Below, piece after piece: positions 1 to 64,000 of a DNA stretch of 64,000 nucleotides (the first letter of the stretch is position 1; each line of letters opens with the position of its first letter). A program made the translations under genes and the position numbers. The notes below the pieces were generated by a model. The model was not told where the DNA came from, did no database searches, and worked only from the letters and a program-made list of their open reading frames with translations. Source of the stretch: Lutjanus erythropterus (taxonomy: Eukaryota > Chordata > Actinopteri > Lutjaniformes > Lutjanidae); assembly GCA_020091685.1 (NCBI GenBank), contig CM034604.1, forward strand, positions 7,793,682-7,857,681, given 5' to 3'.

Positions 1-966
1 AAGAGCTCTCCATGGCATGACTCCTGGCTGATGCATCAGGTAGATTTACGTAGTCCATAGTGATCTCAGATTGCTCTGTGTGGACCAACCTCACCATGTT
101 TCACTTACTGACTGAAGAGGGATGGTGCTGATGATGAATGTACTTTCTAAGATTGACACTGATCTGTTTTCTACTTCTTCTTTTGTATGTTTCTGTTTGC
201 TGACAAAAGAGCACACTTGGAGGCTTCCTCATTTTTCCTTGTCTTAACCAACTTCTACCCGCTAAATCCTCTGATCACTGCTCCAGCTAGAACTTTTGGA
301 GACTTATATTAAAGCAGCTTTTTGTTTTTCTGTAACTATATCATGACAGTAGTACATGGAATGGATAATATGTGACTGTCACCATTAGTGGCTGTATGCC
401 TTTTGATGTAATAGAACATCCATCCATCCATCAAGAAGTAGTGTATTCAAATGGTGCCAAACACAGTTCAACAGAATTGTTCACGTGGCAGTGCCAAGTC
501 AGTACAGGCTACTGTACCTCTCTCAGACCTGCTTCTATAGCTGGGGGCAGGTGCATAAACTCTAGTAAACAGGAAAACCATGCTTACGTCATTTCCTACA
601 CATAAACTGACATTTATAAAAACAAAATCTAACGTGCACATCTCACCTATTTTAGATTTATACTGTGTCCGTTGTATTCCATGTAACTCTTGAGATATTT
701 GTCATAGGTTTGGTCACACACTAATGTAAAATGTCATAAATGTGTTACTGTTGAGCGGAAATAGTGAATGAACAAAACTGCGACTTCTCAGGAAATAAAA
801 AAAAAAAAAACTTGAAAAACCTGAACACAGTTTGTAGCTTCTATTAATACTTTTAATAGGTTAAATAGTTTTAAAGCCCACAGACAGACTGACTGGCTGT
901 CCAATAGCACTAATTTATGAAAATAAGACACAATATAGAGATTTTTGCTTTAGTGGAATGTTTTAA
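1..966. other. Non-coding, no gene recognised
   Basis: Only short chance reading frames are present. An AATAAA hexamer followed by a run of A lies near 787-811; it could be a retroposon tail or the polyadenylation site of a + strand gene lying to the left, but nothing upstream supports either choice. Confidence 0.4.
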
Positions 967-1243
967 AGGGATAGTTCACCCAAAAACGAAAATTCAGCCA
1001 TTATCTACTCACCCTCATGCCAGTCGTGGGTCAGGTTTACTTTGCTCATCTGCAAAAAATTGCTGAAGTTTCACAGGAAGACAGTGTCGCAGAATCTCCC
1101 AAACAGTGGAAGTGAATGGTGACACTTCTTTCTTGTGAAATCCCAGCAGTGTTATGTGGACTAAAAAACTAAACCCGACCTTCAATCTCTATGAGGGTGA
1201 GCAGATAATGACTGATTTTTTCATTTTTGGGTGAACTATCCAT
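967..1243. mobile_element. TTAA-flanked MITE
   Basis: The element begins AGGGATAGTTCACCC and ends with the near-perfect inverse GGGTGAACTATCC. It is flanked on both sides by TTAA (963-966 and 1244-1247), the expected target duplication for piggyBac- or Kolobok-type transposition. At about 277 bp with no coding capacity it is a non-autonomous element. The terminal sequence is one of the most common MITE ends in teleost genomes (established knowledge); the superfamily is inferred from the TTAA only. Confidence 0.8.
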
Positions 1244-1252
1244 TTAAGAGTT

Positions 1253-1253
<1 letters not shown>

Positions 1254-1298
<45 letters not shown>
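1254..1298. repeat. (AAT)n microsatellite
   Basis: About 15 near-perfect copies of a trinucleotide AAT/TAA immediately right of the MITE. Confidence 0.95.
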
Positions 1299-1661
1299 TT
1301 AAGTGCAGGAAGAAAACTTTGAAGGCAATTTACAGTATAACTACAAAGGTAAAAGGAAGATGAAAACATGTTATGTAGATTTGAATTATATAAAACTCAA
1401 CATCAAGAAAATTTAGTGAGTTATTCTTTCAGTATTTCAGCTGAAACATACTTCAGTGAGTCATATATTCTATTGTTACACAGTTGCTGCACATGACTTG
1501 TTCCTCTTTTTGTACCTCTTTTAAGTCTCTTAACCACGATGAGATGAGAGTATTAGCTCACTCTTGACAACGACACGCACCAAAAGAGGGAACACAGATT
1601 CATCAGACAACAATACAGAACTTGAGTTCTCACCAAATACTACAGTGAGGCAACCAGAGCG

Positions 1662-3664
1662 ATGCAGCAAATGGAGATATTAGATTATGTTAATGAGCAA
1701 CCAAGATGGCAGAAATACAGTGGCGATGGAAATCAAAGAGGTAACAATGCATATTATTTTACTGTATATGTACTGTTAAATAATACAAATGCAGTAAAAT
1801 GCTAACTTATAATGATAGCATGCTATTGTCAGTATGCAACACTATCATACTAAGTTTGTCTTGTTGTGTTTTGACACTGATTCCACACAAGTGTTGTCTG
1901 GTTTATTCCCACTTGTATTTTTGTAGTTTTGGGAGAACCTCAGAAATGACATACTTTTACTCAGCACATGAATTTAAAGTTGGCTCCCTTGAAAAGCAGA
2001 AATGTAAGCAAATGGATTTCATTTGTGTTTGTGTTCTCCAGCGTAACCTACAAACATTTAGCTGCCCGGCTAACTTGTTACCTATAGTGAGGTGAAGTCG
2101 TGCCCCTTCTGGTGTGTCCTGTTGGGTCTAACTTCAGAAGAAATATGAACGGTAGTCAATAGCGAGATCCCGTTTGAATTGTGACGCAAATTACACATAT
2201 GACATTTGTCAAATCAAAAGATAATTTTACAAGGCAAGAAGTTTGTGTTAGGTTTGCAGTTGTTTAGTTTTGTGTGCTCCTTTTTTAAGTGTTTTAGCCT
2301 TTCTAATAATGTTTCTTCACCGTCTGATACTTCAGCAGTTTATGACCAACTGAGACTTTCTTGACTAGCAAAATTATGTTTTAAATTGACAAACATCATA
2401 CATATGAGTCGTGGCACAATTCAAACGGGAGTATAAAATTATTTGTGTCTCATCATTGACTACAGTTCATATTTTTTGTGAAGGTACTTCACCTATCTGT
2501 AGCAACCCAGCACTGGCATAATTTCCAAGACCAAAACTTGTAGCATTTATGTAGCTAGCTACATTATGCGCAGTTACAGGTTACATTGGATTAGTTGTTT
2601 TTAAACTTTTTATGGGATGCCCTACTTCAGAAGCTGAAAAAAAGTTCATGCCCCACATTTTTTTAACTTTTAAAATATATATAATTTGTTTAATAACCTG
2701 GGGAAGATTCCCTGGGACTCTTGACTAGGTTTGCAACCTGTCCTGTATAATACAAGATTACCCCTTTCTGAATCAATTACACAGTTTGTATCTTATTTTC
2801 ATTCACACTCTACTTGAATACAGAACACTATGTTTTCTCATACTTGGAGGAACTTGTTAAAAAAATTGTGACACCTAACCATAACCCCTACACCTAACCA
2901 TAACCCTGGCCCTGACCCTGCATGTGATGCAAATTTTTGATCTGTTGAGGTCAACAGTACATTACAGCCTCACACGGCTGCTGCTGAGGACTTTTAAACT
3001 TTTATTGTTGTTATTTTACAGAGAGAAGACGCTGTCAGCTGATTTTCCTTGGCTTCGGCATCCTGTGTGTCATACAAGCCATTCTCAATGTCTCTCTGCG
3101 CCTTGCTTGTAAGTGTGGTTTTTGGCATTGTGCAACTTCATGACAGTTACATACAGAACAACACACTATTGCACATACACCCCAACTGTTGTGTAGTTTC
3201 GCATATTGCTGTCACACATCTTTCACAATTTGCTGTCAAAAAACAAACCCTGAAAATTATTTTTAAATAAACTGTGTGTTTCTGTACTGTCAGCATACTC
3301 GAGCCACTCAAACTGCAACATGACTCACTTTAGTGAGCAAAACCTGGAGGAAGTGCAAGGCTGTGAACGAAAGAGTAGTGACCAGTGCAACAGATTACAA
3401 GAAAAATTCAACTCCTTGACCCGAGACAAGAACCTGCTAGAAAACCAAAACACTGAGCTACTCAACATGTTGAGGGTTTGTGAGCCAAGGGGGAACAACC
3501 AGTGCAACAGATTACAAGAAAGATTCAATGCTTTGACCCGAGATAAAAACCTGCTTGAAAACCGAAACAATGAACTCGTCAACATGCTAAAGAAGGTGGA
3601 GGAGGAGAGGGACAGGCTGAAATTGTACCTGAGGAATGAGAAAAGCTCAGCCTTAGCCTTTTGA
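1662..3664 (+). CDS. Spliced type II membrane coiled-coil protein (3 coding exons)
   Basis: Proposed coding exons are 1662-1740, 3022-3108 and 3294-3664 (537 nt, 178 residues plus TGA). Both introns are GT-AG and phase 1, so the frame is kept at both junctions: AGAG/gtaaca to ttttacag/AGAG, and CTTGCTT/gtaagt to tactgtcag/CATAC. The protein has a cytoplasmic head of about 27 residues with a DYVNE motif (a YxN Grb2-SH2-type site), a basic RRR stop, a transmembrane helix (roughly residues 31-50, ending SLRLA), an extracellular stalk with an N-glycosylation site (NCNMT), and a coiled coil. The coiled coil has a 39-codon (117-nt) internal duplication; the CNRLQE motif occurs in both copies. The layout resembles the N-terminal half of fish CD209/C-type-lectin-like receptors, but the frame stops before any lectin domain. 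It is either a lectin-less paralogue or a truncated receptor. Splice sites are read by eye; function is unknown. Confidence 0.65.
2082..2502. mobile_element. Foldback MITE in intron 1 of the coiled-coil gene
   Basis: The left end CTATAGTGAGGTGAAGT is the inverse of the right end ACTTCACCTATCTGTAG. The inverted similarity continues inward for about 140 bp; for example the block CCCGTTTGAATTGTG near 2170 recurs inverted near 2416. The loop is short and has no coding capacity. I found no clear target duplication, so the superfamily is undetermined. Confidence 0.6.
2871..2920 (+). repeat. Degenerate telomere-like CCTAACC repeat
   Basis: About 50 bp of CCTAACCATAACCCC-type units. Such degenerate tracts are common simple repeats in fish and need not mark a fusion point. 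Confidence 0.6.
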
Positions 3665-4059
3665 CCTCAGCGTTAGTTCATCTGAATTTCATCCTCTTAT
3701 TCTGATGTAACGTAATGTCTTCACTATTTACCTACCATCTGTAATCTATCACACAAATATCTGTATATGTGATGAAGCATTTTCTGTGATGTCTTGTGCT
3801 TATTACCCTTATACTACCCATCTTGTGGTTTCTGAAATGTGGAAAGTTACAGCATATACTCTCTAAAAACACCTCCAACATCTTACGTCATTTAGAACAG
3901 CGACTACAAAAGCTCTAACCGTGTTGGTATCCGTGGCATATTTGGGACAGTTATTGCTTTGCAGTGCCTTTTCTGAGCCCAGCACCACAATCAGGGTTTT
4001 TATGCATGAAATTATGTGTTATGATTGTACTTGTTATTCTAGATATGAATATGTTTTTG
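3665..4059. other. Probable 3' UTR / intergenic
   Basis: Follows the stop of the coiled-coil gene. I see no canonical AATAAA close by and no further exon with supported splice sites. Confidence 0.35.
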
Positions 4060-4653
4060 TACCACCCCAAATCCAAAATCGTTGACATGTTTTTGATGAT
4101 TTGCAAAAACTTTTAGACCTATGTTCATTTGAACACAGTACAAAGACAAGATATTTCATATTCAATCTGATTGACTTAATTGTTTTTGTAAATATACACT
4201 CATTGTAAATTTAATGTCTGCAACATGTTCCAAAAAGACAGAAGCATGTTTACCACTGTGATACATCACCTTCTCCTTTAACAACACTCAGTCAGCGTTT
4301 TGGAACTGAGGACACCAATTGCTAAAGTTTTGAAAGAGAAATTCTTTCTCATTCTTGCTTGATATCTGACTTTCGGTGCTCAACAGTCTGGGGCAGGGGT
4401 CTGCAACCTGAGGCTCCAGTGCAAATTACCCATGATGCCATGCCATGTGTTCATTTAAAATTGGACAGCAGAAACCCTGGACTGTTGAGCACCCAAAGTC
4501 ATACATCAGGCAGGAATTAGAAAGAATTTCACCTTCAAAATTAGTGTTCTCAGTTCCCAAACACTTACTGAGCGTTGTTAAAAGAAAAGCTCATGTAACA
4601 CAGCGGTAAACATGACACCGTCCCAACTTTTTTGGAACGTGTTGCAGACATCA
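4060..4653. mobile_element. Teleost foldback DNA element with a foreign loop
   Basis: The left arm (about 4218-4393) and right arm (about 4455-4648) are inverted copies of each other. For example GACTGTTGAGCACC in the right arm matches the inverse of 4378-4391, and GGAACGTGTTGCAGAC matches the inverse of GTCTGCAACATGTTCC at 4215-4230. The outer left part (4060-4217) matches the outer arm of a very common teleost foldback family with ends resembling ACCCCAATTCC; the right outer arm is missing. The loop (about 4392-4450) carries CAGGGGTCTGCAACCTG, typical of an unrelated hAT-type end, so a second element may have inserted in the centre. Confidence 0.7.
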
Positions 4654-5950
4654 AAGTGGAGATGCATCACTTCGACACGGGGGTCAACTGGAATGAGGCC
4701 CCCTGTGGGAGCAAGCGGTGCTGGCTGTGAGAGAGATCAAAATGCCAGTAACATCAACTCAAGAACATCATATGATGTGAATGTACATATAAATTACATA
4801 ACTTAACTTTTGCTACTTTGTGTAACTTGGTGATTTGTGGCATGTGTTGTGTTTCTTTGAGGTATTTTGTGCTACACTTTGTGCTAAGTTGTATGTATCT
4901 AATGCATTATTTCTTGCCAATGATTGTTTTCAACATATTTTAATGAGAACCTCCATTTGTAGCCAACATGATATATAAATTTAATAGAAGTGACATGATA
5001 AGCTAAGAATCAATGATACAGACTATTGTTATGTAATTTAGTCCTCACTTTCCCTATGAAGTTGGTGCATGTAGAGCATTTGGAGGTAGAGGTTATGGTG
5101 TTGCGCTCAAACTGATAAAGATGTCAACTGATGTTTTCTTGCTGTAAAAATTAGATTCTATTTGTTTGTTTTGTTGGTCATATGTCCCACTGGACAAAAA
5201 AACAACCAACCAATGACAATACATGCATGTTAGAATTGTTATTCCCGATAACAAAATTAAATAAACAATTTTACACCTTAAGCCAAGACAGATTTGTACA
5301 ATGACTAAATGTGTTGATGTCCTATAACACTGCAGCCAGGTAATGAGAGGTTTACTATTTAAATAACTAATGTGTATCCATCCATTCATGACCAGGGGGC
5401 TCTAATAAAATGAGTGATTTAAAGGAGTGACCACAGGATGGCAGTGATGGACTGAGCCAGTTTCTGTGTGACACAAAGAAAAGTAGAATTATGATAAATG
5501 GCTGTGTGTTACAACCAATCTGATTATCCAAGCTGCAAACGGTAACAGAAACACTGGGAATGTGTTCCTCAAAAACAAAATTAGTGGAACTAATTAGGTC
5601 TTATATTACTGATGTGCAGAACTGATGTTAACTGAGAAGTATTGGAAATTCTAACTCATTTCCTACACAATAAACACTATTACTACCATACCGTTTTACC
5701 GAATGATCCACATATGTAAATTGGCTGTGTGAGCACCACCAGCCGGATTATCTAGGCAGTGCAGAGTGCAAACAAGATAAAAATGACTACTTATTGAAAA
5801 TAAATAGAAATCGTTTCTCAAATTGAGGCTCAGAAGATTAACTGGTTAATACCGAACGATCTGAAGTACAACCTCCAAAACAAAAAGTAGATTTTAAACG
5901 TTATGGTTACCGAGGAAAGTATTGTTTTAATTCTTGGTATATATTATTTC
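4654..5950. other. Intergenic, no gene recognised
   Basis: AT-rich with scattered stops. The stretch left of the gap does not resemble a TAAR C-terminus, so the end of the neighbouring receptor must lie inside the gap. Confidence 0.4.
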
Positions 5951-6450
5951 NNNNNNNNNNNNNNNNNNNNNNNNNNNNNNNNNNNNNNNNNNNNNNNNNN
6001 NNNNNNNNNNNNNNNNNNNNNNNNNNNNNNNNNNNNNNNNNNNNNNNNNNNNNNNNNNNNNNNNNNNNNNNNNNNNNNNNNNNNNNNNNNNNNNNNNNNN
6101 NNNNNNNNNNNNNNNNNNNNNNNNNNNNNNNNNNNNNNNNNNNNNNNNNNNNNNNNNNNNNNNNNNNNNNNNNNNNNNNNNNNNNNNNNNNNNNNNNNNN
6201 NNNNNNNNNNNNNNNNNNNNNNNNNNNNNNNNNNNNNNNNNNNNNNNNNNNNNNNNNNNNNNNNNNNNNNNNNNNNNNNNNNNNNNNNNNNNNNNNNNNN
6301 NNNNNNNNNNNNNNNNNNNNNNNNNNNNNNNNNNNNNNNNNNNNNNNNNNNNNNNNNNNNNNNNNNNNNNNNNNNNNNNNNNNNNNNNNNNNNNNNNNNN
6401 NNNNNNNNNNNNNNNNNNNNNNNNNNNNNNNNNNNNNNNNNNNNNNNNNN
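5951..6450. other. Assembly gap (500 N)
   Basis: A run of exactly 500 N, a round number that suggests a placeholder or an estimated gap. It removes the C-terminal half of the adjoining TAAR. The missing part of the two complete paralogues (about 162 codons after the PLKY motif) is about 490 nt, so a true 500-bp gap would just accommodate it. Confidence 0.95.
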
Positions 6451-6866
6451 CTGTACCTCAGAGGCTGACACACAGCATAATATCTGTCAACAGAAATAAA
6501 GCACAAGTTCCACACAGAACATGAGCACAGATAGAGATCAAAATAGCCTTGTAATGAACAAGAGCTTTCCATAGCTGGTATCATCCCATAAGACAAAATT
6601 AATACCCCAACAAGCAGGTCAGCTACAGCAAGAGAGAGGATGAGGAAGTTTGTAGGAGTGTGGAGCTGTTTGAAGTAAATGATGGAGGTTATTACAAGAA
6701 GGTTCCCACATATTATAAGAACTGATAAAGACCCAACAAAAATATATAGTAAATATGTGATGGCTGTGATGGCTGCTTTTGTGCCAGATATATTTGGTGA
6801 TAAAAAACAGAGAATTTTGTCCTTAAAAACATCATCAGACCTGTTCACAAAAAGGCTAGATTCCAT
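6451..6866 (-). CDS. Trace amine-associated receptor, C-terminal half lost in gap
   Basis: An olfactory-type TAAR, a single-exon aminergic-like G-protein-coupled receptor of the cell surface. The visible 138 codons start at ATG 6866 and cover an N-terminus with N-glycosylation sites (NRS, NIS), TM1 with GNLLV, TM2 with [11 protein letters not shown]3 and the [10 protein letters not shown] motif. The amine-anchoring aspartate D3.32 is present (17 residues before the DRY aspartate), as is C3.25. The frame runs open into the gap. The sequence is very close to the complete genes at 11054 and 14607, and the start is supported by the same MES/MET-x-x-F-x-NRSD N-terminus in all three. Whether it is intact cannot be judged. 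Confidence 0.9.
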
Positions 6867-6879
6867 GCATTAATGATAA

Positions 6880-7110
6880 TTAATTGTGAGGTAATATTTG
6901 AAATGATATGCCTTAAATCTGGAAAATTAATAGTTTCTAGTTTTCTGTAGAGAGAGATTTTCAGTTAATTTTAGTGCTCTGTGTGTTTCACACCCTGTTG
7001 ATTTAGTTTGTTCATCTCTACTGATGGGAGCTCTTGGTCTGTGTCACTGAATAGTAAATTTGGATCAATTATTCTTCAGAGCTCATTTGCATATCATGGT
7101 CACATGACCC
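6880..7110 (-). promoter_or_regulatory. Conserved TAAR upstream module, copy 1
   Basis: This stretch is nearly identical to the sequences upstream of the TAARs at 11054 and 14607 (shared landmarks: TTTCTGTAGAGAGAGATTTT, TGCTCTGTGTGTTTCACAC, GATGGGAGCTCTTGGTCTGT). In this copy 7082-7095 reads TCATTTGCATATCA, containing a perfect ATTTGCAT octamer; the other copies have TCATTAGCATATC at the same place. Octamer- or homeodomain-type sites are plausible for an olfactory receptor promoter. On the gene strand a pyrimidine tract plus CAG (6945-6955) could be a 5'-UTR intron acceptor. Conservation may only reflect recent duplication. Confidence 0.45.
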
Positions 7111-7283
7111 TCTCAAAGGGGTTCTCAATGTAGTACAATCTAACATTGCACTTTTCTGAACTTGTAGGACTCATAAGATATGGATAAAAATTAGAATCCT
7201 GAGCAACACAGGCCGAGATACTCTGACTTTTACTTCCTTAAAATGCTGGGCCATTCCCATAATTCAACTCCATCTTGGTTTAT

Positions 7284-8158
7284 TTCATTTTAGTTTATTT
7301 AAATTACAAAACGACAACTTTCAATGACATTGATCATCAACACAAAATGAAAACATGGTTACACCAGATTTCACAGGATGCTGAGATCCATCTGTAGTAC
7401 TACACACAACAGACGCAATAAATAAAATATAATTTGCATACAAAACACAATAAATTCAGCTGCCTTACATAATAAAAACACTAAGTACAAAATGAAATAC
7501 ACAACTGCTACATTTTAATGTCTCCAAGTCACCAATAATCTACATAACAGAAATGGTAAATACACACTGGGCAGTCAAAACACATCAAAAAATATACAAT
7601 AACTACCTTATTAAATGACCAGGTTGTCAATACAGATGCCTCACATAATAAAAACAGTAAGTGCTCCAAGGATCAGGGCGGTGCTGCACAAAGTTCTCAA
7701 TATCTGAAAACCTGAAGAAGTTATCAAAGCTTAACATATTATATTTCTCAAGTAGATCACAGTGATGGTGATGTTCTTGTTTCTTATCTAGAACTGTCAA
7801 AACTGTTGATTATATCATGATCTAACTGGATTTAAAGTTGGCTTCTTTGCCTGAGACCAACATCATAACAAGTTTCTGATTTGATGAAAGTTTGTAATGT
7901 TGTACTTTTGGACATGACAGGTCTTTCTAATATGTTTTTTAAAGGTCAGAGAGGTATAGATATAGATATAGATATAGATATTTGAAGGCTACATATTTTA
8001 TCAGTTGACCACTTACAGAGATTTTAGGACATTAACCTTGATTTTGTTTGTTGGAGGAGTACATGATCACTGATTTCTCTGAGTTCAGCATGAGGCAGGA
8101 TAGGCAGAGCAGCAGTCCTAGGACTGACCCTTGTGGCACTCCAAAGTGCAAGTTCCCA
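7284..8158 (-). mobile_element. LINE (L2/Rex-type) fragment inserted in TAAR 5' flank
   Basis: Alignment by eye with the flanks of the other TAARs shows about 870 extra bases between GGTTTATTTC (about 7283) and GGTCTCTTCA (about 8159). On the minus strand the right end encodes the reverse-transcriptase motif GVPQGSVLG (8117-8142), followed almost at once by LNSEKSVIMYS, which in intact elements lies much further along. The copy is therefore internally deleted as well as 5'-truncated. A short ATAGAT microsatellite lies at about 7957-7982. Confidence 0.6.
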
Positions 8159-8320
8159 GGGGTCTCTTCAGTCTGCGTCCAAATAACAGTACTTTACACT
8201 TTCCAATTGCATGATTGCATACACCAAAGTACAAGTTTGCATACATGGGATATGCCAGTTCTTCTGATTAACTTCTGTGGAGGGAAAAGCCATAGTCAGG
8301 TGGCTTTCATTATCATTGTC
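8159..8320 (-). repeat. Distal part of TAAR 5' flank block, displaced by the LINE
   Basis: Matches 12350-12520 and 15875-15990 (shared: TTGCATACACCAAAGTACAA, and the motif CATTAACTT-TGGGGAGAGAA with small changes). In the other copies it directly follows the proximal flank; here the LINE separates them. Confidence 0.65.
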
Positions 8321-9535
8321 TTGTTATTTTTGTCATTTTGTTGTCATAGAAATAGGTCAAAAGATTGTGATGTTTCTTGTGACTTCTGCGATATATGTGG
8401 CCTTGTATTTGACACATGGCTCTGCTCAGCTCACTGAAGCAGATCTGTGTCTGCCTGTGTGTGAAACAGTGTGTCTGTGTTACAACTGGTGAACCAGGTG
8501 AGATAGGACTCAAACGCACAACTAAGAAGACAGTTCTAGATTCAAAAAAGTTTATTTGCCAAAAAGAGGTTTCAGTACACAGAAAGTCAAACAAAAAGAT
8601 CAAACAAATCCAGTAAGGAAATGCAGAGACAGAGTGAGGTAACAGGAAAAACATGACCTAAGAAACTTGAGATGTGCCAGTCTGTGTTGATTGGCTATTG
8701 CTTGTGACTTCTAACCAGTCAGACAGCGCTCTGGGTGGGACATTGAACAAGACTACAGTCAGTGTTGTATGATTACACTGTTGGGCCGGACTGGGACAAA
8801 AAATCGTCCCTTGCATTTTTGACCGACCACAACCGGTTGAACATCAATCAAACACAGCCTACCAGTACACGATCCTTGTAGTCCCCTTAAATATGTGCAC
8901 TGTACTATTCCCCAAAGCCACTACAAGTCTGAGTAGTAAGTGCTATGGGAAAGTGGTTGTACCAATAGTTACTCTCTTGACTGACACCCTGTTGATCAGA
9001 GGTAACTGCTGAAAACACAATATCCATACTCATGTAGTCAGCAGCCTCTTGTTCCTCCCTTGTCTCTCTCCTCTATTGCTACCTCAGCAACCTGGCCTGA
9101 CTACACAATGACATGAAGGGAAATGATTAGTTATTGTGTGGGGTAATGACATGGTTACACATTCAGATCCAGAATTTTTCTGACATTTCTGACATGACAA
9201 TTTTTCTGCACAGGGTTGTACAAAAACACCTGGCACCTTGCCAGCCCAAAGAGTTCTTTCAACTGCTCAGCCATGCACCCAGTCCAGGTCAGCAGCTCTC
9301 CCTCCCTTCTGATCACAGCCTGAATCCAAGCCCTGCTTTCATTTCCTGAGGAATCTAAAATTATGACCAGAGGCAAAGTCCTTCTCAAACCTCCCGGGAT
9401 TCCTCTATAGACAGGTTTTGCTTTGGTGACCACTGAAGCTACATCTTGTCTGTCCTCCTGGTGACTGTCTTCTGCTTCAGGACAGCCCTGGCCCAGGAAA
9501 GCCCCAAAGGCCTTCCTTGAGTACATTTAACTAAA
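8321..9535. other. Intergenic, repeat-derived, no gene recognised
   Basis: Contains several short open frames with no recognisable domains and no conservation elsewhere in the window. The stretch 8760-8860 (GGGCCGGACTGGGACAAAA) looks like a piece of an interspersed teleost repeat. Confidence 0.35.
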
Positions 9536-10310
9536 ATTACTGGGGCCTTAGTATGACACCTGCATCATTACCTCATGTTATGGGAACTGCCGTGTTAAAA
9601 TGCTGGTATGCCTATAGCTGCCTAAATAAAATAACATTATGCATGAAGTATAACCTACAGTAACTGTTGTGAAACTGTAATGATAAAATATTAAAAAATA
9701 CAAGTATTAAGCTTTTCTCTGTTAGATACCTCCCCATGTGACCGTGTAAAAATATCCAATTTGTACATGAACAGCATAAAAATTATTGCCAGGAAAGGAT
9801 TACCAGCATATCAAGGTGGGAGAGAGGAGTGTTGCCTTACTCACAGCAAGCATTACAGATCAAGTACAGATAGTAGAAGACAGTTAGAGAGAACCACAGA
9901 GAGACTGGAAACCAGCTGTGCTCTAGCCTGTGTTCTGACACAGGCTGAGAGTGACATTCAAATATTCATTTATAAGCTGTAATGTAACCCGTTCTCTTTA
10001 GTCTCATGTGCTTCTTCCCCAGACTGACATGGAGGTTCTTGCTTACAAGCAATAAATAATAATTTAGCGTTAGAGACAAAGGCAGATATTGCGTCTGAGT
10101 ATTTAATTGCTCTTCATCTCACCCTGACTAGATGCACTTATTTTACCATCTGATGACTTCACTTCATGTTATCCTTACATGTCACACTAATCTAAATTAA
10201 TTTGTGTGAAACAAGTTGCCACATACTAATAAATCCAGAAATGATGCACAGTGAATGGGTTAGTGGGGTCAGTGTGAGCTTGAAGCACCCCAGGAACCCT
10301 GACAACAGGG
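9536..10310. repeat. Duplicated TAAR 3' flank block
   Basis: 9536-9670 matches 14096-14235 (shared: CATTACCTCATGTTATGGGA and AGCTGCCTAAATAAAAT). 10025-10310 matches 19128-19440 (shared: TTACAAGCAATAAATAAT and GAGTATTTAATTGCTCTTC). The block lies on the 3' side of the - strand TAAR at 11054. Confidence 0.75.
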
Positions 10311-11053
10311 TTACTCAACTTGTTTTACCCAACAGCCACTTTTGCAAAATGACAGGATGCCAGGGGCCAGTTAATGAACATTTGTAATAACAGAACTTTA
10401 ACATAAAATGAATAAACACTAAACAGGCCCATAACTCATCCTTTTTTGAAATTATTTTCAAATTAAATGACGTATTAACCAAACGTATTAACTAAATTAA
10501 CCTGGTGCAAGCATTGACAGATAAATCAGCTAAAGTGTACATCTATAAATATGTTATCTGCAGAGAAAAAAGTAACCCACAATCCTTTACTTGAGCTATT
10601 TTTGCACTGTGAAAACTAGAAGTTATCCTTTATAATTAGAATTACTATTATAATGTACACAGTATTGTGGACAATGTGAAACTACTTGTCAACTGATTGC
10701 AATGTTTCTAAAAATGTAGGACTTTGTAGTCATCCTGCCGTATTCAATATAATCTACAATGATGATAATTCTGCTCCTTAATTTTGTTTCCATCTGAAGT
10801 AAAAACAAATGATGAGGGCACTGACTTCAAACTAATGTAAGAGAAATATCATTTCAACATTTATTTCTCAAGTTTTATTGACAAAATAACTTAAGAGCTA
10901 CATTCATTATGTAGTATCTATGACTGAATACATACAATAAAAAATAAGGAGAACAATTAGATATGATGATCCTGTGATTATTTATAGACATTATCACTGA
11001 AATTACTGTATGTACTGTTTACGATGTATTGCTATCTGTGTACAGTGTGTGAG
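10311..11053. other. 3' flank of TAAR, no gene
   Basis: The start (10312-10380, GTTACTCAACTTG ... CCAGGGGCCAG) resembles a fragment of a common fish DNA element. A TTTATT at 10860-10865 is an AATAAA on the gene strand, about 190 nt past the stop of the next gene, and is a candidate polyadenylation signal. Confidence 0.4.
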
Positions 11054-11941
11054 TCAAGAGAGCTTAGAATGAGTAAAATCACCTTGAAATATTTTCCCAG
11101 AAATGATCATTCTGAAAGCTGATCGAAACCAGCTGTAAAAGAAACCATAGATGAATGGATTGAGCATCGAATTTGACCATCCAATCCATGTAAATGCAGT
11201 AAAGACAGGAATTGGTATTGTGTAATTAGTCACAGGTTCCAAGACCCAACAAATAAAGAAAGGAGCCCAACAGATCAGAAAAACTCCCATCACAATAGCC
11301 AGAGTTTTGGTCGCCTTTCTGTCCATCTTACTTTCAGACTTTGTGCTCTGACAGGTTGTGTTCTGGATGCTGCGTGCCTGTCTCTTTGCCACAATCAAAA
11401 TCTTTAGGTAGAAGATGGACGTTATGATAGCTGGGAGGTAAAAACCCAAAATATATTGCAAATCCATACTTGAGAGGCTAAGAGCAGATAGAGTCCAGCT
11501 CAGTAAGATCATGATCATGATAACACGGACATTTATTTTACTACTGTACTTCAGAGGCTGACACACAGCAAAATATCTGTCAACAGAAATAAAGCACAAG
11601 TTCCAAACAGAAGATGTGCAGAGATAGAAATCAATAGCGCTTTGTACATCACAAGAGCTTATTGTTGTCGGTATCAAGCCATAAGGCAAAAGTAAAACCC
11701 CGAGAAGAAGGTCAGCTACAGCAAGAGAGAGGACGAGGTAGTTTGTAGGAGTGTGGAGCTGTTTGAAATAAATGATAGAGGTCATTACAAGAAGGTTCCC
11801 ACATATTATAAGAACTGATAGAGTTCCAAAAAATATATATATTAAATAAGTGATGTTGACGGCTGCTGTTGTTGATACATAACAGAGAATTTTGTCCTGA
11901 TGAACCCCATCAGACCTGTTAAGAAAAATGTTAGTTTCCAT
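11054..11941 (-). CDS. Trace amine-associated receptor, complete, short loop 2
   Basis: An intact 295-codon single-exon frame. It has an N-glycosylation site (NRS) near the N-terminus, TM1 with GNLLV, TM2 with [11 protein letters not shown]3 with D3.32 and DRYFAVCQPL, TM6 with ICWAPFFICW, and TM7 with NSMLNPFIYGFFYSWF, an exact match to the TAAR fingerprint NSxxNPxxYxxxYxWF. The expected role is G-protein-coupled detection of amines in olfactory sensory neurons. Odd point: only 12 residues separate the end of TM4 (SWTLSAL) from TM5 (FYLPAI), against 35 in the TAAR remnant at 24.5 kb. Most of extracellular loop 2 and its cysteine (partner of C3.25) are absent; the affected codons are at 11454-11489. 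Usual TAARs are about 330-345 residues. Ligand unknown; receptor function not assured. Confidence 0.93.
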   Translation of the reverse strand: METNIFLNRSDGVHQDKILCYVSTTAAVNITYLIYIFFGTLSVLIICGNLLVMTSIIYFKQLHTPTNYLVLSLAVADLLLGVLLLPYGLIPTTISSCDVQSAIDFYLCTSSVWNLCFISVDRYFAVCQPLKYSSKINVRVIMIMILLSWTLSALSLSSMDLQYILGFYLPAIITSIFYLKILIVAKRQARSIQNTTCQSTKSESKMDRKATKTLAIVMGVFLICWAPFFICWVLEPVTNYTIPIPVFTAFTWIGWSNSMLNPFIYGFFYSWFRSAFRMIISGKIFQGDFTHSKLS

Positions 11942-12540
11942 GCATAAATGATGATAACCAGTGAACTAGCATTTGTGATAACATGCTTTAAATCAAGAAA
12001 ATTAACAGTTTCTAGTTTTCTGTAGAGAGAGATTTTCAGTTAGTTTTAGTGCTCTGTGTGTTTCACACTGTACCTGTTTGGTTTGTGCATCTGTACTGAT
12101 GGGAGCTCTTGGTCTGTGACACTGAGCAGTATATTTGGATCAGAGTTGTTATTTTGGGCTCATTAGCATATCGTGGTCAAGGGAGTCTCTTAAAGGAATA
12201 GTCAGTATAGTTTGATATTGCACATCTCGTAAACTTGAAGGACTTATAAAGATGAATTAAAATAAGAAACCAGAGCAACACAGGCTGAGATATCATGACT
12301 TTTTGTTCATAAAATATGTGGTAGTTCCAATAATGCAACTCTATCCTGGTCTCTTCAGGCTGCATCCAAACAACATGACTTTACACTTTTAAATTGCATG
12401 GTTGCATACACCAAAGTACAATTCTGTTTGCATGTGACACATCAATTCTTCCCATTAACTTTTGGGGAGAGAATATCCACAGTCAGACAACCTTCATTGT
12501 CATGCATATTCAGGTGACCTTCATCATCATAATGACAAAA
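11942..12540 (-). promoter_or_regulatory. Conserved TAAR upstream module, copy 2
   Basis: Near-identical to copies 1 and 3 over at least 240 bp, then extends through the distal block (12350-12520) that is displaced in copy 1. It has TCATTAGCATATC (12160-12172), a homeodomain/POU-like core. A CTCTCTCTACAG pyrimidine tract on the gene strand (12020-12031) lies about 80 nt upstream of the ATG and could be a splice acceptor. No donor is conserved among the three copies, so an intron is not established. Confidence 0.45.
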
Positions 12541-14095
12541 TTAAACGCTTAGTTAACATCGTGAAAAAGACGCAGTTTGGGTAGGTTTAGGCAACACAAC
12601 TACTTGGTTAGGTCAGAAAAGGAAAATGGATTGGGTTAAAATAAGTATGCTAAAAAGAATTATGAAATACATCTAATACATTACTATTCCACATCTTCAC
12701 ATTACTCCAGGTTCGCAGTTTTAAAGTTAATGTACCTTAATTTCTCAATTTGCCCGATAAGTCAACCTCATGATTTATGTTGTACTTTGAGCCTTCAGAA
12801 AATTGGTGTAAAATCATTCATTTATCATTTTGTGTAAATTTACATTACTCATCATTGGACACTTCGAGGTCTGGATAGAAGGGAGTTGGGGTGACAGCAG
12901 AGCATCATGCATCATTCTGTGTCTGGCAAGGCCTTATTCAATTAAAGGTGCTGCACCGCCTTCATACCCCTAAAATCAAACTCCAAAATGTTCCCAGCTC
13001 TCAAACACTCCACATCATTCATTCCAAAGCTCTATTGTCAAAAACTAAAATCAATCATAATTGTTTCTATTCATGGTTGTCTGTTTTCTACTATAAGCTT
13101 TATAGGTTTTCTTTAACATCCCAACAAAGTAGGCTTTTACACACAAATCCTTACCAAATGAATAATAATGATTGAGTATGACAGAGCTGAGAGGTCACAG
13201 AGGTGGGGCCTTCTAAGTAGCCAACTACAGTATTTTTGAGTGAGAACAAAAAAAATCTATCTATTTAAATAGTTTTATATATAGACTTGTGTATCAATTG
13301 TGATTTTAGTTCATGTGAAAATTTAATTATGACAACCACAGAGCAGACAAAGCCCCCTGTGATTTTTTTGCCATCCCCCTTAGGGGGCCCCGGACCCCAG
13401 GTTGGGAACCAAACAACCAGATTAGGACACTTACTGCAGTTCAAGCTGATCTGGCTGATTTGGTTATCTCTTCTGCCACTATGAAATCCTCAAAGGCACT
13501 GCATTTGGCATAAAAAATATGCTCATGTATTAATATTACAAACTCATCAGGTAGACAGAGAGAGAGAGGACAGAGAGAGTAATTAGCTTACTGTAATCCT
13601 AAAAGTAAAAAAAAAACAAAAAACAAATTCTGAGTTCTCCTCTCACTTGTGGACAGGGCACAACTGGGCTAATGCAGCGGACAGGTTGAGAAGCAACAGT
13701 GTGTAAGTCTGTCTTTTAATACAAATACTTGCCAGCAGAAGAGTCCGAATCAGAGAAAAATCAGTGTAACTATGGTGTTTCTTCCTACAGAAGCTCTGGT
13801 CTGTCCTCGGCTCTCTCCGGCTGTCAGCTGCTGTGTGTTGGTCCTGTGGCTCAGCTCAAGCCCAGTCCTCACTTGTGATTTCACAGCAAAAAAATAGTAC
13901 TTTCCCTCATTTAGGTTACTGGTAACTTCAGGATGCAGACACGCTGAATTCCGCCATATTGCCCAGTTGTTTCTGTCGTTTCACTGGCAATGCATGCTTA
14001 CAAATTTGAGGGGGGAGAGAGTACTGAAGGGAGGGATGTGCTTTTCTGGCTTTTGTTTTCCATTATCAAATGTCTCTCTCCAAAATTACTCCCTC
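12541..14095. other. Intergenic, no gene recognised
   Basis: Non-coding. 13365-13412 (TAGGGGGCCCCGGACCCCAG ... TTGGGAACC) resembles the end of a common fish interspersed repeat. Short (GA)n and poly-A tracts lie near 13555-13620. Confidence 0.4.
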
Positions 14096-14606
14096 AAATT
14101 TTAACTGAAATTACTGGCGCCTTAGGTTAACACCTGTATCATTACCTCATGTTATGGGAATTGCTGTGTAAATATGTTGATATGCATACAGCTGCCTAAA
14201 TAAAATGAAGTATATGCATGATGAAGTAGAACCTAAGAGTGACTGTTCTTTTTCCATCTGCAGCCAAAACATATTATGTAGGCACAGACTAAAAACTACT
14301 GATCATTTCAACATTAATTAATTCCTGGTGTTTCATTCACAGAAACAGAGCTGTACTGCATCCGTTATGCAGCACTGAATACATACAGTAAGAAATACAG
14401 AAAATAATCAGATCCTATGATGATTTACAGACAATGACATTAAGATTATTGTATGTTTAGTGTTTGCTACCTCCTGCTATCTGTGTACTGAGTCGTACAT
14501 ACAGATACTTTATGCATAGTACAGTGGCTAATTTTATATGAGCTGCAGTAGAAAGAGATATAAATCTTCAGAGACAAACTAGTGATGATTACCAGCAAGT
14601 CATGAG
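14096..14606. repeat. TAAR 3' flank block, second copy
   Basis: 14096-14235 pairs with 9536-9670. The part nearer the gene (14300-14606) shares weaker landmarks with 10850-11053, such as GACTGAATACATACA(A/G)TAA. This shows that the duplicated unit included the 3' flank. Confidence 0.65.
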
Positions 14607-15509
14607 TCAAGAGAGCTTAGAATGAGTAAAATCACCTTGAAATATTTTTCCAGAAATGATCATTCTGAAAGCTGATCGAAACCAGCTGTAAAAGAAACCA
14701 TAGATGAATGGATTCAGCATTGAATTTGACCATCCAATCCATCTTAATGTAGAAAACACAGCAACTGGTATTGTGTAATTAGTCACAGGCTGCAAGACCC
14801 AACAAATGTAGAAAGGAGCCCAACAGATCAGAAAAATTCCCATCACAATAGCCAGAGTTTTGGTGGCCTTTCTCTCCATCTTACTTTCAGACTTTGTGCT
14901 CTCAGAGGTTGTGTTCTGGATGCTGCGTGCCTGTCTCTGTGCCACAATCAAAATCTTTATGTAGAACGCGGACATCATGATAGCTGGGAGGTAAAATCCC
15001 AAAATAAAATGTACATTTAAACTGAAGTGGCTAAGAGCAGATATAGCCCAGCTCAGGAAGATCATGATCATGATAACACGGACATTAATGTTAGTACTGT
15101 ACTTCAGAGGCTGACACACAGCAAAATATCTGTCAATGGAAATAAAGCACAAATTCCAAACAGAAGATGTGCAGAGATAGAGATCAATAGAGTTTTGTAC
15201 TGAACAAGAACTCATCGTAGTCGGTATCAAGCCATAAGACAAAAGTAAAACCCCAACAAGAAAGTCTGCTACAGCGAGAGAGAGGATGAGGAAGTTTGTA
15301 GGAGTGTGGAGCTGTTTGAAGTAAATGATGGAGGTTATTACAAGAAGGTTCCCACATATTATAAGAACTGATAAGGAGCCAAAAAATACAAATAGTAAGT
15401 AAGTAATGGCGGTGGCTGCTGTTATGTCGGGTACATCTGCTGATAAAAAACAGAGATATTTGTATTCATAATCATCATCAGACCTGTTGACAAAAGCGTT
15501 AGATTCCAT
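14607..15509 (-). CDS. Trace amine-associated receptor, complete, short loop 2
   Basis: An intact 300-codon single-exon frame, a close paralogue of the gene at 11054. NRSD glycosylation site, GNLLV in TM1, D3.32 and DRYFAVCQPL in TM3, ICWAPFYICW in TM6, and the TAAR fingerprint NSMLNPFIYGFFYSWF in TM7. The C-terminus (GKIFQGDFTHSKLS) is identical to that of its neighbour, while the first 40 residues and TM4-TM5 differ more. Loop 2 is again cut to 12 residues between SWAISAL and FYLPAI (codons at 14997-15032), removing the loop cysteine although C3.25 (SSCSVQ) is kept. Histidine falls at about 5.42, so the acidic residue used there by diamine-binding fish TAARs is absent. Probably an olfactory amine receptor. 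Confidence 0.93.
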   Translation of the reverse strand: MESNAFVNRSDDDYEYKYLCFLSADVPDITAATAITYLLFVFFGSLSVLIICGNLLVITSIIYFKQLHTPTNFLILSLAVADFLVGVLLLSYGLIPTTMSSCSVQNSIDLYLCTSSVWNLCFISIDRYFAVCQPLKYSTNINVRVIMIMIFLSWAISALSHFSLNVHFILGFYLPAIMMSAFYIKILIVAQRQARSIQNTTSESTKSESKMERKATKTLAIVMGIFLICWAPFYICWVLQPVTNYTIPVAVFSTLRWIGWSNSMLNPFIYGFFYSWFRSAFRMIISGKIFQGDFTHSKLS

Positions 15510-15995
15510 CCATAAATTATCATAAACAGTGAATTAACACTTGTAATAACATTCCTTAAATGACGGAAATTAATAGGTTGTAGTTTTCTGTAAAGAGAGA
15601 TTTTCAGTTAGTGTTAGTGCTCTGTGTGTTTCACACTGTGCTTGTTTGGTTTCTGCATCTGTACTGATGGGAGCTCTTGGTCTGTATCACTGAGCAGTAT
15701 ATTGGATCAGAGTTGTTATTTTGGGCTCATTAGCATATCATGATCAAGGGAGTCTCCTAAAGGAGTAGTCAGTATAGTTTGATATTGCACATCTTGTAAA
15801 CTTATGACGATTAATTAAAATAAGAAACTAGAGCAACAGAGGCCGAGATATCATGACTTTTTGTTCCTCAAAGTGTTGGTCAATCTGCATCCAAATTACA
15901 CAACTATACACTTTCAAAGTGCGACACAGCTGTTCTTCCCATTGACTTCTGGGGAGAGAATATGCATAATCAGAAGATTTTCATTGTCACCCATA
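15510..15995 (-). promoter_or_regulatory. Conserved TAAR upstream module, copy 3
   Basis: Shares with copies 1 and 2 the blocks TTTCTGTAAAGAGAGATTTT, GCTCTGTGTGTTTCACAC, GGGAGCTCTTGGTCTGT and TCATTAGCATATCATG, and then the distal block at 15875-15990. The CAG-pyrimidine tract (15598-15610 inverse) is kept. Confidence 0.45.
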
Positions 15996-17763
15996 GTGAT
16001 GATCCATGGACCGGGCACATGAGTATGTTTCACGACTGGCATTCTTTGTCATCTGTGATGTGAAAATATTAGCTTTTCACATAGTTAGAGAAAGTGAAAG
16101 TGTGCATCAGCTGATAGTTCAGTTATAAAATCAGCGGGCCTGTGGAGCTTCTCTCCTGAGTTTTCAGCAGCTGTTGTCCAGCATCACCTTCACTTGCACA
16201 CTCTGCACTTGCACTCCTTCGCGCCATGAATTAGGGGGTTATTTCAACCAAACCAGATTTGCTGATTGTTAGGAGAGTGAAAAGATAAACCGAGATATCT
16301 TGGAATCTTGGGAGTTTGGCGAGAGAAATAAATCACCTGATTCTGGTTAAAGTGTAACAGTGAGAATTCAGTTTGCAATCAGCACTGTCAAACTAGATAA
16401 AAAACACTAACCCAGTGAATGGTAACTGCTCAGACTCTACTGCTACTTCTGCACGTAGGTCAGAGGCAGACTCAGGCACAGCGAGTTCCTCTTCTTAGGT
16501 AATATGACGCGACATTGAAAAAAACACGTTTTTTAAGAGCCTTGCTCCAACAAACCAAATTTTCCTTTTATTTTTTGTCTTTAGGTCCAAACAATCTTAA
16601 ATTAAGTTTTAAAAATGTCATTTTATGCAAGATTATGCATAAATCTCATGAGGACATATAACCTGCAAGTTTCACTTTAAACAGAACGTATGCTACTCTT
16701 TAAAAAGTTCCTTTCCATAATGTTGTCAGACACTTAGAATAACAGTCTGAGCTGGTCAGTGGCAAAAACAAGCACAAGTAAACAAGCCAGTGTCACTATC
16801 CTGTGGGCTCTGCTGTGTGCTGGTGTGGCTGTGGCTCACAGTGCATCACCTGCGGTCCTTTTCTCCTCTTTCATCACAGTTAGTTTTGTGGTGATTTAGA
16901 GAATCGGTTTGTAAAATTTACAACATGTCAGAGCTTAAAAGCATTAGTATGGGCCCCTGAGGGCTGTACTACGAAGGGTACGTACAGTGAGAGCATTGCT
17001 CTCTTTTGCAGGAACGCCCTGATCACATTCATACACAGTTATGCATTCACACCTGGAAGCTGCCCAGTACAACCACAATCTTATCTGCTGGCCACTGAGC
17101 AGCTCCACTGGAGCGGTTGGGGTTAAGGGCCTTGCTCAAGGGCACCTCTGTGGTGGTAATGAGGGAGGGGCAAGTGCTGCACTTTTCCTGCCGGTCAGGG
17201 CCAGCTGTGAAAAGCACCACTCTTTAATGTATTATTTTCCTAATGTTCTTCATGAACGATAAAGATAAACTGAGGGAACACATTAAAAATGAAAAGCTGC
17301 TGAGCTGTACGATCGTAATATCACTGAAGCCGTATCATGTATATATGACATAATGTAATGTAACAGCAACACAAACTGTATGCATCACGTTGCCATGGGA
17401 ATCTCTGTTTGGAGATGCAAATTTATTTTTTCCCATTTGCTTCAGATCATATTAACACTTGAAAGTTATAGTGTGTCATCCATACACTGAAAGAATGATG
17501 AAGCAGCTACACACCACTTGAAAACTATTTACTATTTAAAGTCCATTTTGTATTGCTGATACTGCAGCTTAGGACACTGATTAGAAAATAGTCTGTCCTA
17601 TTTGTCATGGAATGAATGGTTCAATGATTTGGCCAAAAATGTAAAATTCAGCATCATGTTTCAAGCTGCTGTATGAAGTTTAACTGTTTAATGTGCAGTT
17701 GTCATGTTCGAAATAAACAGCAGCATTAAGATCGCATTCAGTCAGTCACTAATTTTCTGATAG
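15996..17763. other. Intergenic, no gene recognised
   Basis: Non-coding. Contains the retroposon listed at 17030-17205; otherwise only short chance frames. Confidence 0.4.
17030..17205. repeat. Teleost interspersed retroposon fragment
   Basis: The stretch with CTGCCCAGTACAACCACAAT, CACTGAGCAGCTCCACTGGA and GGGTTAAGGGCCTTGCTCAA is a highly repeated fish sequence family (LINE 3' tail or SINE). Recognition is from memory of the family, so the exact class is uncertain. Confidence 0.55.
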
Positions 17764-18658
17764 TAGGCATGCCACGATTCACTCAACTCACGATACAATT
17801 CGAATCACGATTCAGGGTTCACGATACAATTCGAATCACGATTCGAATCATGTACAACACAAAATTAATTTACAGGCAAATGACTGATTTTCTTATCTTT
17901 ATTATTTCTCTTACATGGGATTTACACCAGGCGCGCCTGCGCCGCGGAACGGCTGTGCCGCGGTTTTGCTCCGTCATGCACACGACTTCAATTTACACCA
18001 GCAGCGTTTCAGAAGCGTTTCAGGAGCGGAGCGTTTTGCCCGTCTGATTATGTTTACTTGCTCTGATTTTGTTGATTAAGTCCTCTTTCCTTGCTCTTTG
18101 TGCTTCTACCATGGATAAGCAGACTACGTAGTTAAATTGTTTCTTTTCTGTCTGTCTTTATGATCGCGAGTCTGCACGGGGTGTTTTATTTTGAAAATCA
18201 ACCGGATTCTCTCCTGTTTTCCGTGCCTGACTTCCTGCCCATTCGACCAGCTCTGTGCCAATTGACGCGCCATCCGTCGAAAATAGACTCGCTGCGTATT
18301 CTCTGCGGAGCAGAGCGCCAAGCCGCTTCTGGGACGCTGCTGAGACGCACCGCGGCGCTTCTGGTGTAAATTACAGCATTGACTAGAATGGGTTCTTCTT
18401 CTTCTGGCTGCTGCACTGTTTGTTTGTGACCTGCATAGGCACGCTGCGCACCCCGACTTCCTGTTGTAGCTGGAGCGGCGCTAGCACGTCACACGTAGCG
18501 CCGCATATAGTGACGTTGAACAAGAACGTAGTTTAACTCGAGTGCGCCCTCTGCTGGCCTGGAGGCCACATCGCGATTCATGGTTTAATTAAATCGATTC
18601 GAATCGTATTTAAAAAAATCGATTTAAATCGATTTTTTCAAAAATCGCGGCATGCCCA
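17764..18658. mobile_element. hAT-type non-autonomous transposon with 8-bp TSD
   Basis: Perfect 8-bp duplications TCTGATAG flank the element at 17756-17763 and 18659-18666. The ends are inverted: left TAGGCATGCC, right GGCATGCCCA. An 8-bp target duplication with short inverted ends is diagnostic of hAT transposition. The element is 895 bp, has no transposase frame, and has subterminal AATCGATT-rich direct and inverted motifs. Its centre is unusually GC-rich compared with the flanks and holds a nested element. Confidence 0.85.
17919..18372. mobile_element. Nested GC-rich element inside the hAT
   Basis: Begins ATTTACACCAGGCGCG and ends CGCTTCTGGTGTAAAT, an inverted terminal repeat of about 12 bp (TTTACACCAG). 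The interior is much richer in CG than the host hAT ends. Superfamily not determined; no convincing coding region. Confidence 0.55.
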
Positions 18659-18666
18659 TCTGATAG

Positions 18667-19127
18667 CGTTCTTCTTCTCCTGCTTTATTTGCAGAGACAG
18701 TGTTGCTTTTTGCCATAATATATTTTGTATATTTTCCAAAGCTCTTAATTATAACAACTTGATCATACAGACTGAAGTGAGCAGCTCACAATCGTTTCAC
18801 TTTGTGTGGAAGAAGAATCAAATGAAGCACCAAATGCCCCTTTTTATGTGAGCACACTCAGAGTCTGAAGAAGAAAGTCTGGGTTAACAAATAAAGCTGA
18901 TAGCCACGTCGTGACACCCGTTACCTCTGACTGGGGCTTTAAGTTTTGTCGAGCCAGCTCACGCAAAGAAATCCTGGCTGTGCTGAGCTTCCTTTGTAAT
19001 ACAGCTGTCAGGTGTGTGGTAGTCTGTGCTCTGGCCTTGTTGATGAATGTGTACCTATTTGTAATAATGAGTATTCAAGAATAAGCTCCAATGTTACAAA
19101 TTTCTTACTCAATCTTTCCCACAATTA
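18667..19127. other. Intergenic, no gene recognised
   Basis: Non-coding. From about 19050 it begins to resemble the TAAR 3' flank block near 9950. Confidence 0.4.
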
Positions 19128-19440
19128 CATGGAGTCTCTTGTTTACAAGCAATAAATAATCTTTAGGAATAATAAAACAAAGACAGATATTGTGTTTGAG
19201 TATTTAATTGCTCTTCATCTCACTCTATCAACACATTTTCTGTTTACCATGACATGTAATACACCATCTTGTAGAGGGCAACTTTATCTTTATCTTGTGC
19301 TTACATCTCACATCGATCTAAATTCATTTGTGCTTAATCAAGTCACCACAAACTAATTGCTAAATAATAGACACGATACACAGAGAATGGGTAAGTGTAG
19401 TAAGTAAACTCATTTTTGCCACAGGAACCCCAACACAGCT
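19128..19440. repeat. Orphan copy of the TAAR 3' flank block
   Basis: Homologous to 10025-10310: TTTACAAGCAATAAATAAT, GAGTATTTAATTGCTCTTCA and ATCTAAATT(A/C)ATTTGTG are shared in the same order. In the 10-kb copy a TAAR stop lies about 750 bp to the right. Here that position is occupied by retroelement sequence and no TAAR is found. Confidence 0.7.
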
Positions 19441-19580
19441 CATTTGGACCTGATTGAGGTGACGCGTAAAAGGTTTAGAGTTTAAAGCAGTTTTTGATGG
19501 CAGCTCTGTCTCAATGAATTTTCCATCCTAAAATGTAAAACCGTTCAAAAACTATGTTGTAGTGTGTGTGCATTGATTGG

Positions 19581-20954
19581 TCAGTGATTAAATAAGAGAC
19601 AACTTGCAGTCTTGCAAGTTGTAAAACAGGAGTCTGTCATGTCCTGCAAACTGGGGTGGAAGCCATGGGTGAAATCCTGAACAAGAAAGTCGACAAACTC
19701 ACAGTCTAGGTGGTTCTGTAAGGCAGAAGCAAGGGCGTTGATTTTAACTGGGGTGTTAAGGTACTTACACAAGCTGTGCTTGGTTGGATTATGTGGACAA
19801 GCTGGCCTGGCATGGGCTCCGCCACAGAAGGAGCAGGTGTGGAGGAATCTGCAGCTCGAAGTGTTGCATCCAAGGTTGTTAAAGTTATTGTAGATTATCC
19901 TCCCATCTTGGTAGAGGACTGGTCTCCCTCTTCTATCTACGTCCTTGGGAAGGGGGCTGGGTGGGATGGTGCACTGCAGAGATCACAACACAGAGAGGAC
20001 CGAGCTGCAATACAGTTCGGAGTCTAGTGCCCCCCAGTAGGTGCCCTGGAAAAATTGCTGCAGACGTCCAGCAGCTTGGGTAGCAAAAAGAGTGTGGTAT
20101 GTGTGAAACCTCTTGCCCCTTAAGTGCAAGGCAAGGTCAAGGATCAGTGACAGGTAGTCATCTAACTCTGACCTTTGCTCAGGGAAAATGGAACAGATGA
20201 TGTCACAGGGGTAAAAGAAGAGATAGTGGGAAGCTGAAGGCTTTGGCCGATGGTGCTAAGGTTGATTGTCGATATAGGAGCGGTTTGTGGGGCTGTGGGA
20301 CAACGCTGGAAAGCCGGAAGAGGTCGGGAAGCATGGAGAATGAGTGGAGTTTTGCTGTGACTTGGTGAATAGTTGGTAATATAGTTTTTCCTTGTTGTCA
20401 GTGCGACACAATGGGATGTTTCGCTGGCTGAGGCTGTGCTTCAGGTGAGCGATTGTCCACTTGGATATGTTGGGAGTGAAGGGATGGTGTGTGTTGGCTG
20501 GGTGAGTGACGGTCTCCACGGCTTCGTCTGTCTTCGTCTGTCATCAGCAGGTCGGAGATGTGCATCTTGGAGGAGGAATGTTCCCCAAACATCGATGCCA
20601 GGATCTCCTCCTGGAGCTGCTGGACGGTGAAGGCCCGACAATGTTGGAGGTATCAGAGGATGGATGCCAAGATTGTTGGGGAACGTGGATGGCTGACCGT
20701 AACTGTGGATGCTGAGGTGGTAGGATGTGAGGAGATGGGAAGGACACAGGTAAGACAGGAATGGAATAAAGGAATATTACGGACTGGATTTCTTTGAGTT
20801 TCTGGAAGGGAATAAGGATTTCATTTCTCGCTGTGATTTGCGTTGCTTTAATACACTGATTACACTCAATCTTAAATGCAGTGGTTTTGTGTTGTTTGTT
20901 GCCTTGCTGGGTGATGGTTGTATTTTCTTTAAGGAAAAAAGAGTTTTGTTGCAC
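19581..20954 (-). pseudogene. Decayed gag-like ORF of a YR-type retroelement
   Basis: On the minus strand several broken frames fall in a consistent order: a Pro/Ser-rich N-terminus (20954-20544), a SAP-like stretch with WTIAHLKHSL (20470-20260), a region on about 20150-20020, then a cysteine/histidine zinc motif CSFCGGAHARPAC (19797-19835), followed by TPVKINALASAL and FVDFLVQDFTHGF (19765-19640). This order is what I know from the first ORF of teleost tyrosine-recombinase (DIRS/Ngaro-like) retrotransposons. No reverse transcriptase or recombinase follows to the left, so the copy is truncated and frameshifted. Confidence 0.55.
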
Positions 20955-22337
20955 ATGCCCTTATTTCATTACCTTATGTGCGGTTGACTACTTCAAAAAA
21001 AATTCTGACTCACACCCTGACGATGTATTGTTAGGCACTGACCTAACTGGCACCCTAAGCAAATACAGTCAGACCGTTACAACTAAATATTACTTTAATG
21101 GCCATCAAATTCTGTATTTAATCTGATTTTTCTGTTCTGTACAAGCAACATTGATTGCATGTCTGTCCATCCTGAGAGAGACAGCCATTAGATAATCTGC
21201 CACATATACACTCAGGACAAATTCCCAGCAAGTGGCACAAAGTTACAATGATTTGGCAAAAAAAATAAAATAAATAAAAATAATCAGCAAATCATGAATG
21301 TATAAAATAATAGATAGATAAGTAAATCCGTGTGCTCTGACGAATGTAATATTTTCTCTAAAAATCTACTCAAGAAAGAGTAAAAAGTATGCTGTGATAA
21401 ACTACTCTGACAAGTTAAATTTACTCCTAAATGTGACCTAAGTTCATGGAACTGATCTGATCTGAATTCTGCTTTTTGAAACATGATCACAACATTAATC
21501 TGGTATACCAGGAGCAAGCACCCTCCGTGCTGGAATTCATGCAAAGATGACTATGTACTTGACGTAGTATTCTGATGAGACATTACTATCTTCCAGTATG
21601 TTCAAAGGAAACTGAATTGAACGGGACTGTACTGAATTGGATTTGTTTTAACATTTGTTTTGTTGCATCACCTTTGACCATCATTAATTTATTTGTGGGT
21701 GGGAGTGTTCAGTGGGGTATTAGAGAGACTCAGACAAATTTCAAAGAAGCCATGTTGTTGTGGAAGTCATAGGGATAAGGATAGTTTTGTTTTGTTTTGT
21801 TTTTTTGTCACAAGACTGCATGCGTTTTCAACCAGTAGTTAGAGATGGAGATCTCCCGACAGCCAAACAACAGAAGCAGCGACCTGGGACAACTACTGAA
21901 GAACATTTTAAACCACAACAAACATGTCAAAAACATTTGCAGTGATCCACAACAGGATAATAAATTAAAAGACTCTGAATGGCTTTAATCATAAGCCACA
22001 TGCAAAAGATGCCAATTCTTTCCGACTATGTGAATGGAAACTGTCTCAGGGTTTGATTTTTTGAGTTTTTTAGAAAAAAGTAATCTCAGGTTCATGAAGC
22101 TTTGTAAACTTGTATCAAGTTTTTTAAAGTTTTTTGTTTTGTTTTGTTTTGTTTTCTTGCAGCTCTGACTGGTTTTATTTAACAGGTGATGAGAATCTAA
22201 TACAATGTTAATAAATGTTGGATTAACAGCAAGCCTGGTCTCATATGATGATATGATGATATGTTCACAAAGTAGATTATGAAGAAAGGAATTTATGACA
22301 GAATCAGAGAGAGAGTAGACGTGTCTGCATCTTGAGC
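20955..22337. other. Intergenic, no gene recognised
   Basis: AT-rich. Short (TTTTG)n microsatellites at about 21785-21808 and 22133-22156. Stops at the second gap. Confidence 0.4.
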
Positions 22338-22837
22338 NNNNNNNNNNNNNNNNNNNNNNNNNNNNNNNNNNNNNNNNNNNNNNNNNNNNNNNNNNNNNNN
22401 NNNNNNNNNNNNNNNNNNNNNNNNNNNNNNNNNNNNNNNNNNNNNNNNNNNNNNNNNNNNNNNNNNNNNNNNNNNNNNNNNNNNNNNNNNNNNNNNNNNN
22501 NNNNNNNNNNNNNNNNNNNNNNNNNNNNNNNNNNNNNNNNNNNNNNNNNNNNNNNNNNNNNNNNNNNNNNNNNNNNNNNNNNNNNNNNNNNNNNNNNNNN
22601 NNNNNNNNNNNNNNNNNNNNNNNNNNNNNNNNNNNNNNNNNNNNNNNNNNNNNNNNNNNNNNNNNNNNNNNNNNNNNNNNNNNNNNNNNNNNNNNNNNNN
22701 NNNNNNNNNNNNNNNNNNNNNNNNNNNNNNNNNNNNNNNNNNNNNNNNNNNNNNNNNNNNNNNNNNNNNNNNNNNNNNNNNNNNNNNNNNNNNNNNNNNN
22801 NNNNNNNNNNNNNNNNNNNNNNNNNNNNNNNNNNNNN
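22338..22837. other. Assembly gap (500 N)
   Basis: Exactly 500 N. No coding sequence is recognisable at either edge. Confidence 0.95.
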
Positions 22838-24324
22838 AAGCAACAATTTTAAAACAAATTAAAGCAGTAAGCGGCTATCATTGGGCCATCCACATGTGCG
22901 TTGGGGTGTGTGGCCGCCACAGCCACATTGCTGGATGACAACCAGTCAACAAGGCTCTAAAAATTTCATGTTTTGGACACCACAGTAGGGACTTCAGTGC
23001 TCCTTTTTGTCTCCACTAGGTGGCGATAGAGAACACCCACCAAATATATGCTATGTTACAGTATAGCAACTGTAGACCGCACTGTAAAAATTTAATATAA
23101 ATCAAATGATGATTAGAACTTTCTCTATACCAAGTACGCCAAGTTCAGACTTAAGTACTTGGCAGTTTGGACTTAGCAAGTTCGACTTGGGAGTACAGTC
23201 TCTCAAGGATGGGAGGACGCAGGACGGTCATTCTGCAATTGGGATGGTAGCATACTTCATGATGTCACCATCTCATCTCGTCTTGGGGTAACATGAATGC
23301 TAACCACCCGATTGTCTTGCTACCTGGCAAGGTATGCTGGCTGTCCCATTAGCAGGACGACACATCTCTGAAAACTAAGGAGCAAATTTTAAACTATGAG
23401 CTATCGTGATGAATCAGTCACAGATTTTAATTTTTAACGTCTACATTCTCACATAAAATAATCTTAAAATTAAATTTTGTGATACTAGAACAGTAATATT
23501 TCCATACTTGTGGGTCTTCTCCTCTGCCATTGTTGCAACAAAATGCATTCTGGGATACGTGGCTGCCCCAAGTCCACACAAGTCCCCACCCAATGCATCC
23601 TCAATAAAACGGGCAGGGCAAGGACACATCCGGGTATTTGACTGTACTTGGTGAGATGCAGACTTTTCAATTGGAACAGTACTTGGACTGAGGCTGATGA
23701 CGTTTCTCAAGTACATAAGAACACAAGTACAGAGAAGAATGCATATTGAGAAAGAGCCATTGTCATACAAGGCTTACTTCCTAAAGACACATTGTGTGAA
23801 TGATTGGATCTCAAATGCATCCTTAGTGTGTTTAGACCTGTAATTAGAGCTGTCAACTTGTGATCGAATCACTCAGAATGCATGTTAATACCAGGTGTGA
23901 ACAGGGCCTGAGATAAGACTTGGGTCTTACCTTTGTGCAACTGCCTGTTGTTGCTTTCCGCGTCTCAGCATATTTATTTTTATTATTATTTTCTCTCTTT
24001 TTCTTCCTTGTTTTCTTGTTGTTTGTGTGGCTGCACAGTAGGAAAAAAAAATCTGTCACAAAAAAGTATGCTTCTTTATATTGTGTGTGTCAGGTGACAC
24101 TCCTGAACCTCAGTTATAAAGGTTAATTTTACTAACAACAACCACACTAAATATTCAGTGTAAAACGTTATTAAAGTTTATTTGGATTAGCAACCGGATT
24201 TGGAAAGCGATGAGTAAAGAGGAATAATAAGGACTGAGGGGAGGGATGAAATTGGGTTTGATTGTGTGAGGATGAATGGGGATTTGTTTGTGGTTAGCTG
24301 AGTGGCCAGGAACCTGGGGGTTTA
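22838..24324. other. Intergenic, no gene recognised
   Basis: Non-coding. 23130-23200 and 23580-23740 share loosely inverted ACTTGG/CCAAGT-rich sequence, suggestive of a decayed inverted-repeat element, but the ends are not clear. Confidence 0.35.
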
Positions 24325-24480
24325 GATTCGGGGCCCTATCTTACACCCAGCGCAAAGCCATTGCACCGCCAGCGCAATTGGTTTTGCTATCTTACGCCAA
24401 CACAAGTGCCATTTTTGCCATGTCTACAAGATAGCAAATGCACTTGTGCCAGGTCTGTGCAGCTGTGGGCAGGAGGTTTA
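24325..24480. repeat. Fragment of a teleost DNA repeat (CCCTATCTTACACCC type)
   Basis: The sequence GGGGCCCTATCTTACACCCA, GCGCAAAGCCATTGCACCG and TATCTTACGCCAACAC is typical of a dispersed fish family rich in GCGCAAT/TTGCACC motifs. It abuts the broken end of the neighbouring TAAR. Confidence 0.5.
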
Positions 24481-24524
24481 AACATGAAGGCAAAACTCAC
24501 TAATAAGGAAAAATAAATTATTTT

Positions 24525-25288
24525 TTAATTATAAACCCTAATTAATCTAAACAGACCTCCAAAGTGTGCACAGGATGGGATCACAGCTGTCAGATCGTGC
24601 TCCGACAGACTGTTCTGGATACTGGGTGCCTGTCTTTGTGCCACAAGGAAAATCCTCAGGTAGATACAGAGCATTATGATCACTGGGAAATAAAATGAGA
24701 CAAGAGAGCCAGTTATATTTGAATCTGGAATCTGAAATATGAGACACCTTCCATCACAGACAGTATGCTTAAGTCCTTCAAATGTGATGCCAAATCTAGT
24801 TAGAGCAGCAAGAGTCCAGCTCAGCAGGATCATGATCATGACAACATGTCCATTTATCTTGGTTCTGTATGTCAGGGGCTGACACACAGCATAATATCTG
24901 TCAATAGAAATACAACACAAGTGGAGAATGGATGAACTCATCAGTAACATATCAAAGCTGTCGCATTTTACATGCTAAATCCCCAAAATAGAAACACAAC
25001 TTTACAGACAGTGCCATGTTGAACACTGAAACCCATACCCCCTACAAGCAGGTCAGCAACAGCCAGAGAGTGTGGAGTGTGGAGCTGTTTGAAGTAAATA
25101 ATGGAGATTATTACAAGAAGGTTTCCACCAATTGTAAGAAAAGATACTATACTGCCAATGAACAAACATAAAACTACACATATTGTGGTAGGGGTCATTG
25201 CAATTATGCAAGAGCCATTACCTAATTCATGACAGAAATGCATGACCTTGACATTATCAGTCTTGTTGACGATGATTTCAGGTCCCAT
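24525..25288 (-). pseudogene. TAAR pseudogene, missing TM6-TM7
   Basis: Starts at ATG 25288 (MGPEIIVNKTDN). TM1 ([18 protein letters not shown]) is intact. TM2 has lost about five codons ([11 protein letters not shown]), then a frameshift near 25030 disrupts TM2-TM3. A second frame from about 24965 resumes with D3.32 (FDMLLM), [12 protein letters not shown]4, a full-length loop 2 with its cysteines (VCDGRC) and TM5 (FYFPVIIMLCIYL). After QAPSIQN the TAAR similarity ends near 24600, with no TM6, TM7 or fingerprint. Its normal-length loop 2 makes it the best local comparison for the shortened loops of the two intact genes. It belongs to a different TAAR subgroup, closer to the array copies at 34-60 kb. 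Confidence 0.85.
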
Positions 25289-25333
25289 GTTTTCAGGATC
25301 CAGAAATGTTCTTAAACAATTCAGTTTTCGCAA

Positions 25334-26989
25334 AATTATTTGTCATTTGCAGCTGTATCTGGAACACATTTACAATTATGTTTCTTTAAACATGATAAAA
25401 GAAAAGCTTTCTAGGAAAAGAAGTGCTACTGATTGTAATTTTCAGTTGTTTCTGGAGATGCTTAATGTTTTAATGCCTACCATAAAGAAATAGCTTTTGC
25501 ATATAGTGCTGTTTATATCATTATTTCTGACTATACTGTTTCTCTTAACTTCTCAAACAGCTTAATATCTCTAACTTCTTACCTTAATTGATATTTGATA
25601 AACCCCTTCCCTCAGCAGTCATTGTCCAATTATGGCTTAACAACTGTAACTAGGTCCAACAGGCACAATCATTTTGGATTTCTCAACATGATGAAGCTGT
25701 GTGCATTGGGATTTAGAATGAAGGGTTGCATATTTTTAATTTTGCCTTTATTTGGCCTTTCCAAATCCAAAACAAAGAGCAAACGTCTAAGGAATGGATT
25801 AAAGCTTCCCAGTCTCATTCCCAACTCATCACATACTGTTGATTTGTCACTGCTCTTCAGCGAATCATACAGGTTGACCTAATACATACAGGACGAAAGT
25901 CCACATATGAAGGAGGTGGGTGGGATGGTAGACTTTGGTTAAGTGACTTTTTGTCTTAAGAGTCACTTCAGTGAGATGTGACTTTGTCATGTGACTTTTG
26001 TCCTGCGACCCAAGTAGTTTTTGTACCTAAATTGTGAGCGTTTCACAGCATTAACCACTTATTAAAAACATCTTCATGGTCACGTCTCATGCAGCCACTA
26101 AAGGGTACCTCGAGCTTCATTATCAGAAACAGAGGGGCAGTCACAAATCATCAGCACATGTTACATTATTTTCCCGGTCCTGGCCACTCAGAGTGTTGGT
26201 TAGTGTCAGCAGCGCTGTCCTGCCCTTTATTGGATATGGGGGTATTTATAATCCAGCAACCTCAACCAAACATGTTAAATAAGGTTGCATTATGTTCACT
26301 AAACACATCGGGCCTCATTCACTAACATTTTTTTCCTAAACATTTTACTTTTTTCTTAAATTTGTTCTTCAGAAAAATCCTAACATATGTCTATGTCGGA
26401 TTCAGGGCCATGTGTAAACACAGAAGTCACACAGAGATTGAAAAGTAAATTTGCCAGTGAGTTTAAAATGCCAAAGCAAAAATCTAAAGAAGGTGGGACT
26501 AAAAAAGGAAAAACAAACGGCAAACAAGATGTCATGTTTAGTAGCAACACCAGTGGATGTAAAGTAACATATGTGAATGCTTTATCCAGAAAAGGGCACA
26601 CAGTAGATTAAGAAATTGACACTTTATTTAAAAGCTGTAGACCAAGATGCACGGTAAACATTTTTAGGGCCCGAGCACTGAATGGTGTAAGGACCCTGTT
26701 GGATTTCCTCAGATTCATCTTCTTTTTGTCCTCTTCAGTCACATGGTTTTATGGTTTTACCAAACATGTTAGAGAGTAAATGTCATTTGCTGCATGGATT
26801 ATGTTCACCGGCAACATTTTTCAGTCCAGTTTGTGAGTTGATATGTTCACGTTGGCATCTCACTTGGTATTACAAACTGTAGGATGACACTGGAGATAAG
26901 TTTTTGAGACATGTCCTGTCTCATGTCCCTGTTGAATGCTTGGCCACACATAACCAACACCATGGTCTTTACCTAACCTTAACAAAATG
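25334..26989. other. Intergenic, no gene recognised
   Basis: AT-rich, only chance frames. I see no conserved block shared with the other TAAR flanks. Confidence 0.4.
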
Positions 26990-27372
26990 CTCTAAAAAAA
27001 TAGCTCACCCCAAAATGACAAATTCAGTCTGACTGAAAAAAAAAAGGAAAAAACCATGTAAAATGCCTCTATACTGCTTGCTTGGTGTAACCCAAGTCTT
27101 CTAAAGGCCTGACATGCCAAGTTGACTTGAATGCCATCATTGACACCATGTTTTTAGCCTAAATCTTCACTGTAGACCCTTGGCTTGGGGTCACATTCAT
27201 GTGTGCATGCACACCGTCTGAACTGGGCGTGTGCAGTGTGACAGTGTGCGTGCAAAAGTAAGCGGCATGTTGGGGCTTTACGAGACTTAGATTGCACCAG
27301 GGTTTTTTTTTCGGTGGTGTTTTTCTTTTGAAAACTGGTCGCTATTCATTTACGTTGTACTATCCCTTTAAG
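26990..27372. mobile_element. Degenerate MITE related to the GGATAGTTCACCC family
   Basis: The left end AAATAGCTCACCCCAAAATG and the right end TTCATTTACGTTGTACTATCCCTTTAAG resemble diverged ends of the intact element at 967-1243. No clear TTAA is left on the left side. Confidence 0.45.
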
Positions 27373-29173
27373 ATATTTTTTGATTTGCTGCCCCCTGTTT
27401 TGATGTGCAATTCACTTACGCACCTCAGCCATAAATATTAACAGCTATGTATGTGTATTTGTTGTGAAAACATAACATTCTATCAAAAACTAGGTAGTCG
27501 ACAACTTTGCTTAAACATCAAGCAACTGCAACTACAAAAGACATTGAAAAACAGCCAGTATTACTGACTAGTCCAACAGCAAGAAGGCCAGATCAGTGTC
27601 TGTCTTGCAGCCTTTTATGTCACACTGCTCTAACAACCCCTTTTCTCTAGTCTAGCAGGCTCTGGCTCAGTCACCGTCTTATTCTCTTCTCAGCTTCTCT
27701 GTTGCCTCTGCCATGACATCTGTAGAGGCTGAGTCCAGTGACGTTACCCACTTGCCCGGCCTCAAATCTGGCATGTCACCATTGTCGCTTTCTGCCAGCA
27801 TTCCTCTGCCATCCCGGGCCTGTTGTTCTACCTGAAGTCCAAAGCTCCTGTGCTAGTGGTGCAAGCACCTACACTCCCCCTGTGCTCTGAGTTATGGCTA
27901 CTTAGCTAACTAGCTAACAGCAGCAACCTTTAGCAGGAGTTCACTGTTGACAGTTGAGAAAGGGCAGCCAGAGGACATCAGGGAGACAACCAGAAAACAT
28001 TTTCTCCATAAAATATCCAGTTTCACCAAAATCAGTGAAAGCATGTGACTTAGTGCTGTAAACAGTTATTAAGTGAGTTTAGAATAGTTACAAAATGAAG
28101 CTTTAATTGGGCTGTAGTTGTAGGGAATGGTATGGGGAAACAATTTGCTAGTATATGAACATTTCACAATGTACTTTTATTCCATATATTTTTCATGTAA
28201 CTTTTTTATGTGACTTTGCAGCAAGACATTTCCTTATATTCTGTTTATTTCCACATGTAATGTTTTTCCATACATTTGTTTCACAGTGTTTTTCCAACTG
28301 AAAAGTAATATTTAATGACATACTTTGGAGGACATGGCTGACTTGAATTATGAGTTCTTCCCAAATATTAGTTAAACTGTAAAGTCTACTATTCATGATA
28401 CACAAAATGATGGGCACAATTTATAGATTAAGATCCATCATTTTTCCTTTAAGATTTCAGCTTCTGTAGTAGAATGACACTCAGTGGTCAGGCAGATTGG
28501 TGTCAACCATTTTTCATATGACAAAGAAAAATTCATTGTTTGAGTCAGACATTAAACTGCATAACTGTTTTATTTGTATTATTGAAATTAAATATCTGGT
28601 CTTAAACGCCAACTTTCTTAACTTTACTTTAGCCTTCACAGTTTGTTTACCGTCTGATGCAATGATATGATGCAAACTCTCCTATTAGAGGTGTGAATGA
28701 CTGTTGAGTCTTCGGTCCCTGAGCTGCACTGTTAATGCACAGAGCTCTCCTTGTCCCCAAGCACCACGTGTAATCACTAACTAACTTGTCACTAGGCAAT
28801 TATGTAATGTTTACATGTAAAATGTTTCCAGCAAAGTTGCAAGCAACAAAACAAAAACTGCTAAGTAACAACAGTGACATGACATGGTGACAGAAAAAAT
28901 AACTGTCATAATTATTATGTAGGATTCAGGAACATATCGGGTATATTTATTTTCTGTATATTTGAAATATAAGAACTGCACACAATACATAATCAGAACA
29001 TCTATGCTGTTTTGCATAGTTGCTGAAAGGTGGCTTTGAAAACATTTGAGCTTTCTTTAGTTACAATCAGCTGGGATTCACTAGATCAACAAAAGCTTTC
29101 AGCGCTGAGTTGCTGACAATGTTTCATAGCACAAAAATTAGCAACAACATTTCCATATAACTAGAAACTTTCT
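27373..29173. other. Intergenic, no gene recognised
   Basis: No domain, splice-supported exon or recognised repeat seen. Confidence 0.35.
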
Positions 29174-29717
29174 CAGGGTGGGATCACACCATACACAATG
29201 GCAGTGAACATGCTGAGGGTCCGACCCATGAACAAATGATTTCTACGTTAGTACGAGTCGGACAGGTTTGCTGGGGTCAGACCAAATTTGGCTTTCATTT
29301 TGATCTCAACTCCAAACCTTTAAAGTTTTATGTGTCGTGCATAGTTGTGATGCCATCATATTGGCAAAATCTGTCCACAGACAGGCAGACAGATATGTGA
29401 ACACTGGGCAAACTATTCAAAATTGCCTCAGAGGTAGTTCCACAACAGTAGGCGTCTCCAGGACCACATTTTACCATAATAACAAACACGCAGACCATCT
29501 TAGGATGGAATCACAACAAACACAATGACAGTGAACATGTTGACGTTCTGACCAATGAGTAAATCGTTTCTACATTAGTACAAGTTAGACAGTATTTTTG
29601 CCTGGATCGGACTGAACTTGGCCAGATATTCAAACACTGGGCAAAGTACTCAAAATTGCTTCAGTGGTAGTTCCTGCAACAATAGGTGTCTCCAGGACCA
29701 CGTTTTGCCGTAATGAA
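29174..29717. repeat. Two-copy direct duplication
   Basis: 29174-29482 and 29501-29717 are direct copies. Shared landmarks in order are GGGATCACACCATACACAATGGCAGTGAACATG / GGAATCACAACAAACACAATGACAGTGAACATG (each trimmed here to its core), TTTCTAC(G/A)TTAGTAC(G/A)AGT, AACACTGGGCAAA and GTCTCCAGGACCAC. The right copy lacks about 90 bp from the middle. No coding capacity; possibly an old element or a local tandem duplication. Confidence 0.75.
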
Positions 29718-31339
29718 TAAAGGGTCAGTATGGCAACAGGGCATAGTGAGAAAGGTTTCAATGTTTAGCATCATCATCACATATGATTTAGATCTAGCTA
29801 ACCTGCGTGTAGCTATTTGTAAGAGTGTAAGTGTTACCCCTGTGAACACTGTCACAGCTGGTGACAACATGATGTACAACAGATTTTCCTTGTTAAATAG
29901 TGGATAATTGTGGTATGTGGAGTTGGGTATAGTTTTCATCTTTCTTCTTAAGGCTAAAAAACACCACCGGCGCAGCAGCGTGGCATGTCATGTGACACGC
30001 GGTATCTGCCGTCATGTACAAACATGGGAAGCACCATGTCGTGGCACATCACCCTCATCCAAGACGCTAGGCTCGGGATATTTCCCGAACCTCAGCATCT
30101 CCGAGCCTCCATCTCTCCCCTCAAACAAGCATGTGTTTGTGAAGGAGAGCAGAGACAAAGTGGTCTGTAGAAGTATTTGTGTGTTCATCTCTCAGGACTT
30201 TCTAGCTTCTAAATTAATCTTTATGGATTAAAGTTTAGTTTCTCTCATGTCGCTGTTTATACTTTTAGGTTCCTGCTTTATTTTACCATTTTTTCATGTT
30301 TGTTCTCAGCTGACAGAAGTCATTACTGCTGACAAAAACAACACTTACTGAGTTTGCTGCTTGATAGGAAAAGCTTTTACATAACAAAACAATAGGGAAC
30401 TGAAGAATTTATTGGAGGCAAAATGTCCAGCATTAGCTGCTTGACTAAAGATAAGCTCATATGAACTAAAAGACAAACACCTTGGCAGCACTGAGATGTG
30501 AATCCCTGCTGTGCTGAGCTGAGTCAAACCAAGTCAAGAAAAACAGCAAAAGTTTATGTAAAGAGGCTCTAATCTCTCCATTGTTCTACACACATGAGAG
30601 ACAGAAATGAGCTGAGAAATTTGAGCTGCCATGCGAACAGCTGCAGGGGAGACCGGCTGCAGGCAGCTGAAGGCAGAGAGTGGACTTGAATCACAGGAGG
30701 AACAGGTGGAATTACAATGACAAGCAAGAAACACACAAGTAAATAAGATCTATAGTCCGACCAGCATTGTATTAAAGCACTAAACAGCTGTTTCTCGGGG
30801 TGAACAGGCGTTTCTTTCAGGCGCTGGGAATAGGACATTTGCATGAAGTCCCATGGAGCTGCAAGCAGGGGCACCAGTGTGGGCCTGTCCATAGAAAGTG
30901 ATGTGGGCGGCTGCTTTGACACGTGGCGTCCAGCTATGGTGTGTTTTGGCCTTTAGGCAAACCTGGCATGCTGAAAAAAGACTGCCTGACCTCCGTCCTC
31001 AATGTTCACCGGCATTCAGTGTTGGTTTTCAGCCTTGCCCCTTATATGCAGAGATTTCTCTGGATTCTCTGAATCTTTCAGTGCTATTATGGATTGTAGA
31101 TTGTGAAATCCCTCGATTCCTTTCACTTTTGGGTTGAGAGATGTTGTTCTTAAACTGTTGGACTATTAACCCACACAGTTTTTCATGCTTTTCATACGTC
31201 CATGCTTGTGAATGACTGTGTCTTTCAAGGATGCCCCTTTAATACCCAGTCATGATACTGTCACCTTATCAGTTAACTGATTTAGCATTTTTCGAGCATT
31301 GCAAAATTTTCCCAGTGTCTTCACACCCCTGTCACGGCT
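29718..31339. other. Intergenic, no gene recognised
   Basis: Non-coding; only short chance frames. Confidence 0.35.
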
Positions 31340-31395
31340 TTCACTTTTTATTTACATTTTACACAACATCCCAAGTTTGTTGGAATAACAGCTTT
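31340..31395. mobile_element. Terminal fragment of the foldback family
   Basis: TTTTTATTTACATTTTACAC followed by AACATCCCAAGTTTGTTGGA matches the typical outer end of the same teleost foldback family seen at 4060-4653. Confidence 0.5.
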
Positions 31396-31473
31396 ACCAG
31401 TTAGAGGTTTCCACAGGCCCAAAACCCAAACTCAAAAGGACTCAGAAATATACAACCCAAATCTGAATCAGAT

Positions 31474-31593
31474 CTGTGTATTGTTTGAAAGCTGGGATCT
31501 GGATTCATGCAGAACGGATAAATGACAAAACCCAAACCCAAAACAGATGCCTCTATTATTTGAAAGCTGAGACTCATATCCATGCAGAACCAA
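31474..31593. repeat. Short direct duplication, about 76-bp period
   Basis: The segment ending TTTGAAAGCTGGGATCTGG ... CATGCAGAACGGATA is repeated as TTTGAAAGCTGAGACTCAT ... CATGCAGAACCAAGATA. Confidence 0.6.
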
Positions 31594-31639
31594 GATATGT
31601 CGGACATGTCTCAGTTGGGAAACATATCTGGTTGGCACC

Positions 31640-33446
31640 AGTGCACTTCAGCAACTGTTCCAAGTCACTTCCGTCATGATCGGCACAGCAAGGTCTTCTC
31701 ATAATCACATAATGTTAAACAGACTGACAGACCTGCAATAATAGAGTGAGGCCCAACCCAGCTGTCTGTATAAAATGTGGATCCAAACCCGTACAGGTAG
31801 GTAAGGTAACCAGGTTTCCCAGTTTATGTGGGACTGGACCGCACACAGACATATTTGTTTCCCATTTGGTTTGTTGTGATCTGGTCACCTTACGTACATG
31901 TCCTCCACTGGGCCTGTTGTCCTAGGGTTCAAATGGGCCTGTAAAGACCTCTGCTACCAATAACAAAACTGTAACTTTGCAAAAGCTTTACATTGCCTCC
32001 TTCAGCAACATTGTCAACCCATGACCTCTCCAAAGGCCAGATGGATAAATCTCTGTGTAGCCTCACTATGAAAACTGTGTATATGTACATAAACAGAAAT
32101 ATGCATACACATTATTTTCATCAGATTCATAAAACTTTTATCAAAAGACACATTTATAAAAAGATATTAATCCCTCAGAACATAATCAGTTTTAAATTTA
32201 GCAAGTTAATTGTTTATTTATTTATTTTGTTATGGCATGTAATATAGCTATAGCTTTTAGCTTGGTTAAATCAGTTAATTTTTCAGTTGATATTTTATAC
32301 AAACACTCCCTGGAAAATATCAGTTCTGTTAAAATTAGTTGGACGTCAATGCTTCGTGGTTCAAGCAATTCAAATAAAGACATTTACAGTATACACATAT
32401 GAACACTTCCTGCAGTAACAGCTTTCTCAGAAGACATAAGACACTGTCATTTTATTTTTGCTTGTCATGAAGCTTGCTATCATGGTTGCTAATCCCACTT
32501 GCTTTAAGAGATTAATCTCTGATGATGAAGTATGCCTGTACCCAATTATAATAAGTGATTTATTCTCCAACCAACAAATCATTTGTGGGAAAGTGTGTAT
32601 CATGATTTCACACAACCTAGATGTGATGAGTCATGATAAGCTATCTGCATGAGAGTTTCTACATGCATCTATCTGTACATGCATATCAAGTAGCCTAATC
32701 CTGGGATCTGAGAACCAACCCTGGACGGTATGGGATCAGAGCCAAGTTTTATGTGGTTAAGTGGGACCGAGTCTGGTCCTGTTCTAGTACCATGGGTCCT
32801 GAGTCTGTTCAACATTATGTGGATCTGAGAGTGCAATTAGAGAGCAGGAGTCCTTTGGGAGAATATAGGTGATAGCAAATTAGCAATACCAATGTTAGCA
32901 GCTGTGGCAACAAACACACAATAACCACAGGAGTTTCACAGTTGCCATGACAGCCATATTTGCGGTGCCTGCTCAATTTAGTCTTGTGCCCCTCAGAAAC
33001 TGACATGCTCTAAGGCCACAGTGCCCTTGATGCCCTGTCTGCACTGTCCCAGATAACTGTGCCATTTTCATCTGTGAGCACTAATGAACTAGTGCTGGGT
33101 CACATTTTGAACCTGGTATGAACTGCTGTAAAACTGGGCTTCAGACTTGCAGCAGAGACAGGACACACAGGATGAGAGTAAAAAAGGACTGTGGACATCA
33201 CATGATAATGAAGCGTTAGGTTGCTCTACACAGTTGTGGGTTACACTCCTCTCCTCTCTCCTCTATGAAACATCATTAAAGTGAGAGAGTCTCTCCAAAA
33301 ATTAATTACTATCTTAAAATAATAACTTAGTATCTTAAAATAATGATTTAGTATCTAAAGATAAAAAGAAACTTTCTCAAAATAATAGCTTAGATACAAC
33401 AGACTGGTTGGTTACTCCATATTCTGCTTTCTGCAAATTGAAAATT
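31640..33446. other. Intergenic, no gene recognised
   Basis: Non-coding. 33303-33395 is a low-complexity stretch of (TTAAAATAATGACTTAGTATC)-like imperfect units. Confidence 0.35.
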
Positions 33447-33877
33447 CCTGTTATTTATACAATGTTAACAGAATTGATATGATATGATACATTTATGTAA
33501 CAGCCACCTATACACTGTACAGAGGGTATAAACGGTGATACAGTGAGATTGAATATGACCAAAATAACATATTAAGCAAAATATTATGGTATATTATAAT
33601 ATTTATGACCTTCTCCAGCACATAGATTTAACCAAAATTGGTCAAATCCAAATAGCGATCATTTTATTCATATGTAGCCTTGTGTTTTTATCTACATAGC
33701 AGTTTCACCTTTTATTTTTAGTCACTGTTGTTTATGTGTTACAGTGAGATCTTGTAAAATGACATTAAACCAATCTTGCTGATTTTTTTCTATTATATTA
33801 TTGGCTAAATAAAAATATACACAATGCATAGGCAGTGTTAAGTAAATAAATGCATGCAGAACCTTTAGGTACCTTTA

Positions 33878-34132
33878 GGGCTGAACAGTATGGGGGGAAA
33901 AAACAGACAGTGTTTGCGACATGAGGGCCAATTTTAGTGGGTGTTATAATTTTCACATTTCATCTTAATAAAAATTACAATGCCATTTTTGCTGGAAACA
34001 AACATATTCCTTACTTCTGGAGAATATTATTTGTTCAGACATCTCTGTCAAATCACAGTGCTTCATTTATACCTGTATGTTGTGATATGTTTGAACTTGG
34101 ACATACTGTGAGTTTGATGATATTTTGATTTG
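33878..34132. mobile_element. AGGGCTG-ended MITE, unit A
   Basis: Begins TTTAGGGCTGAACAGTATGG and ends near CAGCCCTATCTG, with AGGGCTG/CAGCCCT as inverted ends. This matches the common teleost hAT-type MITE whose ends read AGGGCTG. The open frames inside are not genes. Confidence 0.55.
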
Positions 34133-34187
34133 TCAGCCCTATCTGCATGTAAAAAATTTCAACACTAGATTAAATAATCAAAACAGT

Positions 34188-35116
34188 CTTGAGTTAGTAA
34201 AATCACCTTGAATATTTTTCCAGAAATTATCATTTAAAAGCTGACCTGAACCAGCTGTAAAAGAAAGCATATAAAGGATTCAGCAGTGAGTTTGACAATG
34301 TAATCCAGGTGTTTCATACAGGAAGGTGGGATTTTAAGAAAAAAGGATAAATAATTAACAAGAAGAGTTAGGAATCATGCACAAGAGAAAACTCCCATAA
34401 CTAGCCAGAGTTTTGGTGGCCTTTTCTCCATCTTACTGACTGTTGCTCCAGACTTTGTGCTCTGGATGCTCTTCACCTGTTTCTGAGCAACAAGAAAAAT
34501 CTTCAGTAGATACAGAGCATTATGATTGCAGTAAAAGGAGAAAAGAGGCCCATAATTTTGCTACTACAAAATTAACTGAGCACTTTTTCACATCCATGAC
34601 TGAATCCTGCAATTTGATGCAAATTCCGATTAGAACAGAAATACTCCAGCACACCAGGATCATGATCACAGTAAAATACACTGACTTTAGTTCTGTATGT
34701 CAAGGGCTGACACACTGCATAATATCTGTCTATGGAAATACAAGATAAGTTCAGAATAGAAGATGTGCACAGTGCCATCAAAGCTGTCTGTATTTTACAA
34801 AGATAAACTTTATGAAACAGGCACAATGTTAAAGAGAATGCCATGCAGTGAGAGACAAAACCCTACAAGCTATTCGCCACAGCCAGAGACAGGATGAGGT
34901 AGTTTGTAGGGATGTGCATGTTTGAAATAAATGATGGAGATTATTACAAGAAGATTTACATACTGTTACAACAGATATAAGCTGAGGAAAATATATGCAA
35001 AAACAACATATTATGGAAGGGTTACTTGTAAATATGAAGGTTGTATTATCTAATTCATAGCAGGGATGTATGTCATTGATAATGTAAGTCACATTGACTG
35101 TCTGGTTTGGTTCCAT
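34188..35116 (-). pseudogene. TAAR copy A, frame broken
   Basis: Start ATG 35116 ([11 protein letters not shown]), glycosylation sites NQT and NVT. TM1-TM2 are broken by small deletions, for example GTGCATGTTTG at 34914 where the other copies have GTGCAGCTGTTTG. TM3 keeps [18 protein letters not shown], but a 2-base deletion just before it breaks the link to D3.32. The TM4-TM7 region is recognisable in pieces down to the end near 34188. Copies B to D carry different breaks, so these lesions are private. On the gene strand an ATTTATATAT TATA-like box lies about 50-60 nt upstream of the ATG in all copies. Confidence 0.85.
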
Positions 35117-35249
35117 GATTCTCAATATTATTGCAAAATTAAGAGCAATTAATACATTTAGCAATTATATATAAATACAACAGCAATCTTCAAAGAAAAA
35201 CAACCTTTAACAGCCTAAGCTTTTTTCTCACTAGTAAGACTTCAGTTCA

Positions 35250-35432
35250 GTCCATGTAGGACATTGTATGTCCTTACTCACTGTGCTCAGATATATTGGT
35301 ATTGTATCACTGAGGGAGTGACATCAAGGCTGCTATTGAAACGAGACCTGTTCAAGATACATGACCTGGGTACACTGGGTGTCTAGAAGGCCTCAATGAG
35401 GACTTTGATATCCAACCATTTCTGTAGGTGCG
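35250..35432 (+). pseudogene. Penelope-like element 3' coding fragment, unit A
   Basis: The + strand encodes pieces of a peptide ending LGT(L/x)APEGLNEDFD-QPF. Of the families I know, this best fits the C-terminus of a GIY-YIG endonuclease of Penelope-like elements (typical ending: KRE-x-FWI ... L-x-T-L-x-P-x-GLNEDFD). This copy is frameshifted near 35380 relative to units B to D. Confidence 0.5.
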
Positions 35433-35650
35433 AGTTGTACACATATTGCCAGGCATTGTCCCCCATATGATGATGTTAAGTATTGTTCTCTAGTATATTT
35501 GATTTCTATATTTGATTATTTATGCACTGTAAAATCTAATAAGTGGGTGTACTCAAAAATTATGCAAACTCATTGCCTCAAAACGAAGTAAAGATCAGAT
35601 TTTAGCAAAATAACTTCTGTATTTTGAGTGCATAATAGTTAGACTAACTT

Positions 35651-36905
35651 GTCGGATTCAGGAGGTGCCAGCGGATGCCACGCCCCAAAACTAATTTTAA
35701 TGAAGTCGACCGAACGAAAAAACTACACACCCGCCACAGCCACGCCCTCAAAAACTCATCGCGATGAGGTCAACTGAGCACGAAAAACTGCACGCCACAG
35801 CTACGCCCCAAAAACTTGTCACGGCAACGGCCGGGCATCCGCCAGACGCCAGCCATTCTCAGGAGGCACTACAGCCAAGCACGAAAAGACTGCACTCCAC
35901 GCCACAACCACGCCTAAAATCTCATAGCAGTGAGGTTGACCAAGCACGTAAAAGTATATGCCATGCCACAACCACACTCTGGAAAAACTTGCTGCGTCCA
36001 TCAGACCTAAGCCAGACTCAGGAGGCACTGGTCAAGCCGCAACTGCTGCGGCCAGATCGACTGCCACGCAAGAACTGCACACACACCCCCAAAAACTCGT
36101 TGTGGCGAGGTCACGAGCAGGCCGGGTGCCCGCCAGACGCCAGTCGGACTCAGGAGGCACCGGCGATGCTGCCACCATCGCCACGAGGACTGGGTGCCCA
36201 TCAGATGCCAGCTGGACTCAGGAGGCGCTGTCCGACGTCGCAAATGTCGCGCAAGGTTGACCGAGCACATAAAACCTGCACACCACGCCACGCCACATCC
36301 CCAAAAATCGGTGAAGGTGAAGGTCGGCACATCAAACACCAGTCAGACTCAGAGTCGCTGGCGAGCCACAACCGCTGTGGGAAGGTCAACCGAAAGCACG
36401 AAAAAATGCGCCCCACACACACGCCACCAAAAACTCTTTGCAGCGAGGTAAACTGAGCAAAGGCCGGGCAAGTTAGATACCAACCGGACACAGAAGGCGC
36501 CAACAGCCGCAGCAAGGTCGAATAAGCGAAAAAATTGCATGCTGGTTACAGCCACGCCCCACCCCCAAACTCGTTATGGAAGGCCGGTGCCCATCAGATG
36601 CCAGTCGGACTCAGGAGGGGCAGCCATGCTGCAACCATCGCGGGCGGCTGGGCACCATCAGTCGGGCACCTGTCAGACCACAGCCAGACTCAGGAGGCAC
36701 AAGCTGATGCCACGCCCCAAAAACTGTTGAGAGGGCAATAGGTCAAAAACTGCACACCTGTCACAGCCACACCCCCAAAAATCAGCATGGCGAGGTTGTC
36801 TGAGCAAAGGTGGGCGCCGACTTCCAGCCAGACACAGAATGCGCCACCTGAGCCATGACTGTCATTTTATGAGGTCTAACGAGCACAGAAAAAGTCCACG
36901 AGTCC
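35651..36905. repeat. GC-rich minisatellite array, unit A
   Basis: Imperfect tandem units of about 120-150 bp built of two alternating motifs: one like GAGCACGTAAAAACTGCACG with CCACAGCCACGCCCCAAAAA, and one like CATCAGATGCCAGCCGGACT with CAGGAGGCGC. It is strongly GC-rich within AT-rich flanks. It gives long open frames on both strands (up to 230 codons here) through lack of stops; these have no conserved start or domain and are not annotated as genes. Confidence 0.85.
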
Positions 36906-37470
36906 ACAGTACTTAGACTAACCTGTTTATTGTGAGTGTACAATACTTAAACTAATTTAATTGTGAGTGCACACTAGTTAGACTAACTTGTGTATTTTAA
37001 GTTCACAACGTTAGAGTAACTTTTTATTGCATCCACAAAAGTGGATTAACTTGATTACTTGAGGTGCAAAACTAATATCAACACTTATGTATCTATAAAC
37101 ACACTGTACTCTTTGTTGATGGTACTTCCCAGATAACTACCTCCATAAGGTCACACTGTGAACTGAACACCCTTGTCCCCAACCCCACCCAGTTTTTCAT
37201 CAGATTCACACCAATGTAGCCACTGACTACTTTTTCTCTTTTGAACTTAGAATAGCGATTTGCCAAAAGGTGAGAAATTTACATAAAGCTGCTCAGTGTA
37301 ACATTGCAGCAGTATGACCCCATGTTGTTGGCAATATAATGATAAGCAAGTTATCCCTAACCAGCAAGCACATAAACCTGGCGTTGAATTTCTACAAGAC
37401 AGCATAAAATTATTTACTCATCAAATCAGTGTAGCAAACACAAGAATCACAGTAATGTTGACAAGAATCA
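36906..37470. repeat. AT-rich spacer between minisatellite and BEL fragment, unit A
   Basis: Contains repeated TTAGACTAACTTG motifs (36910-37070) and is shared with unit B (46415-46964) and, in part, unit C (56340-56765). No coding content. Confidence 0.6.
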
Positions 37471-37527
37471 CGCCAGCCAGGCTCAGGAGGCATTGTCCCA
37501 TGCCGCGAACATCACATCGAGGTTGAC
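37471..37527. repeat. Solitary minisatellite monomer at BEL junction, unit A
   Basis: CGCCAGCCAGGCTCAGGAGG ... GAGGTTGAC is one unit of the second minisatellite motif, about 570 bp away from the array and directly abutting recognisable pol sequence. Confidence 0.7.
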
Positions 37528-40300
37528 TGTGCCGCCTTCCTGGCGGATATGCAAAGATCTGAAGAGCCAACCATCTACAAGTGGCAGGTATGCCCTTTGG
37601 AACCACTCTTGTAGTCCCTTGCTGCAATCTATGCACTGCAGAGACACGCCCAGACCACAAAATGGAGCACCTGACCTGGTGGAAGCTGTGAATTTTCTAT
37701 GTTGACAATTGCTTGCACAGCACCAGTGGACTGAAGACGCCAGATCCCTTGTTGACGGATTACGCCAGCTGCTGCTCACTGGAGGGTTTGAATCCGACAG
37801 TGGGCAAGCAACATGCCTGAGGTCATTGAACACCTCCTCCAGAGGCACGATCACAAAGTAGTGAGTTATGGTTGTCTCAAGCCAGCAGAGACTCCAGCCC
37901 ACTCTCTTGACTCCACTGGGACTGCCTCCAGGACACCCTGGGGTATAGACTCGCCGGTTGAAGCCTCAGTACCCACTCTAAAGCACATTTACAAGGTGTT
38001 AGCCTGCCAATATGACCCCCTGGGCTACATTGTACCTTTCACTACATGAGGCAAGGTGCTAATCCAAGATGTGTGGAAGGAGGAAGAGGCTGGGATGATC
38101 CCATCCAACTCAAAGTCTGGCAGACAGATGGATCACCTGGGAACAGGAGCTCCTCATCTGCTACACCTGGAGCTGCCCAGAAGCTACACATCACCATGTG
38201 CTGACAATCCACTGCTACCAGAGATTCACATTTTTGTGATGTTCGAAAGAGCCTAAGGCTCTGTTGCCTACATGCGTACTATACATGACCATGATCAGAT
38301 CCATGTGACCTTTGTACTTGCCCGTTGCGTGTGCACCAAAGAAACAGCACACGCGCTCAAGCTCAGTGCAGCCTTTACAGGCGCTGAGCTAGCCAAAGTC
38401 CTGCAGACAGAACTCACCATACCCATCAAGCTTAGTCATACTCTGGTCTGACTCGACTACTGTTCTGTATTGGATCAGATCTGAATCCTGTAGATACAAG
38501 GTTTTTGGGAACTGTATCACAGAGATTCAAAACCTGACAGATGTTGAGAGCTGGCGATATGTGGACTCTGCCAACAACCCTGCGGACGCATCACACCGAG
38601 GTCTATCCCTGGCAGATCTAAGACACCACATCGATGGCAAAGAGGACCAGAGTTCCTCCATCGTCCATCAGAACAGTGGCCAACCATACCTGCAGCTGAC
38701 CCAGAAGAGGACATCGAGCTAAAGAAGTCCGCCTTCATTGGAAGCATCTCTTGATCCTGTACCACAGCTCCTGATGTTGCCAAGTTCACCACCTGAAAGG
38801 AACTCTACAGGCTACAGCCGGTCCCTTCATGGGAGGCTGACCCCAGCACCAGCCCTTCCTGTGAAGCCACTGAGTACATAAGAGAGAAGCTCCTCTTGAT
38901 GCAGGCCCAACAGGACGCCTTTCCTGAAGAGATGAAAGCCCTTAAGGCTGGCCCTCTACCATTGGGCAGTCGCTCTGGGTCACTTGCACCCAGAATATGA
39001 TGAGGCCACAGGATTACTAAGAGTAGGTGATAGACTGCGCCAGTCAGAGGTTCTTGAGATGGACACAATCCACCCCATTGTCTTAGATCCACACCACTCA
39101 TCACAAAACTCCTGATCCAAGACTTCAATCAGACACTCCTGCACCCTGGACTAGAGAGCGAGTGCTGGCCAACTTTGCCGCAGGTTCTGGATTCTGCAGG
39201 AAAGGAGGCCATTCAAAAACAGCAGCATTCATGCCGAGAGTACCAACGATGGCGATAAGCCTGAAATCCCAAGGATGGCCGACTCCCCAGCTCGGTGCGA
39301 TTATTCAAGCCTCCATTTTATTCGACTGGAGTGGACTGTTTTGGTCCATTTCAGGTCAAAATTACAGGAAAAGAGATGGGAATAGTATACAAATGTATGA
39401 CCACCCGTTGTGTTACCTCGATCTCTTTGAGTTTGGATTCAGATGCCTTCTTAATGGCATTGAGACGCTTCATAGCTCGGCATGGTACACCATCTGAACT
39501 TCTTATGGACAATGGCACAAATTTTGTTGGAGAGCGGAGCTGCGAGAGACCTTCCAATCCATGGCCCCTCATCTGAAGGACCAGCTGGCCGAACAGAAAA
39601 TCTCCTTCCGTTAATCCACCAAGTACCCCACATTTTGGGGTACTTGGGAAAGGAAGTGAAGTCAATCAAAGCAGTCCTCAAGGTCACTCTTCAAGAACAG
39701 TCCGTCCCAGAACCTGTATTGCGGACTGTGCTTGTGGAGTTGAGGGCATTCTGAATGCCAAGCCTTTGGGCTACCTATCCTCAGATGCTGCAGACCTGGA
39801 CCCAATGACTCCCAGCATCCTCCTTATGGGAAGCCACGATGCCTCTCTCCCCAGGTGATGTATGACTCAGTAACCTCCTGGGAAGCGCTGGAGGCATAGC
39901 CAGGTCCTGGCTGACCATTTTGGTCGTCATTCATTCGACACTACCTTCTAGCCTCCAGAAGAGGCAGAAGTGAAAAGAGACAGCAAACCACTGGACGTGG
40001 ATCAGGTGGTCCTTATCATGAACCCCAGCTTCCACGGCCCTCTGGCCCATTGGGAAAGTGACACATACTTATCCTGGAGCTGATGGACGAGTCAGGACAG
40101 CAGCTGTCCAAGTAAGGATAAGACCTATGTTTCGCCTTCACCCTGCTTGGTTCCACTTCCAAGCTTCCTGATGATGACAATCCAGAAAACCTGACTGGCT
40201 TTCTCCTTTTCATGTCTGAAAGATATTCAGCAGCTGTGTATGAAAGCGCCTGTGCACGGACCTGCGCAGTGCGCACTCACCTGCTCATTCCTCCGTCACC
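37528..40300 (+). pseudogene. BEL/Pao retrotransposon pol fragment, unit A
   Basis: 5'-truncated inside the reverse transcriptase. In order: RT palm with the active-site block FYVDNC (37695-37712), the Pao connection region (37800-38100), RNase H-like region (about 38230-38700), the integrase N-terminal region (about 39090-39240), and the integrase core with GVDCFGP (first Asp at 39334-39336) and DNGTNF (second Asp at 39508-39510), ending near 40300. Many frameshifts and stops. An intron-like or LTR-like tail with TATTTCAG (about 40680) follows to about 40740. No gag, protease or 5' LTR. Described only as a relic. Confidence 0.85.
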
Positions 40301-40822
40301 AGCTTCAGGACAGCCACACCCCCTCAGCCTGCAGGAACAATTAACCCTTTCATTCTCTTCCTTGTTGAATGTGCATGCGTGAGTGAGTAAGGTAAGATCC
40401 TGCTCCGTGTCTTCAACTGTAGAGCAAGTTTGTTTTGGTGTTATCCTGCCCTTCTTGTGTATTTTTAGTTTGTATTTGTAATTTATTGCTGCCATGCATG
40501 CGCTCCCAATTGACGAGTAAGCGAGTTGGGTTATGGATATAACTTTGGTTCTCTGAGTTCATGTCAAACGCCTGCATGGATGATTGTTTGAGCAGATTGT
40601 TGTTATCTTTGAGTTGTAGTATTGTGAATTCATTTTATTTGAAGTGAGTTGTGAGATATTTTTTCCTTTGTTTTTATTTCAGAACCACACTCAATTACTT
40701 GTGTAATAGCCTACTATGAAAATTAAAGGAACCTCTCAGACCAGATTCTCTGATTCTTCTTCATTTGTATCCATAGTTGTCCTACCCAAACCAGTGTACT
40801 GAGGTCCACATCCTCACACGGG

Positions 40823-41955
40823 CAGTGTTGTGCCTGAACACGTTCACTGAGCGATAGTTCATGCACTCGTTCATATTTTGGGCAAACGAACTGAAAGTAC
40901 AGTATTCTCTGATGAGCGTTACTGTGAACGTGTTCATTCTGATGTCTGTGACAACGGCACACTCTCAATTTAACTTGTTCAATAGGTGCCAGATTTCCAT
41001 AGAGCCTTCCAGGCAAAACCAGCTAAAACACACCGTAAACAGGGCTTAGTATGTAACAGAAAAAGACCCAATCTGGCAACAACAGTCACCACAGTGTCAC
41101 ACCGCCGCATGCGTCATCAAAATACAAAGCAGCATGGAGGCGACAACAACAGCAACATGTAGCAGCAGCACTACCTAGACTCTTCGTATGATCATTTAAA
41201 GCAGTTTTATGAGAGGTCGGTGAGGATTCAATGGGAAAAATCTAACATTTTTGTGCAGACTTTGCCCGGGTTTCAAAGCAACTCCGCACAGTTACATCAA
41301 CAGCAAACCTGAAATGGCACATTGAACTCAAGCACCCGGTAGCCTTTCAAGGTATGTGCAAGCGATTGAAAAATCAAAAGACACTCCAACGGAGAGTCAA
41401 GACAGATCTCGACCCAAATCCCAATAACTGTGACAGCTGGCCGTTGTCATCTCAGCCGCGCAGCTGGACAACCTGGTTTTGCAGTATATTGTCGGAGACC
41501 TACAGCCTTGAGTAAAGTGGAAATTGAAAACATTAAGCACCTTAAGGACTACTTTCCTGTTTTTGTTTTAATATTTCCTCATTAAGAAAGACCATTCAGT
41601 TTTCCTCATGTTTTTGAGAATATACTGTAGGAGGAAAGCTGCAGCTGCTACTAGTGTGGAATGAATGATGGTAACAATGGGAAATGCTCCCCTCAATGCT
41701 AATGTAAACGCTGGTTGGATAAGGATTCAAAATTGGATACCAAGATGACATTTGATGCATAGTTTCAGTGTTAAAACTGATAAAATAATTGCTGTCTGTG
41801 GATATGGGCTGTGGTAATTTTGAAAAATAATAGCTCGCAGCAACATATTGAAATAAAAAGAACTATTAACTAGCTAATTTTTGTGAACTGTGAACTTAGT
41901 TCAAAATTGAATTATGAACTGAACTAGTTCATTTTAAAATTTGTGAACTGAACCT
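40823..41955 (+). pseudogene. hAT transposon remnant with BED zinc finger, unit A
   Basis: Starts CAGTGTTGTGCCTGAACACG, a typical hAT end. A short coding start (MEATTTATCSSS, about 41133) is followed in broken frames by a BED-type finger region containing STANLKWHIELKHP (about 41300-41345). The right part (41860-41955) is rich in GTTCA/TGAAC subterminal motifs. The catalytic domain is missing. Confidence 0.6.
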
Positions 41956-42189
41956 TAAAATCAGTTCTAAAAGAAATGAGAAGCCAGTGCAGGTCAGCTA
42001 AAACACAAGTAATGTGCTTGCTTTTTCATCTTTGTTAAAAGTCTGGCAGCAGAGTTTTGGACTAAATACAGCGGTCAGTAACATAATCCAATTATAACAG
42101 TTTTAATGTAATGTGACTTGAATATTTCCTGTTACTTTTGGATTACGTCAATATAAAATATAGAAACTGTTTAGCCTAATATATATTTT
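41956..42189. repeat. LINE-tail-like repeat, unit A
   Basis: GAAGCCAGTGCAGGTCAGCT ... TCTGGCAGCAGAGTTTTGGA resembles the 3' part of a common teleost CR1/L2-type LINE. Also present at 51477-51690. Confidence 0.45.
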
Positions 42190-42570
42190 TGGGGTTAAAT
42201 GACAATCATCATCAGTTCATCTGTCCATAAAATGTCAGAAAATGATGAAAAATGTTGATCAAAGCTCAAATGACATCCTCAAATATCTTGTTTTGTTCAC
42301 AACTCAAACAAACCCAGTTTACTGTCACGCAGGAGAAGAAACCAGAAAACATTCACATTTAAGAAGAAATCAGGGAATTTTGACAGTATTTTAATAGAAG
42401 ACTCAAAACAATTAATCTATTAATCCTGTCACAATCTTGTCATGAAACATTTTTCCATTAATTAATGAAGTTATTTACTCAAAATGATGAATTGATGACC
42501 AAAATATGGATATGCAAATTAATTTAATAGTCAATTAATGATACGTTAATTGTTCCAACTCTAAGTGCTT
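42190..42570. mobile_element. GGGCTGCAA-type hAT MITE, unit A
   Basis: Contains TTCATCTGTCCATAAAATGT and ATCTTGTTTTGTTCACAACT, typical of a very abundant teleost hAT MITE. The left end is best preserved in unit B (GGGGCTGCAATGAC); the right end reads AATTGTTCCAACTCT. Confidence 0.6.
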
Positions 42571-43358
42571 GATGTTCATTGTTAGGTTTATTAGTTTGTC
42601 CAGCTGTTCTTTCTTTGTTGTGTGAAATTGATTGATGAATTGACTGATTGATTAGTGGCACCTGAACTCTAATAATACAACAGTAGTGTACACAACAAAC
42701 TTTTAAAAAAAAGTTATTATATTTATTTCATCTATACACAGCATTGTGAGTTTTTCACATAGGAGCACCCTTTTTAATTTTTACTCACTGTTGCTCAAGT
42801 GTTGCTGTTGTTGTCTGAATGTACAAGATAATGACAGTGTTCAATATTGATGTATATTTCAGAATGGAAATGTTTATCTCTCAAACTTTATTAGCATTTC
42901 AGAACAACATAAAATAATAAAAATCCCTGTTATTTATGCAATGTTAACAGAATTGATATGATATGATACATTCATGTAATAGCCACCTATACACTGTACA
43001 GAGGGTATACATGTTGATATAATGAGATTGAATATGACCAAAATAACATGTTTTGCAAAAATATTACGGCATATTATAATATTTATGACCTTCTCAGCAC
43101 ATAAAATTGACCAACACTGTCAAAATCCAAATAGTAAACATTTTATTCATATGTGTTTTTATCTGCATAGCAGTTTCACCTTTTATTTTTAGTCACTGTT
43201 GTTTATGTGTTACAGTGAGATCTTGTAAAATGACATTAAACTAATCTTGATTTTTTTTTCTTTTGTTTTTGTATAACATTATTGGCTAAATAAAATATAT
43301 ACACAATGCATAGGCAGTGTTAAGTAAATAAATGCATGCAGAACCTTTAGGCACCTTT

Positions 43359-43623
43359 AGAGCTGAACAGTATGGGGGAAAAAACAGACAGTGTTTGCGA
43401 CATGAGGCCAATTTTAGTGGGTGTTATAATTTTCACATTTCATCTTAATAAAATGACAATGCCATTTTTGCTGGAAACAAACATATTCCTTACTTCTGAG
43501 AATATTATTTGTTCAGACATCTCTGTCAAATCACAGTGCTTCATTTATACCTGTATGTTGTGATATGTTTGAACTTGGACATACTGTGAGTTTGATGATA
43601 TTTTGATTAATTGTGCAGCCCTA
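43359..43623. mobile_element. AGGGCTG-ended MITE, unit B
   Basis: Same element at the same relative place as in unit A (TTTAGAGCTGAACAGTATGG to TGTGCAGCCCTATCTG); the left end has one change. Confidence 0.55.
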
Positions 43624-43658
43624 TCTGCATGTTAAAATTTCAACACTAGATTAAATAA

Positions 43659-44623
43659 TCAAAACAGTCTTGAGTTAGTAAAATCACCTTGGAATATTTT
43701 TCCAGAAATTATCATTTAAAAGCTGACCGGAACCAGCTGTAAAGAAAGCATATATAAAGGATTCAGCAGTGAGTTTGACAATGTAATCCAGTGAAGTGTT
43801 TCAGTTACAGGAAGTGGTGGATTTTATGAAATAAAGGATAAACACCAACAAGAAGAAAGTTAGGAATCATGCACAAGAGAAAACTCCCATAACTATAGCC
43901 AGAGTTTTGGTGGCCTTTTTCTCCATCTTACTGACTGTTGCTCCAGACTTTGTGCTCTGGATGCTCTTCACCTGTTTCTGAGCAACAAGAAAATCTTCAG
44001 GTAGATACAGAGCATTATGATTGCTGGCAGGTAAAAGGAGAAAAGAGGGCCCATAATGATTGCTACTACAAAATTAACTGAGCACTTTTCTGCACATCCA
44101 TGACTGAATCCTGCACTTATGCCAATTCGATTAGAACAGAAATACTCCAGCACACCAGGATCATGATCACAGTAACACGAGCACTTACTTTAGTTCTGTA
44201 TGTCAAGGGCTGACACACTGCATAATATCTGTCTATGGAAATACAACATAAGTTCAGAATAGAAGATGTGCACAGTGCTACATCAATGCCGTCTCGTATT
44301 TTACAAGATAAATCACAAACAGGCACAATATTAAAGAGAATACCATGTTGTAAGGAAAGACTAAAACCCCTACAGGTCGGCCACAGCCAGAGACAGGATG
44401 AGGTAGTTTGTAGGGATGTGCAGCTGTTTGAAATAAATGATGGAGATTATTACAAGAAGATTTCCACATACTGTTACAACAGATAATAAGCCAAAGGAAA
44501 ATATATGCAAAAACACATATTATGGAAGGGTTACTTGTAAATATGAAGGTTGTATTATCTAATTCATAGCAGGGATGTATGTCATTGATAATAAGTCACA
44601 TTGACTGTCTGGTTTGGTTCCAT
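43659..44623 (-). pseudogene. TAAR copy B, frame broken
   Basis: Start ATG 44623. A readable segment spans TM3 with D3.32 ([10 protein letters not shown]), [10 protein letters not shown] and TM4 (VCWSIS), then a frameshift near 44125. Loop 2 with cysteines (GCAEKCS), TM5 (FYLPAIIMLCIYL) and TM6-TM7 follow in other frames. Breaks differ from copies A, C and D. TATA-like box at 44674-44686 (inverse). Confidence 0.85.
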
Positions 44624-44759
44624 GATTCTCAATATTATTGCAAAAATTAAGAGCAATTAATACATTTAGCTCACCATATATAAATACAACAGCAGTCTTC
44701 TAAAGAAATAACAACCTTTAACAGCCTAAGCTTTTTCTTACCTAGTAAGACTTCAGTTC

Positions 44760-44945
44760 AGTCCATGCAAGGACAGTATTGTATGTCCTTACTCACTGTG
44801 CTCAGATATATTGGTATTGTATCACTGAGGAGTGACATCAAGGCTAAGTTATTGAAACGAGACCTGTTCAAGATACATACCCTGGGTACACTGGCCCCAG
44901 AAGGCCTCAATGAGGACTTTGATATCCAACCATTTCTGTGGGTAC
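44760..44945 (+). pseudogene. Penelope-like element 3' coding fragment, unit B
   Basis: Open over the whole conserved part: LLKRDLFKIHTLGTLAPEG then GLNEDFDIQPFLW. Reads divergently from the TAAR, about 140 bp from its ATG. Confidence 0.5.
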
Positions 44946-45162
44946 GTATTGTACATATTGCCATATTGTCCCCTATAATGATGATGTTAAGTATTGTTCC
45001 TGTATATTTGATTTTATATTTGATTATTTATGCACTGTAAAATCTAATAAGTGGGTGTACTAAAAATTATAAAACTCATTGCCTCAAAAAACGAAGTAAA
45101 GATCAGATTTTAAAGTAAAAATAACTTCTGTATTTTGAGTGCATAATAGTTAGACTAACTTG

Positions 45163-46415
45163 TCGGATTCAGGAGGTGCCAGCCACGCCCCAAAACTAAT
45201 TTTAATGAAGTCGATCGAGCACGTGAAAACTACACACCACACAGCCACGCCCCAAAAACTCATCGCGATAGAGGTCGACTGAGCACGTAAAAACTGCACG
45301 CCACAGCCGCCCCAAACTTGTCACGGCAACGGCCGGCATCCGTCAGACGCCAGCCATTCTCAGGAGGCACTGGTCAGCCAAGCACGTAAAAGACTGCACA
45401 CCACGCCACAACCACGCCCCAAAATCTCATAGCAGTGAGGTTGACCAAGCACGAAAGTATATGCCATGCCACAACCACACTCCTGAAAACTTGCTGCGCC
45501 CATCAGACCTAAGCCAGACTCAGGAGGCACTGGTCAAGCTGCAACTGCTGCGCCAGATCGATCAAGCACAAGAACTGCACAGCCACACCCCAAAACTTCG
45601 GCTGGCGAGGTCAACGAGCAAAGGCAGGGTGGCCAGACGCCAGTCGGACTCAGGAGGCCGCCGATGCTGCGCTATTCGCCACGCGACTGGGTGCCCATCA
45701 GATGCCAGCTGGACTCAGGAGGCGCTGTCCGATGCCGCAAATGTCGCGCAAGGTTGACCGAGCATAAAACCTGCACACCACGCCATCCACATCCCCAAAA
45801 ACTCGTGAAGGTGAAGGTCGCGCATCAAACACCAGTCAGACTCAGAGTCGCCCGAGCCACAACCGTGGGAAGGTCAACCACGCAAAAAAAATGCGCTCCG
45901 CCACAGCCACGCCACCAAAAACTCATTGCAGCGAGGTAAACTGAGCAAAGGCGGGCACAAGTTAGATACCAACCGGACACAGAAGGCGCCAGCCGAGCCA
46001 AGCAGCGGCAAGGTCGAACAAGCACGTAAAAATTGCATGCTAAGCCACAGCCACGCCCCACCCCCAAAACTCGTTGCGGGAAGGCCAGCCCATCAGATGC
46101 CAGTCGACTCAGGAGGGGCCAGCCAATGCTGCAACCATCGCGGCGGCTGGGCACCATCGAAGGCCGCACCTGTCAGACCCAGCCAGACTCAGGAGGCACA
46201 AGCTGATGCCACGCTCCCAAAAACTCGTTGCAAGGAGGTCAATTGTGCACGTAAAACTGCACACCCACCACAGCCACACCCCCAAAACTGGCAGAGGTTG
46301 TCTGAGCAGGTGTGGGCGCCTGTGAGACTCTCAGCCAGACACAGAATGCGCACCTGAGCCATGACTGTCACGGCAGGTCGAACGAGCACAGAAAAAGTCC
46401 ACAGTCCACAGTACT
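45163..46415. repeat. GC-rich minisatellite array, unit B
   Basis: Same two-motif array as unit A, with many one- to four-base deletions relative to it. Long open frames inside are by-products of composition. Confidence 0.85.
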
Positions 46416-46964
46416 TAGACTAACCTGTTTATTGTGAGTGTACAATACTTAAACTAATTTAATTGTGAGTGCACACTAGTTAGACTAACTGTATTTTAAG
46501 TTCACAACTAGAGTAACTTGTTTATTGCATCCACAAAAAGTTGGATTAACTTGATTACTTGAGTGTGCAAAACTAATATCAACACTTTATGTATCTATAA
46601 ACACACTATACTTTTGTTGATGGTACTTCCCAGATAACTACCTCCATAAGGTCACACTGTGAACTGAACACCCTTGTCCCCAACCCCCACCCAGTTTTTC
46701 ATCAGATTCACACCAATGTAGCCACTGACTACTTTTTTTTTTGAACTTAGATAGCGATTTGCAAAAGGTGAGAAATTTACATAAAGCGTTCAGTGTAACA
46801 TTGCAGCAGTATGACCCCATGTTGTTGGCAATATAATGGATAAGTTATCCCTAACCAGCAAGCACATAAACCTGGCGTTGAATTTCTACAAGACAGCATA
46901 AAATTATTTACTCATCAAATCAGTGCAGCAAACACAAGAATCACAGTAATGTTGACAAGAATCG

Positions 46965-47020
46965 CGCCAGCCAGGCTCAGGAGGCATTGTCCATGCCGCG
47001 AACATCACATCGAGGTTGAC
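46965..47020. repeat. Solitary minisatellite monomer at BEL junction, unit B
   Basis: Same junction as at 37471-37527, so it predates the A/B duplication. Confidence 0.7.
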
Positions 47021-49880
47021 TGTGCTTCGCTTCTCTGGCGGATATGAGATCTGAAGAGCCAACCATCTACAAGTGGCAGGTATTGCCCTTTGAATCACTT
47101 GTAGTCCCTGCTGCGCAATCTATGCACTGCAGAGACACGCCAGGACCACAAAATGGAGCACCCTGACCTGGTGGAAGCTGTGGAACATTCCTTTATGTTG
47201 ACAATTGCTTGCACAGCACCAGTGGGACTGAAGACGCCAGATCCCTTGTTGACGGATTACGCCAGCTGCTGCTCACTGGAGGGTTTGAAACCGACAGTGG
47301 GCAAGCAACATGCCTGAGGTCATTGAACACCTCCTCCAGAGCACGATCACAAAGTAGTGAGTTATGGTTGTCTCAAGTCAGCAGAGACCTCCAGGAGCCC
47401 ACTCTTGACTCCACTGGGACTGCCCAGGACACCCTGGGGTATAGACCTCGCCGGTTGAAGCCTCAGTACCCACTCTGCGGCACATTTACAAGGTGTTAGC
47501 CTGCCATGACCCCTGGGCTACATTGTACCTTTCACTACATGAGGCAAGGTGCTAATCCAAGATGTGTGGAAGTAGGAAGAGGCTGGGATGATCCCATCCA
47601 ACCTCAAAGTCTGGCAGACAGATGGATCACCTGGGAACAGAGCTCCTCATCTGCTACACCTGGAGCTGCCCAGAAGCTACACATCACCATGTGCTGACAA
47701 TCCCACTGCCACTAGAGAGATTCACATTTTTGTGATGTCCGAACGAGCCTAAGGCTCTGTTGCCTACATACTATACATGACCATGATCAGATCCATGTGA
47801 CCTTTGTACTTGCCCGGTCGCTGTAGCACCAAAGAAACAGTTATCAATGCCACGCCAAGCTCAGTGCAGCCTTTACAGGCGCTGAGCTAGCCAAGTCCTG
47901 CAGACAACTCACCATACCATCAAGCGAGTCATACTCTGGTCTGACTCGACTACTGTTCTGTATTGGATCAGATCTGAATCCTGTAGATACAGATTTTTTG
48001 TGGGAATCTGTATCACAGAGATTCAAAACCTGACAGATGTTGAGAGCTGGCGATATGTGGACTCTGCCAACAACCCTATGGACGACATCACACGAGGTCT
48101 ATCCCTGGCAGATCTAAGACACCCACATCGATGGCAAAGAGGACCAGAGTTCCTCCATCGTCCATCAGAACAGTGGCCAACCATACCTGCAGCTGACCCA
48201 GAAGAGGACATCGAGCTAAAGAAGTCCGCCTTCATTGGAAGCATCTCTCTTGATCCTGTACCACAGCTCCCTGATGCTGCCAAGTTCACCACTTGAAAGG
48301 AACTTCTACAGGCTACAGCCCGGTCCTTCATGGGGAGGCTGACCCCAGCACCAGCCCTTCCTGTGAAGCCACTGAGTACATAAGAGCAGAGAAGCTCCTC
48401 TTGATGCAGGCCCAACAGGACGCCTTTCCTGAAGAGATGAAAGCCCCAATGGTCGCCTCTACCATTGGGCAGTCGATTGGGTCACTTGCACCAGAATATG
48501 ATGAGGCCACAGGATTACTAAGAGTAGGTGGTAGACTGTGCCAGTCAGAGGTTCTTGAGATGGACACAATCCACCCCACTGTCTTAGATCCACACCACTC
48601 CATCACAAAACTCCTGATCCAAGACTTCAATCAGACACTCCTGCACCCTGACCAGAGCGAGTGCTGGCAACTTTGCCGCAGGTTCTGGATTCTGCAGGAA
48701 AGGGAGGCCATTCGAAACAGCAGCATTCATGCCGAGAGTACCAACGATGGCGAGCAAGCCTGAAATCCCAAGGATGGCTGACTTCCCCAGCTCAAGGCGA
48801 TTATTCAAGCCTCCATTTTATTCGACTGGAGTGGACTGTTTGGTCCATTTCAGGTCAAAATTGGTCAGGAAAAGAGATGGGGAATAGTATACAAATGTAT
48901 GACCACCCTGTGTACACCTCGATCTCTTGAGAGTTTGGATTCAGATGCTTCTTAATGGCATTGAGACGCTTCATAGCTCGGCATGGTACACCATCTGAAC
49001 TTCTTATGGACAATGGCACAAATTTTGTTGGAGGAGAGCGGAGCCTGAGAGACCTTCCAATCCATGGCCCTCATCTGAAGGACCAGCTAGCTGAACAGAA
49101 AATCTCCTTCCGTTTAATTCACCAAGTTTCCACATTTTGGGGTACTTGGGAAAGGGAAGTAAGTCAATCAAAGCAGTCTCAAGTCATCTCTTCAAGAACA
49201 GTCCGTCCCAGAACCTGTATTTGGATCTTGCAGGAAGTTGAGGGCATTCTGAATGCCAAGCCTTTGGGCTACCTATCCTCAGATGCTGCAGACCTGGACC
49301 CAATGACTCCCAGCATCCTCCTATGGGAAGCCACGATGCCTCTCTCCAGGTGATGTATGACTCCAGTAACCTCCTGGGGAAGCGCTGAGGCATAGCCAGG
49401 CCCTGGCTGACCATTTTGGTCGTTATTCATTCGACACTACCTTCCTAGCCTCCAGAAGAGGCAGAAGTGCAAGAGACAGCAAACCACTGGACGGGATCAG
49501 GTGGTCCTTATCATGGACCCCCAGCTTCCACGGGCCCTCTGGCCCATTGGGAAAGTGACACATACTTATCCTGGAGCTGATGGACGAGTCAGACAGCAGC
49601 TGTCCGCTAAGGATAAGACCTATGTTCGCCTCTACTGCCCTTGGTTCCACTTCCAAGCTTCCTGATGATGACAATCCAGAAAAACCTGACTGGCTTTCTC
49701 CCTTTTTCATGTCTGAAAGATATTCAGGGCAGCTGTGTATGAAAGCGCCTGTACACGGACTCGTGCAGCGCACTCACCTGCTCATTCCCGTCACCAGCTT
49801 CCAGGACAGCCACATCTCCCTCAGCCTGCAGGAACAATTAACCCTTTCATTCTCTTCCTTGTTGATTGATGTGCGTATGC
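47021..49880 (+). pseudogene. BEL/Pao retrotransposon pol fragment, unit B
   Basis: Same 5' truncation point and the same domain order as in unit A: RT active-site block (47192-47208), connection, RNase H-like region (about 47720-48200), integrase N-terminal region (48590-48760), and core with DNGTNF (49009-49026). Frameshifts are mostly at positions different from unit A. Tail to about 50270. The shared truncation shows that the fragment was already incomplete before duplication. Confidence 0.85.
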
Positions 49881-50316
49881 GAGTGAGTAAGGTAAGATCC
49901 TGCTCCGTGTCTTCAACTGTAGAGCAAGTTTGTTTTGGTGTTATCCTGCCCTTCTTTGTGTATTTTTAGTTTGTATTTGTAATTTATTGTTGTCATGCAT
50001 GCGCCTCCATTGGATTAGTAAACGAACTGGGTTATGGATATAACTTTTTCTCTGAGTTCATGTCAAACGCCTGCATGGATGATTGTTTGAGCAGATTGTT
50101 GTTATCTGAGTTGTAGTATTGTGAATTCATTATTATTTGAAGTGAGTTGTGAGATATTTTTTCCTTTGTTTTTATTTCAGAACCACACTCAATTACTTGT
50201 GTAATAGCCTACTATGAAAATTAAAGGAACCTCAGACCAGATTCTCTGATTCTTCTTCATTTGTATCCATAGTTGTCTCTTCAAACCAGTGTATTCGAGG
50301 TCCACATCTCACACGG

Positions 50317-51470
50317 CAGTTGTCTGAATCGTTCACTGAACGATAGTTCATGCACTCGCTCATATTTTGGGCAAACGTGAACTGAAAGTACAGTATTTCT
50401 CCTGATGAACGTTACGTGAACGTGTTCATTCTGATGTCTGTGACAACGGCACACTCTCTCAATTTAACTTGTTCAATAGGTGCCAGATTTCCAGAGCCTT
50501 CCAGGCGAAAAACCCAGCTAAAAACACACCGTAAACAGGGCTTAGTATGTAACAGAAAAAGACTCAATCTGGCAACAACAGTCACCACAGTGTCACACCG
50601 CCGCACACGTCATCAAAATACAAAGCAGCATGGAGGCGACAACAACAGCAACATGTAGCAGCAGCACTACCTCAGACTCTTCAGATGATCATTTAAAGCA
50701 GTTTTATGAGGAGGTCGGTGAGATTCCAATGGGAAAAATCTAACAGTAGACTTTGCCCGCTGGGTTTCAAAAAGCAACTCCGACATCAGTTACATCAACA
50801 GCAAACCTGAAATGGCACATTGAACTCAAGCACCCGGTAGCCTTTCAAGGTATGTGCGCGATTGAAAATCAAAAGACACTCCAACGGAGAGTCAAGACAG
50901 ATCCTCGACCCAAATCCCATTAACTGCGATACAGTAGCTGTCTGTCATCTCAGCCGCAGCTGACAACCTGGTTTTGCAGTATATTGTCGGAGACCTGCAG
51001 CCTTTGAGTAAAGTGGAAATTGAAAAACATTAAGCACCTAAGGACTACTTTCCTGTTTTTGTTTTAATATTTCTCATTAAGAAAGACCATTCAGTTTTTC
51101 CTCATGTTTTTGAGAATATACTGTAGGAGAAAGCTGCAGCTGCTACTAGTGTGGAATGAATGGATGGTAACAATGGGGAAATGCTGTCCCTCAATGCTAA
51201 TAAACGCTGGTTGGATAAGGATTCAAAATTGATACCAAGATGACATTTGATGCATAGTTTCAGTGTTAAAACTGATAAAATAATTGCTGTCTGTGGTTCT
51301 ATATGGGCTGGTACATATTTGGAAAATAATAGCTCATGAGCAACATATTGAAATAAAAAGAACTATTAACTAGTTAATTTTTGTGAATCAGAACTTAGTT
51401 CAAAATTTTGAATTATGAACTTAACTAGTTCATTTTAAAATTTGTGAACTGAACCTCAAAATCAGTTCAA
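50317..51470 (+). pseudogene. hAT remnant with BED zinc finger, unit B
   Basis: Counterpart of 40823-41955. The first short frame starts at 50630 (MEATTTATCSSSTTSDSS) and runs about 37 codons to a stop near 50742. The finger region with TSTANLKWHIELKHP lies at about 50790-50840. Confidence 0.6.
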
Positions 51471-51476
51471 AAGAAA

Positions 51477-51690
51477 TGAGAAGCCAGTGCAGGTCAGCTA
51501 AAACAGAAGTAATGTGCTTGCTTTTTTCATCTTTGTTAAAAGTCTGGCAGCAGAGTTTTGGACTAAATATAGCGGTCAGTAACATAATCCAATTATAACA
51601 GTTTTAATGTAATGTGACTTGAATATTTCCTGTTGCTTTTGGATTACGTCAATATAAAATATGGTGAAACTGTTTAGCCTAATATATATT
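51477..51690. repeat. LINE-tail-like repeat, unit B
   Basis: Counterpart of 41956-42189. Confidence 0.45.
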
Positions 51691-51692
51691 TT

Positions 51693-52080
51693 TGGGGCTG
51701 CAATGACAATCATCATCAGTTCATCTGTCCATAAAATGTCAGAAAATGATGAAAAATGTTGATCAAAGCTCAAAATGACATCCTCAAATATCTTGTTTTG
51801 TTCACAACTCAAACAAACCCAGTTTACTGTCACGCAGGAGTAAAGAAAACAGAAAATATCACATTTAAGAAGCTGAAATCAGGAATTTTGACAGTATTTT
51901 AATAGAAGACTCAAAACAATTAATCTATTAATCCTGTCACAATCTTGTCAGCTGAACATTTTTTCCATTAATTAATGAAGTTATTTACTCAAATGATGAA
52001 TTGATGACCAAAATATGGATATGCAAATTAATTTAATAGTCAATTAATGATACGTTAATTGTTCCAACTCTAAGTGCTTG
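51693..52080. mobile_element. GGGCTGCAA-type hAT MITE, unit B
   Basis: The best-preserved left end (GGGGCTGCAATGACAATCAT) of the three copies. Confidence 0.6.
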
Positions 52081-52859
52081 ATGTTCATTGTTAGGTTTAT
52101 TAGTTTGTCCAGCTGTTCTTTTCTTTGTTGTGTGAAATTGATTCATTAATTGACTGATCGATTAGTGTCACCTGAACTCTAATAATACAACAGTAGTGTA
52201 CAACAAACCTTTACAAAAAAGTTATGGTATTGTATTTATTTCATCTATACACAGCATTGTGAGTTTTTCACATAGGAGCACCTTTAATTTTTTCTCACTG
52301 TTGCTCAAGTGTTGCTGTTGTTGTCTGAATGTACATAATGACAGTGTTCAATATTGATGTATATTTCAGAATGGAAATGTTTATCTCTCAAACTTTATTA
52401 GCATTTCAGAACAACATAAAATAATAAAATCCCTGTTATTTATGCAATGTTAACAGAATTGATATGATACATTCATGTAATAGCCACCTATACACTGTAC
52501 AGAGGGTATACATGTTGATATAATGAGATTGAATATGACCAAAATAACATGTTTTGCAAAATATTACGGTATATTATAATATTTCTGACCTTTTCCAGCA
52601 CATAAAATTGACCAACACTGTCAAAATCCAAATAGTAAGCATTTTATTCAATATGTATTTTTATCTGCATAGCAGTTTCACCTTTATTTTTAGTCACTGT
52701 TGTTTATGTGTTACAGTGAGATCTTGTAAAATGACATTAAACTAATCTTGCTGATTTTTTTTTCTTTTGTTTTTGTATAACATTATTGGCTAAATAAAAA
52801 TATACACAATGCATAGGCAGTGTTAAGTAAATAAATGCATGCAGAACCTTTAGGCACCT

Positions 52860-53120
52860 TTAGAGCTGAACAGTATGGGGGAAAACAGACAGTGTTTAGC
52901 ATGATGAGGGCCAATTTAGTGGGTGTTATAATTTTCACATTTCATCTTAATAAAATTACAATGCCATTTTTGCTGGAAACAAACATATTCCTTACTTCTG
53001 GAGAATATTATTTGTTCAGACATCTCTGTCAAATCACAGTGCTTCATTTATACCTGTATGTTGTGATATGTTTGAACTTGGACATACTGTGAGTTTGATG
53101 ATATTTTTATTGTTCAGCCC
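52860..53120. mobile_element. AGGGCTG-ended MITE, unit C
   Basis: Counterpart of 33878-34132; TTTAGAGCTGAACAGTATGG to TTCAGCCCTATCTG. Confidence 0.55.
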
Positions 53121-53158
53121 TATCTGCATGTTAAAAATTTCAACACTAGATTAAATAA

Positions 53159-54113
53159 TCAAAACAGTCTTGAGTTAGTAAAATCACCTGGAATATTTTT
53201 CCAGAAATTATCATTTTAAAAGCTGACCGGAACCAGCTGTAAAAGAAAGCATATATAAAGGGATTCAGCATTGAGTTTGACAATGAAATCCAGTGAAGTG
53301 TTTCAGCTACAGGAAGTGGTGAGGTTTCATGTATTAAGGATAAAACCAAGATGAAGAAAGTTAGAATCATGCACAAGAGAAAAACTCCCATAACTATAGC
53401 CAGAGTTTTGGTGGCCTTTTTTCTCCATCTTACTGACTGTTGCTCCAGACTTTGTGCTCTGATGCTCTTCACCTGTTTCTGAGCAACAAGAAAAATCTTC
53501 AGGTAGATACAGAGCATTATGATTGCTGGCAAAGGAGAAAAGAGGGCCCATAATGATTGCTAGCCAAAATCAAGCACTTTTCTTCACATCCTTGGCTGAA
53601 TCCTGCAATTATGATGCAAATTCCATTAGAACAGAAATACTCCAGCACACCAGGATCTGATCACAGTAACACGAAGCACTTACTTTAGTTCTGTATCAAG
53701 GGCTGACACACTGCATAATATCTGTCTATGGAAATACAACATAAATTCAGAATAGAAGATGCACAGTGTTATATCAATGCCGTCTCGATTTTACAAGACA
53801 AATCCTCACTAAACATGCACAATGTTAAAGAGAATGCCATGCTGAAAGGAAAGACTAAAACCCTAAGCAGGTCGGCCACAGCCAGAGACAGGATGAGGTA
53901 GTTTGTAGGGATGTGCAGCTGTTTGAAATAAATAATGGAGATTATTACAAGAAGATTTCCACATACTGTTGCAACAGATAATAAGCCAAGGAAAATATAT
54001 GCAAAACACATATTATGGAAGGGTTACTTGTAAATATGTAGGTTGTATTATCTGATTCATAGCAGGGATGTATGTCATTGATAATGTTACATTGACTGTC
54101 AGTTTGGTTCCAT
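53159..54113 (-). pseudogene. TAAR copy C, frame broken
   Basis: Start ATG 54113. TM1-TM2 are open ([27 protein letters not shown]). TM3 and the DRY region are disrupted (GTATCAAGGG at 53693 lacks bases present in B). A long open segment covers TM5 to the C-terminus: ICK-type loop 3, KATKTLAIVMGVFLLC, and the fingerprint NSMLNPFIYAFFYSWF (53532-53146). At least three frameshifts. Confidence 0.87.
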
Positions 54114-54249
54114 GATTCTCAATATTATTGCAGAAATTAAGAGCATTTAATACATTAATTCACCATATATAAATACAACAGCAGTCTTCTAAAGAAATAA
54201 CAACCTTTAACAGCCTAAGCTTTTTCCTTACCTAGTAAGACCTCAGTTC

Positions 54250-54437
54250 AGTCCATGCAAGGACAGTATTGTATGTCCTTACTGACTGTGCTCAGATATA
54301 TTGGTATTGTATCACTGAGGAGTGGCATCAAGGCTAAGTTATTGAAACGAGACCTGTTCAAGATACATACCCTGGGTACACTGGACCCAGAAGGCCTCAA
54401 TGAGGACTTTGATATCCAACCATTTCTGTGGGTACAC
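54250..54437 (+). pseudogene. Penelope-like element 3' coding fragment, unit C
   Basis: Open frame with LLKRDLFKIHTLGTLDPEG then GLNEDFDIQPFLWV. The following non-coding tail is interrupted by the transposon at 54449. Confidence 0.5.
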
Positions 54438-54448
54438 AATGTACACAT

Positions 54449-56159
54449 CCCAGATAGCAAATCACGCCTTGCCGACGCCGCCTCAGATCGCGGGCCGGCA
54501 TTCCACTGCTGACGCCTGTAAATGCATCGAGAAGCATCAGCCCAGCGGGACATGGTTTGCCAGAGGGTGGGATTATGCGCCATTTCAAAGTCCGCATAGG
54601 TCGGCTGTGGATCATTATTACATGTTATCCAATTGGTGCCACTGTCAACGGAACTGAGAACAGGCTTGGAGACAGAGAGCTACTTAATGTCATCCAGGGC
54701 TAGTCTTCAGTGTAAGTCACTTAAAGTAAATATATAAAAATAGCTGTTTTATAAATATGACATACAGGGTTAGCAAGATAAGTCGGATTTAGCAACATAA
54801 GTTGTTAAGCCCTGACTGGGTATGCTAGCACAGGTGAAGAGCCCAGATGCCGACTTTAACAGGAGCTAGCTAGCTTAAAACGTTAGGCTTTAGACCTGAC
54901 CAGCAAATGTATCAACTATCTAGTTCTAACTTAATTTAGCTAATTGCTAGGTAGCCATAAGTCTTTCCAGCACGTGAACAGTCTCCATCTAGACAACAAA
55001 TCAGTGTTGAATTTGGGAAAGGGTCAGGTAACGTTAGTTAGCGTTAGCTGTTAGCTAGTAGCTGGTGGGCTTTGGTGTTTTTACAGCCGCGGAGTTAACT
55101 TTACGTTAACTGGCACAATATAGGCTCTGTCTCCATTTGTAAATATGACCGTGTAACATTTTCTCAGTTCGGTATGGTTATGGACGGTATGGACTCCAGT
55201 TGTTTCTGTCATGTCCTCCAGTCACCGCCCCCGCCTCCTGTAGAGCTGGCCGGAGTTCAGCAGCTATCCACGTCAAGCCGGGCTGTCAGACCGCCCGCAA
55301 AATAATACACGCAAACTTTTTGTGGTTCATATTTTCAAGTCATGTTCTGCTGGTGCTTCATACAGTGTTGCCTGTGACACTGTAAATTAAACATGGGTTA
55401 TTTGGAGGTCTTGTTGTGGTGCTTTTTAACACGCTTAATAGCTAAAGAGCATAGGCTAATACTATTAGCTACAGGTCTCTTTATCAACTCATGTGGCTCT
55501 GTAAGGTCAGACAGCGTGCCGAGAAAAAAGGCACGTGCACGCTTCCTTCCTTGTGTGTCTATTTGTGCATGTTTATTTGTGAAGCTGGGTATAGTATTGT
55601 ATAGTATAAGTTAATTGAAGAACCTGGGCTCATGTGTCTTTTCTCCTTGGGCTCATAAGTCTGCCAGCAGTCCAGACTGCAAGCTGTCCGTGTCTCCAAC
55701 CGCCACCTGTATATTTTTATATGTTCTGTCTTGTTTATCTTTTCTGTGTTGGAGTTGTTTTGACTATGCAGTCTGAAATAAATGTATGATCATTAACTTG
55801 AATTGTTCTGTGTTCTTTATTTTATTCACACACTAAATTAGGAAGCTATTTTGATGGTCAAGATATTGTTTTTATTGTCATATTACTATATTCCTATACA
55901 TGTAAGATGAGATATTATGATAGATATTATGAGATATGAGATATTTGCTGATAGAATGATTCGACCCTGAATAAATAAAGGTCATAGAAGCTGTGAGAGG
56001 CTACGCTGTGCAGCTTTGATACATCGCCAAATGTTGTCTGGAGAGCAGTTTGACTAAATGCCAACGCCTGGCGACGCCTTCCCAATGAGCAACGTTATCG
56101 ATGACTTGCGCAACTTTATTCATCGCTGACGTCGGCAAGACGTAGTCGTGCTGTCTGGG
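54449..56159. mobile_element. Private DNA transposon in unit C (AT target duplication)
   Basis: Inserted between GTACACAT and ATATTGCC, a continuous GTACACATATTGCC in units A and D. Flanked by AT at 54447-54448 and 56160-56161. Terminal inverted repeats are CCCAGATAGCA (left) and TGCTGTCTGGG (right), with one mismatch, and further inverted similarity (CTTGCCGACG) about 20 bp in. Two-bp AT duplications with CCCAGA-type ends suggest the ISL2EU branch of PIF/Harbinger; this assignment is inference. The 1711-bp interior has no transposase; it is rich in TAGCTAACGTTA-type sequence. Confidence 0.85.
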
Positions 56160-56764
56160 ATATTGCCATATTGTCCCTATAATGATGATGTTAAGTATTG
56201 TTCCTGATATATTTGATTGCTGTGTTTGATTTATGCACTGTCAAATCTAATAAATGGGTGTACTCAAAACATTATGCAAACTCATTGCCTCAAAAAAATT
56301 AGTAAAGATCAGATTTTAAAGTAAAATAACTTCTATATTTTGAGTGCACACTAGTTAGACTAACTTGTTTATTTTAAGTTCACAATGGTTAGAGTAACTT
56401 GTTTATTGTGAGTCCACAAATTTAGACTAACTTGAGTGTGCAATTAAGATAAACACTTTATATGTATCTATAAACACACTGTATTCTTGTTGATGGTACT
56501 GGCCAGATAACTACACTCCATAAGGTACACTGTGAACTCAGCACCCTTCATCCCCAACCCCACCCAGTTTCTCATCAGATCCACACCAATGTAGCCACAG
56601 ACTGTTTTTTTCCTTTTGAACATAGAATGGTGGATTTGCTAAAAGGTGAGGAATTTACATGCTGCTCAGTGTAACATTGCAGCAGTATGACCCCATGTTG
56701 TTGGTAATAATGGATGGATAAGTTGTTATCCCTAAACCAGCACATAAACCTGGCGTTGAATTTC
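56160..56764. repeat. Penelope tail and AT-rich spacer, unit C
   Basis: Continues the Penelope-like 3' tail (TGATGATGTTAAGTATTGTT) and the TTAGACTAACTTG spacer shared with A and B. Unlike A and B there is no minisatellite between the two. Confidence 0.6.
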
Positions 56765-58237
56765 GGCCACTGCTGTTGAAACGACATCCACCCGTGATTG
56801 GGCGTGTCCGGTGTCTTTAAGAGTAAGGTAATATGCTATGGGTGATCTCTGCAGACTTCTGAATATTGAAAGCAAAGCACACAGTGGCAGAGGAAGCAGA
56901 TCCTTCATCGGCCTTTGCTTAAAAGATGAAAATGTTTAAAAACAAGCCAAAGAAAACTAATGAACAAGACAGACCAGCTGACTCAGGAAGCTCGCCAACC
57001 GGCCGCTCATTGTGCTGAAGTTATAGCAATGTCCTCTGATGCAGAGACATCAAAATACCACACCATGCGCACGCTCAAACGCCAGCTGGTAACAGGAGGT
57101 ACGGCCGAGCCACCTGAGCCCTTGTGCTAACGTTACAGCAGTTTCCAGTTTCATAAGACGCCAACTGCCAGGCCATGCCACACCCATAAACTCATTGTGG
57201 TGGTCGGGCGCCCACAGCATGACATCACTTGTACTGAAGATATAACAATTTCTTGTTAGATGCCGAGATGTCAAAATGCCATGCCATGCCACGCCACAAA
57301 TGCATCTCAAAGTCATGACCATCACAGCAAGGTCGAAATCACAGATGCCAATTGAACACAGGAGTCGCCACCCAGCCGCGATCATTGCAGCAAGGTCAGG
57401 TGCCCATCAGATGCCAGCCAGATACAGGAGGCGCTGGCTGTTGACAGCCATCGCTGGCGCTAAACTTATGACAATTTCTGTTTGATGGTGAGATGACAAA
57501 GCGCCACGCCCACAAACTGGTCTTGGCAAGGTCGGGCACCTGTCAGATGGCAGCTAATGTCAGGAGGCGCGGCCGAGCCATGATCGCCATAGCAAGGTCA
57601 ACCGAGCACATAAAAGACTGCACGCCATACCACAACCACACCCCAAAACGTTGCAGCGAAGTCAACCAGCACATAAAAACTGTGCACCCGCCACAGCCAC
57701 GCCCCAAAAACTCGCGTCAGCAGGTCGGGCGCCCATCAGATGGCAGCCGGACGATGCCTGCGACCGTCGTGAGCGGCTGGCACTTATCAGAACCCAAGAG
57801 AAAAAATGCCACCACATGCCCCAAAAACATAGCAGTGAGGTCGTACCAAGCACGAAAAACTGCACGCCTGCCACAGCCACGCCCACAAGAACTTGTGACA
57901 AGGTCAACCGAGCACGAAAACTGCACGGCGAACCGATCCAGTCAAGCCGCCAAGCTGCCCGGTTCCGCTGGCTCACCTGAACCAGGTGGAGGAGCAGTGC
58001 TCCTCCTCCTTCTCCTCTCCCACCTAATCCTCATCTCCTCCTTCCCACTCTCGCCTCCTCTGTCCCGCTATGAAACAATGACAGGGAGCTTCTGAAGTTT
58101 GAAGTGTGCAAAATTATGCACGGATATATCCAACCCGCCTCTTGCCAGCTTGGGCTAGATTTGTGTGGTCAAATATAGTGTCTTGTACATTTTGTATGTT
58201 ATGAGAAAAAAAGTTTCCCCGCTTTTGTATTCTTTCT
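56765..58237. other. Unit C-specific segment replacing BEL and hAT
   Basis: Begins where similarity to A/B is lost. Contains 56820-57060 (unrecognised) and a minisatellite block at about 57060-57960 made of the same motifs as the other arrays, then about 270 bp with (CTCCT)n-rich sequence. Two open frames of 109 and 200 codons overlap the minisatellite and are not credible genes. Confidence 0.65.
57060..57960. repeat. GC-rich minisatellite array, unit C
   Basis: Same motif pair (CATCAGATGCCAGCCAGATA, CCACAGCCACGCCCCAAAAA, CGAGCACGAAAAACTGCACG) but in a different flanking context from arrays A, B and D. Confidence 0.8.
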
Positions 58238-58600
58238 CAATTCATCTGTCCATAAAATGTCAGAAAATGATGAAAAATGTTGATCAAAGCTCAAAATGAC
58301 ATCCTCAAATATCTTGTTTTGTTCACAACTCAAACAAACCCAGTTTACTGTCACAGGAGTAAAGAAAACAGAAAAATATTCACATTTAAGAAGCTGAAAT
58401 CAGGAATTTTGACAGTATTTTAATAGAAGACTCAAAACAATTAATCTATTAATCCTGTCACAATCTTGTCAGCTGAACATTTTTTCCATTAATTAATGAA
58501 GTTATTTACTCAAAATGATGAATTGATACCAAAATATGGATATGCAAATTATTTAATAGTCAATTAATGATACATTAATTGTTGCAACTCTAAGTGCTTG
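58238..58600. mobile_element. GGGCTGCAA-type hAT MITE, 5'-truncated, unit C
   Basis: Counterpart of 51693-52080 but missing the first 25 or so bases. Unit C rejoins the A/B consensus inside this element. Confidence 0.6.
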
Positions 58601-59377
58601 ATGTTCATTGTTAGGTTTATTAGTTTGTCTAGCTGTTCTTTTTTGTTGTGTGAATTGATTGATTAATTGACTGATTGATTAGTGGCACCTGAACTCTAAT
58701 AATACAACAGTAGTGTACACAACAAACCTTTACAAAAAAGTTATGGTATTGTATTTATTTCATCTATACACAGCATTGTGAGTTTTTCACATAGGAGCAC
58801 CCTTTTTAATTTTTACTCACTGTTGCTCAAGTGTTGCTGTTGTTGTCTGAATGTACAAGATAATGACAGTGTTCAATATTGATGTATATTTCAGAATGGA
58901 AATGTTTATCTCTCAAACTTTATTAGCATTTCAGAACAACATAGAATAATAAAAATCCTGTTATTTATGCAATGTTAACAGAATTGATATGATACATTCA
59001 TGGTAGCCACCTATACACTGTACAGAGGGTATACATGTTGATATAATGAGATTGAATATGACCAAAATAACATATTACAAAATATTATGGTATATTATAA
59101 TATTTATGACTTCTCTCATAATATAGATTTGACCAAAGTCAAATCCAAATAGCAATCATTTTATTCATATGTAGCCTTGTGTTTTTATCTACATAGCAGT
59201 TTCACCTTTATTTTTAGTCACTGCTGTTTATGTGTTACAGTGAGATCTTGTAAAATGACATTAAACCAGTTTTTTTCTTTTGTTTTGTTTTTTGTATAAC
59301 ATTATTGACTAAATAAAAATATACACAATGCATAGGCAGTGTTAAGTAAATAAATGCACAGAACCTTAGGCACCTTT

Positions 59378-59640
59378 AGGGCTGAACAGTATGGGGAAAA
59401 ACAGACAATGTTTATACATGAGGGCCAATTTTAGTGGGTGTTATAATTTTCACATTTCATCTTAATAAAATTACAATGCCATTTTTGCTGAAACAAACAT
59501 ATTCCTTACTTCTGGAGAATATTATTTGTTCAGACATCTCTGTCAAATCCACAGTGCTTCATTTATACCTGTATGTTGTGATATGTTTGAAATGGACATA
59601 CTGTGAGTTTGATGATATTTTGATTAATTGTGCAGCCCTA
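59378..59640. mobile_element. AGGGCTG-ended MITE, unit D
   Basis: Counterpart of 33878-34132; TTTAGGGCTGAACAGTATGG to TGTGCAGCCCTATCTG, both ends intact. Confidence 0.55.
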
Positions 59641-59675
59641 TCTGCATGTTAAAATTTCAACACTAGATTAAATAA

Positions 59676-60634
59676 TCAAAACAGTCTTGAGTTAGTAAAA
59701 TCACTTGGAATATTTTTCCAGAAATTATCATTTAAAAGCTGACCGGAACCAGCTGTAAAAGAAAGCATATATAAAGGGATTCAGCATTGAGTTTGACAAT
59801 GTAATCCAGTGAAGTGTTTCACTACAGGAAGTGGTGGGATTTATGAAATATAGGATAAACACCAACAACAAGAAAGTTAGAATCATGCACAAGAGAAAAC
59901 TCCCATAACTATAGCCAGAGTTTTGGTGGCCTTTTCTCCATCTTACTGACTGTTGCCCAGACTTTGTGCTCTGGATGCTCTTCACCTGTTTCTGAGCAAC
60001 AAGAAAAATTCAGGTATACAGAGCATTATGATGCTGGAGGTAAAAGGAGAAAAGAGGGCCCATAATGATTGCTACTACAAAATTAACTGAGCACTTTTCT
60101 TCACATCCATGACTGAATCCTGCAATTATGCCAATTCGATTAGAACAGAAATACTCCAGCACACCAGGATCATGATCACAGTAACACTAGCACTTACTTT
60201 AGTTCTGTATGTCAAGGGCTGACACACTGCATAATATCTGTCTATGGAAATACAACATAAGTTCAGAATAGAAGATGCACAGTGCTATATCAATGCCGCC
60301 TCTAATTTACAAGATAAATCACATTAAACAGGCACAATGTTAAAGACAATACCATGTTGTTAAGGAAAGACTAAAACCCCTAAGCAGGTCGGCCACAGCC
60401 AGAGACAGGATGAGGTAGTTTGTAGGGATGTGCAGCTGTTTGAAATAAATGATGGAGATTATTACAAGAAGATTTCCACATACTGTTACAACAGATAATA
60501 AGCCAAGGAAAATATATGCAAAACACATACACATGGAAGGGTTACTTGTAAATATGAAGGTTGTCTTATCTAATTCATAGCAGGGATATGTCATTGATAA
60601 TGTAAGTCACATTGACTGTCTGGTTTGGTTCCAT
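59676..60634 (-). pseudogene. TAAR copy D, frame broken
   Basis: Start ATG 60634. TM1-TM2 are open ([29 protein letters not shown]). A frameshift follows, then DRYYAVC in another frame, and an open TM6-TM7 segment with the fingerprint NSMLNPFIYAFFYSWF (59985-59728). Lesions include CAGGTATACAG at 60010, where B and C have CAGGTAGATACAG. TATA-like box at 60685-60697 (inverse). Confidence 0.87.
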
Positions 60635-60769
60635 GATTCTCAATATTATTGCAAAAATTAAGAGCATTTAATACATTTAGTTCACCATATATAAATACAA
60701 CAGCACTCTTCTAAAGAAATAACAACCTTTAACAGCCTAAGCTTTTTCCTTACCTAGTAAGACCTCAGT

Positions 60770-60958
60770 TCAGTCCATGCAAGGACAGTATTGTATGTCC
60801 TTACTCACTGTGCTCAGATATATTGGTATTGTATCATTGAGGGAGTGCATCAAGGCTAAGTTATTGAAACGAGACCTGTTCAAGATACATACCCTGGGTA
60901 CACTGGCCCCAGAAGGCCTCAATGAGGACTTTGATATCCAACCATTTCTGTGGGTACA
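60770..60958 (+). pseudogene. Penelope-like element 3' coding fragment, unit D
   Basis: Open frame with LLKRDLFKIHTLGTLAPEG then GLNEDFDIQPFLWV, as in units B and C. Confidence 0.5.
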
Positions 60959-61189
60959 TAATGTACACATATTGCCATATTGTCCCCCTATAATGATGAT
61001 GTTAAGTATTGTTCCCTGGTATATTTGATTTCTATATTTGATTATTTATGCACTGTAAAATCTAATAAGTGGGTGTACTCAAAAAATTATGTAAACTCAT
61101 TGCCTCAAAAAAACGAAGTAAAATAAAGATCAGATTTGAAAGTAAAAATAACTTCTGTATTTTGAGTGCATAATAGTCAGACTAACTTG

Positions 61190-62035
61190 TCGAACTCAGG
61201 AGGCGCCAGCCAATGCCACGCCCCCCAAAACTAATTTTAATGAAGTTGAACGCCTCCCTAAAACTCGTTACAAGAAGGTCGACCTAGCACGTAAAAAAAT
61301 ACACACCCGCCACAGCCACGCCCCCCAAAGACTCATCACAGCGAGGTTGACTGAGCAAAGGCCAGGCGCCCGTGAGGTGACAGTCGGACTCAGGAGGCAC
61401 CAGCCGATGCCATGACCGTCGTGCCAGCCAGACTCAGGAGGCACTGTCTCATGCTGCGAATGTCATGGTGAGGTTGACCGAGCACGTAAAAAAACTGCAC
61501 GCCACGCTACAGCCACGCACCCAAAAAACTTGTCACAGCGAATGCTGGGCGCACGTCAGACGGCAGTCGGACTCAGGAGGCACCGGCCGATGCCGCGAGG
61601 CGCCCGTCAGCACCAGCCAATACCATGACCATCGCAATGAGGACTGGGCGCCCATCAGATGTCAGCCGGAGTCAGGAGGAGCTGTCCGATGCCGCAAACA
61701 TCGCAGCGAGGTTGACCGAGCATGTGAAAAACTGCATGCCATGGCCACGCCCCCCAAAAACTTGTTGCAGCAAAGGTGGGGCACACATCAGATGCCAGCC
61801 GGACTCAGGAGTTGCCGGCCGAACGACGACCGCTATGAAAAGGTCGACTGAGCACGTAAAAAAACGTGCGCCCACCACAGCTTCGCCCCCCCAAAAACTC
61901 ATTGCGACGAGGTCGACTGAGCGTGTAAAAAAACTGCATGCCACACCAGAGCCATGCCCCCCAAAAACTCATTGTGGCTGTGACTGTGGCAGCAAAGGCT
62001 GGGCGCCCGTCAGACCCCAGTTGGGGTCCCCAGGG
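61190..62035. repeat. GC-rich minisatellite array, unit D
   Basis: Cleanest version of the array. Recurring blocks: CCACAGCCACGCCCCCCAAA, GAGCACGTAAAAAAACTGCA, TCAGATGCCAGCCGGACTCA, GGAGGCACCGGCCGATGCCG. It ends where the gypsy-associated sequence begins. Confidence 0.85.
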
Positions 62036-62696
62036 AGCTGGGGGGAAAAGAGTGGTACAACGTGGAGCCTTGGCATCATCTGGAGTCTTGCTTTCTTGTG
62101 GGGACTTGTCTTGTAGGTTAGACGAGTTCCCCAGAAAGGAGACTCTTGGGACTCTGAAGGGGCCTTTGTTCAAATTTGTTCAAGGCTCACCGCAAGGAGG
62201 ATGCCTAGTCGGGGGGTCAGTGCTCTCTCCATAGGAAAACAATAGGACAGGAAGAAAGCTAGCCAACTCAGGGACATGTACTGACTGAGGGCTAGCAGGC
62301 CAGTGGTTAGCCAAGTTGGGTCAGCATGATGGTGCAGTAATAACTTCTATAAGAATAATAACTTTTATTTATGTAGCTTGTAGTCCCTTCTAGGGTTTGG
62401 GTACAGTGGCTAGAGCTCCTCTTTCCCTAAATTAGCTCAGGAGCACATCCGTGGTTCCAGGGTGGTTACCAGTTTAGCTGGTTGCTTGTCTCGGGCCAGT
62501 GGGCTGCTAGTGCATAAATACCCGCTGCTACACCTCATGAATACTAGGGGGGAGCTATGTATGTATATTCCTGGTTAGGCAGTCAGATAGTGGGGGATTT
62601 GCTCCGGTTAAAGGCTGCATCTGCCTGCTGTTCACACTGGTGGGTCTAACACATTGCATTCTCATTTTCCTGTGTGGTTGCAAATATTTGTAAATC
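62036..62696 (+). mobile_element. Putative 5' LTR/leader of Ty3/gypsy element
   Basis: Lies directly upstream of the gag start and has no other gene. TGCATAAATACCC (about 62512) could be a TATA-like promoter. I cannot fix the LTR borders or the primer-binding site because the 3' LTR is outside the window. Confidence 0.4.
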
Positions 62697-63664
62697 ATGG
62701 CTGATGCAGTAAAAGCATTTGTTGAAGCTCCGGCTGAAGAGTTTCTGGATGAGTGTACAAAGGATCAGCTGGTTAAAACTGTTGAGTATTATAGGGTTGA
62801 TGTCAGTGGTAAAAGAGTTAAGGAGACTGTGAAGGTGAATTTGAAGGGCACGGCTGCGGCTGTGTCTTGGTCCGCGAGCATGGGGGGCTTGACTCCGCCG
62901 CCAGGAGCTGGTTTGTCCTTTTGAGCAGCAAAAGGAGTTGCTCTTGCTGTGGATGAAATTAGAGACTGAGAAGGAGGTTGCAGTAGAGAAGACGAGGCAG
63001 GAGACAGAGCAGGCAAAGCTGGAGTTGCAGAGGCAGAAGTTACTGCTGATTAGTGAGGGTGTCCAATGTCCTCCTTAATGATGTTCCTTCTGTTCCAAGC
63101 GTCGTCTCAGGAAGGGCAGATGATTTGAGTGATTTGCGGCTTGTTCCCAGATTTAATGAGAGACATCCTTAAACTTTTTTCTCCATGTTTGAATGTTTGC
63201 TTGAAGTGTGAGAGTGGCCTGATTCCACCCACACATTCATGTTGCAGTGTGTGTTGACAGGCAGGGTTCAGGAGGTTTTTTCTGCTTTGAGTAACAGTGG
63301 TGGCTTGAATTATGCTGTGATAAAATCTGCTGTCCTCAAGGCATATGAGCTGCTGCCTGAAGCTTATTGCCAGCGGTTTAGAAGTTGGAAAAGAGCCGAC
63401 AAGTCGCATTTGGAGTTTGGTCGTGAGTTGTCCACTCAGTTTGATCATTGGTGTACTGCTGCGAAGGTTGACTCATACGGTTCTTTGCATAACCTAATGA
63501 TTCTGGAGCAGTTTAAAAATTGGGTTCCAGAGTGTATCGCAACTTATATCAGTGAGCAAAAGGTAAAAACCGCAGCAGAAGCCACAGCATTGGCCGATGA
63601 CTATGCGCTGACTCATGGGGAAGATGGTTGTAATCCTGGCACGCAGGGTGGCGGCGGTTGCTGA
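62697..63664 (+). pseudogene. Ty3/gypsy gag with SCAN-like region, degenerate
   Basis: The first frame (62697-62924) starts at ATG 62697 with a SAP-like N-terminus (FLDECTKDQLVKTVEYYRV). A frameshift near 62915 leads into a Glu/Lys-rich coiled coil (62920-63060), then a segment with in-frame stops (63110-63235), then a long frame (63239-63664) containing the SCAN-like stretch (FRSWKRADKSHLEFGRELS, LEQFKNWVPECIATYI, AAALADDY-like end). SCAN domains derive from the capsid of Gmr1-like gypsy elements (established), so a Gmr1-like assignment is likely. Not an intact gene. Confidence 0.75.
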
Positions 63665-63779
63665 GAAAATCCTTCTGTCAGTGCATGGTCTGGTTGTCCT
63701 GTAAAAAATGTTGGGTTAGAGCAAAAATATGAGCGTGGTGCAGAAGAGAGACTGTCATGCATACAAATTGAGGTCAAAA

Positions 63780-64000
63780 TAAAGTGGAGCTAATGGTAAC
63801 CCCAAACCTGCCATCTTTGTTGTGCCAGTTTCTGAGCAGGTGTTGCAGTCCTCAGGTGGTGAGCTAAAAACACAGGTGTGTAGTCCAGGGCTGCAGTCCT
63901 ATTTGCCTTTCATCACTGAAGGTTCTGTGTCTTTGGTAGGGAGTAATGATAAAATCCACACAAAAATACTGCATGACACTGGTGCTTTTGACTCATTCAT
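63780..64000 (+). pseudogene. Start of retropepsin of the gypsy element, cut by window end
   Basis: The last frame encodes a short region ending ILHDTGAFDSF; the catalytic DTG falls at 63975-63983. This is the aspartic-protease active site expected after gag. The window ends about six codons later. Confidence 0.7.

Follow-up and report, generated by a model that had tools for sequence, protein, structure and literature searches.

Two complete genes for TAAR-type receptors, here called A and B, lie within the window, a stretch of 64,000 nucleotides from the fish Lutjanus erythropterus, and both encode proteins that lack most of extracellular loop 2 together with its cysteine. In aminergic receptors, ligand affinity reportedly falls about 1000-fold when the bond between C3.25 and loop 2 is broken (PMC8854740). 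The first-pass annotation of this DNA had proposed either receptors with an open, disulphide-free pocket or decoys.

Loop losses in genes A and B

Genes A and B each hit 7tm_1 in Pfam (E about 5e-46), and NCBIfam yielded nothing of use. The closest solved relatives of gene A are TAAR1 (E 1.5e-65) and the TAAR13s (about 1e-55). By hand count, 12 residues separate TM4 from TM5 in gene A (SWTLSAL-SLSSMDLQYILG-FYLPAI) and in gene B (SWAISAL-SHFSLNVHFILG-FYLPAI); open reading frames and alignment agree with the first-pass annotation on this count, on the intactness of both genes and on the absence of the loop-2 cysteine. Its count of 35 residues for loop 2 of the remnant at 24.5 kb was likewise reproduced, and its placing of the leftover loop was exact for gene B and ten bases off for gene A, for which 11454-11489 had been given (Table 1). 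From W4.50 to P5.50, genes A and B have 20 residues. In 12 paralogues with normal loops this span is 41-43 residues long, and in two TAARs on another contig it reaches 52-53; Ballesteros-Weinstein numbers were assigned from the alignment with W4.50, P5.50 and C3.25 as anchors, following the usual convention. Loop 1 has lost 7 residues and one of its two cysteines. The position of W23.50 is missing from it, and one normal-loop group also lacks the tryptophan in 6 of 7 genes. Both genes retain C3.25, D3.32, DRY, CWAP and the TAAR TM7 fingerprint, as had been claimed, and NPxxY is present as well.

Table 1. Positions of the receptor genes and related features in the window.
Feature	Position	Strand	Description
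Gene A, TAAR-type receptor	11054..11941	-	complete ORF, 295 aa, loops 1 and 2 short
Gene A, leftover extracellular loop 2	11444..11479	-	12 codons, cysteine absent
Upstream block of gene A	11956..12176	-	roughly -15 to -235 from ATG; alignable among short-loop genes
Gene B, TAAR-type receptor	14607..15509	-	complete ORF, 300 aa, loop losses as in gene A
Gene B, leftover extracellular loop 2	14997..15032	-	12 codons, cysteine absent
Third short-loop copy (L095)	6453..6866	-	N-terminus to ICL2 only; short loop 1, N-terminal cysteine present
Normal-loop TAAR remnant, broken	24525..25333	-	loop 2 of 35 residues with two cysteines; comparison only

At the DNA level the net loss is 69 nt in loop 2 and 21 nt in loop 1. 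A 24-nt deletion with a 3-nt insertion (45/60 matches) fits loop 1 better than a 21-nt deletion (39/63), the former carrying one more free choice. Attempts to place the loop-2 breakpoints failed against shuffled sequence. For the short consensus, 235 of 2000 shuffles equalled the single-deletion split and 371 of 1000 equalled the local alignment; for L023, a paralogue with a short loop 2, 113 of 2000 and 41 of 1000 did so. The two 500-N gaps of the window both lie outside genes A and B; the third copy is interrupted by a 500-N gap at 5951-6450, and its loop 2 falls outside the sequenced part.

A short-loop clade in the same genome

The in-frame deletion that had been noted as common to two paralogues extends to at least 31 distinct intact genes of this genome, A and B among them, all of which carry both loop losses; the earlier observation was right but understated. 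The other 30 are 64-90 per cent identical to gene A. Gene counts are lower bounds, since 133 of 875 first-look candidates were scored and the matches listed are part of 166. Short-type loci number 40 (L001-L040), with L023 handled separately; the 31 omit L032-L034, which encode the same protein as L031, as well as L035, L036, L037, L038 and L040, each of them broken, cut short or lying at the end of a contig. Partial, broken or N-containing loci (L046, L054, L057-L060) were omitted from the alignment, and 43 loci (L061-L100, L038, L057, L058) were typed by tblastn alone, among which L072, L096, L097 and L098 matched none of the query pieces.

In a tree of 46 sequences from this one genome, built with loop columns excluded, the 31 short-loop genes are monophyletic with support 100, and normal-loop paralogues (L041-L045, L047-L053) sit in the same arrays. 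Asp3.32, the aminergic anchor, is typical of TAARs and not universal among them; it is retained in 29/31 short-loop genes. DRY and NPxxY are retained in all 31, a set chosen as intact genes, which biases frames and not single residues. The identity of these genes as TAARs is borne out by kinship within the TAAR tree and TAAR arrays and by the TM7 fingerprint, given as NSxxNPxxYxxxYxWF (PMC12294341) and found in 31/31; the C3.25-C45.50 disulphide, a general class A trait that does not define TAARs, is absent from them. An acidic residue occupies position 5.43 in 18 of the 31 and in none of 12 normal-loop genes; genes A and B have Tyr and Phe there. The acid hints at di- or polycationic ligands for the members that carry it.

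Upstream of the coding sequence, the best 40 columns of the block shared by short-loop genes have a mean pairwise distance of 0.074. An O/E-type olfactory promoter site was not supported: its pattern matched one of the 34 upstream regions from short-loop genes and none of the 6 from normal-loop genes. A 5'UTR splice donor spotted by eye in gene A is missing from the upstream consensus.

Cysteine pattern

The loop-2 cysteine is absent at the aligned positions of all 31 short-loop genes. Every one of the 31 has C3.25 and a cysteine in the N-terminus, and in 30 of the 31 these two are the only extracellular cysteines. The 12 normal-loop paralogues have four (5/5) or six (7/7). Odd counts do occur, with three in L028 and seven in the TAAR1-like L055. 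In L023, loop 2 is short, both loop-1/TM3 cysteines are present and the N-terminal one is lost, leaving two, and L070, a broken relative of L023, is in the same state; such a loss under another loop state would follow if the cysteines function as pairs.

Among 30 N-terminal codons (mean beta 2.58), that of the cysteine has a beta of 0.06, lower than any but the start codon, and its site lnL is -4.1 at best against -11.6 with alpha=beta=1. P(beta<alpha) is only 0.51 because the codon is TGT in all 31 and synonymous change is absent, the best fit being alpha=beta with a very low rate for both. Part of the conservation is ancestral, as the normal-loop relatives keep the residue too. For five aligned window sequences, AlphaFold2 returned a mean pLDDT of 43.2 and a pTM of 0.25, values too low for the model to be usable. 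The best reading of the cysteine pattern is that the TM3-loop 2 disulphide has been replaced by a putative N-terminus-TM3 disulphide. The pocket would then be neither disulphide-free nor simply open, and the N-terminus, not loop 2, would most likely be its partial cap.

Selection on inner and outer parts

In the short-loop genes dN/dS is 1.19 for extracellular and 0.48 for intracellular parts, and extracellular values in two normal-loop groups are 0.45 and 0.58. P(beta>alpha) exceeds 0.9 at 25 sites of the short-loop genes, none of them among the 77 intracellular codons. Allowing beta>alpha raises lnL by 37 units in these genes versus 0.8 in the normal-loop genes, a smaller control set (12 against 31) with 1 site above 0.9. 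Synonymous divergence is low in intracellular parts (pS 0.02-0.10), which points to gene conversion among paralogues; putative conversion of this kind weakens tree-based tests of selection. The first-pass annotation had named a dN/dS near 1, together with frame loss in relatives, as a result that would count against it, and the whole-gene M0 omega of 0.89 is indeed close; this value averages, however, over inner parts under constraint and outer parts that change fast. From these patterns the short-loop genes look like functional, diversifying receptors rather than decoys.

Explanations considered

The explanation that we favour, with a probability of roughly 55%, is that these TAAR-type genes of one fish form a large clade of tandem duplicates encoding functional receptors, which lost most of loop 2 and part of loop 1 before it expanded and retained the Asp3.32 amine anchor and the G-protein face. 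The invariant N-terminal cysteine would bond the sole remaining one at 3.25, the N-terminus would cover and partly cap a wide pocket mouth, and the paralogues, presumably expressed in the nose, would be diversifying in their outer parts and membrane. The fuller proposal, that an aminergic-type clade of more than 30 genes exchanged the TM3-loop 2 disulphide, which is nearly universal, for one between N-terminus and TM3, with the N-terminus as lid and a second acid at 5.43 in over half of its members for di- or polycationic odorants, is more tentative and falls somewhat short of even odds.

Functional amine receptors whose pocket is truly open and whose two cysteines are free or link dimers through the N-terminus would fit the loop and motif data equally, and N-terminal cysteines of TAARs have been proposed as dimer links in the account of PMC8745718. 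The joint invariance of the two cysteines, the only extracellular ones in 30 of 31 genes, and the state of L023 and L070 speak against this reading, and we regard an open pocket as unlikely. Of the earlier claims, the loss of the canonical disulphide stands, and freedom from any disulphide is doubtful given two invariant cysteines. If the array turns over fast by birth and death, its receptors could instead be relaxed, decaying or decoys; this would account for the whole-gene omega and for the many matches with internal stops in the same arrays, and gene conversion can homogenise inner parts without selection on each copy. Against it stand the conserved motifs and the lack of any intracellular codon above the 0.9 threshold, and plain relaxation would not be expected to leave omega above 1 outside and below 1 inside; decay is less probable still. 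That a normal loop 2 is hidden by an assembly deletion or a missed intron is barely conceivable: TM4 and TM5 are joined by 36 contiguous bases, 31 different genes as divergent as these share one loop state, which excludes an assembly error, and the TAAR intron described from cichlids and other percomorph fishes lies in intracellular loop 1 (PMC4415300).

Comparison with known receptors

A search of the literature, in which subscription papers were thinly covered, found no described TAAR group with such a loop 2. An expanded, diversifying clade without loop 2 or its bond, beside normal-loop paralogues, makes both the role of the loop and the re-wiring of the disulphide testable, and offers for study a very small natural extracellular face of the aminergic type. 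If true, the disulphide exchange would be a natural test of loop 2 function in class A receptors.

The TM7 fingerprint, D3.32 and DRY are common to the short-loop genes and the solved TAARs (TAAR1, TAAR13a/c/d/e, TAAR9, TAAR7f); the short-loop genes differ in missing one cysteine of loop 1 and loop 2 together with the cysteine it carries. Among other receptors, the T2R bitter receptors are seven-helix chemoreceptors that are not known to have a TM3-loop 2 disulphide; they are not aminergic. 'Absolutely all TAARs' are said to have three cysteines matching loop 1, 3.25 and loop 2 (PMC8745718). A large fish expansion is shared with the teleost clade III TAARs, which in zebrafish are described as having mostly lost D3.32 and as using D5.42 (PMC4695389); membership in that clade was rejected, D3.32 being kept as noted above and an acid at 5.42 occurring in 0/31. 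Nor do the genes belong to the percomorph spliced subfamilies A1-A4 and A7, reported to carry a phase-0 intron in intracellular loop 1, mostly at a Phe/basic residue junction (PMC4415300), as all 31 frames run unbroken through YFKQLHTP or YFKQLQTP.

The nearest likeness, by analogy only, is to MC4R, whose loop 2 is described as four cysteine-free residues and whose N-terminus is bonded to loop 3 (PMC8563958). In both, loop 2 is tiny and cysteine-free, the canonical disulphide is missing and the N-terminus is held, or in the fish genes would be held, by another. Kinship with melanocortin receptors was rejected, since 3.25 is Cys in 31/31 short-loop genes and the best solved matches are TAARs. 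MC4R differs in being a class A receptor for peptides, with an Asp at 3.25 in a calcium/ligand network, and its N-terminus bonds loop 3 and not TM3.

Short-loop receptors and their distribution

The window lies at C14:7793682-7857681 within the 937.6-Mb genome (444 contigs), where searching with gene A turned up 166 matches; many of them contain internal stops. Among the 100 loci retrieved, 40 were of the short type (L001-L040), and the 31 that were distinct and intact (L001-L022, L024-L031 and L039, including genes A and B) were used for all counts. L023 was handled apart, and eight further loci were omitted, namely L032-L034 (protein identical to L031) and L035, L036, L037, L038 and L040 (broken, truncated or at a contig end). 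The comparison set comprised 12 intact normal-loop paralogues (L041-L045 and L047-L053) together with a pair of TAARs on contig C4, which phmmer identified as TAAR1-like (L055) and TAAR13-like (L056). The solved relatives best matching gene A were TAAR1 (E 1.5e-65) and then the TAAR13s (about 1e-55).

Coordinates of TAAR genes and associated features
Feature	Position	Strand	Description
Gene A (L001)	window 11054-11941	minus	complete open frame, 295 aa, Pfam rhodopsin-type receptor
Gene B (L004)	window 14607-15509	minus	complete open frame, 300 aa, Pfam rhodopsin-type receptor
Shared upstream block	window about 11956-12176 and 15524-15745		GATATGCTAATGAG-like core; 7 per cent divergence over a 40-column stretch
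Third short-loop-type copy	window 6453-6866		cut off by 500-N assembly gap 5951-6450
Broken TAAR remnants	window 34207-34956, 43665-44510, 53188-53999, 59682-60516	same strand	rest of window; by eye resemble the normal-loop group
L023	C14:7385100-7387100		short loop 2, full loop 1
L070	C14:7422600-7424400		broken second copy of L023
L031-L034	C14:5893104-5922326		one short-loop gene present in four copies
L056	C4:47145600-47147500		near solved TAAR13e (E 3.7e-138)

The short-loop state is a real, clade-wide trait. The first-pass annotation had counted 12 residues between the TM4 and TM5 motifs of genes A and B against 35 in the broken normal-loop TAAR at 24.5 kb, and had regarded the loss as common to both paralogues; the counts were reproduced and the loss extends to all 31 genes. 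Its loop-2 coordinates were correct for gene B but 10 bases off for gene A, where the loop lies at 11444-11479. The distance from W4.50 to P5.50 is 20 residues in 30 short genes and 21 in L018, against 25 in L023, 41-43 in the 12 normal-loop genes, 53 in L055 and 52 in L056. Loop 1 is likewise reduced, with 5 residues from the TM2 proline position to C3.25 instead of 11 or 12; W23.50 is gone along with this piece, and is missing too in six of the seven genes L047-L053. The coding DNA is contiguous over both loops, and a missed intron concealing either loop is therefore ruled out. PMC4415300 describes a TAAR intron in intracellular loop 1 for cichlids and certain other fishes; the short genes lack it.

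A maximum-likelihood tree was built from 46 proteins, all of this genome, after the columns of both loops had been removed; it united the short genes in one clade (ultrafast bootstrap 100) with L023 as sister (support 82), followed by the normal-loop group L041-L045. By kinship and fingerprint the short clade is a group of TAARs with an unusual extracellular face. L023 and L070 form an intermediate pair in which loop 2 is short, loop 1 is full and the N-terminal Cys is lost, and L023 reads NTFIY where NPxxY is expected.

Selection and probable gene conversion

The intactness of D3.32, DRY and the TAAR fingerprint, noted at first for genes A and B, holds across the clade: DRY, NPxxY, the TM7 fingerprint and an N-terminal glycosylation sequon occur in every short gene, W at 6.48 in 30 and D3.32 in 29. 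Mean pairwise dN/dS (Nei-Gojobori) in the clade was 1.19 for extracellular, 0.71 for TM and 0.48 for intracellular parts (overall 0.82); the corresponding values were 0.45, 0.44 and 0.39 (0.44) in L041-L045, and 0.58, 0.24 and 0.20 (0.31) in L047-L053. Under a site model with synonymous and non-synonymous rates both free, 25 short-clade sites had P(beta>alpha) above 0.9; 12 of them fall in the N-terminus or an outer loop and 13 in the TMs, some of these away from the pocket mouth. The normal-loop genes, which have less power because they are fewer, had one such site, in loop 2, and permitting beta>alpha raised lnL by 0.8 in this smaller set against 37 in the short clade. Decay of the short-loop receptors would agree with their whole-gene omega of 0.89, a value near 1 of the kind that the first-pass annotation, in combination with frame loss in relatives, had set against its own proposal; yet the contrast between outer and inner parts, the lack of any site above 0.9 among 77 intracellular codons and the universal signalling motifs make decay less likely.

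Synonymous divergence (pS) in the clade was 0.023 in helix 8 and the C-terminus, 0.05 in intracellular loop 3 and 0.10 in intracellular loop 2, and 0.30-0.44 in extracellular parts; the profile was flatter in L047-L053 and intermediate in L041-L045 (intracellular loop 3, 0.027). This suggests that the intracellular parts undergo gene conversion and the outer face diversifies, and such conversion would weaken all single-tree tests. About 230 bp 5' of the start are alignable among short genes, and over the best 40 columns the pairwise distance averages 0.074, below the TM pS of 0.19, which would fit a kept promoter or leader, or else a product of gene conversion. L031-L034 encode an identical protein at an exact spacing of 9,447 bp; about 1.9 kb is identical around three copies, whereas an ungapped comparison shows 268 differences over 1901 positions at the fourth. 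They may have arisen by very recent tandem duplication or be a repeat introduced by the assembly.

Cysteines and the ligand pocket

Exactly two cysteines remain in the extracellular columns of 30 short genes, one N-terminal and one at 3.25, both present in all 31; L028 has one more at the end of TM4. Extracellular cysteines number 4 in each of L041-L045, 6 in each of L047-L053, 2 in L023 (both loop 1/TM3), 8 in L056 and 7 in L055, so that an even number is no rule. The N-terminal Cys sits among fast-changing codons: mean beta over the 30 N-terminal codons is 2.58, and that of the Cys is 0.06, with only the start codon lower (best site likelihood -4.1, against -11.6 at alpha=beta=1). P(beta<alpha) reaches 0.93 at C3.25 and 0.81 at D3.32, and just 0.51 at the N-terminal Cys because synonymous change is absent there too, the codon being TGT in every gene. 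Loop-1 DNA appears better explained by a 24-nt deletion between two Cys codons plus a 3-nt insertion (45/60 matches) than by a plain 21-nt deletion (39/63); if the former is right, the present C3.25 would descend from the loop-1 Cys.

On the simplest reading the two leftover cysteines pair with each other. The best reading of these sequences is one of working receptors in which an N-terminus-TM3 disulphide would replace the canonical bond. Open pockets with cysteines free or in dimers rank second: the loop-2 loss behind the earlier proposal of a disulphide-free pocket or a decoy stands, but the two retained cysteines make the disulphide-free option doubtful, and decoys are disfavoured.

Anchoring on P5.50, an acid was found at 5.43 in 18 short genes, Asp in 15 and Glu in 3, each of which also has D3.32, and in none of the 12 normal-loop genes; it is a possible second cation site. 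Genes A and B carry Tyr and Phe there, and no short gene has an acid at 5.42. According to passages of PMC4695389, D3.32 with D5.42 marks di-cation receptors among zebrafish TAARs, and Asp5.43 of some mammalian TAARs was aligned with the D5.42 site. L056 has both Asp3.32 and Asp5.42. Basic residues at 3.26 and 3.28, present in all of L041-L045, were not found there in short genes.

Comparison with known receptors

In the titles, abstracts and passages covered from openly accessible papers, no short-loop TAAR group was found, in line with the first-pass annotation; an earlier description may exist elsewhere. The short clade departs from the rule, given in a passage of PMC8745718, that all TAARs have three cysteines matching loop 1, 3.25 and loop 2, and from the cichlid pattern of an N-terminal Cys in every molecule plus two in loop 1 (a passage of PMC4415300). 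In TAAR7f, as the relevant passage of PMC11364543 has it, the bond to C3.25 holds loop 2 above the pocket without ligand contact, so a receptor without the loop may still bind amines. In design, MC4R is the closest analogue: according to the passage in PMC8563958, its loop 2 has four residues without a Cys, the canonical bond is absent and the N-terminus is tethered through another disulphide.
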